From IMG/VR virus record IMGVR_UViG_3300041411_000403, positions 1 through 41,375 of that record: a stretch of 41,375 bases of DNA. One strand, given 5' to 3'. This document shows, in pieces, positions 1 through 41,375 of the stretch. This stretch comes from a virus. The notes under the pieces are model-generated. The model was not told the DNA's origin and made no database searches. It saw nothing but the letters and a program-made list of their open reading frames with translations. Each line of letters opens with the position of its first letter. Positions within the stretch are counted from its first letter, which is position 1. The translations under genes were made by a program, and so were the position numbers.

Positions 1-2652
1 ATGGCCACATACGAAGATACGGGAATTTGGTCGAGGTCCTTGGGCGACGATTCCGATGCGAGGCACGATATTCAGCGTGAGCGTCTACGTACGGCATATC
101 GCGCCTTTTGGACCAATGCGACAGTGCTGTCGCGTGAGATTCAGCGCGACGCCCCGAATTTAACATTACACGATGAGGCCCATTTTGATGCGCTTTGGAG
201 TGCCGCGGATCAGATTGCGGGGCCTGAACTTATGCTCACCCCTCTTGAGGTCTTTGTATTGGGTGGGGCAATTTTACTGCACGACAATGCTAATTCTCTC
301 GCCGCGTTTCCAGGAGGTCTTGAAGCAATCCGCCGCACCCCCGAATGGCAGGATGCGCTTGTTGAATGGGCCGGAAAAAGCAGCAGCGAACCAGACCTTG
401 AAGCTCTTTCACCCGAAGCTTCATCTGCGGTTTTGTTCGAGGTACTTCGCAGTCTTCATGCTGAGCGCGCGCTAACTCTTGCGGGTTTGAGTTTCAAGAA
501 TGGGGAGCGCATCGTCCATTTGATAGAGGATGATCAGCTACGCACCCATCTAGGTGACATCATGGGTTTGGTTGCGGCTAGTCACCACTGGGATGTGGCG
601 TCTCTAGGCATTCGTTTACCTTCTATCCGAGGTGCCTTGGGGGGCATGCCGCAAGCCTGGACTGTGAGGCCGGTACTTCTTGCTTGCCTTCTAAGGTGCG
701 CAGATGCGACCCAACTAGATCAACAGCGTGCGCCCGACTTCCTGTATGCAATGTTGCGTCTGCGCGGGGTATCAGAATCCCACTGGCGCGCTCAGAACAG
801 ACTGGCAACTCCCGTAATTGCACCTGACGACCCGACTGCTCTGATCTTCAGTTCTACAATTCCATTTGGACCAGGCGATTCGGACGCCTGGTGGATTGCT
901 CACGACGCAATTCAGGTAGCGAACCGTGAACTGCAGTCGTCCAATGCACTTCTCCGCGATCAGAGGCTTCCTCACTTTGCCGTCAATCGCGTCGAGGGTG
1001 CGCTATCTCCAATGGCCTTGTCACGTTTTGTGGCGGTCAGCGGGTGGAGACCTGTACAGGCCGAGATAAAAATATCGCAGATCGGCAAGGTCGTGGAAAT
1101 GTTTGGAGGCGAAGAGCTTTATGGTCACGATCCATCGGTAGCCCTGCGCGAGCTCATCCAAAACGCCGCCGACGCAGTTCGTTTTCGACAAGAACTTGAG
1201 CCGCAAGGGTCAGGCTACGAGGGACGGATTACGATTCGACTAAAGGCAGATGAGCAGCAACCAAATACTCATTGGTTAGACGTGGAAGATGATGGTCTCG
1301 GTATGTCCGAAGCCGTCCTCACGGGTCCGCTTATCGACTTCGGATCCAGCTATATGTCCTCGGCGCTCGTTAAGTCCGAGCGACCGGGTCTATTATCGAA
1401 GGGCAAAAAGCGACTTGGCCGTTACGGCATCGGCTTCTTCTCTTGCTTTATGATCGCCGACGAGGTTCTCGTCACCTCACGTCAGTTCGATGACGGGCGA
1501 GATAAACTACGCACGCTTCACTTCCAAGATGGTTTAGGACATCGGCCACTCTTGCTGGACGATCGACCTACAGACTTTGGCAGTGTTTCTTCCACGCGAG
1601 TAAGGCTTCGGTTAACAACTGATAAGCACAAAAAATTGCTTACACTGCAACTTGGCGGATATCAAAACTCACTACCTATCAGCCTCTCCGCATTGGTCGG
1701 AGTACTCTGTCCAATGCTCGATGCAAATGTCTATGTCGAAGAGTTTGGGGAGACGCGTCTAATTCACTCTCGACGTTGGATGGATGAAGATCGTCTGACT
1801 TGGTTGAAGCGAATAACAGCAGCGGATGTGCGCGCAAGTCAGAGTCTTGACGAAAACCTTGCTAGTGCGGCGCCCTTGTTGACATTCGTTGATCCGAATC
1901 AGCCAAATTTAGGCTTGGCCTGTATCACGGGGATGCCATCAGCCGGCGTCGCCACTGTTAGCACCCTCAAGGCAAGCATGGTGTTTGGCTCACCATTCTT
2001 GGACGATTTTGTGGGGGCACTAGATTATGAGTCCGAGGATCCTCGTCGGAGCCGTGGCAAGCCTAAAGCGGGAGACCGTCTCCATTCTTGGGCGAGCGAT
2101 CAAGCAAAACTAAATCTAGAGGCGGGGATAGAAATACCCCGAAAGTTGTACCTCGCAGAGCGCGTGGCCAACTTTGGTGGCGACGCTACCCCAGTTGTAA
2201 TGATGCGCCTTAACCAAGAGTGGGTGGACTTGGATTCTATATTGAAGCATCTCGCGGATGTGGGACCGCTCTATGCACCCGTTACGTACAGTCACTCCGT
2301 AGAAAGGCAAGTCGTAATCACAGTTGTCAGGGAGCGCCACACAGGGCTCCTAGACAATTATCGCCCAGGCGAGCTTGAATTTGTATTACCGACTCTCCAG
2401 TCCGGCTCAAATAATTCTGTCCTCTACGCGGTGCCAACTCCTGATGATCCGGCGGAACTCGGATTTGTGATGTTGCTCAAAAGGTTCGCAGGTCGACATG
2501 GCATGTCAATCCAAACCGATATCATCGAGCGGGTTGAGTTCGCGCGTTATGTGGGGCAAGCATCTCCACGCGATGGTTTGGAGCCTGGCAAGATGATCGG
2601 ATGTGCGGGGCTGAAAATATGGGTTGAACTGAACAACCTCAATCGGCCATAG
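1..2652 (+). CDS. HD domain plus HSP90-like (GHKL) ATPase protein
   Basis: An 883-residue protein beginning at the first base of the window. The N-terminal third has an HD-type helical domain: H57/H61, the pair H94-D95 in LLHDNAN, HH in AASHHWD and a D in LLRCADATQLD. The middle carries the three GHKL ATPase boxes: RELIQNAADAV near residue 383 (N box), VEDDGLGM near 428 (G1) and GRYGIGFFSCF near 475 (G2). This pairing matches the HD-CE/HSP90-like architecture described in bacterial conflict systems. The C-terminal 350 residues are unassigned. It lies outside the prophage, on the left chromosomal flank, and converges on the integrase. The molecular target is unknown. An ATP-dependent sensor or chaperone role in defence is inference. 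Upstream sequence is not available, so a start slightly further upstream cannot be excluded. Confidence 0.8.
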   Translation: MATYEDTGIWSRSLGDDSDARHDIQRERLRTAYRAFWTNATVLSREIQRDAPNLTLHDEAHFDALWSAADQIAGPELMLTPLEVFVLGGAILLHDNANSLAAFPGGLEAIRRTPEWQDALVEWAGKSSSEPDLEALSPEASSAVLFEVLRSLHAERALTLAGLSFKNGERIVHLIEDDQLRTHLGDIMGLVAASHHWDVASLGIRLPSIRGALGGMPQAWTVRPVLLACLLRCADATQLDQQRAPDFLYAMLRLRGVSESHWRAQNRLATPVIAPDDPTALIFSSTIPFGPGDSDAWWIAHDAIQVANRELQSSNALLRDQRLPHFAVNRVEGALSPMALSRFVAVSGWRPVQAEIKISQIGKVVEMFGGEELYGHDPSVALRELIQNAADAVRFRQELEPQGSGYEGRITIRLKADEQQPNTHWLDVEDDGLGMSEAVLTGPLIDFGSSYMSSALVKSERPGLLSKGKKRLGRYGIGFFSCFMIADEVLVTSRQFDDGRDKLRTLHFQDGLGHRPLLLDDRPTDFGSVSSTRVRLRLTTDKHKKLLTLQLGGYQNSLPISLSALVGVLCPMLDANVYVEEFGETRLIHSRRWMDEDRLTWLKRITAADVRASQSLDENLASAAPLLTFVDPNQPNLGLACITGMPSAGVATVSTLKASMVFGSPFLDDFVGALDYESEDPRRSRGKPKAGDRLHSWASDQAKLNLEAGIEIPRKLYLAERVANFGGDATPVVMMRLNQEWVDLDSILKHLADVGPLYAPVTYSHSVERQVVITVVRERHTGLLDNYRPGELEFVLPTLQSGSNNSVLYAVPTPDDPAELGFVMLLKRFAGRHGMSIQTDIIERVEFARYVGQASPRDGLEPGKMIGCAGLKIWVELNNLNRP

Positions 2653-2782
2653 GCTCGGTTAGAGGACTGCAGAGCTAATAGGCTGATGTCGTGGGGGCGG
2701 ATGAATCGGTAACAGTTCCTCAATTTTTTTGGTGTCCGCTCCTGGCAAAAGCAGTCATTGCGGCGACGAGCTGAAGCTGACG

Positions 2783-2827
2783 TCACTCCGACGTCAAGAG
2801 CACCGCCAGCGTCATCTTGATGAACTC
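2783..2827 (-). pseudogene. Displaced 3' end of the integration target gene
   Basis: Read on the minus strand this stretch encodes EFIKMTLAVLLTSE followed by TGA. It closely matches the C-terminus EFIKLTLAVLMTPE of the intact gene at 41166-41375. The two 45-base stretches share 37 positions, and most differences are synonymous or conservative. This is what remains when a phage integrates in the 3' end of a gene and supplies its own replacement end. Before integration, the right-hand gene would have ended with this stretch. Confidence 0.7.
2816..2827. other. attL core (candidate)
   Basis: The 12-base sequence cttgatgaactc is identical at 2816-2827 and 41199-41210, and is embedded in a longer imperfect repeat. 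It lies 23 bases beyond the integrase stop codon, the usual position of attP in lambda-like phages. The true crossover may be shorter or longer, because the flanking similarity is protein-driven. Confidence 0.65.
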
Positions 2828-2850
2828 AGCGTCTTGTAACGCGTTTCCCG

Positions 2851-3900
2851 CTATTTTGACGGCTTCGCAATGGCGCCGACGCGACGGTAAACGCGTTCAG
2901 TTATGTCACCCTTGGTATGCCCCAAGAGCAGGCTTGCCTCCCCTATGTCAGTAATTTCCGACGCGGCTTTTGGCCTGATGTCCCGAAACTGAAAGCTGCT
3001 GATTCTTCCAGCAAGCAGCGTGTCGCCAGTCTCGATCGCTTCTTTTTTGGCCTTTTCCCGGGCCTTATCCCAGCGGTCACGAAGCATCTTGGCGGTCATA
3101 CGCTTCCCACGCGCACTCACAATCAGGTAGCTTGAAACGTGCTGAGCGTTTCGCTCTGCGATTTTTGCGATTAGCGTACCTAGGCTGTTTGCCGAGCCGC
3201 TGGCAGTCATCTGGATACGCAGTTTCTTGTGCGTTTTGTTCTGCTGCACCATTAAATACCCCCCATCGATATCATCCTTGCGCATGACCAGGACGTCGGC
3301 CGGCCGCTGCCCTGTCAGGTAGGCAAGGTCCATCGCATCTTTCAGCTCTTGAGCCGCTTTCTTGTAAACGGCATCCCAAACTACATCGTTCGCGTAATAG
3401 TCCCGAGGCGTCTCCTTGTTCTTGCGTACACCCTGACAGGGATTTTCTTTGGAGGTCAGACCCCACTCACGCGCCATATTGAATACATGAGAGAGCGTGG
3501 CTATCTCACGGTTGGCCCGGACCTTTGCAGTTCGAGCGTCCCGATAGCCGGCGATCGTGGCCGGCGTGATTGAGTCGATGGGGGCATTGTCGAACAGTGG
3601 TCGTAGCTGTTTGATTTCTGAAAGGTTGTCTCTCTGCGTGCGGGCCGCCTTCTTCGGGACGATGTCGCGGATATAGCGGTCAAAGATCCCCTTCATAGTC
3701 CGCAAGTCCAGTGGTATTTCCTTGGCTTCGAGCTCCGCCCACTTGAGCCTGGCTTTGTCGAGATCCTTGCCCAGTGGGATCGCCTTTCCTGTGGAGTCCA
3801 GGTAGTAATAGGCGATCCAGGTTTTCCCGCTCTTTCGTGGCCGCGTCCATTGATACATCCGAGGCGGTAAATGGCGGGTTGCGGTTTTGCGGGGGCGCAT
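2851..3900 (-). CDS. int: Phage tyrosine integrase
   Basis: A 349-residue tyrosine recombinase that would catalyse integration at, and excision from, the att sites. Visible catalytic residues are R199 in TGQRPADV, R309 in FRDIRPKAAS (the usual His of the HxxR box is replaced by R306), H328 in LGHTK, and the nucleophile Y338 in ERVYRR. The first 60 residues look like an arm-type DNA-binding domain, and residues 65-165 like the core-binding SAM-like domain. The start ATG follows the TGA of the upstream DUF4224 gene by one base, implying translational coupling. Its 3' end faces attL, as in lambda. Confidence 0.93.
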   Translation of the reverse strand: MRPRKTATRHLPPRMYQWTRPRKSGKTWIAYYYLDSTGKAIPLGKDLDKARLKWAELEAKEIPLDLRTMKGIFDRYIRDIVPKKAARTQRDNLSEIKQLRPLFDNAPIDSITPATIAGYRDARTAKVRANREIATLSHVFNMAREWGLTSKENPCQGVRKNKETPRDYYANDVVWDAVYKKAAQELKDAMDLAYLTGQRPADVLVMRKDDIDGGYLMVQQNKTHKKLRIQMTASGSANSLGTLIAKIAERNAQHVSSYLIVSARGKRMTAKMLRDRWDKAREKAKKEAIETGDTLLAGRISSFQFRDIRPKAASEITDIGEASLLLGHTKGDITERVYRRVGAIAKPSK

Positions 3901-3901
3901 A

Positions 3902-4144
3902 TCAGTTCACTCGCGAGAAGTCGGGCGTCCATGCGGGCACGTCTGGCAATGGGGTGGGAGTAATGTTGGTTGGCGTGATCACGCCGAGCTTCATCCGGGC
4001 GTACATCCTTCCTACCAATGGACGCTTGCCACGACTTTCGACATAGAGCCACTGGCGATCATCCAGCCAGCGACGTTGGTAGGCCCTGGCCTTGTAGCCG
4101 GTGATATGCGCCAGCTCTTCGTCCGAAAGGATTTCAGCTTCCAT
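3902..4144 (-). CDS. DUF4224 family protein, excisionase-like candidate
   Basis: An 80-residue protein with the DUF4224 signature (LSDEELAHITGYK, then a WL-W-V block and a basic GKRPLVGRMYARMK stretch). Such proteins sit directly upstream of phage integrases and are suspected DNA-binding directionality factors. That role is inference from family and position. I chose the ATG at 4144 because it is preceded by an AGGGAG ribosome-binding site and begins the conserved domain; a longer open frame to 4252 has no such support. It overlaps the upstream gene by 11 bases and abuts int. Confidence 0.78.
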   Translation of the reverse strand: MEAEILSDEELAHITGYKARAYQRRWLDDRQWLYVESRGKRPLVGRMYARMKLGVITPTNITPTPLPDVPAWTPDFSRVN

Positions 4145-4676
4145 GATTGATCTCCCTGACCCGTTGCTCGATACCTTCGAACTGATGGTGTTTGCTGCAT
4201 TCTTGATGGGCGGCGGGCTCGACAGTCCTGAGCCGCTGGCCATCGGATGCATTGGGCACGAATTGCGCGCTTAATGGGGGCGTATACCCCACAGCAGGCT
4301 GCGCGAGCGGGCGATTCCGAGCGATTAGCGTTGCATTAGAGGGGGCTGCCTCGCGCAGCTTTTCGTGGGGTATAAGCGCCTCGGCAGTGGCGCGGAACAA
4401 CTTAGTAATGCCTGCTGCTGCGCAGCAGAGACTCTTTGTTTCTTGTGCGTCGACCATGCCCACGTTGCGGAGCAAAGCGGTCGAGGTTTCGGTGGTGTGC
4501 TGTTCGATCTTCATGCCGCTTTCCTCCGATGTTTGTTTGCCAGTTGGTCCATCAGCTGCAGGTGTTCGGTGGAGCTCAGCACGGCCATCGATCAAGCCGC
4601 CTCGACAACCGACCCAGTAGAGAAGGGTGGCGCTTAATATGAGGCTGAGCAACGCGCAGATTTGTATTGCAGTCAT
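4134..4676 (-). CDS. Hypothetical early phage protein with N-terminal membrane segment
   Basis: A 180-residue open frame. Residues 4-22 (IQICALLSLILSATLLYWVG) form one hydrophobic segment, followed by GGLIDGRAE, seen at the start of small membrane proteins in Pseudomonas phages. The rest is soluble, with a CC pair in KSLCCAAAG. The sharp change in character after residue 50, and an internal methionine (MKIEQHTTETS), suggest either two fused genes or an internal start that makes the soluble part alone. The stop overlaps the start of the downstream DUF4224 gene. I do not recognise a function. Confidence 0.5.
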   Translation of the reverse strand: MTAIQICALLSLILSATLLYWVGCRGGLIDGRAELHRTPAADGPTGKQTSEESGMKIEQHTTETSTALLRNVGMVDAQETKSLCCAAAGITKLFRATAEALIPHEKLREAAPSNATLIARNRPLAQPAVGYTPPLSAQFVPNASDGQRLRTVEPAAHQECSKHHQFEGIEQRVREINHGS

Positions 4677-4727
4677 GTGGTTTGCTCCTGGTAGTTTTGT
4701 TTGGTTGGAGGTGGCAGCCCTTTCGGT

Positions 4728-5045
4728 TTACTCGGTTGGTTCGTCCTGTGGTCGCGGCATTTCCGAGTCCGCCTTGTAAGCGCGGATGTCGATCAGTGAG
4801 GCAACGTGCCGGATGTGTGCGTACTTCGGTGCCTTGCGACTGGTGTCTAGTGTGGTGATAGGGAGCTGGATTCGGCCGCTGTTGATCTCCGTGACAAACG
4901 ACTGCTCGTTGAGGTTGCGGAAATACTGTTCGCGCACTTTCTCTAGTGGAATTAGCACGTCGCCAAAGATGCGGTAGAGCAGCTCTACGGTTGCTGCTTC
5001 GGGGGCTGGTTGCAGTCGGAGCGGCGATTGGGCTGTGTTAGTCAT
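4728..5045 (-). CDS. Pyocin activator PrtN-family protein
   Basis: A 105-residue protein resembling the PrtN family: an N-terminal helix ending LLYRIFGDVLIPLEKVREQYF, then NLNEQSFVTEINSGRIQLP and a YAHIRHVASLIDIRAYKAD end. In Pseudomonas aeruginosa PrtN activates pyocin genes after DNA damage. Homologues are common in prophage early operons, where their targets are less clear. An AAGGAGG site lies about 15 bases upstream. The ATG overlaps the stop of the preceding 59-residue gene (ATGACTAA), so the two are probably translationally coupled. Whether it controls this phage, resident pyocins, or neither is unknown. Confidence 0.75.
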   Translation of the reverse strand: MTNTAQSPLRLQPAPEAATVELLYRIFGDVLIPLEKVREQYFRNLNEQSFVTEINSGRIQLPITTLDTSRKAPKYAHIRHVASLIDIRAYKADSEMPRPQDEPTE

Positions 5046-5217
5046 CGGCTTGCTGAGCCTCCTTGCGTTGTGTTCTTGCCGGATGGTTCCAGGCGTTCAG
5101 GCAATGGCGTTTGGTCAGCTCGCGCAGATGCACCGGCACTTCGAGAAGCGCGGCGTTGCGCTCCTCGCGTGTACGCATGGCGATGATCTGGCGCGCGTAT
5201 TCCCTAGGCCACGTCAC
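5038..5217 (-). CDS. Small conserved phage protein (GTG start)
   Basis: A 59-residue basic, Trp- and Arg-rich protein starting with GTG: TWPREYARQIIAMRTREERN, later VPVHLRELTKRHCLNAW. It overlaps the upstream KilAC-like gene by 14 bases and the downstream PrtN-like gene by 8, so it fits exactly into the minus-strand operon. The frame is supported by this packing and by the regular amphipathic helices. It resembles short uncharacterised proteins of Pseudomonas prophages. The function is unknown. Confidence 0.65.
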   Translation of the reverse strand: MTWPREYARQIIAMRTREERNAALLEVPVHLRELTKRHCLNAWNHPARTQRKEAQQADD

Positions 5218-5488
5218 GGTGGTCTGCCGGAATGGCGGGCAGTTCGAGCCCTAGCTGCTCTGCCAACCAGCGCATACCGGCTTGCCGGACCTTGGTCGAC
5301 TGGCTGTATTGCATGCCGGCGGTTTCGTGATACCAGGTGCCGTCTTTGACCCGCAGGTACTCGCGGTCACGAACGGGGAATGCCGGTAGGTTGCGATCAT
5401 TGAGAAGGCCTTTCTCGCGCATGAGCGCGATCAGCTTGGATCGGGTAAGGCCGAAGTACTTGGCGGCTTTTTCCAGACTGCGTTCCAT
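5204..5488 (-). CDS. KilAC/ANT-domain antirepressor-like protein
   Basis: A 94-residue protein matching the C-terminal KilAC (ANT) domain of phage antirepressors: EKAAKYFGLTRSKLIALMRE, then REYLRVKDGTWYH, QSTKVRQAGMRWLAEQLG. Full antirepressors carry an N-terminal Bro or KilA-N domain, which is missing here, so this is a stand-alone DNA-binding module. A strong AGGAGG site precedes the ATG. It belongs to the P_L operon and may modulate phage regulation. That role is inference. Confidence 0.72.
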   Translation of the reverse strand: MERSLEKAAKYFGLTRSKLIALMREKGLLNDRNLPAFPVRDREYLRVKDGTWYHETAGMQYSQSTKVRQAGMRWLAEQLGLELPAIPADHRDVA

Positions 5489-5497
5489 TTCGGCCTC

Positions 5498-6088
5498 CTA
5501 GGCTGCATGTGCGGCGGGAGTCGCCACAGCAGCCAAGTGGTTGATGGATTCGGCTACTTGCTTGTAGATCTCGATATCGGTGCCGCACACGGTGAAGCAC
5601 TTGGTACGTGGGCGCTTCACGCCGATGCTTATGATCGTGGTAACGCCTGGGCGGGTTTGCGTGCGGTGGATAGCGACATGCAAGGGGAGTTCGAAGCCCA
5701 TGTCGAGGCTCAGTGAGCCGCCGATACGCACAAGCTCGAACACTTTCTGTCTGTTCTCGACATCAAACCGCGCATATTGACGGTTAGCGTGAGGAATACT
5801 CATTTGATCGGCTGTGTTGCGGGGATCAAGCGGGCCGTTGGCTATCTCTTCGATAAAGTCGGCCAGCTTGAGGTGCATTTTCTTTTCGTTCTGCAAGGTT
5901 AGCGAGTGGCGCTCGCTGCCCAGTTCTACGGTGAAGAGGGTATCAATTGGGCTGCGTTCAACCTTCAGGCGAAACGTAAGTGCTTCGCGCTGTGGCGTCG
6001 ACCGCAGAGTGTGATTGAAGGTCTCGCTCAGATTGACCTGGGCATTGAGTAGTTGCAGCGTGCGGTTATCGAGTTTGAACTGGCTCAT
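5498..6088 (-). CDS. Hypothetical early phage protein
   Basis: A 196-residue soluble protein with no motif I recognise. The first 130 residues alternate strands and charged turns (TFRLKVERSPIDTLFTVELG), and the last 70 contain ISIGVKRPRTKCFTVCG with two cysteines. There is no signal peptide or membrane segment. A GGAGG site lies 9 bases upstream, and the ATG overlaps the TGA of the preceding gene. Its position second in the P_L operon, next to regulatory and recombination genes, suggests an early function, possibly host takeover. Homology searching is needed to go further. Confidence 0.6.
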   Translation of the reverse strand: MSQFKLDNRTLQLLNAQVNLSETFNHTLRSTPQREALTFRLKVERSPIDTLFTVELGSERHSLTLQNEKKMHLKLADFIEEIANGPLDPRNTADQMSIPHANRQYARFDVENRQKVFELVRIGGSLSLDMGFELPLHVAIHRTQTRPGVTTIISIGVKRPRTKCFTVCGTDIEIYKQVAESINHLAAVATPAAHAA

Positions 6089-6267
6089 GCTGCATGCCCT
6101 CCGCCGTTTGGATCAATCGGTGCGGGTGCGGGTGCGGCGCGGGTCGCGAGTTTGGGTTTGTGGGGGATGAAGGCGCATCCGAGGTCGCGCGCTAGGCGGC
6201 GAACTTCCATGATGAGGAATGGGCTGGTAGCGGCTGGATGAACGTGCAGGGTGGCGGTGGTGTGCAT
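6085..6267 (-). CDS. Small hypothetical protein, first gene of the P_L operon
   Basis: A 60-residue protein starting MHTTATLHVHPAATSPF and ending in an Ala/Pro-rich tail. The ATG at 6267 has GAGGC about 7 bases upstream. The longer frame from 6303 is unlikely because it would begin inside the putative promoter. The stop overlaps the next start as ATGA. No domain is recognisable. As the first gene behind an operator-controlled promoter it should be made immediately on derepression. Confidence 0.5.
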   Translation of the reverse strand: MHTTATLHVHPAATSPFLIMEVRRLARDLGCAFIPHKPKLATRAAPAPAPIDPNGGGHAA

Positions 6268-6302
6268 GGTATTGCCTCGCTCTGTGGTGGAAGAGTGAGG
6301 CA

Positions 6303-6332
6303 AATATCACGCGTCGTGCTTATTCCTGTCAA
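6303..6332 (-). promoter_or_regulatory. P_L-like early leftward promoter
   Basis: On the minus strand a perfect TTGACA (6332-6327) is followed, after 17-18 bases, by TGATAT/GATATT (6309-6303). It drives the 6267-to-2851 operon. The dyad CACGCGTCGTG (6308-6318) lies between the two hexamers, so repressor binding would block polymerase. Confidence 0.65.
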
Positions 6333-6343
6333 CACATATTGTG
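6308..6343. promoter_or_regulatory. O_L operators (two dyads)
   Basis: Two 11-base dyads lie here, CACG-CGT-CGTG (6308-6318) and CACA-TAT-TGTG (6333-6343), with centres 25 bases apart. The second abuts both the -35 hexamer and the repressor stop codon. The same motif recurs at 7077-7131, as expected for binding sites of the CI/Cro pair. Confidence 0.65.
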
Positions 6344-7063
6344 CTAAAAATCCAATGCGCTATGGAGGAAGCGTGATGATTTGAGAATTCCGCCTACCAG
6401 GTGGATATCCAAAACGTCCGATTCTGCGATGTGGATAGGCATGTGTTCTGCGTTCACGCTATCCAGTCGATACATGCCATCGCGCAGATAAATGAACTCC
6501 TTGATCATCGTCCTACCTGCAACGGTACGGACCATTACTTCATCGCCACTGAAATAGCTTTTGTTGGGCTCGATGAGGACGTATTCCCCATTTTTGATGC
6601 GGGGAAGCATGCTGTCGCCTGTAACCTTCAGGCCATAAGCGTCTGGATCGTCACTGTGGATATTCAGGTAGCCGTCACCATGTCCCGGAGGAAAATCCAG
6701 CGCTTCGAAGTAACCTTCATTTCCCAATTGCGCATTCCCTACGACGGGGACTCTCCCATCTTTTGCTCGTCCTGCTCGATGGTTGTCCTTGGATCTTTCT
6801 AAGCCATGGTCAATGAGCTGAACCTCCTTCCTATCTGAGAGCAACTTCCCGCTATGACGTTCCTGTCCGGCGACCAGTTCATTGAAGCTAGTATTCAGGG
6901 CCCTTGAGAGCTTCTGAAGATCTTGGAGGTTTGGCTCACGGATGCCTCGTTCATAGTTTCCTATACGAGACTGGGATTCCCAGCCGCAAGCATGGGCAAG
7001 CTCTTGCTGGCTCATACCTTTGGCTTTTCTGAGTTTTTTGATGTGCGTGCCGAGTGTGTTCAT
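6344..7063 (-). CDS. CI-like S24 repressor (XRE HTH plus autoprotease)
   Basis: A 239-residue lysogeny repressor. Residues 5-62 form an XRE helix-turn-helix (MSQQELAHACGWESQSRIGN). Residues 105-225 form a LexA/S24 peptidase domain with S151 in GDSM and K188 in MIKEF as the self-cleavage dyad, and a candidate cleavage region around VVGNAQLG (108-114). It should hold P_L and P_R off and be inactivated by RecA after DNA damage. It resembles PrtR-type repressors. The dyads on both sides of the gene are the likely operators. It is transcribed divergently from the Cro-like gene. Confidence 0.9.
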   Translation of the reverse strand: MNTLGTHIKKLRKAKGMSQQELAHACGWESQSRIGNYERGIREPNLQDLQKLSRALNTSFNELVAGQERHSGKLLSDRKEVQLIDHGLERSKDNHRAGRAKDGRVPVVGNAQLGNEGYFEALDFPPGHGDGYLNIHSDDPDAYGLKVTGDSMLPRIKNGEYVLIEPNKSYFSGDEVMVRTVAGRTMIKEFIYLRDGMYRLDSVNAEHMPIHIAESDVLDIHLVGGILKSSRFLHSALDF

Positions 7064-7076
7064 GTGTTTTTTTTAC

Positions 7077-7131
7077 CACGCAATGAAATCTTTTTTTCGC
7101 ACTTTGCGTGTTGAAAACTTCACGTTTCGTG
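7077..7131. promoter_or_regulatory. O_R operators (three sites)
   Basis: Three sites related to CACR-N3-YGTG: 7077-7087 (half-site CACGCAATGAA), 7100-7110 (CACTTTGCGTG) and 7121-7131 (perfect CACGTTTCGTG). Centres are 23 and 21 bases apart, about two helical turns, which resembles the three-operator lambda arrangement. The middle site abuts the -35 of P_R. Confidence 0.62.
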
Positions 7132-7139
7132 CTTATGAT
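7111..7139 (+). promoter_or_regulatory. P_R-like early rightward promoter
   Basis: TTGAAA (7111-7116), 17-base spacer, TATGAT (7134-7139): a near-consensus sigma-70 promoter 27 bases before the Cro-like ATG. The perfect operator dyad lies in the spacer. Confidence 0.7.
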
Positions 7140-7166
7140 GGCCGTGAGTCATCGGGAGGCCAGTTT

Positions 7167-7391
7167 ATGAATCGCATTTCGGAGTATCGAGAGAAGGCGG
7201 GAATCAAGCAGCGTGATTTGGTCGCAATGCTGGGTTGGACCCAAACCCGCATAAGTAATTATGAAGCTGGACGCCGTACGGCGGGGCTAGCTGAATGCCG
7301 AGCGATTACCGCTGCACTCAATCAATTAGGCGCGGCCTGCTCCTTAGACGATGTTTTCCCGCCTGAACCAAATGAGTTGAAAGCGGATTAG
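7167..7391 (+). CDS. Cro-like XRE regulator
   Basis: A 74-residue single-domain helix-turn-helix protein (EKAGIKQRDLVAMLGWTQTR, ISNYEAGRR). It is divergent from the CI-like repressor and directly behind P_R, the standard place for Cro. A GGGAGG site precedes ATG 7167. A longer frame from 7020 would run back through the operators and overlap the repressor, so I reject it. It would repress the repressor gene and commit the phage to lytic growth. Confidence 0.82.
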   Translation: MNRISEYREKAGIKQRDLVAMLGWTQTRISNYEAGRRTAGLAECRAITAALNQLGAACSLDDVFPPEPNELKAD

Positions 7392-7717
7392 AAAAAAGGC
7401 GACCCAAGGGCCGCCCAGTTCCTCCCGGCACACACCACCACAGTGCTGTCGGGTCGCAATAAAGGTAGGCGGGCACACCACATGCAAAACCGCCAATCTT
7501 TATCGCGTTGCCAAGGCACGGATGCCTTAGGTTGCTGCCTTTTCCACCACAGATAGGGCAGCTGTTGCGCCAGAGGTTAACGACGGATCGTTTGCCTCGG
7601 CACGGTGCCGGTGTCGATCTTGAGGATCAAGCCGGCGTTTGGGCCCTTTCAAGCCACGCGGCAAATGTATCACCACTGCATGTCGCGCGGCACTGGCAAC
7701 TTTCAAGGATTAATGCC
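7392..7717 (+). other. 326-base region without a convincing gene
   Basis: This is the leader between the Cro-like and CII-like genes. It has several short imperfect inverted repeats but no strong intrinsic terminator. An open frame runs through in frame with the CII-like gene, but it lacks a ribosome site and has unlike composition. It may be the nut or leader region of the rightward operon; nothing in the sequence proves that. Confidence 0.4.
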
Positions 7718-8236
7718 ATGAGCCGAATCGCTCTGAGTTCAGTAGACCGGGCACAGCGGGAAATATTGCCGCTCGATCTTGCGCTTTACCATGCTGCACG
7801 AGATTACCCCGGCGGAGCCGCCGCCATCGCCGCCACCACCGGCCGCAATCCCACCACACTCCAACACAAGCTTTCACCCACCCATCCCAGTCACTCTGTG
7901 AACATTCAAGAGTTTAGTGAGATTCTTGAACTGACCAAGGATCGCCGTATTCTTGATGCAGTGCATGCGCTGGTCGGCGACACGACTTGGCAGGAGTTGG
8001 CCGAGATCTATACCAACGACATGCCTGAGACATTGACTACGGGAATTGCAGAGTACTTCAGACAGGTTGCCGATTTGGCTGATACCTGGGCCAAGAGCAT
8101 TGGCGATGGCGTTGTGACGGATCGCGAACTGGCCGAGATTCGCCTGCAGGTGTTTCGCGGAATTCAGGGGCTTCTGGGGATGTTCAATCGCGCCACGTAT
8201 GTCAATCAGACAACGCGAGGTGCAGACCATGGCTGA
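7718..8236 (+). CDS. Phage CII-family regulatory protein (CP76-like)
   Basis: A 172-residue protein with the core seen in phage regulatory CII proteins: LDLALYHAARDYPGGAAAIA, TTGRNPTTLQHKLSP, then EFSEILELTKDRRILDAVHAL. Proteins of this family act as transcription regulators in the early rightward operon and may favour lysogeny. The ATG at 7718 has AAGGA 8 bases upstream and begins the conserved part. The C-terminal 60 residues form amphipathic helices (RQVADLADTWAKSIGDG), probably for oligomerisation. The stop overlaps the next gene by 8 bases. Confidence 0.8.
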   Translation: MSRIALSSVDRAQREILPLDLALYHAARDYPGGAAAIAATTGRNPTTLQHKLSPTHPSHSVNIQEFSEILELTKDRRILDAVHALVGDTTWQELAEIYTNDMPETLTTGIAEYFRQVADLADTWAKSIGDGVVTDRELAEIRLQVFRGIQGLLGMFNRATYVNQTTRGADHG

Positions 8237-8456
8237 TATCGCAGATTTTGCGAATGACCTGGTGCAAGAGCGTCTTGATCAGGCCCTCGCTGCACGCCAC
8301 GCCGCAAAACCTGTGATGGCGGCGCATTCTTTCCTGTTTTGCGTAAGCTGCGACGACCCTATCCCAGAGGCTCGCCGACTTGCCCTGTTGGGTTGCGATC
8401 TGTGTGTTGTTTGCCAGTCCGTTGTTGAATCGCGGGAGGCCCGCCATGCTCGATGA
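8229..8456 (+). CDS. TraR/DksA-type C4 zinc-finger protein
   Basis: A 75-residue protein with a helical N-terminus (MADIADFANDLVQERLDQAL) and a C-terminal four-cysteine finger, C-V-S-C-D-D-PIPEARR then C-D-L-C-V-V-C. This is the truncated DksA/TraR form found in many phages. Such proteins bind the secondary channel of RNA polymerase and can mimic DksA with ppGpp. A role in shifting host transcription during infection is inference. It overlaps both neighbours (8 and 11 bases) in the early operon. Confidence 0.85.
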   Translation: MADIADFANDLVQERLDQALAARHAAKPVMAAHSFLFCVSCDDPIPEARRLALLGCDLCVVCQSVVESREARHAR

Positions 8457-10662
8457 GGTATTAGGGCAATTCGCAGACTACGGCCTCGAGCCTGAGCAAC
8501 CGTTGGTATTCGGTAAACTGACCCGCTGCAAAACCTCCCAGGACAAGGGCAAGGAAAAAAACGGTTGGTATGTAGTCCATGAGCACCGCACCGAAAAAAA
8601 CGAAACGCTGATCTTCGGCAGCTTCGGTGACTGGCGTTCCGGCGAGACCCAGAAGGTTAAGGTTAAGGCCGGGCGTATGAGCCCCGAAGAGCGCGAAGTC
8701 ATGCGCGCTCGTCAGGAAGAAGCCAAGCGTAAAGCTTCTGAGGTTGCGGCAAACGCTTCAAGGCGAGCGGCGAACCGTGCAGCCGGTCTGTTCAAACGAA
8801 TGCCAGAAAAGGGCAAAAGCGCTTACCTGGATCGAAAGCAGATCGTCGGCTTCAAAGTTCGATATGCGCCCCGTACTGGCGCATTTTTGGTGCCGATGTG
8901 TAACGTGCGGGACCAGATAGTTGGCCTGCAGGTAGTCTTCCCGGCAAAGCAAGAAGATACTGGGCGCGACAAGGCCTACTGGCCCGCCGGCATGTCGAAA
9001 GAGGGCGCGTTCCATTTGATCGGCCCGCACCCTGAACCGGGCGAACCGGTACTGGTGTGTGAGGGGTACGCTACGGGCGCCAGCCTGCATATGGCAACTT
9101 CGCTGACGGTCGCGATCGCCTTTGATGCGGGCAATCTGTTGCCGGTTTCCAAAGCGATGCGTGAGCGCTTTCCCGGTTGCCCGTTGATCATCTGTCGAGA
9201 CGATGACTGGAAAACCAAACGTCCCAATGGCGAACCTTGGAACCCGGGTGAAGATAAAGCCAACAACGCCGCGTTGATCGTCGGTGGTCAGGTGGTTGCG
9301 CCTGTTTTTTCCGGTGAGCGCGAGATCAAGTGGACCGACTTCAACGATCTGCACGTTGCCGAGGGATTGGAGTCCGTCCGCCGCCAGGTGTTGGCGGTGG
9401 TCAAGCCTCCTGCAGCGGGTGGATGGAAAGACCAACTTGCTCGTACCGAAAACGGCTCGCTGATCGCGCACATGCAAAACGTTGAATTGATCCTGGGCAA
9501 TGACGAACGCTGGGCCGGCGTCATCGGTTACAGCGTGTTCAGCTCCAAGATCGTCAAGCTGCGGTCCGCACCATTCGGTGGGGGAGCTGGTGACTGGGCT
9601 GACATCGATGACATGCGGGTGATGAAGTGGCTCGCCCAGCAGTACAACCTGCGGGTCAAGGCGTCCCATGTGATCGAGGCTGTCAGTGTGGTAGCTCACG
9701 ACCATTCTTTTCACCCTGTGCGTGAGTACCTGGAGAAGCTTGAGTGGGACCGCGTTCCTCGACTGGAAAGCTGGTTGACCGATGTGCTGGGCGTCCAGGC
9801 CACCGAATATTCGTCCAAGGTCGGCAAGCGCTGGCCTATCTCAGCGGTGGCTCGGGTCATGCGCCCTGGCTGCAAGGCCGACTCGGTGATGATCCTCGAA
9901 GGCGGGCAGGGCGAGGGCAAATCCACTGCCATGGGCATACTTGGCGGCGAGTGGTTTATGGACACGCCGTTTGCCCTTGGCGACAAGGACAGCTTTCAGG
10001 CAATTCGCGGTAAGTGGATCGTCGAACTGGGGGAGCTGGATAGTTTCAACAAGGCTGAGAGCACCAAGGCCAAGCAGTTCTTCTCGGCGTCCACCGACAC
10101 CTATCGCGAGAGCTACGGCCGCAGAACAAACGATGTGCCACGCCAGTGTGTGTTCGTGGGTACCACCAACCAAGAGGAATACCTCAAGGACGCCACCGGC
10201 AACCGTCGTTATTGGCCGGTGTTCTGCAACAAGGTCGACCTGGAAAAACTACGCGAGATCCGCGATCAACTGTGGGCTGAAGCGGTGTTCTGCTTCGAGG
10301 CTGGCGATATCTGGTGGGTGACGAAGGATGAGTCATGGATGTTCGCCGAAGCGCAGGACGAGCGCTTTGTAGTGGACGAGTGGGAAGGGCCGATCCTGAC
10401 CTGGTTGGAGGAGTCGCAGATCGGCGAAACCGCCACCGGCAATGAGATTCTGACCCAGGCTCTCAAGCTGGATTTCGGTCATTGGGGCAAGCCTGAACAG
10501 ATGCGGGTCGGTGCGATCATGCACCGGTTGGGCTGGCGCAAGAAGCGAATGCCGGCGTTGGCCAAGAGCGGCGTCCGACAGTGGGCCTATCAGAAGCCTG
10601 AGGCGTGGGGACGTGCAACTGCACTGCAGCAGACGGTGGTAGAGGAGCCTTGCTTTGATTAA
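8446..10662 (+). CDS. Toprim primase and VirE-type helicase fusion
   Basis: A 738-residue replication protein. The N-terminal part carries a Toprim-like fold around residues 200-290 (VLVCEGYATGASLHMA and IICRDDDW, giving the acidic residues). The C-terminal part is a virulence-associated E (PF05272-like) P-loop ATPase with Walker A GGQGEGKST at about 486-494, acidic GELDSF, and GTTNQEEYL then GNRRYWP sensor-like motifs. It likely primes and unwinds phage DNA. I chose ATG 8446, behind GGGAGG, over an in-frame codon at 8380. It overlaps the zinc-finger gene by 11 bases and the downstream gene by 8. Confidence 0.88.
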   Translation: MLDEVLGQFADYGLEPEQPLVFGKLTRCKTSQDKGKEKNGWYVVHEHRTEKNETLIFGSFGDWRSGETQKVKVKAGRMSPEEREVMRARQEEAKRKASEVAANASRRAANRAAGLFKRMPEKGKSAYLDRKQIVGFKVRYAPRTGAFLVPMCNVRDQIVGLQVVFPAKQEDTGRDKAYWPAGMSKEGAFHLIGPHPEPGEPVLVCEGYATGASLHMATSLTVAIAFDAGNLLPVSKAMRERFPGCPLIICRDDDWKTKRPNGEPWNPGEDKANNAALIVGGQVVAPVFSGEREIKWTDFNDLHVAEGLESVRRQVLAVVKPPAAGGWKDQLARTENGSLIAHMQNVELILGNDERWAGVIGYSVFSSKIVKLRSAPFGGGAGDWADIDDMRVMKWLAQQYNLRVKASHVIEAVSVVAHDHSFHPVREYLEKLEWDRVPRLESWLTDVLGVQATEYSSKVGKRWPISAVARVMRPGCKADSVMILEGGQGEGKSTAMGILGGEWFMDTPFALGDKDSFQAIRGKWIVELGELDSFNKAESTKAKQFFSASTDTYRESYGRRTNDVPRQCVFVGTTNQEEYLKDATGNRRYWPVFCNKVDLEKLREIRDQLWAEAVFCFEAGDIWWVTKDESWMFAEAQDERFVVDEWEGPILTWLEESQIGETATGNEILTQALKLDFGHWGKPEQMRVGAIMHRLGWRKKRMPALAKSGVRQWAYQKPEAWGRATALQQTVVEEPCFD

Positions 10663-11020
10663 GCGAATTGATGAGATGCTCAAGCTCTGGGCGCAGGATC
10701 TGCATTCGCCGATGACCGATGCCTATGGTGGCGCGAGTGGCGGCAACATGATCGCCATGTTAATGGAGTGCAAAGGCGAGCTTATTCGCGGCACGCGCGG
10801 CAGCCGGATACTGCTGGACGAGTCGGCAGATATCGAGCTGATCGTGAACAAGCATCTGCCGGCACAGCTATCGGTGGTGGTGTGGGAGCACTACTGCAAT
10901 CACGAAAGCTTCCTGTCGCAGAAGTACACGCACTGTGGTTGCAGTCGCGATACCTACTATCAGCGTCTGCACGAAGCACACCTGCACATCGCTGGCCTAT
11001 TGATGGGGAAGGCTGCGTGA
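10655..11020 (+). CDS. Candidate late-gene regulator (antitermination Q-like position)
   Basis: A 121-residue protein probably starting at TTG 10655, with AGGAG 7 bases upstream. The C-terminal half contains CNHESFLSQKYTHCGCSRDT followed by YYQRLHEAHLHIAGLL, which reads as a sigma-like helix-turn-helix with two nearby cysteines. It is the last gene of the rightward early operon and precedes a long noncoding gap and the late genes. That is where Q-type antiterminators sit, and similar uncharacterised proteins occur in pyocin and prophage clusters. The regulator assignment is inference from position and the HTH-like end. Confidence 0.5.
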   Translation: MIKRIDEMLKLWAQDLHSPMTDAYGGASGGNMIAMLMECKGELIRGTRGSRILLDESADIELIVNKHLPAQLSVVVWEHYCNHESFLSQKYTHCGCSRDTYYQRLHEAHLHIAGLLMGKAA

Positions 11021-11061
11021 CCCTTTGCATCACTCCGCCTGCCTTTGTCAGACTGTCCGGC

Positions 11062-11095
11062 CTTGTCCAACCGCCATTTAATTGGGTTGGACAAG
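11062..11095. repeat. Perfect 11-bp inverted repeat
   Basis: CTTGTCCAACC (11062-11072) and its exact reverse complement GGTTGGACAAG (11085-11095) flank a 12-base AT-rich loop. No T-run follows, so it is not a standard terminator. Confidence 0.75.
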
Positions 11096-11117
11096 TGCAG
11101 GCCGCGCCGTTGCTGGG

Positions 11118-11322
11118 CTGTCCTACTGTCTAACCTTTGCCCGCACCATGCACACGTAAGCATAGCGGGCATGTAGTCGCGCTCATGGCGCGAACGCGTG
11201 TTCTTAGCTTTTTTCTCTATACACAAGGAAAAGTTAAGGAAGGTAGGACAGTAGGGCAGAGCCCCGAATTTTGGGTGCTGTAGCTGTCCTACTTCGATTC
11301 TGAATAGTGGGACAGGTAGGAC
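11118..11322. repeat. Cluster of CTGTCCTAC/GTAGGACAG repeats
   Basis: CTGTCCTAC at 11118-11126 and 11284-11292, its reverse complement GTAGGACAG at 11243-11251, and a GTAGGAC core at 11316-11322. Related shorter variants such as GTAGGGC lie next to them. The repeated motif in both orientations resembles iterons or a regulator array. Confidence 0.6.
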
Positions 11323-11503
11323 GGGGCAACAGAAGCGATAGCCGAGGTGGTGTATTCGCCGACATTCGCTAGGCGTTCACCCTGCGTTACCTACTTATTC
11401 ACCGGGTGGCATTAAAGTGGGGTTGCTGCCACCGGAATCCACCTGTAAAAAGTAACCATCTTCGATAGGTGCGACCGCAGAGAGCGGCAGGCACCACACA
11501 CCA

Positions 11504-11528
11504 AACCCGGCCATTGCGCCGGGTTTTT
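11504..11528 (+). terminator. Intrinsic terminator before the late operon
   Basis: AACCCGGC (11504-11511), loop cattgc, GCCGGGTT (11518-11525), followed by a T-run. It would stop read-through from the early region into the holin gene unless antitermination occurs. Confidence 0.8.
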
Positions 11529-11547
11529 GCGTTTATGGAGTAGGGCG

Positions 11548-11886
11548 ATGACGAACGAGCAGCAAGCGCTGGCAGAGATGCCAATCTGGTTAGTGATCGT
11601 CCTGGCCTTGGTCGGCGGTGTATCGGGAGAGATGTGGCGAGCGGACAAGGATGGGGCGCGCGGATGGGCGCTATTGCGGCGCCTGGCACTTCGCTCCGGT
11701 GCCTGCATCGTCTGCGGCGTGTCGGCCATGATGCTGATGATCGGCGCGGGCATGACGATCTGGACAGCAGGCAGCCTGGGTTGCCTGACGGCGATGGCCG
11801 GCGCCGATGTTGCCATCGGCCTGTACGAACGCTGGGCCGCCAAACGCCTCGGCGTCAACGAGTCGCCTGCCGCTGATAGCGAGTAA
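11548..11886 (+). CDS. Phage holin-like membrane protein
   Basis: A 112-residue protein with a hydrophobic segment at residues 11-26 (IWLVIVLALVGGVSGE) and two more within about 47-90 (CIVCGVSAMMLMIGAGMTIW and a Gly/Ala-rich stretch), ending in a charged tail. It resembles Pseudomonas phage holins placed before terminase. It would form membrane lesions to release endolysin. The endolysin lies 21 kb away next to a second small membrane protein, so which of the two is the lysis holin is open. ATG 11548 is preceded by GGAG; the frame from 11527 lacks a ribosome site. Confidence 0.72.
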   Translation: MTNEQQALAEMPIWLVIVLALVGGVSGEMWRADKDGARGWALLRRLALRSGACIVCGVSAMMLMIGAGMTIWTAGSLGCLTAMAGADVAIGLYERWAAKRLGVNESPAADSE

Positions 11887-11891
11887 AGGCG

Positions 11892-12623
11892 ATGATGCGG
11901 CTTGAGATGCGTGACAACATCGACAAGATCGTGCGGGATATTCGCGGGCTGGCCCGTAACAAGGTGCCCATGGCAGCGGCCAAGGCACTGACCTTCACCG
12001 CTGAGCGTGTGCAATTAGCCGAGACTGCCGAGATAGCCCGCGTGTTTGATCGGCCAACGCGCTGGACCTTGAACTCGATCTACAAGCGCGGAGCTAGCCC
12101 AACCCGGCTGTTTGCTCGCGTGTGGGTGAAGGATGAAGCCAGCTCGGGTGTCGCCGCCGCGAAGTACCTGCCGGTGCATATGGACGGCGGCAGTCGTCAA
12201 CACAAGCGATTCGAGAAGGCGCTGATTCACTACGGCCTGATGCCTGCGGACATGTATGCGGTACCAGGCCGACGCGCTCGAATGGATGGCAGTGGCAACA
12301 TCAGCCGCGGCCAGATCATGCAGATACTGTCCGCCCTCGGCGCTGCAGAACGTGTATCAGGCTTCATGGCCAACCGCACGGCGCGCAGCAAGCGGCGAAA
12401 TCGCAATGCCCCAGATTACTTCGCTGGGCGCCCAGGTAATGGCACTGGCCCGCTGGGCATCTGGCAGCGCGTCGGCCGCGGCGCGCGTCCCATCCTGATC
12501 TTCGTCAAGCGCCCGACCTATCGTCGACGCTTCGACTTCTACGGCGTGGCCGATCGCGTTGCCGCTGCCGAGTTCGAACCACTGTTTCGCCGGGCATTGG
12601 CCCGTGAGATGGGCCGGGGGTGA
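11892..12623 (+). CDS. Phage morphogenesis protein, function uncertain
   Basis: A 243-residue basic protein. The N-terminus is helical (NIDKIVRDIRGLARNKVPMA), the middle has FDRPTRWTLNSIYKR and FARVWVKDEAS, and the C-terminus RRFDFYGVADRVAAAEFEPL ends in FRRALAREMGRG. The pattern (amphipathic N-terminal helix, mixed core, helix ending in a basic tail) recalls small tail-completion or minor tail components of siphoviruses. In many Pseudomonas phages a gene like this lies just before terminase. The exact family is not certain to me. Either of two adjacent ATGs (11892 or 11895) could be used. Confidence 0.5.
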   Translation: MMRLEMRDNIDKIVRDIRGLARNKVPMAAAKALTFTAERVQLAETAEIARVFDRPTRWTLNSIYKRGASPTRLFARVWVKDEASSGVAAAKYLPVHMDGGSRQHKRFEKALIHYGLMPADMYAVPGRRARMDGSGNISRGQIMQILSALGAAERVSGFMANRTARSKRRNRNAPDYFAGRPGNGTGPLGIWQRVGRGARPILIFVKRPTYRRRFDFYGVADRVAAAEFEPLFRRALAREMGRG

Positions 12624-12729
12624 CGGCGTGCCTCGATTTCGCCCGGTTTCGGTCGATTTTTGTACATTTCGGCCGGGCATGACGGCCTCTCCCCCTTTTC
12701 AATGGGTCCTTCCGGGCGATAACGAAATT

Positions 12730-12755
12730 GGGGTAATTCGAACCCCGATCTTTTT
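12730..12755 (+). terminator. Weak terminator-like hairpin before terminase
   Basis: GGGGT (12730-12734), 7-base loop, ACCCC (12742-12746), then gatcttttt. The stem is only five pairs. It lies in the 188-base gap before the small terminase, which is also where a cos site would be expected for a lambda-type terminase; I cannot identify cos with confidence. Confidence 0.35.
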
Positions 12756-12811
12756 GCAGATTCAACCCGACATAGGGGGTTCCGCTTCCTGTCCAGTCTA
12801 AGGAGATGTCC

Positions 12812-13309
12812 ATGCCAACACAGCGCGAGATTGCCGATCACCTGGACATGAGCGAGCGCAATGCCCGCGATGTGTTGAAGGGGTTGAGCATCAGTGACTG
12901 GCAGGCGGCCAGCCTGGACGAGATCCGGATTGCGTACATCCGTGACCTGCGCAACAAGGCGGCGGGGCGCGGGGGCAGCCAGTTGGAAGAACTCAACGCC
13001 GTGCGGATTGACGAAGGGCGGGTCAAGGCGGCGAACGGGCGTCTGCTGTATCACGAGAAGTTGCGGTCGCTGATCCCCAGCATGGAAGCCGAGCGCGTGC
13101 TGTCCGACTGGTCGGCCTTTGCCAACCGGGAGTACCTGGGCGGCGTTGAACGATTAATTCAGGAAATCGAGAACGTGCAGAAACTCACCGTTGATCGATC
13201 TGTGGTGGCCAAAGTTGCTGGACCTACAACCGAACGAATTGCAGGCTACGCGCGAAAACTTGGCGCAGAGCTTGTTGGCAGCAGCGGGGAAATTCAACCC
13301 GCCGCGTGA
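12812..13309 (+). CDS. Terminase small subunit (Nu1-like)
   Basis: A 165-residue protein with an N-terminal winged-helix DNA-recognition part (TQREIADHLDMSERNARDVL) and a helical, charged remainder (GRLLYHEKLRSLIPSMEAER), like phage DNA-packaging Nu1 proteins. It would bind cos/pac DNA and load the large subunit encoded next. The ATG at 12812 has AAGGAG with 6-base spacing, while the ATG at 12806 overlaps that site. The 3' end overlaps the large terminase frame by over 100 bases, an unusually long overlap that depends on the large subunit start. Confidence 0.8.
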   Translation: MPTQREIADHLDMSERNARDVLKGLSISDWQAASLDEIRIAYIRDLRNKAAGRGGSQLEELNAVRIDEGRVKAANGRLLYHEKLRSLIPSMEAERVLSDWSAFANREYLGGVERLIQEIENVQKLTVDRSVVAKVAGPTTERIAGYARKLGAELVGSSGEIQPAA

Positions 13310-15347
13310 TGTGCCCACGGCGGAGTACTTGAGCACAGAGTTTTACCTGCCCGCTGAAAGCGGTGTGCTGCACGGCCTGTACGACTTCCACTACACGCCG
13401 TACTTCCTCGGAGTGGCTGCCGCGCTGGATGATCCGCGCGTCAGCGAAGTGGACCTGATGAAAGCCGCGCAGATCGGCTGGACCTGGTTCCTGATCGGTT
13501 ACCTGTTCAAGTTTGTCCAGTTCCTGCCCCGGCCGATAATGATCCTGTTTGCCAAGGAAAAGGACGGGAAGAACTTCCACGATGAGAAGCTCAAGCACGG
13601 CGTGATGGCGAACAGCGAGGTCAATCGGTTGATGCCGGTCGACACCAGCCGGTCCTCCGGCAACCGCTGGGACCACAAGAGCTTCCCCGGCGGCTTCCTC
13701 AAGTTGGTCGCCTCGAACTCCCCCGGCAACGTGAAGTCGACGTCATCCGTGGGACTGTCGGTGGTCGAGGAACCGGACGACACCAGCGACGACGTGAAGG
13801 GGCAGGGCGATGCGATCGCCCTGCTCGAAGAGCGCGGTAAACGTTACCCGGGTTCGAAAATGCTGGTCGGCGGAACGCCGGCGATCAAGGGCGCGAGCAA
13901 GACCGAGGCGCGTTTGGCACAGACCGACTGCCGAGTGCTGCCGATTGTCTGCCATGCCTGCGACCAGGCTCATGTCCTGGACTTCGCCCATATCAAATAC
14001 CTGGACATCAATGAAGGCGTCGAGCCGCACGAAATCTATGGTCGTGCGGATCCCGACACGGCCGGTTATGCCTGCCCGCATTGCGGGGAGATCTGGGACG
14101 ACTACCAGCGCAAGGAGAATATCCGCAACACGGTGTTCAACGCCGTCGAGGCGGGTGATCCATTCTGTGGTTGGGTGGCAACCAAACCCTTTGCCGGGCG
14201 TGCCGGGTTCATTGAATTGAACGAGCTCTATGCGTGCCTGCCGGGTACCAGTCTGGCAAACATCGTGCGCGAGCAGCTGAACGCCGAGCACCAGGCCGCC
14301 ATGGGCAACCTGTCGCTGCTGATCAAGTTCGTCAACCAGAAACAGGGTCGAGCGTACGAGTACAAATCGGATCTGCCCGAAGCCGACAAGCTGGCGGAAC
14401 GGGCCGAGGATTACCCGGAAATGTTCGTGCCCATGGGTGGCTTGGTGATCACCGCGGGCGTCGACGTGCAGCACGATCGCCTGGCGGTCGTTCTTCGCGC
14501 CTGGGGTCGTGGCGAGGAGTCCTGGTTGCTCTACTGGGGTGAGATCTACGGCGAAGTGGTGTTGCCAGGGCGGGGCGTTTGGCTGGACCTGGAAAAGCTG
14601 CTGTTCTCGCCGATCACTCATGCCTGCGGCGCCAAGCTGAAAGTCCTGGCCGTCTCGCTGGACACCTCGGACGGCACCGTCACCCAGGATGCGGCTTATG
14701 CGTTTTGCCGTAAGCATCAACAACGCGGTGTGATGGCGATCAAGGGTGCCAGCGAGCGGGGCAACAGCCGGGACGATGAACGCAAAGAAATCTTCAGTGC
14801 GCCTCGGCAGGGTGTGGACACCGACAAGGAACAAAAGGCCTCCAAGTACGGCCTGCGCCCTTACATCGTCGGTACGTCGCGGGCCAAGGATCTTTGGATC
14901 GAAGGCCGCCTGCCGTTGACTGGCGAAGGTCCGGGTCGGATGCACTTCTACAAGACCGTGCGGCCGGACTACTTCCGGCAGATTACCGCCGAAGTGAAAG
15001 CCCCCAGCCGGCGGCACCACTATCGCAAGGTCTGGCAGAAAAAGGCGGGCGAGCGAAACGAAGCCACGGACTGCGAAACCTACGCGCTGCATGCGGCCCG
15101 TTCGCTGAAAACGCACTTGCTCAATGAACACGATTGGGCGGCACTAGATGCGCAGATCCGGCAAGGCGGTTTGTTTGATTCGCCACCACCGGAATCCGAT
15201 ATCGAGCCGGAGCCAGATCCCGCCCCGGCGCCGGAAAACCCGGTACCGAAACCACCCGCTGAACCCAACGAGCTCCCGCCTTCTGGCGGGAGAGTTGTTT
15301 CTGGGCGCCGCACTGCCATGCGCGTGCTCTCTCAACGCAGGAATTAA
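13191..15347 (+). CDS. Terminase large subunit (lambda GpA family)
   Basis: A 718-residue packaging motor of the GpA family. The ATPase domain includes LMKAAQIGWTWFLIGYL near residues 87-105 and the acidic VVEEPDD near 190. A zinc-binding pair follows, CHAC and CPHC (about 255-305). The nuclease half contains VITAGVDVQHDRL and VLAVSLDTSDG acidic motifs. The C-terminus is a long proline- and acid-rich tail. The start is uncertain: TTG 13191 gives the best N-terminus (DLWWPKLLDLQPNELQATRE) but lacks a clear ribosome site and lies inside the small-subunit gene, suggesting coupled translation. Confidence 0.9.
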   Translation: MIDLWWPKLLDLQPNELQATRENLAQSLLAAAGKFNPPRDVPTAEYLSTEFYLPAESGVLHGLYDFHYTPYFLGVAAALDDPRVSEVDLMKAAQIGWTWFLIGYLFKFVQFLPRPIMILFAKEKDGKNFHDEKLKHGVMANSEVNRLMPVDTSRSSGNRWDHKSFPGGFLKLVASNSPGNVKSTSSVGLSVVEEPDDTSDDVKGQGDAIALLEERGKRYPGSKMLVGGTPAIKGASKTEARLAQTDCRVLPIVCHACDQAHVLDFAHIKYLDINEGVEPHEIYGRADPDTAGYACPHCGEIWDDYQRKENIRNTVFNAVEAGDPFCGWVATKPFAGRAGFIELNELYACLPGTSLANIVREQLNAEHQAAMGNLSLLIKFVNQKQGRAYEYKSDLPEADKLAERAEDYPEMFVPMGGLVITAGVDVQHDRLAVVLRAWGRGEESWLLYWGEIYGEVVLPGRGVWLDLEKLLFSPITHACGAKLKVLAVSLDTSDGTVTQDAAYAFCRKHQQRGVMAIKGASERGNSRDDERKEIFSAPRQGVDTDKEQKASKYGLRPYIVGTSRAKDLWIEGRLPLTGEGPGRMHFYKTVRPDYFRQITAEVKAPSRRHHYRKVWQKKAGERNEATDCETYALHAARSLKTHLLNEHDWAALDAQIRQGGLFDSPPPESDIEPEPDPAPAPENPVPKPPAEPNELPPSGGRVVSGRRTAMRVLSQRRN

Positions 15348-15350
15348 TCT

Positions 15351-15572
15351 ATGGCCATCACCCTGGAACAGGCGCAAAGCCAGCTTCAAGCCTGGCTCGA
15401 CGCAAGCATGAAGGTCAGCCAGAAGCAGAGCTACCGCATCGGCACCCGCCAGCTGAACTACGCCGACGCGGCTGAGATCACCAAGATGATCGATTATTGG
15501 CAGCAGCAGGTGGATCGACTGGCCAGCGGCCGCCCTCGCGGTATTGTCTTGCGCGGGATCACGCCGTTATGA
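15351..15572 (+). CDS. gpW-like head-tail joining protein (DUF6148-like)
   Basis: A 73-residue protein: MAITLEQAQSQLQAWLDAS, then a short Gly-containing turn SYRIGTRQLNYADAAEITKM and a final helix with YWQQQVDRLAS. Size, helix-strand-helix pattern and position between terminase and portal match gpW/DUF6148 connectors, which sit in the portal channel. The ATG begins 3 bases after the terminase stop, and the TGA overlaps the portal start as ATGA. Confidence 0.75.
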   Translation: MAITLEQAQSQLQAWLDASMKVSQKQSYRIGTRQLNYADAAEITKMIDYWQQQVDRLASGRPRGIVLRGITPL

Positions 15573-17179
15573 GCCGCGTATCCAAGGCCCCCCAACCGAC
15601 ATTGTTGGATCGGGCCATCAATTGGTTGAACCCCGTGCAGGGTGCGAAACGCATGCATGCGCGGATGACCGTGACGGCGCTGGGCGGATACAGCGGCGCC
15701 TCGAAGAACAAACGCTCGCTCAGTGCCTGGAACCCGGGTGCGGGTAGTGCGGCTTCGGATCTGCTGCCAGATCTGCCGACTCTCCGGGAACGATGCCGCG
15801 ACCTGGAACGCAACAACCCCATCGGCGGCGGCGCGATCAACACGGTGGTGACCAAAACGGTCGGTACCGGGTTGGCGCTAAAGTCGGTGGTCAACCGGCA
15901 GATCCTCGGCTGGGATGAAGACACCGCGCGTGATTGGCAGCGCAACACCGAGTCGCTCTTCAAGTCATGGGCCGAAACCACGGCGTGCGACATCACCCGC
16001 GAACAGAACTTTTATGGCTTGCAGGATCTGGCCTGGCGTTCGGTGTTGAGCAGCGGTGATGTCTTTCCGCTGTTGACCCACAAAGAACGCCCGGGTCAGC
16101 ACTACTCGGCCTGCATCCAGCTGATCGAAGGCGATCGGGTGTGTAACCCGGACAACAAGGCCGATACCGAAACGCTGACCGCCGGCATCGAGCGTGATGC
16201 TGATGGGGAGCCGATCAAGGCTCACATTTTACGCAGCCACCCGGGTGCACTGGGTGTGCGAGAGCGGAAGTGGGATGAACGCCCCTTCTTCAATGAACGC
16301 GGCGGTCGGGCGCTGCTGCATTTGTATCGGCGCAAACGTGTCGGTCAGCCTCGCGGAGTGCCGTACCTGGCCCCGGTGATCGAGAAGCTCAAGCAACTTG
16401 ATCGCTACACCGATGCAGAGCTGGAAGCGGCGGTGGTGTCGGCGTTCTTCGCGGTGTTCATCAAGCCCGGGCCTGGGGGGGATCTCAGCCCGTTGGCCTC
16501 CGCCGCGACCGGCAACACGCCGGTCGGCGGTGATCGTCCTGCAGATCGGTCGGCCGGTGGCTGGGACGGCACGCTCAGCGGCGGCATTGTCGCCGAACTG
16601 GATCAAGGCGCATCGATAGAGTCGGCGGCGCCCGGGCGTCCGAATCTGGCGTTCGATCCGTTTGTATTGGCGATGCTGCGCCAGATCGGCATGGCGCTGG
16701 AGCTGCCCTATGAAGTGCTGATCAAGCACTTCACGGCCAGTTACACCGCCGCGCGCGCCGCAGTGATGGAGGCCTGGCAGTTCATCCGAGGCTGTCGCGA
16801 CTTCCTGGGCAATGATTTCTGCCAGCCGGTGTACGAGCACTGGCTGGAAGAGGCGGTCGCGCAGGGTGATATCGATGCTCCCGGCTTTTTCGACCATCCG
16901 TTGTTGCGCTATGCCTACTGCGGTTCGATTTGGGTCGGCGATGGTCCGGGCACCGTGGATCCGCTCAAGGACATCAACGCGGCCAAGGCGCGTGTCGATC
17001 TTGGCGTCAGCACGCTGGCCAAGGAATCGATGCTCTACGACGGCAGCGACTGGGAAGAAAACCACGAACAACGCGCGCTGGAAGTGAAACGTCGAATGGA
17101 AGACGGCCTGTCTGCCACGCCGGCCTCTCAACCCGAAGACCAGTTGCCGCAAAACCCCGACCTACCCGAACGGACCTGA
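15569..17179 (+). CDS. Portal protein (lambda family)
   Basis: A 536-residue portal of the lambda gpB family (PF05136-like): N-terminal LDRAINWLNPVQGAKRM, LRERCRDLERNNPIGGGAIN, a central INTVVTKTVGTGLALK, and the conserved ELPYEVLIKHFTASYTAARA segment near residue 385. It forms the dodecameric ring at the packaging vertex through which DNA passes. The start ATG overlaps the preceding stop by ATGA. The C-terminus is disordered and Pro/Gln-rich. Confidence 0.92.
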   Translation: MSRVSKAPQPTLLDRAINWLNPVQGAKRMHARMTVTALGGYSGASKNKRSLSAWNPGAGSAASDLLPDLPTLRERCRDLERNNPIGGGAINTVVTKTVGTGLALKSVVNRQILGWDEDTARDWQRNTESLFKSWAETTACDITREQNFYGLQDLAWRSVLSSGDVFPLLTHKERPGQHYSACIQLIEGDRVCNPDNKADTETLTAGIERDADGEPIKAHILRSHPGALGVRERKWDERPFFNERGGRALLHLYRRKRVGQPRGVPYLAPVIEKLKQLDRYTDAELEAAVVSAFFAVFIKPGPGGDLSPLASAATGNTPVGGDRPADRSAGGWDGTLSGGIVAELDQGASIESAAPGRPNLAFDPFVLAMLRQIGMALELPYEVLIKHFTASYTAARAAVMEAWQFIRGCRDFLGNDFCQPVYEHWLEEAVAQGDIDAPGFFDHPLLRYAYCGSIWVGDGPGTVDPLKDINAAKARVDLGVSTLAKESMLYDGSDWEENHEQRALEVKRRMEDGLSATPASQPEDQLPQNPDLPERT

Positions 17180-17181
17180 CC

Positions 17182-18537
17182 ATGACCGATAAACCAACCG
17201 ACGCTCCCCCGGCGCATCGGGTGACGGCGTTCGACCTGGTGTCGCGCGAGCCTTGGGCGATCACCCCGGACATGCTGCACACCATCGCGGCGATCGCCCG
17301 TCGTGAAAACGAAGGCCCCGAGGCTGTAGAGGCCAGGCAAGGGCGGCCACTGCAGAACACCCGCAACGTGACCCAGCGCGGCAGTGTGGCGCTGGTCCCG
17401 GTCACCGGCCCGGTGTTTCGCTACGCGAACCTGTTCACCGCCATGTCCGGCGCGACTTCGCTCGACGTGTTGGCGAAAGAGTTCACCGCGGCGGTCGATG
17501 ACCCGCGCACCGACAGCATCATCCTGGTGATGGACACGCCCGGCGGCCAGGCCAGTGGCATCGCCGAGTTCGCCCAGATGATCCGGGCGTCCCCGAAACG
17601 GGTGGTCGCGTACGTGTCGGGCAACGCCGCCAGTGCGGGTTACTGGATGGCAGCCGCGGCCCACGAGATTGTCATGAGCCGCACCGGCGCGGTCGGCTCG
17701 ATCGGCACCGTGCTCTCGGTGCGCACGAACAAGGACGACGGCAGCTTCGAGATCGTCAGCAGCCAGAGCCCCAACAAACGTCCCGACTTTGCGACCGAGC
17801 AGGGCCGGGCCCTGGCCCAGAACCATGTCGATCGCTTGACCGCCATCTTCGTCGAGGACGTCGCGAACTATCGCGGTGTTGACGTCGATACCGTCCTTTC
17901 CGACTTCGGCCAGGGCGACATGCGGATCGGCTCAGACGCTGTGGCCCTGGGCATGGCCGACCGTGAATCCACCCTTGAATCTTTGATTGCCGAACTCAAC
18001 GGCAGCACCTCCGGAGATCATTCTATGAGTACTACCACTGCAACCCAGCCAAGTACGACCGCTGCCGATAAACCCACCATCGACCGCGCTTACCTGGCGG
18101 CCAACCATGCCGAGCTGCTGGCGACGCTGGAGCATTCCGCTCACGCCGCCGGTGCGAAAGCGGAGTGTGAACGTATCCAGGCGGTCGAGGCTGCCGGCCT
18201 TCCTGGCCATGAGGAGTTGATCGCCTCCCTGAAATTCGACGGCGTGACCTCTGGTGCTGAAGCAGCCAGCCAGGTGATCGCCGCGGAAAAGTCCAAGCGC
18301 ACTGCCGCGCTGGCGGATATCCGCAGCACGGCTACCAAGCCTGTCCCTGCCGCAGCCGCACCGGATACGCCGGCATCCGCGGCTGATCAGGAAGACCCCG
18401 AGGCGCCGCTCGAGGAGCGCGCCAAGGCGACCTGGGACGGCAACAAGGAATTGCGGGCTGAGTTCGGCGATTTCGGTGCGTACCACGCGTACCGCAAAGC
18501 CGAAGACAAGGGCCTGATCAAAGTCCTGAAGAAGTAA
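17182..18537 (+). CDS. S49 capsid maturation protease with C-terminal scaffold (lambda gpC-like)
   Basis: A 451-residue fusion. Residues 65-275 are a ClpP/crotonase-fold S49 peptidase: nucleophile S151 in NAASAGYWMA, candidate general base K199 in SPNKRPDF, and the oxyanion-type VMDTPGGQASG. The remaining 170 residues are Ala/Glu-rich, helical and scaffold-like. As in lambda C/Nu3, the protease arm would be incorporated into the procapsid with the scaffold and then degrade it. The ATG begins 2 bases after the portal stop. An internal start gives the separate scaffold. Confidence 0.9.
   Translation: MTDKPTDAPPAHRVTAFDLVSREPWAITPDMLHTIAAIARRENEGPEAVEARQGRPLQNTRNVTQRGSVALVPVTGPVFRYANLFTAMSGATSLDVLAKEFTAAVDDPRTDSIILVMDTPGGQASGIAEFAQMIRASPKRVVAYVSGNAASAGYWMAAAAHEIVMSRTGAVGSIGTVLSVRTNKDDGSFEIVSSQSPNKRPDFATEQGRALAQNHVDRLTAIFVEDVANYRGVDVDTVLSDFGQGDMRIGSDAVALGMADRESTLESLIAELNGSTSGDHSMSTTTATQPSTTAADKPTIDRAYLAANHAELLATLEHSAHAAGAKAECERIQAVEAAGLPGHEELIASLKFDGVTSGAEAASQVIAAEKSKRTAALADIRSTATKPVPAAAAPDTPASAADQEDPEAPLEERAKATWDGNKELRAEFGDFGAYHAYRKAEDKGLIKVLKK
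18025..18537 (+). CDS. Nested scaffold protein (lambda Nu3 analogue)
   Basis: An in-frame ATG at 18025 inside the protease gene is preceded by GGAG with 8-base spacing (18013-18016). It would make the 170-residue C-terminal part alone, beginning MSTTTATQPSTTAADKPT. The sequence is low-complexity and Ala/Glu-rich with long helices, typical of phage scaffolds, and the arrangement copies lambda C with its nested Nu3. Separate expression is predicted, not shown. Confidence 0.65.
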   Translation: MSTTTATQPSTTAADKPTIDRAYLAANHAELLATLEHSAHAAGAKAECERIQAVEAAGLPGHEELIASLKFDGVTSGAEAASQVIAAEKSKRTAALADIRSTATKPVPAAAAPDTPASAADQEDPEAPLEERAKATWDGNKELRAEFGDFGAYHAYRKAEDKGLIKVLKK

Positions 18538-18578
18538 CCCGGACCCCACCCACCACCCTTTAGGCTTTGGAGATCCTC

Positions 18579-18992
18579 ATGCCTCTTACTCTCGACACTC
18601 CCCGCGCTTACGAGACGGGCGACATCAATGAACTGGCTGTCGCTTCCGGCGTGCAGATCTTCGAAGGCTCGGCCGTCGGCATCAACTCAGCGAATGGCCT
18701 GGCGCGTCCGCTGGCTGCTGGTGACCTGTTCGTCGGCTTCGCTGACCGCGGCGTAGACAACCGCACCGGGGCTGCCGGCGCAGCGCGCGTTCGCCTGCGT
18801 GAAGCGGGCAAGGTGCAACTGCCTGTCACTGCCCTGGGCATCACCGATATCGGTAAGGCCGTGTACGCCAGTGACAGCGGCACCTTTGTCCTCACCGCGG
18901 CCAGTAATAGCCGGATTGGCCATGTGCACCGCTTTGTCAGTGGTGGCGCGGCCATCGTCAAATTCGCCGCGCAGGCCGTCCCGGCTGCGTAA
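18579..18992 (+). CDS. DUF2190-type capsid cement/decoration protein
   Basis: A 137-residue beta-rich protein with the DUF2190 pattern: GVQIFEGSAVGINSANGLAR, FVGFADRGVDN, then RVRLREAGKVQLPV and GKAVYASDSGTF. These proteins bind the outside of expanded capsids and stabilise them, the job of lambda gpD. The ATG at 18579 has GGAG 6 bases upstream. It lies between the protease and the major capsid gene, as usual. Confidence 0.85.
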   Translation: MPLTLDTPRAYETGDINELAVASGVQIFEGSAVGINSANGLARPLAAGDLFVGFADRGVDNRTGAAGAARVRLREAGKVQLPVTALGITDIGKAVYASDSGTFVLTAASNSRIGHVHRFVSGGAAIVKFAAQAVPAA

Positions 18993-19031
18993 CACGCCTG
19001 CTTATCAACCCTTTTATCAGGAGATACACCC

Positions 19032-19976
19032 ATGGGTGCTGACGTACTTTCCAGCCGTGCCGTCATCGGCACGTTTTACGAGCTGCTCGAACAAAACGCC
19101 GGGGCGACCTGGATCGATCTGATCTCCAACCTCTTTGACTCCGACCAGGCCAAGGAAACGTATCCGTGGATCGGCGCGGTACCGACGTTGCGTGAGTGGA
19201 TCGGCGGCCGCCACGCCAAGGGCTTTGTGAGCGCTGACCTCGAAATTGAAAACCTGCACTACGAAGCGACGATCGAGGTCCTGGTCAAGGAGCTGCGTCG
19301 TGATAAAACCGGGCAGCTGCGCATTCGTCTCGGTGAGCTGGCCGATCGCACCAACTCGCACTGGGCTCGCCTGCTGTCGGCCCTGGTGCTGAACGGCGAA
19401 AGCCAGATCTGCTACGACGGCCAGTACTTCTTCGACACCGACCACGAAGAGGGCAACAGCGGCCCGCAGTCGAACAAGATCACCACCGACATCAGCGAAC
19501 TGGCGGCCACGCTGCACGGCACCCCGTCGCGCCCGAGCCCTGAAGAGTTTCAGCAGGCCGTGGCCAAGTCGGTGACCCAGCTGACGAGCCTCAAGGACGA
19601 TCAGGGCGAGCCCATCAACGAACTGGCCCGCGAGTTCCTGGTGATGGTGCCTTTCGGTTTGCTGAGCGTGGCCCAGTCGGCGCTGACCGTACCGCGCGGT
19701 ACCAACATCAGCGAGATCGTCATGCCGGACAACGTCAACGTGCGGGTGATCGGTAACGTCCGCCTGAATGCCTGGACCGACAAGTTCGTGACCTTCCGCA
19801 CCGATGGACGCCTGAAGTCGTTCATCCGTCAGCAGGAAACCGACGTGGTGATGAAGGCCAAGGCTGAGGGCTCGGAGTACGAGTTCGACAACGACGCGCA
19901 CCAGTACGGCGTCGACACTTGGCGCAACGTCGGCTTCGGGCGCTGGCAGTACGCCGTCCTGAACCAACTGGTGTAA
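19032..19976 (+). CDS. Major capsid protein (Mu gpT family)
   Basis: A 314-residue HK97-fold coat protein of the Mu gpT type, recognised by the N-terminus LSSRAVIGTFYELLEQNAGATW, ALVLNGESQICYDGQYFFDTDH (the conserved Y-D-G-Q-x-F-F-x-x-D-H segment) and the C-terminal GFGRWQYAVL. A Mu-like coat gene beside a lambda-type portal and protease is a recurrent mosaic in Pseudomonas siphophages. A CAGGAG site precedes the ATG. Confidence 0.9.
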   Translation: MGADVLSSRAVIGTFYELLEQNAGATWIDLISNLFDSDQAKETYPWIGAVPTLREWIGGRHAKGFVSADLEIENLHYEATIEVLVKELRRDKTGQLRIRLGELADRTNSHWARLLSALVLNGESQICYDGQYFFDTDHEEGNSGPQSNKITTDISELAATLHGTPSRPSPEEFQQAVAKSVTQLTSLKDDQGEPINELAREFLVMVPFGLLSVAQSALTVPRGTNISEIVMPDNVNVRVIGNVRLNAWTDKFVTFRTDGRLKSFIRQQETDVVMKAKAEGSEYEFDNDAHQYGVDTWRNVGFGRWQYAVLNQLV

Positions 19977-20011
19977 GCCTTCGGGCTTGCACCTCATTCG
20001 AGGACATCACA

Positions 20012-20254
20012 ATGCCGAAATACACAGTCGATCAGAACATCACCCTGTGCGGTGGCGAACTGATCCTGACGGCTGCTCAGGCCGGTGCGCGCGCGCACTG
20101 CCTGCAGGAGCTCAAGAAAGGCCGTTACGAGATCATCAGCCCGGTCCAGTTCAAGAAGGGGGAAGTGATCGTCATCCCCGGTGAGCCGGACAAGGCGCTG
20201 GCTCAGAAGGTCACCAAGGTCGAGAAGGAAGTAGGGGGTGGCAATGACGAATAA
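20012..20254 (+). CDS. Small head-region protein, function unknown
   Basis: An 80-residue protein with MPKYTVDQNITLCGGELILT and FKKGEVIVIPGEPDKALA, then a lysine/glutamate tail. The compact beta-rich front and charged end suggest a minor head or connector component. The ATG at 20012 has GAGG about 8 bases upstream; the longer frame from 19919 lies inside the capsid gene. It overlaps the next gene by 11 bases. No family is recognised. Confidence 0.6.
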   Translation: MPKYTVDQNITLCGGELILTAAQAGARAHCLQELKKGRYEIISPVQFKKGEVIVIPGEPDKALAQKVTKVEKEVGGGNDE

Positions 20255-20432
20255 GGCCTACATGGTGGTTAGCGGATCATTCCGCAAGCCGGATAACACC
20301 GAAGTCGGGGTCGGGGGCACGATTGAGTTGCCTGAAGACGTGGCCCAGCGATTTCGTAACCAGTTGACCGAAACTCAGCCTGGCGATTCGGCCAAAAAAG
20401 CCAGCACCGGCAAGGTGGGCGCCGATGTTTGA
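20244..20432 (+). CDS. Small hypothetical protein in the head-tail region
   Basis: A 62-residue protein (MTNKAYMVVSGSFRKPDNTE then GGTIELPEDVAQRFRNQ). The ATG at 20244 follows an AGGGGG ribosome site; a GTG 6 bases earlier overlaps it. The short beta front and helix ending in a Lys/Ser tail resemble the preceding protein's layout, so the pair may be diverged versions of one connector-associated fold. That is weak inference. It overlaps the next gene by 8 bases. Confidence 0.55.
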   Translation: MTNKAYMVVSGSFRKPDNTEVGVGGTIELPEDVAQRFRNQLTETQPGDSAKKASTGKVGADV

Positions 20433-20712
20433 GGAAGACCTTTCGGCCTTCCTTGAGGATTTCAATGTGGGTGGCCTGGTCGACGGCCAGCCCTTCCTGG
20501 CAGTGCGGGACATGCCGGATGAGATCCGTGCGATGGCCGGCATCAACAGTCAGTCGACCTACTACGAAATCCTGATAATCACCGCCGAGGCAGAGCGCCT
20601 GGGCATCGTCAATGGCAAGTTGATCAGCGTGGGTGGCGTGTCCTACAGGGTGCGCGACCGGCTGATGATCGATGACGGGGCCTTCAGTCTCGCTTCACTC
20701 ACCAAGGTCTAA
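20425..20712 (+). CDS. Head-tail attachment protein (gpFII-like)
   Basis: A 95-residue protein resembling lambda gpFII/phage head-tail attachment proteins: LEDFNVGGLVDGQPFLAV near the front, TYYEILIITAEAERLGIVNG, then VGGVSYRVRDRLMIDDG and a terminal leucine-rich strand. These proteins sit at the bottom of the connector and join head to tail. It overlaps its upstream neighbour by 8 bases and is followed 4 bases later by the tail terminator candidate. Confidence 0.7.
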   Translation: MFEEDLSAFLEDFNVGGLVDGQPFLAVRDMPDEIRAMAGINSQSTYYEILIITAEAERLGIVNGKLISVGGVSYRVRDRLMIDDGAFSLASLTKV

Positions 20713-20716
20713 ACCT

Positions 20717-21169
20717 ATGCCTTCCATTCAAGAGCGCATCGTCGATCGGGCGAAGGTGCTGATTCTTGCCGCCGGTACGTTGGCCGGCGACCGGGTGTTT
20801 CGCAGTCGCACGGAAGCGATTACCCGGGACATGTCGCCGGCCATTGTGATTCGCCCGAATCTGGAAACCACCGAACGTGAAAGCCACGGTTTGGACCGCA
20901 ACCAGTTTGAGCTGTCGGTGGAAATCCTCGCGCGCGAAGACACCGCCACGGGCGAGGCCTGGGACCAGGTGGCGGATCTGGTCAAGGTTGCCGTGCACGC
21001 GGTCCTGCTGGAGGAAGACGCCTTTCCCGAGGCTGACCGCATTCAACGTTTCTACATCGACTGGATCGAGGACGACGGCGACAACACCGCGGGCAACTGC
21101 ATGGTGCGCTATCGCTTCACCTATCTGTGCAACACCGGCGACTTGTCGTCGGGTCCCACTATTTACTGA
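20717..21169 (+). CDS. Tail terminator / minor tail protein (gpU-like)
   Basis: A 150-residue protein: MPSIQERIVDRAKVLILAAG, AIVIRPNLETTERESHG, then FELSVEILAREDTATGEAWD and a C-terminal VRYRFTYLCNTGDLS. The helix followed by a four-strand sheet, the length and the place before the tail tube gene are those of tail terminator proteins. The ATG at 20717 begins 4 bases after the preceding stop, without a strong ribosome site, so translation is probably coupled. Confidence 0.65.
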   Translation: MPSIQERIVDRAKVLILAAGTLAGDRVFRSRTEAITRDMSPAIVIRPNLETTERESHGLDRNQFELSVEILAREDTATGEAWDQVADLVKVAVHAVLLEEDAFPEADRIQRFYIDWIEDDGDNTAGNCMVRYRFTYLCNTGDLSSGPTIY

Positions 21170-21181
21170 GGAATACCTCCC

Positions 21182-21937
21182 ATGCAAATTGCTTTCGGTA
21201 GCGGGCTGTTTTATGCCACCCCGCTGATGGACGCCTTCGGCAACTCGCTGGCCGCACCGACACCGATCCTGCTCGGCATCATGCAGGAAGCGTCTATTGA
21301 TCTGTCCTTTGACTCCAAGGAGTTGTTCGGGGGTGACCAGTTCGCCATCGATGCGGCGCGCGGGCAGGGCAAGTTGTCGGGCAAGGCCAAGTCGGCCCAG
21401 ATCAGCCTCTTCCAGTGGAACCAACTGGTGTTTGGGCAAACGCTCAGTACCGGCCAGGTGCTGGTGAGCCACTCAACGACCCCGACGCCGGTTCCGGTGG
21501 GCGCCTCCATCACTGTTGATCCTCCGGCGGGCGGCATTGTTTCGGGTGACCTGGGTGTTCGTGGCGCGGGTTCGGTCCCGTTCCAGCGAGTGCTGGCGGC
21601 TCCAGCAGCGGGCCAGTACGTATTCGATTCGGTCGCCGGCAAATACACCTTTTCGAACGCTGATGTCGGTGTTCCGGTGTTCATCGATTTTCGCTACACC
21701 GTGACGACGGGCAAAAGCCTGTCGGTCAAAAACCTGCCCATGGGTGACATGCCGGTGTTCCAGGGTGAGCTGTTTCTGAAATACAAGGGCAAAACGATCT
21801 ACGTGCGCGTGCCCAACTTCGTCAGCAACAAGCTCGGCATCTCGACCAAGCAGGACGATTACACCATCCCCGACTTTGAGTTCACCGGTTACCAGGATGA
21901 GTTCGGTGAAGTCTGCTACTGGAGTTCGAACGAATGA
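21182..21937 (+). CDS. Major tail tube protein
   Basis: A 251-residue beta-rich protein placed between the tail terminator candidate and the tail chaperones, where siphophages encode the tube subunit. Segments such as ASIDLSFDSKELFGGDQFAI and GKLSGKAKSAQISLFQWNQL resemble known tube proteins. Residues 95-150 (PTPVPVGASITVDPPAGG and following) look like an inserted surface domain. A GAGG site precedes the ATG. DSR2-type SIR2 defence proteins are known to sense tail tube proteins, which is of interest because this prophage carries a SIR2 protein. Confidence 0.78.
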   Translation: MQIAFGSGLFYATPLMDAFGNSLAAPTPILLGIMQEASIDLSFDSKELFGGDQFAIDAARGQGKLSGKAKSAQISLFQWNQLVFGQTLSTGQVLVSHSTTPTPVPVGASITVDPPAGGIVSGDLGVRGAGSVPFQRVLAAPAAGQYVFDSVAGKYTFSNADVGVPVFIDFRYTVTTGKSLSVKNLPMGDMPVFQGELFLKYKGKTIYVRVPNFVSNKLGISTKQDDYTIPDFEFTGYQDEFGEVCYWSSNE

Positions 21938-22284
21938 CCGCCGTCAACGTGCCGGGTGTTTCGTTCCCATTCCCGGGCAAAACACTGGTGATTCCGCCGC
22001 TGTCGTTGGGGGACCTGGAGCAGCTGCTGGATCGCATCAATAACGTCATGTCCGGCAGCATGGACAAGGACAGCATTGCGACCGTAATTGATGCCACGCA
22101 CGCCGCGTTGCGTCGTAATTATCCGGACATGGATCGTGCGGAAGTGGCCAGCATTCTCGACCTGCAGAACATGCGTGGCGCGCTGGATGCCGTCATGAGC
22201 GCGTCAGGGATGGAGGCGCAACCTGTGAGCGAGTCGGGGGAAGCTCCGGCCCCCTCGACTGGGGCCAGCTCTACGCGCACTTGA
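21934..22284 (+). CDS. Tail assembly chaperone, short form (gpG-like)
   Basis: A 116-residue mostly helical protein: LSLGDLEQLLDRINNVMSGS, VIDATHAALRRNYPDMDRAE, LDLQNMRGALDAVMSASG. It lies between tail tube and tape measure, the invariant place of the G/GT chaperones that coat the tape measure during assembly. It overlaps the tube gene by ATGA. The last 20 residues, after the slippery GGGGGA, form the zero-frame tail. Confidence 0.78.
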   Translation: MTAVNVPGVSFPFPGKTLVIPPLSLGDLEQLLDRINNVMSGSMDKDSIATVIDATHAALRRNYPDMDRAEVASILDLQNMRGALDAVMSASGMEAQPVSESGEAPAPSTGASSTRT

Positions 22285-22550
22285 TTGCCAGCACTGGCCA
22301 GAGCCCGGTCACGCTGCGGCGTGATTGGGACATGGTGATGGTGGGGCATATGACGGACTACTGGCAGCGACATCCGCCGCTGCATGTCCTGGCCGCCGGT
22401 TACCTGGGCTTCAAACCGGATCTGCCGGTGGCGGATGCGCCGGATCTGGCCACGAACCTCGCCGCGATGGCAAAGGATCTGTGGGCAGATTTGCCAGAGC
22501 ATTTACGCGGCGCCTTGGATGCGTTCTCCGGTCCGGGCAGTACCGGTTAG
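21934..22550 (+). CDS. Tail assembly chaperone, -1 frameshift product (gpGT-like)
   Basis: A -1 slip near 22236-22242 (zero-frame codons tcg ggg gaa) would continue translation as GSSGPLDWGQLYAHLIAS and on through RRDWDMVMVGHMTDYWQRHP to the stop at 22550. The -1 frame is open across the overlap, has no good start of its own, and reads like the T domain of other phages. The product is about 206 residues. The site is less canonical than lambda's GGGAAAG, so the exact slip position is uncertain. Confidence 0.7.
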
Positions 22551-22576
22551 GTCGCAGCAGTATTCAACACCTGAAG

Positions 22577-22604
22577 AGCCTCCGCATCGTCGGAGGCTTT
22601 TTCT
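22577..22604 (+). terminator. Intrinsic terminator before the tape measure gene
   Basis: AGCCTCCG (22577-22584), 6-base loop, CGGAGGCT (22591-22598), followed by a T-rich run. It would lower tail-tip expression relative to head genes unless antiterminated. Confidence 0.8.
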
Positions 22605-22629
22605 TACCCCCACTTTTTGAGGTGTCGGC

Positions 22630-25395
22630 ATGGAAAGAAACATCGCCTACCAGTTCACTGCCGGCACGCAGGGTTTTGACCGCGCAGTAGAAAGCATCGA
22701 GCGCAACATGCGCGATGCGCGAAGCACCTTTAACCGTGAATTGAGGGCCATCAACACCGACATGGTGGGCAGCCAGACCCAGATCAGTCGATTGGGCGCC
22801 GCGGCCAATGATGCCTTCGGCTTTGTCGGGGCCAAAATCAAAGGCGACCTGCTGGCCTTGGGTGCTTCCATGGCTGCCGTATTTTCCGCCGTTGCGATCA
22901 AGGATTTTGTCAGCGACAGCAAGGCGGCACTGCTTGAGCAGCAGTCTGCGTACCGCGGCCTCGAGGCGGTGGCCAACCATGCGGGTGTGGGCATTGGTCG
23001 GGCAATGGAGGAGGCCCAGAAGCTGTCCGCCGATGGTTTGATCAATGTTAGTGATGCAGCTAAGTCCCTGCAGAACCTGTTGAGTCGGGGTTACAACGTT
23101 GATCAGGCGGTGTTGGTGATCAACCGTTTGAAGGACGCTGCCGCCTTTAACCGACAGGCCAACCTCGGTATGTCTGAGGCCGTTGTAGGCGCAACCGAGG
23201 GCCTCAAGAACGAAAACTCCGCGTTGGTCGATAACGCGGGTGTAACAAAAAACGTGGCAAAAATGTGGGAGGAGTACGCCAAAAGCATCGGCACCACCCG
23301 CGACAAACTCAGCGACTCACAAAAGATACAGGCCGAGTACACCGGTATTCTCAAGGAAACCGAAGCGCAAGTCGGCAACGCCACCAAAGCCTCGCAAGGG
23401 TTGACGGGCAGCCAGGCTGAGCTGGACACCAAGAGCAACGAACTCAAGGTCACCCTCGGTACCATTTTGGAACCGGCATTCATCAGTTTGAACAAGCGCT
23501 TGGCCGAGACGGCGAGCTGGTTTAACGGCGTCTTGAAAGGCCTCACCGGGACCGGCGTCACCGTTGATGAAGTCGCCGGCAACGTCAAACGCCTTGAGGC
23601 GATGTTGGCGAAGCTGGATAACAAAGGTTCCCGGGGTGGTGGCGGCAAGGCGCAGCTGGAAGGCTCGCTGCAGGAAGAACGTTTATTATTGGAAGCCATG
23701 CAGCTGACCTCCGACAAAATCGACCAGGTCGACGCCGGCATGAAGACGCGTATGGCTCGAATCGAAGAGCAGCGACGCAAGGTCGCCGAAATGGCGGCCA
23801 CCGGCGATACCCGTCTTTCCACGCAGCAGCAGGCGCAGCAACGCCCGACCGCCTACGGCCTGGAGGTGATGCGCCTGACAAAGCTGGAAACGGCTTACGC
23901 GGCGGCTATTGAACACCGTAAAGAGTTGGAGGCCGGGAGTACTCCACCCCCTGCGGACAAGCCGGACACACCGGCAGGTGGGGGCGCCTCCAAGTCGCGG
24001 GTCAGTCAGTGGGCTGAAGTACTCGACGCGCAGAAGGTGGCGCACACCCAGCAGCAGGCTGAGCAGGGGACGTTCCAGCAGTTCTCGCTGCAAAAAGAAG
24101 TCGACTATTGGCAGGCGGTGCTGCAGCGCACTGACCTCAGTGCGGCCGAGCGGTTGAGCGTCCAGCGCAACTACCTGGGTGCGCTGACCAATTTGCGCAA
24201 GCAGGACGAAGGTTCAGCGTTTGCAGATCTGCAGGCCCAGGCCCAGATGTTCCGCAACAACATGGACGCCCGCTTGCAGATCGCCCAGCAAGTGCTCGAT
24301 CGCAGTCGGCAGTTGTACGGGCAGGACAGCGAGGAGTATCGCCAGGCGGCCTCTGAAGTGGTCGCGATCGAGCGTGAGAAACAACAGCAGATCACCAACA
24401 TGAAGCAGCAACAGTTGGCGGCCGATCAGCAGGCTCGGCTCACGGAGATTTCGCACGCCGAACAGATGGCTCAACTAGACCTTCAGGCGAACCTGATCAC
24501 CCAGGGGCAATTGCTGCAGTCGCAGGCCGAGTTTGAGCAACAGCGTTACGCGATCGAAGCGGCGGCCCTGGCCCAGCGCAAGCAGTTGCTGGAGCAGGAT
24601 CCGGATCGCAATCCGGTCGCCCTGCAGCAGGTGCAACAGCAGATCCTTGCGCTCGAGCAAACCCATCGCAACAGCCTGGCGGTCATCGGCCGTCAGCAAA
24701 CGATGGAGTCCCAGAACAACTGGACCGGAATGGTGGGCAGCGTGCGTTCCAGCTGGACCAGCGGCCTGAACGGCATCTTGACCGGCACCATGTCCACCCA
24801 GGGCTTGCTCAACGGGATTTTTGGCAGCATCGGTAGCGCGTTTATCGAGAACATGGTCACCGCCCCGTTGATGGCCTGGATGTTCGGTGAAACAGCCAAA
24901 ACCGGTGCAACGGTTGCCGGTGTTGGGGTGCGTACCGCGGCCGAGGCGGGCGGCGCTGCCATGTCCGTGGCGATCTGGGGCGCGGCCAGCATCAAGAACA
25001 TCATGGCCAGCGCCTGGCAGGCCATGGCCGGTGCGTTTGCGGCCATGACTGCGATTCCCATCATTGGTCCAGCGTTGGGTGTGGCGGCGGCCGGTGCCGC
25101 CGGTGCGTTCGTCTTCGGGCTGGTGAAAAACGTGGCCTCAGCCGAGGGCGGCTATGACATTCCCGCCGGTACCAACCCCCTGACTCAGCTTCACGAACAA
25201 GAAATGGTCCTGCCCAAACAGTACGCCAACGTCATCCGCCAGGCGGCGAACGGCGAAGGTCAATTGGGTGGCGGCGGTGTTTATCACTACAACGATCACA
25301 GTGGCCGGCTCACCCCGGCGGATATCCGGCGCAATGCCCGGGTGTTTGCCGAGGAAATGCAAAAACTGCGACGCAACGGCGCCATCAAAGCGTGA
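22630..25395 (+). CDS. Tail tape measure protein
   Basis: A 921-residue protein that sets tail length. The first 300 residues are helical with repeated Ala-rich segments (YQFTAGTQGFDRAVESIERN). The middle is Gln-rich coiled coil, with AEQMAQLDLQANLITQGQLL and QQQILALEQTHRNSL. Residues 715-850 contain hydrophobic Gly/Ala-rich stretches (GMVGSVRSSWTSGLNGILTG and AVAAFVFGL-like membrane-prone segments), thought to enter the host membrane. The C-terminus, with YDIPAGTNPLTQLHEQEMVL, is the typical tail-tip-binding end. A TGAGGTG site precedes the ATG. Confidence 0.92.
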   Translation: MERNIAYQFTAGTQGFDRAVESIERNMRDARSTFNRELRAINTDMVGSQTQISRLGAAANDAFGFVGAKIKGDLLALGASMAAVFSAVAIKDFVSDSKAALLEQQSAYRGLEAVANHAGVGIGRAMEEAQKLSADGLINVSDAAKSLQNLLSRGYNVDQAVLVINRLKDAAAFNRQANLGMSEAVVGATEGLKNENSALVDNAGVTKNVAKMWEEYAKSIGTTRDKLSDSQKIQAEYTGILKETEAQVGNATKASQGLTGSQAELDTKSNELKVTLGTILEPAFISLNKRLAETASWFNGVLKGLTGTGVTVDEVAGNVKRLEAMLAKLDNKGSRGGGGKAQLEGSLQEERLLLEAMQLTSDKIDQVDAGMKTRMARIEEQRRKVAEMAATGDTRLSTQQQAQQRPTAYGLEVMRLTKLETAYAAAIEHRKELEAGSTPPPADKPDTPAGGGASKSRVSQWAEVLDAQKVAHTQQQAEQGTFQQFSLQKEVDYWQAVLQRTDLSAAERLSVQRNYLGALTNLRKQDEGSAFADLQAQAQMFRNNMDARLQIAQQVLDRSRQLYGQDSEEYRQAASEVVAIEREKQQQITNMKQQQLAADQQARLTEISHAEQMAQLDLQANLITQGQLLQSQAEFEQQRYAIEAAALAQRKQLLEQDPDRNPVALQQVQQQILALEQTHRNSLAVIGRQQTMESQNNWTGMVGSVRSSWTSGLNGILTGTMSTQGLLNGIFGSIGSAFIENMVTAPLMAWMFGETAKTGATVAGVGVRTAAEAGGAAMSVAIWGAASIKNIMASAWQAMAGAFAAMTAIPIIGPALGVAAAGAAGAFVFGLVKNVASAEGGYDIPAGTNPLTQLHEQEMVLPKQYANVIRQAANGEGQLGGGGVYHYNDHSGRLTPADIRRNARVFAEEMQKLRRNGAIKA

Positions 25396-25404
25396 GGAGG
25401 AATC

Positions 25405-26055
25405 ATGGCGTTAGGTCCTTTCTGGCCACCGCGCTGGATCGCCGGATATCCGGATCGAGGCGTGATGGCTGAAGGGGTTTTGCCGCGCATGCCGGGGCAG
25501 ACCTTGCTCTCTAAAAAAGCCCCCGAATGGAGCACCGGGGTGCAGAAGTCAGTCAGCGGGCGCCGCCGGACGACGGCCTATTACTCGGCACCGCTTTGGT
25601 CTTTTCAGATCAGTTACAACGCGGTGCGTAAGCGTCCAGGACTGGATGAATACACCCGGCTGATGGACTTCTTCAACCGGCGAAAAGGTCAGTTTGGCGA
25701 GTTCCTGTATTTCGACCGTTCCGATCACCTGGTGACGAATCACCGCTTCGGTACCGGGGATGGCACGACCACCACCTTTCAGCTGTCCCGCGCCATTGGC
25801 AGCTGGGTAGAGCCGGTGTACGGCATCGTCAATATCGATGCTCTTCGGGTGAGCGGCATTCCCATCACCGCGTTCACCATCGATGAAATCGGGCGCGTCA
25901 CCTTCGATGTTCCACCCCCGGGTGGTGCTTCGCTGGTCTGGAGTGGAGCGTTCTTCTTTCGCTGTGCGTTTGATGGGGATTCGCTGGATAGCGCTCAACC
26001 GTTCCGGATGATCTGGGAAATGAAAAACATCGCCTTTACGAGTATCAAGCCATGA
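25405..26055 (+). CDS. Distal tail protein (DUF2460)
   Basis: A 216-residue protein of the DUF2460 type: TGVQKSVSGRRRTTAYYSAP, LDEYTRLMDFFNRRKGQFGE, FLYFDRSDHLVTNHRFGTGD, and a C-terminal PFRMIWEMKNIAF. These proteins follow the tape measure gene and form the ring where tube meets tip, as in gene transfer agents and many Pseudomonas siphophages. AGGAGG lies upstream. The stop overlaps the next gene by ATGA. Confidence 0.9.
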   Translation: MALGPFWPPRWIAGYPDRGVMAEGVLPRMPGQTLLSKKAPEWSTGVQKSVSGRRRTTAYYSAPLWSFQISYNAVRKRPGLDEYTRLMDFFNRRKGQFGEFLYFDRSDHLVTNHRFGTGDGTTTTFQLSRAIGSWVEPVYGIVNIDALRVSGIPITAFTIDEIGRVTFDVPPPGGASLVWSGAFFFRCAFDGDSLDSAQPFRMIWEMKNIAFTSIKP

Positions 26056-26912
26056 TCGATGCCTCTCCCGCGTTAAAGGAATTTCTGGCTACGGCGCGCA
26101 GTTTTGTCATGGCTGATCTGTACACGATCACCCTGGCCAGTGGGCAGGTGCTGCGCTACACCGATGCCGGTGTGCAAATTTACTACGGCGGTCAGAACTA
26201 CTCAGCCAGCGGCCCGCTGATTAAACGCTCGGGCGTGCGCGCCGTCCGTGGCATCGAGGTCAATACCTTGAGTGTCACGTTCTCGGCCGGACTGGAAGAC
26301 ACGGTGCTTGGCGAATCCGTGCTGCCGTTCATTGCCGGCGGCGGGTTTGATGGCGCTTCACTGATGCTGGCCCGCGCGTTTATGCGTGACTGGCAAACGC
26401 CAGTGATCGGCGCCGTCACGCGGTTTATCGGGCGTGTGGCCGAGGTTGATCCGGCTGATCGACAGCAGGCCACGGTGGCGGTGAAGTCGCCGATGGAACT
26501 GCTCGACACTAAGGTGCCGAAAGGGGTCTATCAGCCGTCCTGTCTGCGCACCGTGTACAGCAGTGATTGCGGCGTCAACCGGGCGCTGTTTGAAACTGCC
26601 GGCGTAGTGCGCTCGGGCAGCACGGGGCTGCGCCTGCAGAGTAATGTCACCGCCGATCAAGGCTGGTTTGACCAGGGCGTGATCCGTTTTGTTAACGGCG
26701 CCAATGCGGGCGTAGCCCGAACGGTGCGGCGCTTCACCGGTGATGGCGTCGTTACCTTGATCCTCGGATTGCCGGCCGAACCGAAGACCGGTGACCAGTT
26801 CCTGATTTACCCAGGCTGTCCGCGCACCCTGGAAGCCTGCACGACGAAATTCGGCAACCGGGCACGGTACCGGGGCATGCCGTTCATTCCCGTGGCGGAG
26901 ACCTCGGTATGA
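26052..26912 (+). CDS. Tail hub protein (DUF2163 with C-terminal BR0599-like domain)
   Basis: A 286-residue protein: SPALKEFLATARSFVMADLY, the DUF2163 front, then LEVDPADRQQATVAVK-like text as GRVAEVDPADRQQATVAVKS, and a C-terminal part with LRTVYSSDCGVNR and CPRTLEACTTKFGNRARYRG, whose cysteines are typical of the BR0599 family. It would form part of the tail tip hub with its neighbours. It overlaps both flanking genes by four bases. Confidence 0.88.
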   Translation: MIDASPALKEFLATARSFVMADLYTITLASGQVLRYTDAGVQIYYGGQNYSASGPLIKRSGVRAVRGIEVNTLSVTFSAGLEDTVLGESVLPFIAGGGFDGASLMLARAFMRDWQTPVIGAVTRFIGRVAEVDPADRQQATVAVKSPMELLDTKVPKGVYQPSCLRTVYSSDCGVNRALFETAGVVRSGSTGLRLQSNVTADQGWFDQGVIRFVNGANAGVARTVRRFTGDGVVTLILGLPAEPKTGDQFLIYPGCPRTLEACTTKFGNRARYRGMPFIPVAETSV

Positions 26913-27367
26913 ATGCTCTGGAAGCAGGGCAGCGCGAGTGCGTCATCGCCGAGGCCCGTCGTTGGCTCAACACCCCGTATCAACACCGGCAGCACCTGAG
27001 GGGTGTCGGTGTCGACTGTGCCTGGTTGCTGATCGAGGTGTACTTCATTGCGGGGCTGATGCCGATGATCGATCCAGGAGCTTATGCCCAGGACTGGCAT
27101 CTGCATCGAAGCGAAGAGCGTTATCTGCACTGGCTGGAGTTGTACGGGCAGCAGATCGAGACGCCGCAGCCCGGGGATGTAGCGGTGTGGCAGTTCGGCC
27201 GGACCTTCAGCCACGGGGCGATTGTGGTGAATGAACATCAGGTCATCCATGCCTACCGGGATATCGGCGTCGAGTTGGCCGACAGGCGCGAAGAGCACTT
27301 GGCCAGCCGCCCAGTTCGCTATTACACATTGAACAATTACGGGGTGAAGGATGGGAGGCAGCAGTAG
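26909..27367 (+). CDS. NlpC/P60 tail-tip peptidase
   Basis: A 152-residue NlpC/P60 cysteine peptidase. C37 in GVGVDCAWLL is the nucleophile and H102 in FSHGAIVV the base, with the third polar residue probably H110. The preceding WLNTPYQHR is also characteristic. It likely cuts peptidoglycan peptides during DNA entry, as part of the tail tip. It overlaps the DUF2163 gene by ATGA and the tip protein gene by 17 bases. Confidence 0.9.
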   Translation: MNALEAGQRECVIAEARRWLNTPYQHRQHLRGVGVDCAWLLIEVYFIAGLMPMIDPGAYAQDWHLHRSEERYLHWLELYGQQIETPQPGDVAVWQFGRTFSHGAIVVNEHQVIHAYRDIGVELADRREEHLASRPVRYYTLNNYGVKDGRQQ

Positions 27368-29888
27368 CACCATCTCCAACAGCGCAACGCGGATCAATGC
27401 GCTGCAGGTCCAAAGCAGCGCCAGTGGCAAGCCGATCGCGTGGATCGCAGGGCGCAATCGCATCAGCCCCAACCTGATCTACTACACCGATTTTGAATCC
27501 GTCGCCAAAACCAAAAAGACCAAGTCCGGTGGCAAGGGCGGTGGTGGCGCCACACAAAAAGACACCACCTACACCTACTATGCCGCGTTGATCCTGGCCA
27601 TCGGCCGGGGGCGTTTAGGGGCTGTGCACCGGGTCTTCCGGGATAAAGAAGTATTCGCGGAGAAGGTGGTGGAGGGCGTGGTCAAATCCGCGCTGTCGCA
27701 GGTCGGATTCAGTTACAAGCGCGGTACCTCGATTCAGGACGTTTGGGGTTTTCTTGAAACCAAACATCCCGACCAGGCGATCGCTTACTCCGACACTGCC
27801 TACGTGTATGCCCCCCGGTATCGCCTAAATGACAGTGCCGGCGTACAGAATCACACCTTCGAGGTCGACGGGCCTTATCAGGTACCCGGTCTGCCAGATG
27901 CCAACCCCGGAGCGTTCCTGCCCGGCTTGCTCCTGGACCCGTTGGACGGCATCGGCTTCGACCCCAGCTGGATTGCGGATCTGAGCAGTTACCGTGATTA
28001 CTGCCTGGCGGAAAACCTGCTGCTGAGCCCGGTGCTTGATGAGCAGGCGCCCGCCAGCGAAGCGATCGCGCGCTGGCTGCTGCTGACCAACAGCGAGATC
28101 TTCTGGTCGGCTGGGCAGTTGAAGGTGGTTCCTTTTGGCGATCAGGTGGTGACCGGCAACGGTGTCACCTGGTACCCGGACACTACGCCGGTTGCGCATT
28201 TGACCGACGACGACTTTCTCGCCGAAGAGGGCGAGCCTCCCGTACAGCTCAAGATCAAGAGTCAGGCGGACAGCTACAACGAAGTCTCGCTGGAAATCCT
28301 GGATCGAGCGCACGAATACAACACCGATGTGGTGCGTGGTGTGGATCAGGCGGCGATCGAGCAGTTTGGTTCGAGGCCAATGGACACCATGAAGGCGTAT
28401 GAGATCTGTGATGTGGCCATCGGTGCGCACGCGGCGCAGCTGCTGGTGCAGCGCAAACTCTACATCCGCAATGAGTACCAGTTTTCGCTTGGGTGGCAAC
28501 ACGTGCTGCTGGAGCCGATGGATCTGGTGACCGTGACCGAGCCCGGCCTGAAGTTGGAGCGGCGGCTGGTCCGATTGATCTCGGTCGAGGAGGACGATGA
28601 AGGCAAGCTGACGATCACCGCGGAGGATGCCTTACTGGGGGTTGGCAGCGCGCCCAACTATCCCGTGCAAAGCAAAGCCGGCTACCAGGGCAACCAGAAC
28701 GCGGCGCCGGGGCCAGTGCTGCCACCCATCATGTTCAATCCACCTGAAAGCTTGTTGCTGGGCGGTGACAATCAGATCTGGGGCGCCGTCACCGGCGCCG
28801 GTGAGAGTTGGGGAGGTTGCGAACTCTGGATCAGTGCCGATGGCGACAGCTACTGGAAGGCCGAGACCATTTATGGCGGTGCCCGCATGGGAAGGCTTAC
28901 GGCGCCTTTGACTACGGGGAGTGATCCGGACACGGCAAACACCTTATCCGTGTCGTTGTCCGAGCCTGATGAGCTGACCGCGGTCACCACGGCGGAAGCG
29001 GACAGGGGGGCGACGCTCTGTTGGGTCGACGGTGAGCTGATCAGTTATCGGGACGCCACGTTGACCGGCATCGGTGCGTACAACCTGCAGTATCTGCGAC
29101 GCGGCCGGCTCAGTTCGCCGGCGGTCAGCCATCCGGCGGGTGCACCCTTTGTTCGCCTGGATGATGCGGTCTGGAAGTACAGCTACACCCCAGACCAAAT
29201 CGGCAAGACGGTGTGGGTCAAATTTCGCTCGTTCAACGTGTTCGGGCGTGCGCTGGAGGACCTGGCCGATGTGGCGGCCTACAGCGTCCTGCTGTCGCCG
29301 GCGCGGGTCGTGCCCGGTGCCGCGCAGAACCTGCAGTTGGTCGGCGCCTTTGAGGCGCCGTATTTCACCGTCAGTTGGGCGCCCGGGGCTCGGGCTGAAG
29401 AGCATGTGGTGCGGGTTCGAAATGCCAGCAGCAATGCCTTGCTGCGTGAGGTGATAACCACCAGCACGACCTTTACCTATCAACGCGACGATGCCTTGGT
29501 AGACGGCGCCCTGGTGCGCAGTTACCGCGTCGAAGTCGTCGAGCGGAATGCCGCTGGCAGCGCCCCGGTGGCGACGTTGCTGGTCACCAACAGTGCGCCC
29601 CCCGCGGTTGCCGGTACCGCTGCGACGGTCAGCGGTACCACCGCCAATGTCAGCTGCACTGCCAGCATTGCTACCGATGCGGCAGGGTACCTGTACGTGT
29701 ATTCGCTGACCGCGGACTTCGATCCAACTATCACTGGCAGCGTGGGCTACCAGGGCGCCTCGCGTACTGGCCAGATCACAGGCCTGACTACCGGGCAAAC
29801 GTACTTCCTGCGCGCTGCTGCCTATGACACCTGGAGCAGCACCCGCTCCCAGCTCAACTTCGCCCCGGCGATCACCTTCAACACCTGA
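27351..29888 (+). CDS. Tail tip / host specificity protein (gpJ-like)
   Basis: An 845-residue central tail tip protein. The N-terminus (SATRINALQVQSSASGKPIA) and an early Lys-rich loop with GGKGGGGATQKDTTYTYYAA are typical of phage tail-tip (Phage-tail_3/gpJ) proteins. A hub core follows to about residue 430, then an MSF-like beta domain, then two fibronectin-like repeats near 650-840. The very Ser/Thr-rich C-terminus (STTFTYQRDD and later) ends with a strand. It likely determines receptor contact together with the downstream spike. Confidence 0.85.
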   Translation: MGGSSSTISNSATRINALQVQSSASGKPIAWIAGRNRISPNLIYYTDFESVAKTKKTKSGGKGGGGATQKDTTYTYYAALILAIGRGRLGAVHRVFRDKEVFAEKVVEGVVKSALSQVGFSYKRGTSIQDVWGFLETKHPDQAIAYSDTAYVYAPRYRLNDSAGVQNHTFEVDGPYQVPGLPDANPGAFLPGLLLDPLDGIGFDPSWIADLSSYRDYCLAENLLLSPVLDEQAPASEAIARWLLLTNSEIFWSAGQLKVVPFGDQVVTGNGVTWYPDTTPVAHLTDDDFLAEEGEPPVQLKIKSQADSYNEVSLEILDRAHEYNTDVVRGVDQAAIEQFGSRPMDTMKAYEICDVAIGAHAAQLLVQRKLYIRNEYQFSLGWQHVLLEPMDLVTVTEPGLKLERRLVRLISVEEDDEGKLTITAEDALLGVGSAPNYPVQSKAGYQGNQNAAPGPVLPPIMFNPPESLLLGGDNQIWGAVTGAGESWGGCELWISADGDSYWKAETIYGGARMGRLTAPLTTGSDPDTANTLSVSLSEPDELTAVTTAEADRGATLCWVDGELISYRDATLTGIGAYNLQYLRRGRLSSPAVSHPAGAPFVRLDDAVWKYSYTPDQIGKTVWVKFRSFNVFGRALEDLADVAAYSVLLSPARVVPGAAQNLQLVGAFEAPYFTVSWAPGARAEEHVVRVRNASSNALLREVITTSTTFTYQRDDALVDGALVRSYRVEVVERNAAGSAPVATLLVTNSAPPAVAGTAATVSGTTANVSCTASIATDAAGYLYVYSLTADFDPTITGSVGYQGASRTGQITGLTTGQTYFLRAAAYDTWSSTRSQLNFAPAITFNT

Positions 29889-29899
29889 TAGGACTCAAT

Positions 29900-31990
29900 A
29901 TGCAACCCATCCAATTCTTCGCCGCGAGGGCCGAGGACGGCGCTCTGCTGCCCGGTGCCACGGTGGACGTGTTCGTGAGCGGAACCAGCGTGCGCGCCGA
30001 GGTGTTCGCTAAAGCCGATCTGGCCAACACCATTGCCAATCCGCTGACCTCCGACGGCAACGCCCGTGTGTTCTTTTATACGCGTGAGCCTCGCATCGAC
30101 ATCCGCATTCGTCGTGGTGGTTATGTCGCGCCCATGATGGAAGGAATCGTCACCGTTGACCCGCAGGATGCGCTGTTGGCGGCTCAAGCGGCAGTGGTCC
30201 GTGCCGAGATTGCCGCTGACGCCGCGCAGCAGGTCGCGCAGATCAAGCCCGATGTAGCAACCGGCTTGCTCGAAACCGCAGAAGGCAAATATTTCTGTGT
30301 CATCTCGCCGGGTGTTGAAGAGTTTCTGATCCTCTACCGCAAGGTGGCCGGGATCGCGGTAGAGATGAAGCGAACGCCGTCGGCTACTGCCATTACCGCG
30401 GTGCGCGAGATCATTGACACCTACAACGGTGGAGATGGCAGCGTGGCGCTGTCGTTTCTCGATGCAAACCGTTTCACGTTGCTCAAGCTGTTGGTAGATG
30501 GTTCGCTCGATATGATGGGCGCCAAGCTGCGCAGCGCCGGCAATGGCCTGGAGCTTATAGACGCCAACAGTTTCCTGTCGGTCCGCCTGGGCGCCGCTGG
30601 CAGCAATATCAATGGCCTGATAACGCAAACCACAGACGTTCCTGGGGTCGAGTTCATCGATGACCATCGGTTCATTGTGGGCCGGCTGGGCAATGACAGG
30701 GCGTTCTTTGGTCAGCAGGGAGCTCAGGCACCGACGCTGCCGCTGCCGGCCGTCATCCAGTTGAATCAGCAGCAGCGAACCGATATCAAGCAGGTGATCG
30801 AATACGGCCAGTCGCTGAGTCGAGGTGTTCAAGCTTTTCCGGCCATTTCGCTGGCTCAGCCGTATCAGAACATCATGCTGGCCAGTGGCGTTAAGGTCCG
30901 ATCTTTCGAGCCGGCCTATGATGCGTCCGCTTTCGCGCCCCTGGTCGAAATGACTGCCGGTACCGAAGGGGAGACGCCAGTGACCGGGATGTGCAATGGC
31001 GTCACGCGGCGAGCGGTAGAGAATGGCGAAGCTGCAACGAACTGGGTGATGGCGGGTATGGCGCCTGGGCGATCGGGCGCACCGGTGGAGCGCCTGTCAC
31101 CTGCGCCTATGGGAAACGGCGACTATGAGGCGGCTATCAAGTCGATCACTGATTGCAAAAGACTCGCGGACGCTCAGGGCAAATCATATTCGGTTTGGGC
31201 TTATTCCTGGACTCAGGGGGAAAGCAACTATCTGACCGATTTTGAACGGTCGCCTTACCAGTACATGCAGTACCAGCTCGCGCTGTTCGACAAGATGACG
31301 GATGACGTTGTGGCAGTGACCGGGCAGAAGTTCAGGCCGTATCTTTTCTCGTACCAGGTGGGTGCGCACCGCAAGTACGGGCGCGACGCAATGCCCATTG
31401 CGTTGACGCAGTGGCGAGTCAGTCGCGAGAGAGACGATGTAGTGATCGCGGTGCCGGTCTACATGTTTCCAGTGGCGGCCGATAATTTGCACCTGACCAA
31501 TGAAGGGAGTTGGTTGCTGGGCGAATACAAAAGCCGAGCGCTGTACGAAACGATGATCAAGCGTACCGGCAAGTGGCGACCCCTGGAGCCTGTCGCCGTG
31601 GAATGGACGGATTCCTATGTTGACGTTCGTTTCCATGTCCCGCGCGGGGAGCTGGTATTGGACGCAGCGTTGACGGCCCTGACCCGAAACTTCGGGTTCG
31701 ATATTCGAGAGGGCGGTGCGGTGGTCGCGGATCTGATCACCGGCGTTACCGTCCATGCCCCGGACACCGTTCGCATTTCCTTATTGCGTCCTGCAGCAGA
31801 GGATGCCTTGTTGACCTATGCGCGTGGCCGGGTGGGCGATTTCTCGCATTCTGGTCCGGTCACCGGCGCACGGGGCAACTTGCGGGACACGCATGGCCTC
31901 TACGACACAGCTGTTTCTCCGCTGGGCAATACCTTTGCCCTGCATAACCCCTGCGTGATGTTTGAGTACAACCGCAAAACTGGTTTCTAA
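29900..31990 (+). CDS. Tail spike with SGNH/sialate-esterase-like domain
   Basis: A 696-residue protein. The N-terminal 110 residues (MQPIQFFAARAEDGALLPGA onwards, including IDIRIRRGGY) form a virion-attachment domain seen in Pseudomonas prophage spikes. Residues 285-560 have SGNH-hydrolase blocks: S305 in EYGQSLSRG, WTQGESNY near 437-444, and the D-N-L-H pair near 527-530. It probably removes acetyl groups from a surface polysaccharide or sialate-like sugar during adsorption; the substrate is not visible. A beta-rich C-terminus follows. A GGA-type ribosome site precedes ATG 29900. Confidence 0.82.
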   Translation: MQPIQFFAARAEDGALLPGATVDVFVSGTSVRAEVFAKADLANTIANPLTSDGNARVFFYTREPRIDIRIRRGGYVAPMMEGIVTVDPQDALLAAQAAVVRAEIAADAAQQVAQIKPDVATGLLETAEGKYFCVISPGVEEFLILYRKVAGIAVEMKRTPSATAITAVREIIDTYNGGDGSVALSFLDANRFTLLKLLVDGSLDMMGAKLRSAGNGLELIDANSFLSVRLGAAGSNINGLITQTTDVPGVEFIDDHRFIVGRLGNDRAFFGQQGAQAPTLPLPAVIQLNQQQRTDIKQVIEYGQSLSRGVQAFPAISLAQPYQNIMLASGVKVRSFEPAYDASAFAPLVEMTAGTEGETPVTGMCNGVTRRAVENGEAATNWVMAGMAPGRSGAPVERLSPAPMGNGDYEAAIKSITDCKRLADAQGKSYSVWAYSWTQGESNYLTDFERSPYQYMQYQLALFDKMTDDVVAVTGQKFRPYLFSYQVGAHRKYGRDAMPIALTQWRVSRERDDVVIAVPVYMFPVAADNLHLTNEGSWLLGEYKSRALYETMIKRTGKWRPLEPVAVEWTDSYVDVRFHVPRGELVLDAALTALTRNFGFDIREGGAVVADLITGVTVHAPDTVRISLLRPAAEDALLTYARGRVGDFSHSGPVTGARGNLRDTHGLYDTAVSPLGNTFALHNPCVMFEYNRKTGF

Positions 31991-32004
31991 AAGAGGATTT
32001 ATCA

Positions 32005-32745
32005 ATGGGTGTTCAAGTGGTGGCAAAAGGCGTCAACGCCGAGGATTACGCAGTGGAGTACGCGGCGCCTGTTCGTCGGGGTCTTGAGGGGATCTTCTTT
32101 ACCAACACGTCGCTGGAGAAGTGCGCACACAACTACGCGCCGGGTAAGAAAAGCGGTTCGGTTGTTGGCGCACCTTCCGTCAATAGTCAGTACATGTCGG
32201 GACGATCGTCGGTCAACTATGTGCAGACCGATATTGTTGAAACTGAAGAAATGACCTTTTTCATTATCGCCCGTGCTCTCAATCTTCCATCAGGAAACCC
32301 AATTCCCGCCGCAGACCAAGTGATCCTACTGGGTAACTACCTGGCTGGGCCCTGGTCCGGGGTTGTCATGTGGTGCGGTACTTCCACGTCGCTTTCCACT
32401 AATGCGGGATACGGTGTGGATGAGGCCAGCAACGCCAACCTGGGGGCTGGTGTAACACCCAACGACGACACCAAGTGGGGACTGTACTGTGGTCGGGTTA
32501 AGACCAGCGGCCCCGATACCAAAAACTTCACCAACGGTCTCACCTTCGCACGAGTCGCGACGGACCCACGCCGAGTCAGTACCGGTCGCCCGTTGCGCAT
32601 TGGTTCGGGCTATCAGTCGAACCAAACGGGTACCTGGGATATGGCGGCGGCCCTGATCTACAACGTTGCGCTCAATGACGCTGAACGCGATGTGGTAGCC
32701 CAGGACCTGCGCGCCTACGCGGCACGCCGTGGCATTACCGTCTGA
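32005..32745 (+). CDS. Tail-associated lectin-like protein
   Basis: A 246-residue beta-rich protein. The order of strands (TDIVETEEMTFFIIARALNL, WSGVVMWCGTSTSLS, WDMAAALIYNVALNDAERDV) fits a concanavalin-A-like/LamG jelly roll, and the final motif with LNDAER is common at the end of phage LamG-type domains. It follows the spike gene by 14 bases with an AGAGGA ribosome site, so it probably decorates or works with the spike. It could alternatively be exported and act on cell-surface sugars; no signal peptide is visible. Confidence 0.6.
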   Translation: MGVQVVAKGVNAEDYAVEYAAPVRRGLEGIFFTNTSLEKCAHNYAPGKKSGSVVGAPSVNSQYMSGRSSVNYVQTDIVETEEMTFFIIARALNLPSGNPIPAADQVILLGNYLAGPWSGVVMWCGTSTSLSTNAGYGVDEASNANLGAGVTPNDDTKWGLYCGRVKTSGPDTKNFTNGLTFARVATDPRRVSTGRPLRIGSGYQSNQTGTWDMAAALIYNVALNDAERDVVAQDLRAYAARRGITV

Positions 32746-32768
32746 CTCTGTACTTAGTAATGCCCAGG

Positions 32769-32789
32769 CCGCCTCGAGCGGTTTTTTTT
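32769..32789 (+). terminator. Terminator after the tail operon
   Basis: CCGC (32769-32772), 5-base loop, GCGG (32778-32781), then eight Ts. The stem is short but the T-run is strong. Confidence 0.7.
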
Positions 32790-32802
32790 CGCCTGAAATT
32801 TG

Positions 32803-32827
32803 AAGGCCCGCCCAGCGCGGGCCTTTT
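32803..32827 (+). terminator. Second tandem terminator before the endolysin
   Basis: AAGGCCCGC (32803-32811), 5-base loop, GCGGGCC followed by TTTT (32817-32827), giving a nine-pair stem. It ends 14 bases before the endolysin ATG, so transcription of the lysis genes must read through it or begin within the short space left. Confidence 0.75.
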
Positions 32828-32841
32828 GCTTGGAGAGAAGC

Positions 32842-33483
32842 ATGATGCCTCTTACACAGCAGCAGTTGCTGCAGATCCTCCCCAATGCCCGCCCTGTTGC
32901 GGGCATTTTTTTGCCTGCGCTGAACCGAGCCATGGCCCGTTTCAAAATCGACAGCCGGGTACGTCAGGCAGCGTTCCTGGCCCAGGTCGGGCATGAATCG
33001 GGACACCTGCGAAAGCTGGTGGAAAACCTGAACTACAGCGCTGAGGGTTTGGCAGCGACCTGGAAAGATCGGTACCGCGGCGCCGACGGCAAGCCGAACG
33101 CCAAGGCGATCACCCTGGCGAGACGACCAGAAGCGATCGCCAACGATGCGTATGCCGGCCGTAACGGAAACAAGGCGCCCGGGGATGGTTGGTTATACCG
33201 CGGACGAGGATTGCTGCAGATCACCGGTCGCGCGAACTACTGCGCTGCCAGCGCCGGCTTGGGGCTGCCGCTGGAGGATCAGCCGGAGCTGCTCGAGCAA
33301 GCCGAGTACGCCGCCATGTCTGCCGCCTGGTGGTGGTCGCAGCGCAGCCTCAACGATATGGCCGACGCCGGGCGTTTGCAGGACATCGGCAGTGTCATCA
33401 ACACCGGCAAGCCTGGACGGGTGCCACACGGCGCCGCTGAGCGGCTTGCGCTGTACCAGGTCGCGCTGAAAGCGCTGGCCTGA
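32842..33483 (+). CDS. Endolysin, GH19 chitinase-like family
   Basis: A 213-residue muramidase-type endolysin of the GH19 fold: ITDVQAF-like front here as PLTQQQLLQILPNARPVAGI, catalytic Glu52 in VGHESGHL, the family hallmark RGRGLLQITGRANY near 125-140, and AWWWSQRSLNDMADAG. It degrades peptidoglycan at lysis. No signal peptide or SAR segment is seen, so release needs a holin. GGAGAGAAGC precedes ATG 32842; a second ATG follows directly. A terminator-shaped hairpin lies within its first codons. Confidence 0.9.
   Translation: MMPLTQQQLLQILPNARPVAGIFLPALNRAMARFKIDSRVRQAAFLAQVGHESGHLRKLVENLNYSAEGLAATWKDRYRGADGKPNAKAITLARRPEAIANDAYAGRNGNKAPGDGWLYRGRGLLQITGRANYCAASAGLGLPLEDQPELLEQAEYAAMSAAWWWSQRSLNDMADAGRLQDIGSVINTGKPGRVPHGAAERLALYQVALKALA
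32884..32914 (+). terminator. Terminator-shaped hairpin inside the endolysin gene
   Basis: AATGCCCGC (32884-32892), loop cctgtt, GCGGGCATT (32899-32907), followed directly by seven Ts. A nine-pair perfect stem with a U-tract is a textbook intrinsic terminator, but it lies in codons 15-24 of the endolysin. Confidence 0.6.
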
Positions 33484-33540
33484 TTCATACCCTGCGAGCA
33501 ATAGCTCGCGGGGCAATACTTAAAATAGAGCGGGGAAATT

Positions 33541-33735
33541 ATGGAACTCATTGGCAATTGGAAAGAAGCGTTGAAGATGTCCAGCGTTCAGGCAGGCGGT
33601 GCGATTGCAGCACTGGGTATCGCTGAGCAGCTGCTGCCTCAGCTGCAGACGGTATTGCCGCCGGTGGCTTATGGCGTGCTTGGCCTTCTGGTGATGGTGG
33701 CTCGCGTGATTCTGCAGCCAAAGTTGAGTAAGTAA
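33541..33735 (+). CDS. Small holin-like membrane protein
   Basis: A 64-residue protein with two hydrophobic stretches, residues 15-30 (SVQAGGAIAALGIAEQ, weaker) and 38-58 (TVLPPVAYGVLGLLVMVARV), ending in a basic tail. It follows the endolysin by 57 bases with GGGGA upstream. Size, topology and position match small phage holins found with GH19 endolysins in Pseudomonas phages. No spanin pair is recognisable next to it. Confidence 0.75.
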   Translation: MELIGNWKEALKMSSVQAGGAIAALGIAEQLLPQLQTVLPPVAYGVLGLLVMVARVILQPKLSK

Positions 33736-33826
33736 GCATCAAAAAGAGTGGGCGGTGTGAATGCGTCAACATTAAAACCGGCCCCCGTCCCCGCAAATTA
33801 CCCCTGCAGTCCACTCGGCCTCTTCC

Positions 33827-33854
33827 TTGACAAAGATACTTGTCTGGCCATACT
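33827..33854 (+). promoter_or_regulatory. Candidate promoter for the QueC-SpeE-SpeD operon
   Basis: TTGACA (33827-33832), 16-base spacer, CATACT (33849-33854). The -35 is perfect and the -10 matches 4 of 6. It lies 220 bases ahead of the first gene, leaving a long leader containing the hairpin at 33958-33981. Confidence 0.4.
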
Positions 33855-33957
33855 CAAGTGGAACACGTATGGGCATACAAATTTGGTCTCTACTACAGTT
33901 GGGGAGAGTTTATAGACTAAAGTTAATACTCGATACCTCTGGGTTCAGCATGAGAAT

Positions 33958-33981
33958 AACTGAGCGCTTTAGCGCTCAGTT
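33958..33981. repeat. Perfect palindromic hairpin in the leader
   Basis: AACTGAGCGC (33958-33967), loop TTTA, GCGCTCAGTT (33972-33981). With no T-run downstream on the plus strand it may be an operator or RNA processing element rather than a terminator. Confidence 0.65.
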
Positions 33982-34073
33982 CGTAAAAATAAAGTACCTG
34001 ATTCCTAAAGGTGAATCGTCGGCGAATTTGCAAAATTTTATTTCAGGATAATTTGGCAAAGAGGATTTATAGG

Positions 34074-34763
34074 ATGGATTTCAATGCTGACTTTTTTAAG
34101 GCTATTCCTGAGAAAAGTGTAATTATGCTTTCTGGAGGTGTAGATTCGACAGTCTTGGCACATGTAGTTAGGAAAGAGCGTCCCAAACTTCGTGGGGTTT
34201 CGATTAATTATGGCCAAACTAATTTCAAGCGTACAAGAAAAGTAACTAATGTTGTTGGGGTTGATCTTGAAATTCCAATTGAAATTATGGATGTACCAAA
34301 TCTAAGCGCAAGTTTTTCGGGCTTTCTTGAAGAGGAGTACGATGATCACTACGTTATAATGTGTGAGCATGAAGAGCCAATGGGTTCCTTCATATCAGTT
34401 GTCTCATTAGCTGCTTCTTGGGCTGCTGCGATTGGATATGACGCAATATTGGTGGGATACAACAAGGACGATAGGGAAGGTGACTCGGACCGGTACGCTA
34501 ATGCGCCGATTATTTATCAACATGTCGAATCAGCAATTACTGCCTCTATAGGAAGGCCTTTTAAAATCTTGCTCCCATTTTGGGATATATATAAAGGTGA
34601 ACTGATAAAAACTTCCTCAACGCGCGGTATTCCTGTTGATAAGACTTGGAGCTGTTGGCGTGATGGCGTTCAACAATGTGGAGTCTGTCCAGGATGCTTG
34701 GATCGAAAAGATGCCTATAAGAGCTCAGGGATAGCTGATGTGACAGCCTACATTACCCCGTAA
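34074..34763 (+). CDS. QueC-like PP-loop ATPase, diverged substrate side
   Basis: A 229-residue member of the QueC (7-cyano-7-deazaguanine synthase) superfamily. The ATP pyrophosphatase loop SGGVDST lies at 20-26, and the zinc site uses C194, C202, C205 and C208 (CWRDGVQQCGVCPGCLDRK), as in QueC. QueC adenylates a deazaguanine carboxylate and amidates it. Two family hallmarks are changed: the usual VP-x-RN segment reads EPMGSF (101-106), and SGYPDCR reads DDREGDSDR (132-140). ATP use is therefore expected, but the substrate is probably different. It opens a three-gene operon with aminopropyl-transfer genes. QueC-like proteins are known in Qat and type IV CBASS defence. ATG 34074 has AGAGGA upstream. 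AT-rich, unlike the phage core. Confidence 0.85.
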   Translation: MDFNADFFKAIPEKSVIMLSGGVDSTVLAHVVRKERPKLRGVSINYGQTNFKRTRKVTNVVGVDLEIPIEIMDVPNLSASFSGFLEEEYDDHYVIMCEHEEPMGSFISVVSLAASWAAAIGYDAILVGYNKDDREGDSDRYANAPIIYQHVESAITASIGRPFKILLPFWDIYKGELIKTSSTRGIPVDKTWSCWRDGVQQCGVCPGCLDRKDAYKSSGIADVTAYITP

Positions 34764-34778
34764 CAAAGGCGTATGTTA

Positions 34779-35618
34779 ATGGCAAATCTATGTATGGAAG
34801 TAGCACCATCAGTCTCCTTGGTTTTTCAAAACGTCAGAGAAATTGAACGGCTAAATTCATTGTATCAAGATATTGCAGTACTTGATCATAGTTACTTTGG
34901 TCGCATCCTTGTTATTGATGGGGTTATTCAGCTCACATTCAAAGATGAACATATTTATCACGAGTCACTCGTGCATCCCACGGCATGCTGCTTGAAGAAT
35001 TTGTCGAATGCGCTAGTCATCGGGGGTGGAGATGGTGGGATTGCGAGAGAGCTGCTCAAATATCCCGATTGCGAAATTACCGTTGTGGATCTTGATCCTG
35101 TGGTAACTCAGATCGTGGATAAATATATCCCCACTGTAGCAAATGGAGCCTTCGCATCGCCTAGAGTTAATTTGATAAATGCAAACGCTATAGATTATCT
35201 AGCTAATTGTGATACCAAGTTCGACCTGATCATTGCAGATCTAACTGATCCGCGGCCTGGAACATCCAAACTCTTGTACGAATATGCATTTTTCCTACAA
35301 CTTAGCACGTTTCTAAATCATAGCGGTGCATTCGTGACACACCTCAGCTTGCCGGATGTTGGGATGGCTCGCTTTCGAAGAACTATCAAAGATCTTAAGA
35401 TGGTATTTTCAGAGTTGGGCTGTTTTTCAGTATCCATGCCGTCGTTTGGAATAACCCCCATGGCAATTGCAGTGGCATCGCAACAGCCTCTGCAATCAGA
35501 CAATATAACTGCTCAGAGAATTTCAAATGATACAAAGTTTTTCTCTCCGGATCAGAAGCCTCCATTTGTATTCCCTAGGCACTGGTATGACTTTCTTGTT
35601 CGTCGCCCCCGTTTTTAA
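34779..35618 (+). CDS. Aminopropyltransferase, spermidine-synthase (SpeE) family
   Basis: A 279-residue spermidine-synthase-fold enzyme. Residues from ATG 34779: LYQDI at 28-32, FGRILVIDGVIQ at 40-51, DEHIYHE at 56-62, the nucleotide loop GGGDGG at 82-87, VVDLDP at 102-107 and the catalytic ADLTDP at 153-158. All elements needed to bind decarboxylated S-adenosylmethionine and an amine acceptor appear intact, so it should be active. The acceptor (putrescine or another amine) cannot be read from sequence. It starts 15 bases after the QueC-like stop, and the second ATG has better spacing to AAAGG than the one at 34773. The next gene makes its co-substrate. Confidence 0.88.
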   Translation: MANLCMEVAPSVSLVFQNVREIERLNSLYQDIAVLDHSYFGRILVIDGVIQLTFKDEHIYHESLVHPTACCLKNLSNALVIGGGDGGIARELLKYPDCEITVVDLDPVVTQIVDKYIPTVANGAFASPRVNLINANAIDYLANCDTKFDLIIADLTDPRPGTSKLLYEYAFFLQLSTFLNHSGAFVTHLSLPDVGMARFRRTIKDLKMVFSELGCFSVSMPSFGITPMAIAVASQQPLQSDNITAQRISNDTKFFSPDQKPPFVFPRHWYDFLVRRPRF

Positions 35619-35627
35619 ATTTCAAAA

Positions 35628-36023
35628 ATGATCGGGTCTCACATTGTTGTCGATTGCTCGGGGTGCCTGTGCTCTATCGATTTTCTGGTCGATCACGCTG
35701 TTTTTTCGAATCAAGCCAGGGACATAATTGTTTTGACAGGATTTCAAGTAGTTACTGAGTGCTGGCATTCTTTTTCTAAAAGCGTTGACGATCAATATGG
35801 GTATAGTGGGGTTTTCTTGCTGGCCGAATCTCATGTGTCAATACATACTTGGCCTGAGATTAATTCATGCGCAATGGATATTTACGTCTGTAACTACTCA
35901 AAAGATAATGCCTCCGCAGCGGATAAACTATCGGAAATGCTCTGCAAGATCTTTTCGCCAAAAAATATAGACAAAAAAATCATAACACGAGGGCTATCGT
36001 TAGGTACTTCGTTGCTCGACTGA
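35628..36023 (+). CDS. Pyruvoyl S-adenosylmethionine decarboxylase-like protein (SpeD family)
   Basis: A 131-residue bacterial AdoMetDC-type proenzyme. It contains LLAESHVSIHTWPE, where chain cleavage before S68 would create the pyruvoyl group, with H73 and C88 (DIYVC) at the spacing of the short Thermotoga-type enzyme (63/68/83). It would make decarboxylated AdoMet for the adjacent aminopropyltransferase. SpeD relatives can instead be ornithine or arginine decarboxylases, which cannot be excluded. The ATG is 9 bases after the previous stop with only a weak ribosome site, suggesting coupled translation. It is the last gene of the operon. Confidence 0.88.
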   Translation: MIGSHIVVDCSGCLCSIDFLVDHAVFSNQARDIIVLTGFQVVTECWHSFSKSVDDQYGYSGVFLLAESHVSIHTWPEINSCAMDIYVCNYSKDNASAADKLSEMLCKIFSPKNIDKKIITRGLSLGTSLLD

Positions 36024-36056
36024 ACGGGGTGGAGTGTGTCCATAGATAACTTATGC

Positions 36057-36088
36057 GACATACCGTATGTCAATCATTACCCGTAATG
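36057..36088. promoter_or_regulatory. Two adjacent operator-like dyads
   Basis: GACATAC-C-GTATGTC (36057-36071) and CATTAC-CC-GTAATG (36075-36088) are perfect dyads three bases apart. They lie between convergent genes, where no promoter is expected, so their role is unclear. Confidence 0.5.
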
Positions 36089-36112
36089 CCAAATGAACAA
36101 TAACCTCGATAT

Positions 36113-36165
36113 GTCCAAAAGCCCTACAGTTACTTATTTACAAGGCTGTAGGGGTCGTTTTGGAC
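36113..36165 (+). terminator. Long interrupted inverted repeat, candidate terminator
   Basis: GTCCAAAA (36113-36120) pairs with TTTTGGAC (36158-36165), and CCCTACAG (36122-36129) pairs with CTGTAGGG (36146-36153), with a small asymmetric bulge between the arms. A T-rich run follows on the plus strand. It would end the SpeD operon before the convergent SIR2 gene. An alternative is a mobile-element end or recombination site. Confidence 0.6.
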
Positions 36166-36169
36166 TTTA

Positions 36170-38914
36170 TTATTTTTTAAGTCGTTTGAATGCGTTTTTC
36201 ATAGAGTCACTAAGTTGAGTGACCTGTTCAACAACTCCCTCGAATTCTTTTATCTTTGAAGCGTCTATTGCAGATAATTGATCTTTTAAGACTTGAAAGT
36301 TGCTTGAGGTGCTACCTTTATTAATGTGCTCATTCACTTTTTCTTGAAGTGCAGCCAGGGTGAATTCAAGGTCTTCTTGTTCAAGTATTCCAAAGCTGTC
36401 TAAGTTTAAAGCAAAAATAATTGAAGATTCGTTCAGGCCTACTTCTTTAGCTTGTGTGAAAGTGGTTTTCAAAAGTTCCGTAGTCTGAGCCTTTAAGTCG
36501 CCGGTGGCCAGGGAGTGGATTGCAAAGATGAATCGAGATATGGCTCTTAATCGATCGTCTAAGTCCATTAGTGAAACGTTTAGGATAAATTTGCTGATCT
36601 CTTTATTATCTTTAAAAAGATCCACCTCAGCTTCGTGGTTGTCCTTAATTAAATATAAAAGACTTGAGAATAGGGTGCCTCGTTCTTGGATTGGTAGGTA
36701 TGAGTTTGAGTTGATTTTTTGCATTTGCTTATCGAGTAGCATCGTCAAGTCACTAACCGAAAATGTATTGCCATATCGATTGAATTGCAAAACTAAAAAT
36801 CTATTGATTGTTTCGGACAGAATTGCCCATCGGTTCGTATCTACAGCGGAGACTAAGTGATTAATGATAGCAGTACTTACAGATTCTTCATGCTTTGCAT
36901 AAGATAAAACAGTTAATGCATTGGACCATACGTCGGAAGCATGATCGTATGTGTTCTCCTTATTAGAGGAAGATATCTCAGCAAGACAGTTTTCAAGGAT
37001 CTTGAATGCATAGTCAAATGTTTCTCTTGAGATTTCTATTGATTCGTCTTCTTGCAAGTTCTCTGAAAGAAAGTTCGTGAGGTTTTTTGTCTTGAATGAA
37101 CTTACTGCAAGATAAAAAGTGGTTTCATCAATAGTTGTTTTGCTGTCTAAGCACATTCTTTTAACAATCGACTCAAAAGCAATTCTTGCTATGTCTTTGT
37201 AGTCTGAAGAGTATATTACCGAAATTTTATTCTTTATTACGAATAAGATTATGGCATGAGCCTGGTTGTACATTGATGCAAGTTTATTACTGAAGGCCAT
37301 TCCCCCTTTGTTAATGATCTTTATTTCATCATCTATTTCACGGCTAAGATTAGAGATATGTTTCAGTCTTTCGAGTAAAAAAGAATTACTGGCGTCTAAA
37401 CCTTGAAATAAAGGTTTCTGTCTGCTCGTAATGCTTTTTGGAAATTTGTCGATCATTTCTGCGATGTTATCATTTCTTGATAACTGTTCCTGCATCGAGA
37501 TCTCGACGAAATCTTGGTGAGGATCCCATGGGATTTCGCCAAAGCATAATTGTTTTTTGTTGAAAGACGATACTAGTGATTTAATAAAATTAGATTTCAA
37601 AAAGTATCGATTAGCAACATGCATGAAGGAATCTCGTGCAATTGCAAGTTCTTTAAGGTAGTAGTTGTCGTACGCAAATTGGAAACTGTCCTCTAGATTG
37701 TTGCTGAGATTGATGCTGGCGGAGGAGCTTCGCGACTTTATAAAGTTGAAATCGAAGGTTGTGTATTCATCCGGAATTTTAAACTTCGAAGGATTTTTAA
37801 TTCTGTAGAAGGATTTTACCGAGGTGGTTAGTTGAAATTCTAAAATTGGTATGTGTGAGAGTAGTTTAACTAAACTGGCTCTTATTTTTCTATAATGAGC
37901 TCTGGTGTATTTTTTTTCTTCAGCACTCAAGTTATACGCTATGATGTTGCGATCGGGGCTGTAGTAGATTTTATTTATTTCTGTTGCGTTTAGTCGGTCT
38001 TTAATTAATTGAACAAAGGTACTTGGATAAACAATGTTCCAGTTAGCGACGTCAGACAATATTTCAAATAATATATCAGATATTTCAATGTCTTCCGGGT
38101 GGGTGATTTTTTTTATTGTCTTGGCGACTCCAATGCTTTTAGGTGAAAGCCCCGTGTAATTTATATGTGAGTCATTATCATCCTCCCGCAAAAGCGGATA
38201 TACTCCTTTTTCCCTAAGATAGTTACATTCGGATAGGGTGATTCTACTTTCTGTTAGAATTGTAAATGAAGGAGGGGCGTCCTGGGTTCTGTTTCTGATC
38301 CAGCTAAGTATCTGATTTAGGTTGTAATCACTGATGCTGTACCCAATAAATAGCACGACATGGGTTGAGAATAAGCTTTTAATGAAGTTCTCGATTAGAG
38401 GGAACTTATCGGTGTATGCGAGGTAGTCAGATTCTTTGAATATTATGTTTCTATGAGATAGATCGCCATGCATTTTTACTAATAATTGTGAGCTTGGAGA
38501 AGATGCAAGTTCATGGTCTGAAGCAACCTTGAAATATAGTTCTCCGTGGTTTTCTATTGCCTTTTCAAGTAGATTGTCCCAATTTGTCGTGACTATGTGC
38601 TGAGGTTTTAGCTGTAGGATTAGTTCGTGCAGGAGGTTTGGATGACTCCCTGAAGGGAAAAATTCATTTATCTTACTGTAGTACGTATTTCTCCCGTACT
38701 GTAGATAAAAGTGCTCGGCTATTTTCAAGTAGTCGTCGGTTCTTGGGTTTTCCAAAGCGTTTTTCATTAGACTGATTAAATCTCCCCATGAGGGAAGCTT
38801 TGAGTCATATGAAACCGCGGAACCAACAAAAATCGCGAGTTTGTTATTTTCGATGGCCTTTCGTAATGTACGAAAATGTTCTTTATTTATTACTTCCATT
38901 AATAGATTTTCCAT
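36170..38914 (-). CDS. SIR2-domain NADase-like defence protein (DSR-like)
   Basis: A 914-residue protein. Residues 25-200 are a SIR2 (SIR2_2-like) domain: AIFVGSAVSYDSKLPSW at 27-43, IVTTNWDNLLE at 107-117 with catalytic N111, VKMHGDL with H149, and VVLFIGYSISDYN at 186-198. The remaining 700 residues are helical and without a recognised domain, as in DSR1/DSR2 proteins that sense phage proteins and then deplete NAD+. The typical FxGAG is FVGSA here. It is convergent with the enzyme operon and strongly AT-rich with rare-codon character, so probably acquired. The start could be ATG 38914 or 38899; neither has a strong ribosome site. Confidence 0.85.
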   Translation of the reverse strand: MENLLMEVINKEHFRTLRKAIENNKLAIFVGSAVSYDSKLPSWGDLISLMKNALENPRTDDYLKIAEHFYLQYGRNTYYSKINEFFPSGSHPNLLHELILQLKPQHIVTTNWDNLLEKAIENHGELYFKVASDHELASSPSSQLLVKMHGDLSHRNIIFKESDYLAYTDKFPLIENFIKSLFSTHVVLFIGYSISDYNLNQILSWIRNRTQDAPPSFTILTESRITLSECNYLREKGVYPLLREDDNDSHINYTGLSPKSIGVAKTIKKITHPEDIEISDILFEILSDVANWNIVYPSTFVQLIKDRLNATEINKIYYSPDRNIIAYNLSAEEKKYTRAHYRKIRASLVKLLSHIPILEFQLTTSVKSFYRIKNPSKFKIPDEYTTFDFNFIKSRSSSASINLSNNLEDSFQFAYDNYYLKELAIARDSFMHVANRYFLKSNFIKSLVSSFNKKQLCFGEIPWDPHQDFVEISMQEQLSRNDNIAEMIDKFPKSITSRQKPLFQGLDASNSFLLERLKHISNLSREIDDEIKIINKGGMAFSNKLASMYNQAHAIILFVIKNKISVIYSSDYKDIARIAFESIVKRMCLDSKTTIDETTFYLAVSSFKTKNLTNFLSENLQEDESIEISRETFDYAFKILENCLAEISSSNKENTYDHASDVWSNALTVLSYAKHEESVSTAIINHLVSAVDTNRWAILSETINRFLVLQFNRYGNTFSVSDLTMLLDKQMQKINSNSYLPIQERGTLFSSLLYLIKDNHEAEVDLFKDNKEISKFILNVSLMDLDDRLRAISRFIFAIHSLATGDLKAQTTELLKTTFTQAKEVGLNESSIIFALNLDSFGILEQEDLEFTLAALQEKVNEHINKGSTSSNFQVLKDQLSAIDASKIKEFEGVVEQVTQLSDSMKNAFKRLKK

Positions 38915-39026
38915 GTTCGATATTTAGTGGTCGGTGGTCTATCCGCTATCAGCAATACAGACGTTTGAGGGCGGGCAGTTATATTGCCCGATGTCCAAAG
39001 TACGAATCGAACGCATGAACCGTTTT

Positions 39027-39533
39027 TTAGGCGTGGCCACCAAGGCCAGGGAAGGTTTTGAGAGATTCCACGTCAAGCTTTTCCACACGAAATGCAACGA
39101 AGTGGTGAATAAGATCCTCCGCGCAACGCTCTGAGCGTTCAACGATTTCAACTAGCGCCTCGTACGATAAGACTTTCTGATCGTTGGTGTGGTGCGCAAC
39201 AGCTTCAAGAAACGGGGGATCAAGAGAGTCTTGGAAAAATACGAGGCAAAGCGGGTTATGTGCAACAAGATTTCGGCTCTGGGCAAGCTTCTTGGCGCTC
39301 AGAAGTGATCGAACGAAAGCCTCCTGTGTTGTTTTTGTCGCATGCTGAGCCTCTGCCAGATCCCGTGCAACGTCGATTCGAGCGGACAGCGAAGCATTCG
39401 CAAAATGCTTATGAATTATTTCTCCGGCCCAATCACGGATGCATTCATGCGTCGTTCGTTCAATTCGCCCAAAAGCAATGAACATTCGGCCAATCAGTGG
39501 GGCCCAACGTGCTGAATCTACGAGACTGACCAT
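39027..39533 (-). CDS. HEPN-like Rx4H protein
   Basis: A 168-residue all-helical protein. SRNLVAHNP at 86-94 gives R87-x4-H92, the motif of HEPN-superfamily proteins, many of which are RNases in toxin, Abi and other conflict systems. Surrounding helices (RIERTTHECIRDWAGEIIHK and EAFVRSLLSAKKLA) fit a four-helix bundle. I infer HEPN membership only from motif and helicity. The gene starts 7 bases after an integron attC-like site on the same strand, so it may be a captured cassette. It lies downstream in the prophage right arm; no antitoxin partner is evident. Confidence 0.6.
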   Translation of the reverse strand: MVSLVDSARWAPLIGRMFIAFGRIERTTHECIRDWAGEIIHKHFANASLSARIDVARDLAEAQHATKTTQEAFVRSLLSAKKLAQSRNLVAHNPLCLVFFQDSLDPPFLEAVAHHTNDQKVLSYEALVEIVERSERCAEDLIHHFVAFRVEKLDVESLKTFPGLGGHA

Positions 39534-39539
39534 GTGTAC

Positions 39540-39599
39540 GCCTGACGCCTTAATTAAGCCGAGTCGCCAATCGGCTTCGGCGGATATGAATTGTTAAGC
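39540..39599 (-). other. Integron attC-like recombination site
   Basis: On the minus strand the site starts GCTTAAC (39599-39593), continues AATTCAT, has the arms AAGCCGA and TCGGCTTAATT, and ends GGC-GTCAGGC (to 39540). This matches the attC pattern RYYYAAC ... GTTRRRY with one change in the last box (GTC for GTT). Length is 60 bases. Confidence 0.6.
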
Positions 39600-40087
39600 C
39601 CTGACCAGGTCACGGCTGCTATTGGCCTCGGCATAGACGATGGCAGGCTCGGCAGCAGTAGAGATTCTGGCAGCAGACGACGCTACCTATTTACAGCTAG
39701 CCTGTCCACTGACTGCTAACCTCAGAGGTTCGCCGACACACAGGAAACAAATGTATTCCTTTCTCCACCGCGGATTACCGGCCAGTGCGTTGGGACCAAT
39801 CACCTGACATCTGGTAGCAACACGATGTACCTAACACGGGCTCGATCATAGCTGCGCACCCAGTTGCGGACCAGTTATGGCCGCCCAGACAGAAACGGGC
39901 TGTTATGACCATAAATTGGCAGATGGACATCCGGGGCGGTGAGGGTGAGACTGCAACGGAGTGGGCAACAACAGGGCATCGAATGAGTAGTGACAGACAC
40001 TATCAGGAGCGTCTGCCACAGCTCTACGGAACGAAGCGGCCTCGCCCTAGGGCATGCGAGGCCGCATGTTTAGACTTCATCCAGGCT
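39600..40087. other. 488-base region with no supported gene
   Basis: No convincing frame on either strand. The plus frame 39905-40117 lacks a ribosome site and is antisense to the end of the neighbouring gene. A hairpin at 40036-40065 lies at the right end. This would be the body of the cassette owning the attC-like site, but no cassette gene can be read. Confidence 0.5.
40036..40065 (-). terminator. Hairpin terminator candidate
   Basis: GCGGCCTCGC (40036-40045), 10-base loop, GCGAGGCCGC (40056-40065): a perfect ten-pair stem 23 bases beyond the stop of the minus-strand zinc-ribbon gene. The T-run is poor (TTCGTT). Confidence 0.5.
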
Positions 40088-40663
40088 TCAGTGATTCAGG
40101 AGGTACTCGCGGTATGACTCCATGTCCTCAAGCTCTTCTTCGTCGTACTCCGATTCGCCGTTGTGCTCAACACACTCGCCACGATGATTGATTGCAGACG
40201 CACGATAGACATAACCATCGCCACAGAATTTGCACTGAGCATACTCTTCGTGCTCATCTGATGCGCATGGCCGGCAGACCCAACCATCGGGTTCAGATTC
40301 TTCATAGCCCAGGGGAGTGATGGAGAGCGATTTCTGATCGCAACACTCACAAGCGGGAGCAAGACCCGAGTAGATGACCGCTCCCAACTCATACACGTTC
40401 AAACCCTGCAATGGCGTTGGTTTCATCAGTGGGATGTGTTTCGACAGCATAGGAATGCTGGTCTCGCAATAAGCGATGAGCTGCGTATCGGTAGCGTCGA
40501 AATTCGTGTCGTTTTTGAGCGCAACCTTGCTTTTGTACCCGAGATAGTGGGACACAGCGGCGTGGGCATGAGCATTACCGATGTCGCGACCGCGCTCGTG
40601 ATAGTACTCACGGATAAAAGCGACTGCTTGATCGATTACGTCTAGTTTTCTTTCATTGGACAT
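40088..40663 (-). CDS. Hypothetical zinc-ribbon protein
   Basis: A 191-residue acidic protein. The N-terminal 110 residues are helical (VAFIREYYHERGRDIGNAHA then AAVSHYLGYKSKVALKNDTN). The C-terminal half has cysteine pairs, C-E-C-C, C-R-P-C, C-K-F-C and a later C, suggesting two zinc ribbons, and ends in a run of Glu/Asp. No family is recognised, although such helix plus zinc-ribbon proteins occur on accessory elements. It stands alone on the minus strand. Confidence 0.6.
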   Translation of the reverse strand: MSNERKLDVIDQAVAFIREYYHERGRDIGNAHAHAAVSHYLGYKSKVALKNDTNFDATDTQLIAYCETSIPMLSKHIPLMKPTPLQGLNVYELGAVIYSGLAPACECCDQKSLSITPLGYEESEPDGWVCRPCASDEHEEYAQCKFCGDGYVYRASAINHRGECVEHNGESEYDEEELEDMESYREYLLNH

Positions 40664-40830
40664 AGCAACGATTCCTAATTATCTGGCCGACAGGGTGTTC
40701 ACTGGGAACGCGTTGAGTGATTACACATACTGTCAGCCAAGTTGGGATCGGCTAATCAAGGTAGGGCGGGTGACACGTGTCCGGTTAGCTCACTCACAGG
40801 CAATTTGGGCACAAGCGAAAGATATTGGAG

Positions 40831-40971
40831 CTACGGCGCGGAGTCAAGCTTAAGTCGCTTCCGCGCTTTTGCGAGACGGGCGATGACGCTTCCTTTGGGG
40901 AGAGGGGCTTCACGTGCATGCCTCCAAACGGTGGCTGGAGATTTCTGGGTCGAAAGCGAGCGGCCGCTGCC
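40831..40971 (-). pseudogene. Possible 3' fragment of an HTH protein gene
   Basis: Reading on the minus strand up to a TAG at 40831 gives PATVWRHAREAPLPKGSVIA followed by RLAKARKRLKL. It looks like the end of a DNA-binding protein of about 35 recognisable residues. Upstream the frame runs into the inverted-repeat element at 40972, which may have cut it off. The recognition is by composition only and may be chance. Confidence 0.3.
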
Positions 40972-41157
40972 GGCCGAATCTGTTGAAAGAGTCGGCCATG
41001 GTTTCCACGGCAGAAAAGAATGCGCTTGAGGTTGAAGTCTTTATTTTTTGCAGAGGATTCCGGACCCAGATTTCGCGTAACTGCGCTCGAAAAGGGTATT
41101 TTCAGCAGCCAGTACGCGAGCAGCTTGGAAGGACCGACTTTTTCAACAGAATCGGCC
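40972..41157. mobile_element. MITE-like element or IS remnant with 24-bp inverted repeats
   Basis: The end at 40972-40995 (GGCCGAATCTGTTGAAAGAG then TCGG) and the end at 41134-41157 are inverted copies, 22 of 24 bases matching. The 186-base element has no coding frame. TGTTGAAAAAGTCGG-type ends are common among IS ends in gamma-proteobacteria. No target-site duplication is evident. Confidence 0.6.
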
Positions 41158-41165
41158 GATCGCGG

Positions 41166-41375
41166 TCATTCTGGCGTCATCAGCACGGCGAGCGTCAGCT
41201 TGATGAACTCTTCGTTTTTATCAATGGTGTCCAAGGCGCCGCGGACATTCTCGGCTACGTCAGCTGCACCGCGCTGCTCGACCCAATTCGATAGCTCCAT
41301 GATGGCGGCTTCCAGGGCGAGCTGGTTCTCGTTGATTTTATATAGAAGGGAAGGGAGCAGGTCTGAATTTGGCAT
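41166..41375 (-). CDS. Small protein gene, integration target
   Basis: A 69-residue helical acidic protein (SLLYKINENQLALEAAIMEL then RGAADVAENVRGALDTI), beginning with an ATG at the window edge. Its last codons lie in the attR repeat. The final 11 residues are probably phage-supplied, while the original end is at 2783-2827. The function is unknown. The near-synonymous replacement keeps the protein almost unchanged (K/M, M/L and P/S substitutions), so integration need not inactivate it. Anything upstream of the ATG is outside the window. Confidence 0.6.
   Translation of the reverse strand: MPNSDLLPSLLYKINENQLALEAAIMELSNWVEQRGAADVAENVRGALDTIDKNEEFIKLTLAVLMTPE
41199..41210. other. attR core (candidate)
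   Basis: An identical 12-base copy of the attL core, located in codons near the end of the 41166-41375 gene. The surrounding 45 bases align with 2783-2827 at 37 positions. Confidence 0.65.

Follow-up and report, generated by a model that had tools for sequence, protein, structure and literature searches.

Genes and features at the locus

The window, the whole 41,375-nucleotide stretch of DNA analysed here (IMG/VR record IMGVR_UViG_3300041411_000403), comes from a temperate phage, and its earlier designation as a prophage is supported by genes for an integrase, an excisionase, a CI-like repressor, a terminase and a portal protein, alongside which there are a primase-helicase and tail fibre genes. 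A short capsid match had raised a Mu-like phage as a candidate, which was dropped on account of the integrase, excisionase and repressor and of a terminase and portal of the lambda/HK97 type. Pseudomonas phage KT1 carries DNA related to the window, and Pseudomonas prophages have endolysin and right-end genes related to those found here; a search for att repeats returned a match of 12 bp at most. To the left of the integrase, positions 1-2652 (+ strand) encode an 883-residue protein with HD-CE and HSP90-like ATPase domains. Proteins with an HD-CE domain have been linked to conflict systems.

The subject of this study is a trio of genes that, as the preliminary description had it, follows the lysis genes of the phage (an endolysin-like gene at 32800-33483 and a DUF7940 gene at 33541-33735). 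The gene order runs from the lysis genes through the trio to a convergent SIR2 gene, small ORFs and a phage gene at the right end, with the following features:

33958..33981, + strand: stable hairpin upstream of the trio (10-bp stem; -16.4 kcal/mol, z -4.7)
34074..34763, + strand: QueC-like PP-loop ATPase, 229 aa, non-canonical (Pfam PF06508, E=6e-28)
34773..35618, + strand: SpeE-like aminopropyltransferase, 281 aa, start possibly at 34779 (Pfam PF01564, E=1e-35)
35628..36023, + strand: SpeD-like class 1b AdoMet decarboxylase, 131 aa (Pfam PF02675, E=7e-23)
36113..36165, both strands: stable hairpin between the trio and the SIR2 gene (-23.7 and -22.3 kcal/mol, z -4.7 and -5.7)
36170..38914, - strand: SIR2-domain protein, 914 aa (Pfam SIR2_2, 9e-27; PADLOC ThsA, 1.7e-30)
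41166-41375: phage gene at the right end, family phrog_12397, beyond the cargo

The three ORFs are intact, adjacent and co-directional, and the family assignments made from the letters alone are borne out by the Pfam matches. The spacing, given earlier as 15 and 9 bases, holds for the 9 bases before the SpeD-like gene; the gap before the SpeE-like gene is also 9, not 15, when its start is placed at 34773. A gap of 15 corresponds to a start at the next ATG, 34779, which is better spaced from an upstream AAAGG. All three proteins fall below their NCBIfam equivalog cut-offs (73.8 versus 150.3 bits for the QueC-like protein with TIGR00364, 208.5 versus 260 for the SpeE-like protein with PRK00811, and 73.1 versus 75.65 for the SpeD-like protein with TIGR03330), so that they are members of their families, none of them of the textbook kind.

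The DNA is AT-rich, as first noticed, with 42.0% GC in the cassette that contains the trio versus 60.7% for positions 9000-33735, and the GC3 of the trio is 0.34-0.44 versus 0.76 in the terminase gene. The trio consists of foreign genes inside a temperate phage of about 61% GC.

The hairpin at 33958..33981 is possibly the terminator of the late operon, and the one at 36113..36165 is probably a two-sided terminator separating the trio from the SIR2 gene that converges on it. A consensus scan for promoters and terminators found sites no more often than in shuffled DNA, and there was no match in Rfam.

The QueC-like protein

Residues were assessed in an audit that set each protein of the trio against 85-94 homologues and considered the positions that at least 85% of these conserve. 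The QueC-like protein keeps the SGGxDS PP-loop (S20-S25) and the zinc cysteines C194, C202, C205 and C208, together with K174, TWSC, Y46 and Y141. It lacks the canonical QueC motifs VPxRN (the RN) and YPDC (the P, D and C) as well as the H and E of YxQxHxxE, and the tyrosine of the zinc region is replaced by W195. In Escherichia coli QueC, VPxRN, YPDC and the zinc-region Tyr are essential for preQ0 synthesis (PMC13329287). In both Cap9 and QueC, a Tyr stacks on the deazaguanine and an Asp reads its Watson-Crick edge (PMC13279940); the stacking Tyr is kept in the window protein, and an Asn is aligned with the Asp. QatC has other replacements at the CDG-recognition positions and may bind a different substrate (PMC13279940). 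The simplest reading of these residues is that the QueC-like protein would use ATP to activate an acyl group as QueC does, with a substrate that is not CDG.

Its AlphaFold2 model (pLDDT 87.6) retrieves QueC (2pg3 and 3bl5) and then Cap9 (9nto) in Foldseek, with E about 1e-9, and its best sequence match in the PDB is Cap9, at 42.5 bits. Judged by its sequence, the protein is neither a canonical QueC nor Cap9 nor QatC. The eighth, Cap9-like row of alignment A1 was left out, together with the counts containing it. The nearest relatives, at about 31% identity, are three nearly identical proteins encoded on two Bacillus prophages and a plasmid (L014, L015 and L002, described below), which likewise lack the RN and PDC motifs; their grouping with the window protein is tentative given the long branches in the tree. 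Canonical QueC-level matches are present in the Pseudomonas hosts searched, and a housekeeping top-up by the phage gene is therefore not needed.

The SpeE-like and SpeD-like proteins

The SpeE-like protein keeps the ADLTDP motif noted at the outset (residues 155-160), with the catalytic aspartates D156 and D159, as well as the dcAdoMet loop GGGDGG and DExxYHE. Other conserved positions have changed: N138-A139 stands in place of the adenine-side DG, D106 in place of E (E106D), and the amine-side Y, Y and H have become F225, F257 and Q261 (Y225F, Y257F and H261Q). From spermidine synthase structures, we take the DG to lie on the adenine side, the E to bind the ribose and the Y/Y/H set to lie on the amine side. 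Foldseek matches the AlphaFold2 model to Pyrobaculum SpeE (7xih, E=1e-25). In the tree, the protein sits beside beta- and gammaproteobacterial SpeE proteins, mostly encoded adjoining a class 1b SpeD, on a branch of 3.29 versus a median of 0.15. The SpeE-like and QueC-like proteins both occupy very long branches, and their changes could be fast drift.

The SpeD-like protein keeps 15 of 15 strongly conserved residues, including the processing Ser, the catalytic His and Cys (S68, H73 and C88, numbered as first described) and P76, the proline of HTWPE. A conserved proline distinguishes true AdoMet decarboxylases from arginine decarboxylases (PMC10407285), and we read this diagnostic residue as the HTWPE proline. 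The best match is a protein of Undibacterium (100 bits), of the same lineage as for the SpeE-like protein. Both proteins point to one beta/gammaproteobacterial speD-speE lineage and so arrived as a functional pair. With the catalytic residues kept throughout, all three enzymes of the trio look catalytically competent, as had been proposed.

Exchange of the cassette with a Dam methyltransferase

A scan with the SIR2 protein yielded two IMG/VR contigs, L316 and L317, whose SIR2 proteins are 85% identical to that of the window. L316 matches the window in blastn with 94.4% DNA identity over 28840-33813, covering tail and lysis genes, and the match resumes at 36171, continues through the SIR2 gene (82% DNA identity) and appears again at the right-end gene. 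The segment in between defines the borders of the cassette:

33814..36170, no strand: whole exchangeable cassette, about 2.4 kb, with no counterpart in L316 (blastn)

Exactly in the slot of the trio, both contigs carry a gene for a 267-aa D12-class (Dam-type) adenine methyltransferase. The same Dam gene also stands after the lysis genes in the Pseudomonas prophage L308 (94% identity). Since the trio and Dam alternate between lysis and SIR2 genes that are shared, the trio is a discrete drop-in cassette, and the proposal that it is cargo is borne out by the methyltransferase that two close relatives have there instead. The exchange may have run in either direction, with the trio replacing the DNA methyltransferase or being replaced by it.

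The SIR2 gene was considered as a part of the system and rejected, as these close phages retain it without the trio; the SIR2 protein thus needs no trio, and its gene is probably separate defence cargo outside the cassette. The protein resembles ThsA at its N-terminus, and its long C-terminal region matches no family. The alternative that the cargo lies in host DNA beyond the phage was likewise rejected, with the phrog_12397 gene lying further right and the same frame present in L316.

Further cargo is found nearby in related prophages, namely SRAP, an Mrr-type nuclease and a DUF2971/PDC-S31 protein. The phrog_12397 gene occurs twice in each relative (489-695 and 2111-2317 in L316; 1385-1591 and 4298-4504 in L317) with cargo between the copies, and this duplication may help cargo exchange.

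Search for a second trio

The preliminary description had called for a search for co-occurrence of the three families. This check was run with limited sensitivity, and no second trio turned up in IMG/VR loci, phages, plasmids, E. coli or sampled Pseudomonadota. Among 80 viral QueC, 15 viral SpeE and 80 viral SpeD loci, no other locus combines QueC with SpeE or SpeD, and none of at least 80 SpeE loci from genomes, among the matches listed, has a QueC partner. The genomes were drawn as four samples, three of them around a Pseudomonas genome (399 genomes at the level of its genus, 369 of its class and 398 of its phylum) and one around an Undibacterium genome (399 at the level of its order). Together these comprise about 1,560 Pseudomonadota genomes, some of which are in more than one sample, and across them QueC matches reach about 75 bits or 31% identity at most.

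In the phage and plasmid collections, no trio is found among the best matches listed; plasmids of Phaeobacter, Comamonas, Xenorhabdus and Klebsiella have SpeD and SpeE matches with no QueC neighbour. At the DNA level, searches in phages, plasmids and E. coli gave no match. Scans with single proteins over viral and genome contigs returned no relatives and were replaced by alignment-based scans. As the collections were scanned with short back-translated patterns and the genomes are samples, the failure of the trio to recur is to be read as rarity, not absence. With no second trio found, the functional link between the three genes rests on one locus. The earlier interpretation is upheld as to discrete cargo, competent-looking enzymes and an undescribed gene set. 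It is not upheld as to recurrence, the lack of which it had itself named as refuting, and its suggested products (a modified nucleotide, toxin-like compound or defence tag) found no support. The changed pockets of the SpeE-like protein, the altered CDG-recognition motifs of the QueC-like protein and the methyltransferase in the slot of close relatives are additions to it.

Relation to known systems

Cap9 of type IV CBASS (PMC11996544, PMC13279940) resembles the QueC-like protein in its small QueC fold, PP-loop and zinc cysteines, but it keeps the RN and YxD/YxDC motifs that the window protein lacks. Searches of Pfam, PADLOC and PHROGs found no CD-NTase, Cap10 or other CBASS gene among the ORFs of the cargo region, and in contrast to Cap9 the protein is paired with SpeE and SpeD. 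QatC of qatABCD is also a QueC-family protein with replaced CDG-recognition residues on a defence-related element; at 229 aa, however, the window protein is half the length of QatC (about 400 aa), scores 27 bits against a cut-off of 280 for NCBIfam QatC, and has no QatA, QatB or QatD neighbours.

The closest relatives of the QueC-like protein belong to gene pairs on mobile elements of Bacillus, two prophages and a B. glycinifermentans plasmid, in which a non-canonical QueC-like gene is followed by one for a HinT-like HIT protein:

L014, 6004-7450: QueC-like gene, then HinT-like HIT gene
L015, 5980-7401: QueC-like gene, then HinT-like HIT gene
L002, 6004-7436: QueC-like gene, then HinT-like HIT gene

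These pairs share with the window a mobile setting and the missing RN and PDC motifs, and differ in having a HIT partner instead of SpeE and SpeD; no description of them was found as far as the literature was searched. We read the two prophages of this set, from their neighbouring genes, as SPbeta-like. The HIT protein also matches PADLOC ThsC, and the pair is possibly another undescribed QueC-family module.

For the other two proteins, the pairing of SpeE with SpeD and the DLTDP motif are shared with the thermospermine/spermidine synthase and class 1b SpeD of the Pseudomonas aeruginosa PA4774 type (PMC11107197) and of Undibacterium and relatives (L201, L203 and L254), among which the nearest lineage of both proteins lies. 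Against these pairs, the window shows reversed gene order, a very long branch, changed pockets and a QueC-like partner.

Virus-encoded polyamine pathways (PMC9992855; marine contigs L096-L107) are similar in that speD and speE are carried by phages, in the marine contigs beside 7-deazaguanine genes. They differ in a complete-looking spermidine route with QueD and QueE and no QueC-like ligase, in other viruses and in another order. The IMG/VR contigs L096-L107 and L111-L115 (for example L105, 2776-7410) encode QueD (PTPS), a QueE-like protein (called by eye, with only a weak match to a 4Fe-4S domain), SpeD, another SpeD-like protein, SpeE and a 216-aa unknown protein; this conserved 7-deazaguanine/polyamine order is hosted by large, cyanophage-like viruses. 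A separate cluster on the Xenorhabdus plasmid pXT141 (L006, 5788-11090) comprises genes for a SpeD-like protein, a radical-SAM protein annotated HutW, an unknown protein and ornithine decarboxylase, and is a possible polyamine-derived metabolite cluster.

Proposed pathway and alternatives

The best reading, to which we give somewhat less than an even chance, is that the trio forms a biosynthetic cassette of three enzymes, complete in itself and borne by the phage as exchangeable cargo, that would make an aminopropyl-bearing amide conjugate. SpeD would decarboxylate AdoMet to dcAdoMet, and the SpeE-like enzyme would move the aminopropyl group of dcAdoMet onto an amine, probably not plain putrescine. 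The QueC-like enzyme would then adenylate a carboxylate with ATP and form an amide with an amine, either the aminopropylated one or ammonia; a precedent is Cap9, which takes a protein N-terminus where QueC takes ammonia. This conjugate would derive from host metabolites.

The genes are intact, the folds recognisable, the catalytic residues conserved and the substrate residues changed, and the cassette is exchanged as a unit; from these observations we infer the activities, the order of steps, the acceptor, the product and the role of the trio. In favour of the pathway are a tight, co-directional trio with exact borders, kept catalytic residues, altered substrate-side residues, the shared lineage of SpeE and SpeD, and the canonical QueC-level matches in Pseudomonas hosts. 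Against it are the single locus, the long branches and a promoter scan at chance level. The interchange with Dam and the SIR2 neighbour suggest a role in phage-host or phage-phage conflict, which would follow from position only. A bolder proposal, and a doubtful one, is that a QueC-family ligase freed from 7-carboxy-7-deazaguanine joins a carboxylated metabolite, nucleobase or protein to the aminopropyl chain supplied by SpeD and SpeE, giving an undescribed product for phage conflict that is interchangeable with DNA methylation.

Ordinary polyamine synthesis would also be consistent with a supply of dcAdoMet together with host polyamines; SpeD and SpeE would then provide spermidine or a related polyamine for phage replication and translation, and the QueC-like protein would top up 7-deazaguanine or queuosine or be an unrelated passenger. 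Working polyamine enzymes are known from viruses, and there are Pseudomonas phages that depend on host spermidine (PMC9992855); the marine contigs have queD, queE, speD, another speD-like gene and speE in series, and SpeD looks fully functional from its residues. This auxiliary metabolism is nonetheless rather unlikely: SpeE has lost conserved amine- and adenine-pocket residues, QueC has lost those essential for preQ0 synthesis in E. coli, and both score below their equivalog cut-offs. Cargo assembled by chance or in decay, its three metabolic genes unrelated and with no joint product, would agree with the lack of recurrence and the very long branches, but this reading is less probable still in view of the intact ORFs, their tight spacing and shared GC, the catalytic residues kept in all three and the common origin of SpeE and SpeD.

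The positional exchange with Dam, exact in L316 and L317 and echoed by the post-lysis Dam of L308, could instead mean that the trio does the job of the replaced enzyme, as a nucleic-acid modification or anti-restriction cassette that places an aminopropyl or amide group on DNA or RNA bases. QueC-family enzymes do participate in deazaguanine modification of phage DNA; the cassette, however, lacks a transglycosylase, a DNA-binding domain and a base-carboxylating enzyme, the guanine-reading Asp of QueC and Cap9 is Asn here, and unrelated genes are often exchanged in cargo slots, which makes base modification distinctly unlikely. Phage T3 AdoMet lyase exemplifies a role in consuming AdoMet. SpeD and SpeE might similarly use up host AdoMet, impairing methylation-dependent restriction or host functions with QueC as an accessory, and SpeD is intact in a slot that elsewhere holds an AdoMet-using DNA methyltransferase; such drainage is very unlikely, as a lyase or hydrolase would be enough and both the QueC-like gene and the kept catalytic residues of SpeE would go unexplained. 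That the trio makes a signal for the adjoining SIR2 effector, in the way that ThsA of Thoeris is served by TIR proteins, is hardly credible: the SIR2 N-terminus is ThsA-like and the genes adjoin, but the 85% identical SIR2 genes of L316 and L317 stand beside Dam without the trio, and the trio and the SIR2 gene converge on a two-sided hairpin.

Implications for the QueC family

The enzyme families are known, and the repurposing of the QueC family on mobile elements is already a known theme; the combination of the trio with a double remodelling, of the SpeE-like and the QueC-like protein, is unrecorded. No paper describing the set was found in the literature searched, in agreement with the initial statement that no named system has it, and the main text of the 2026 survey of the QueC family makes no mention of a polyamine-linked cluster. 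A joint product of the trio, if shown, would make the system categorically new, and the proposed pathway predicts a methionine-derived C3 aminopropyl product. Protein modification by QueC-family enzymes has recently been shown or proposed in CBASS and Qat and, if the proposed pathway is true, this theme would extend to polyamine chemistry, with a dcAdoMet and aminopropyl supply of its own.
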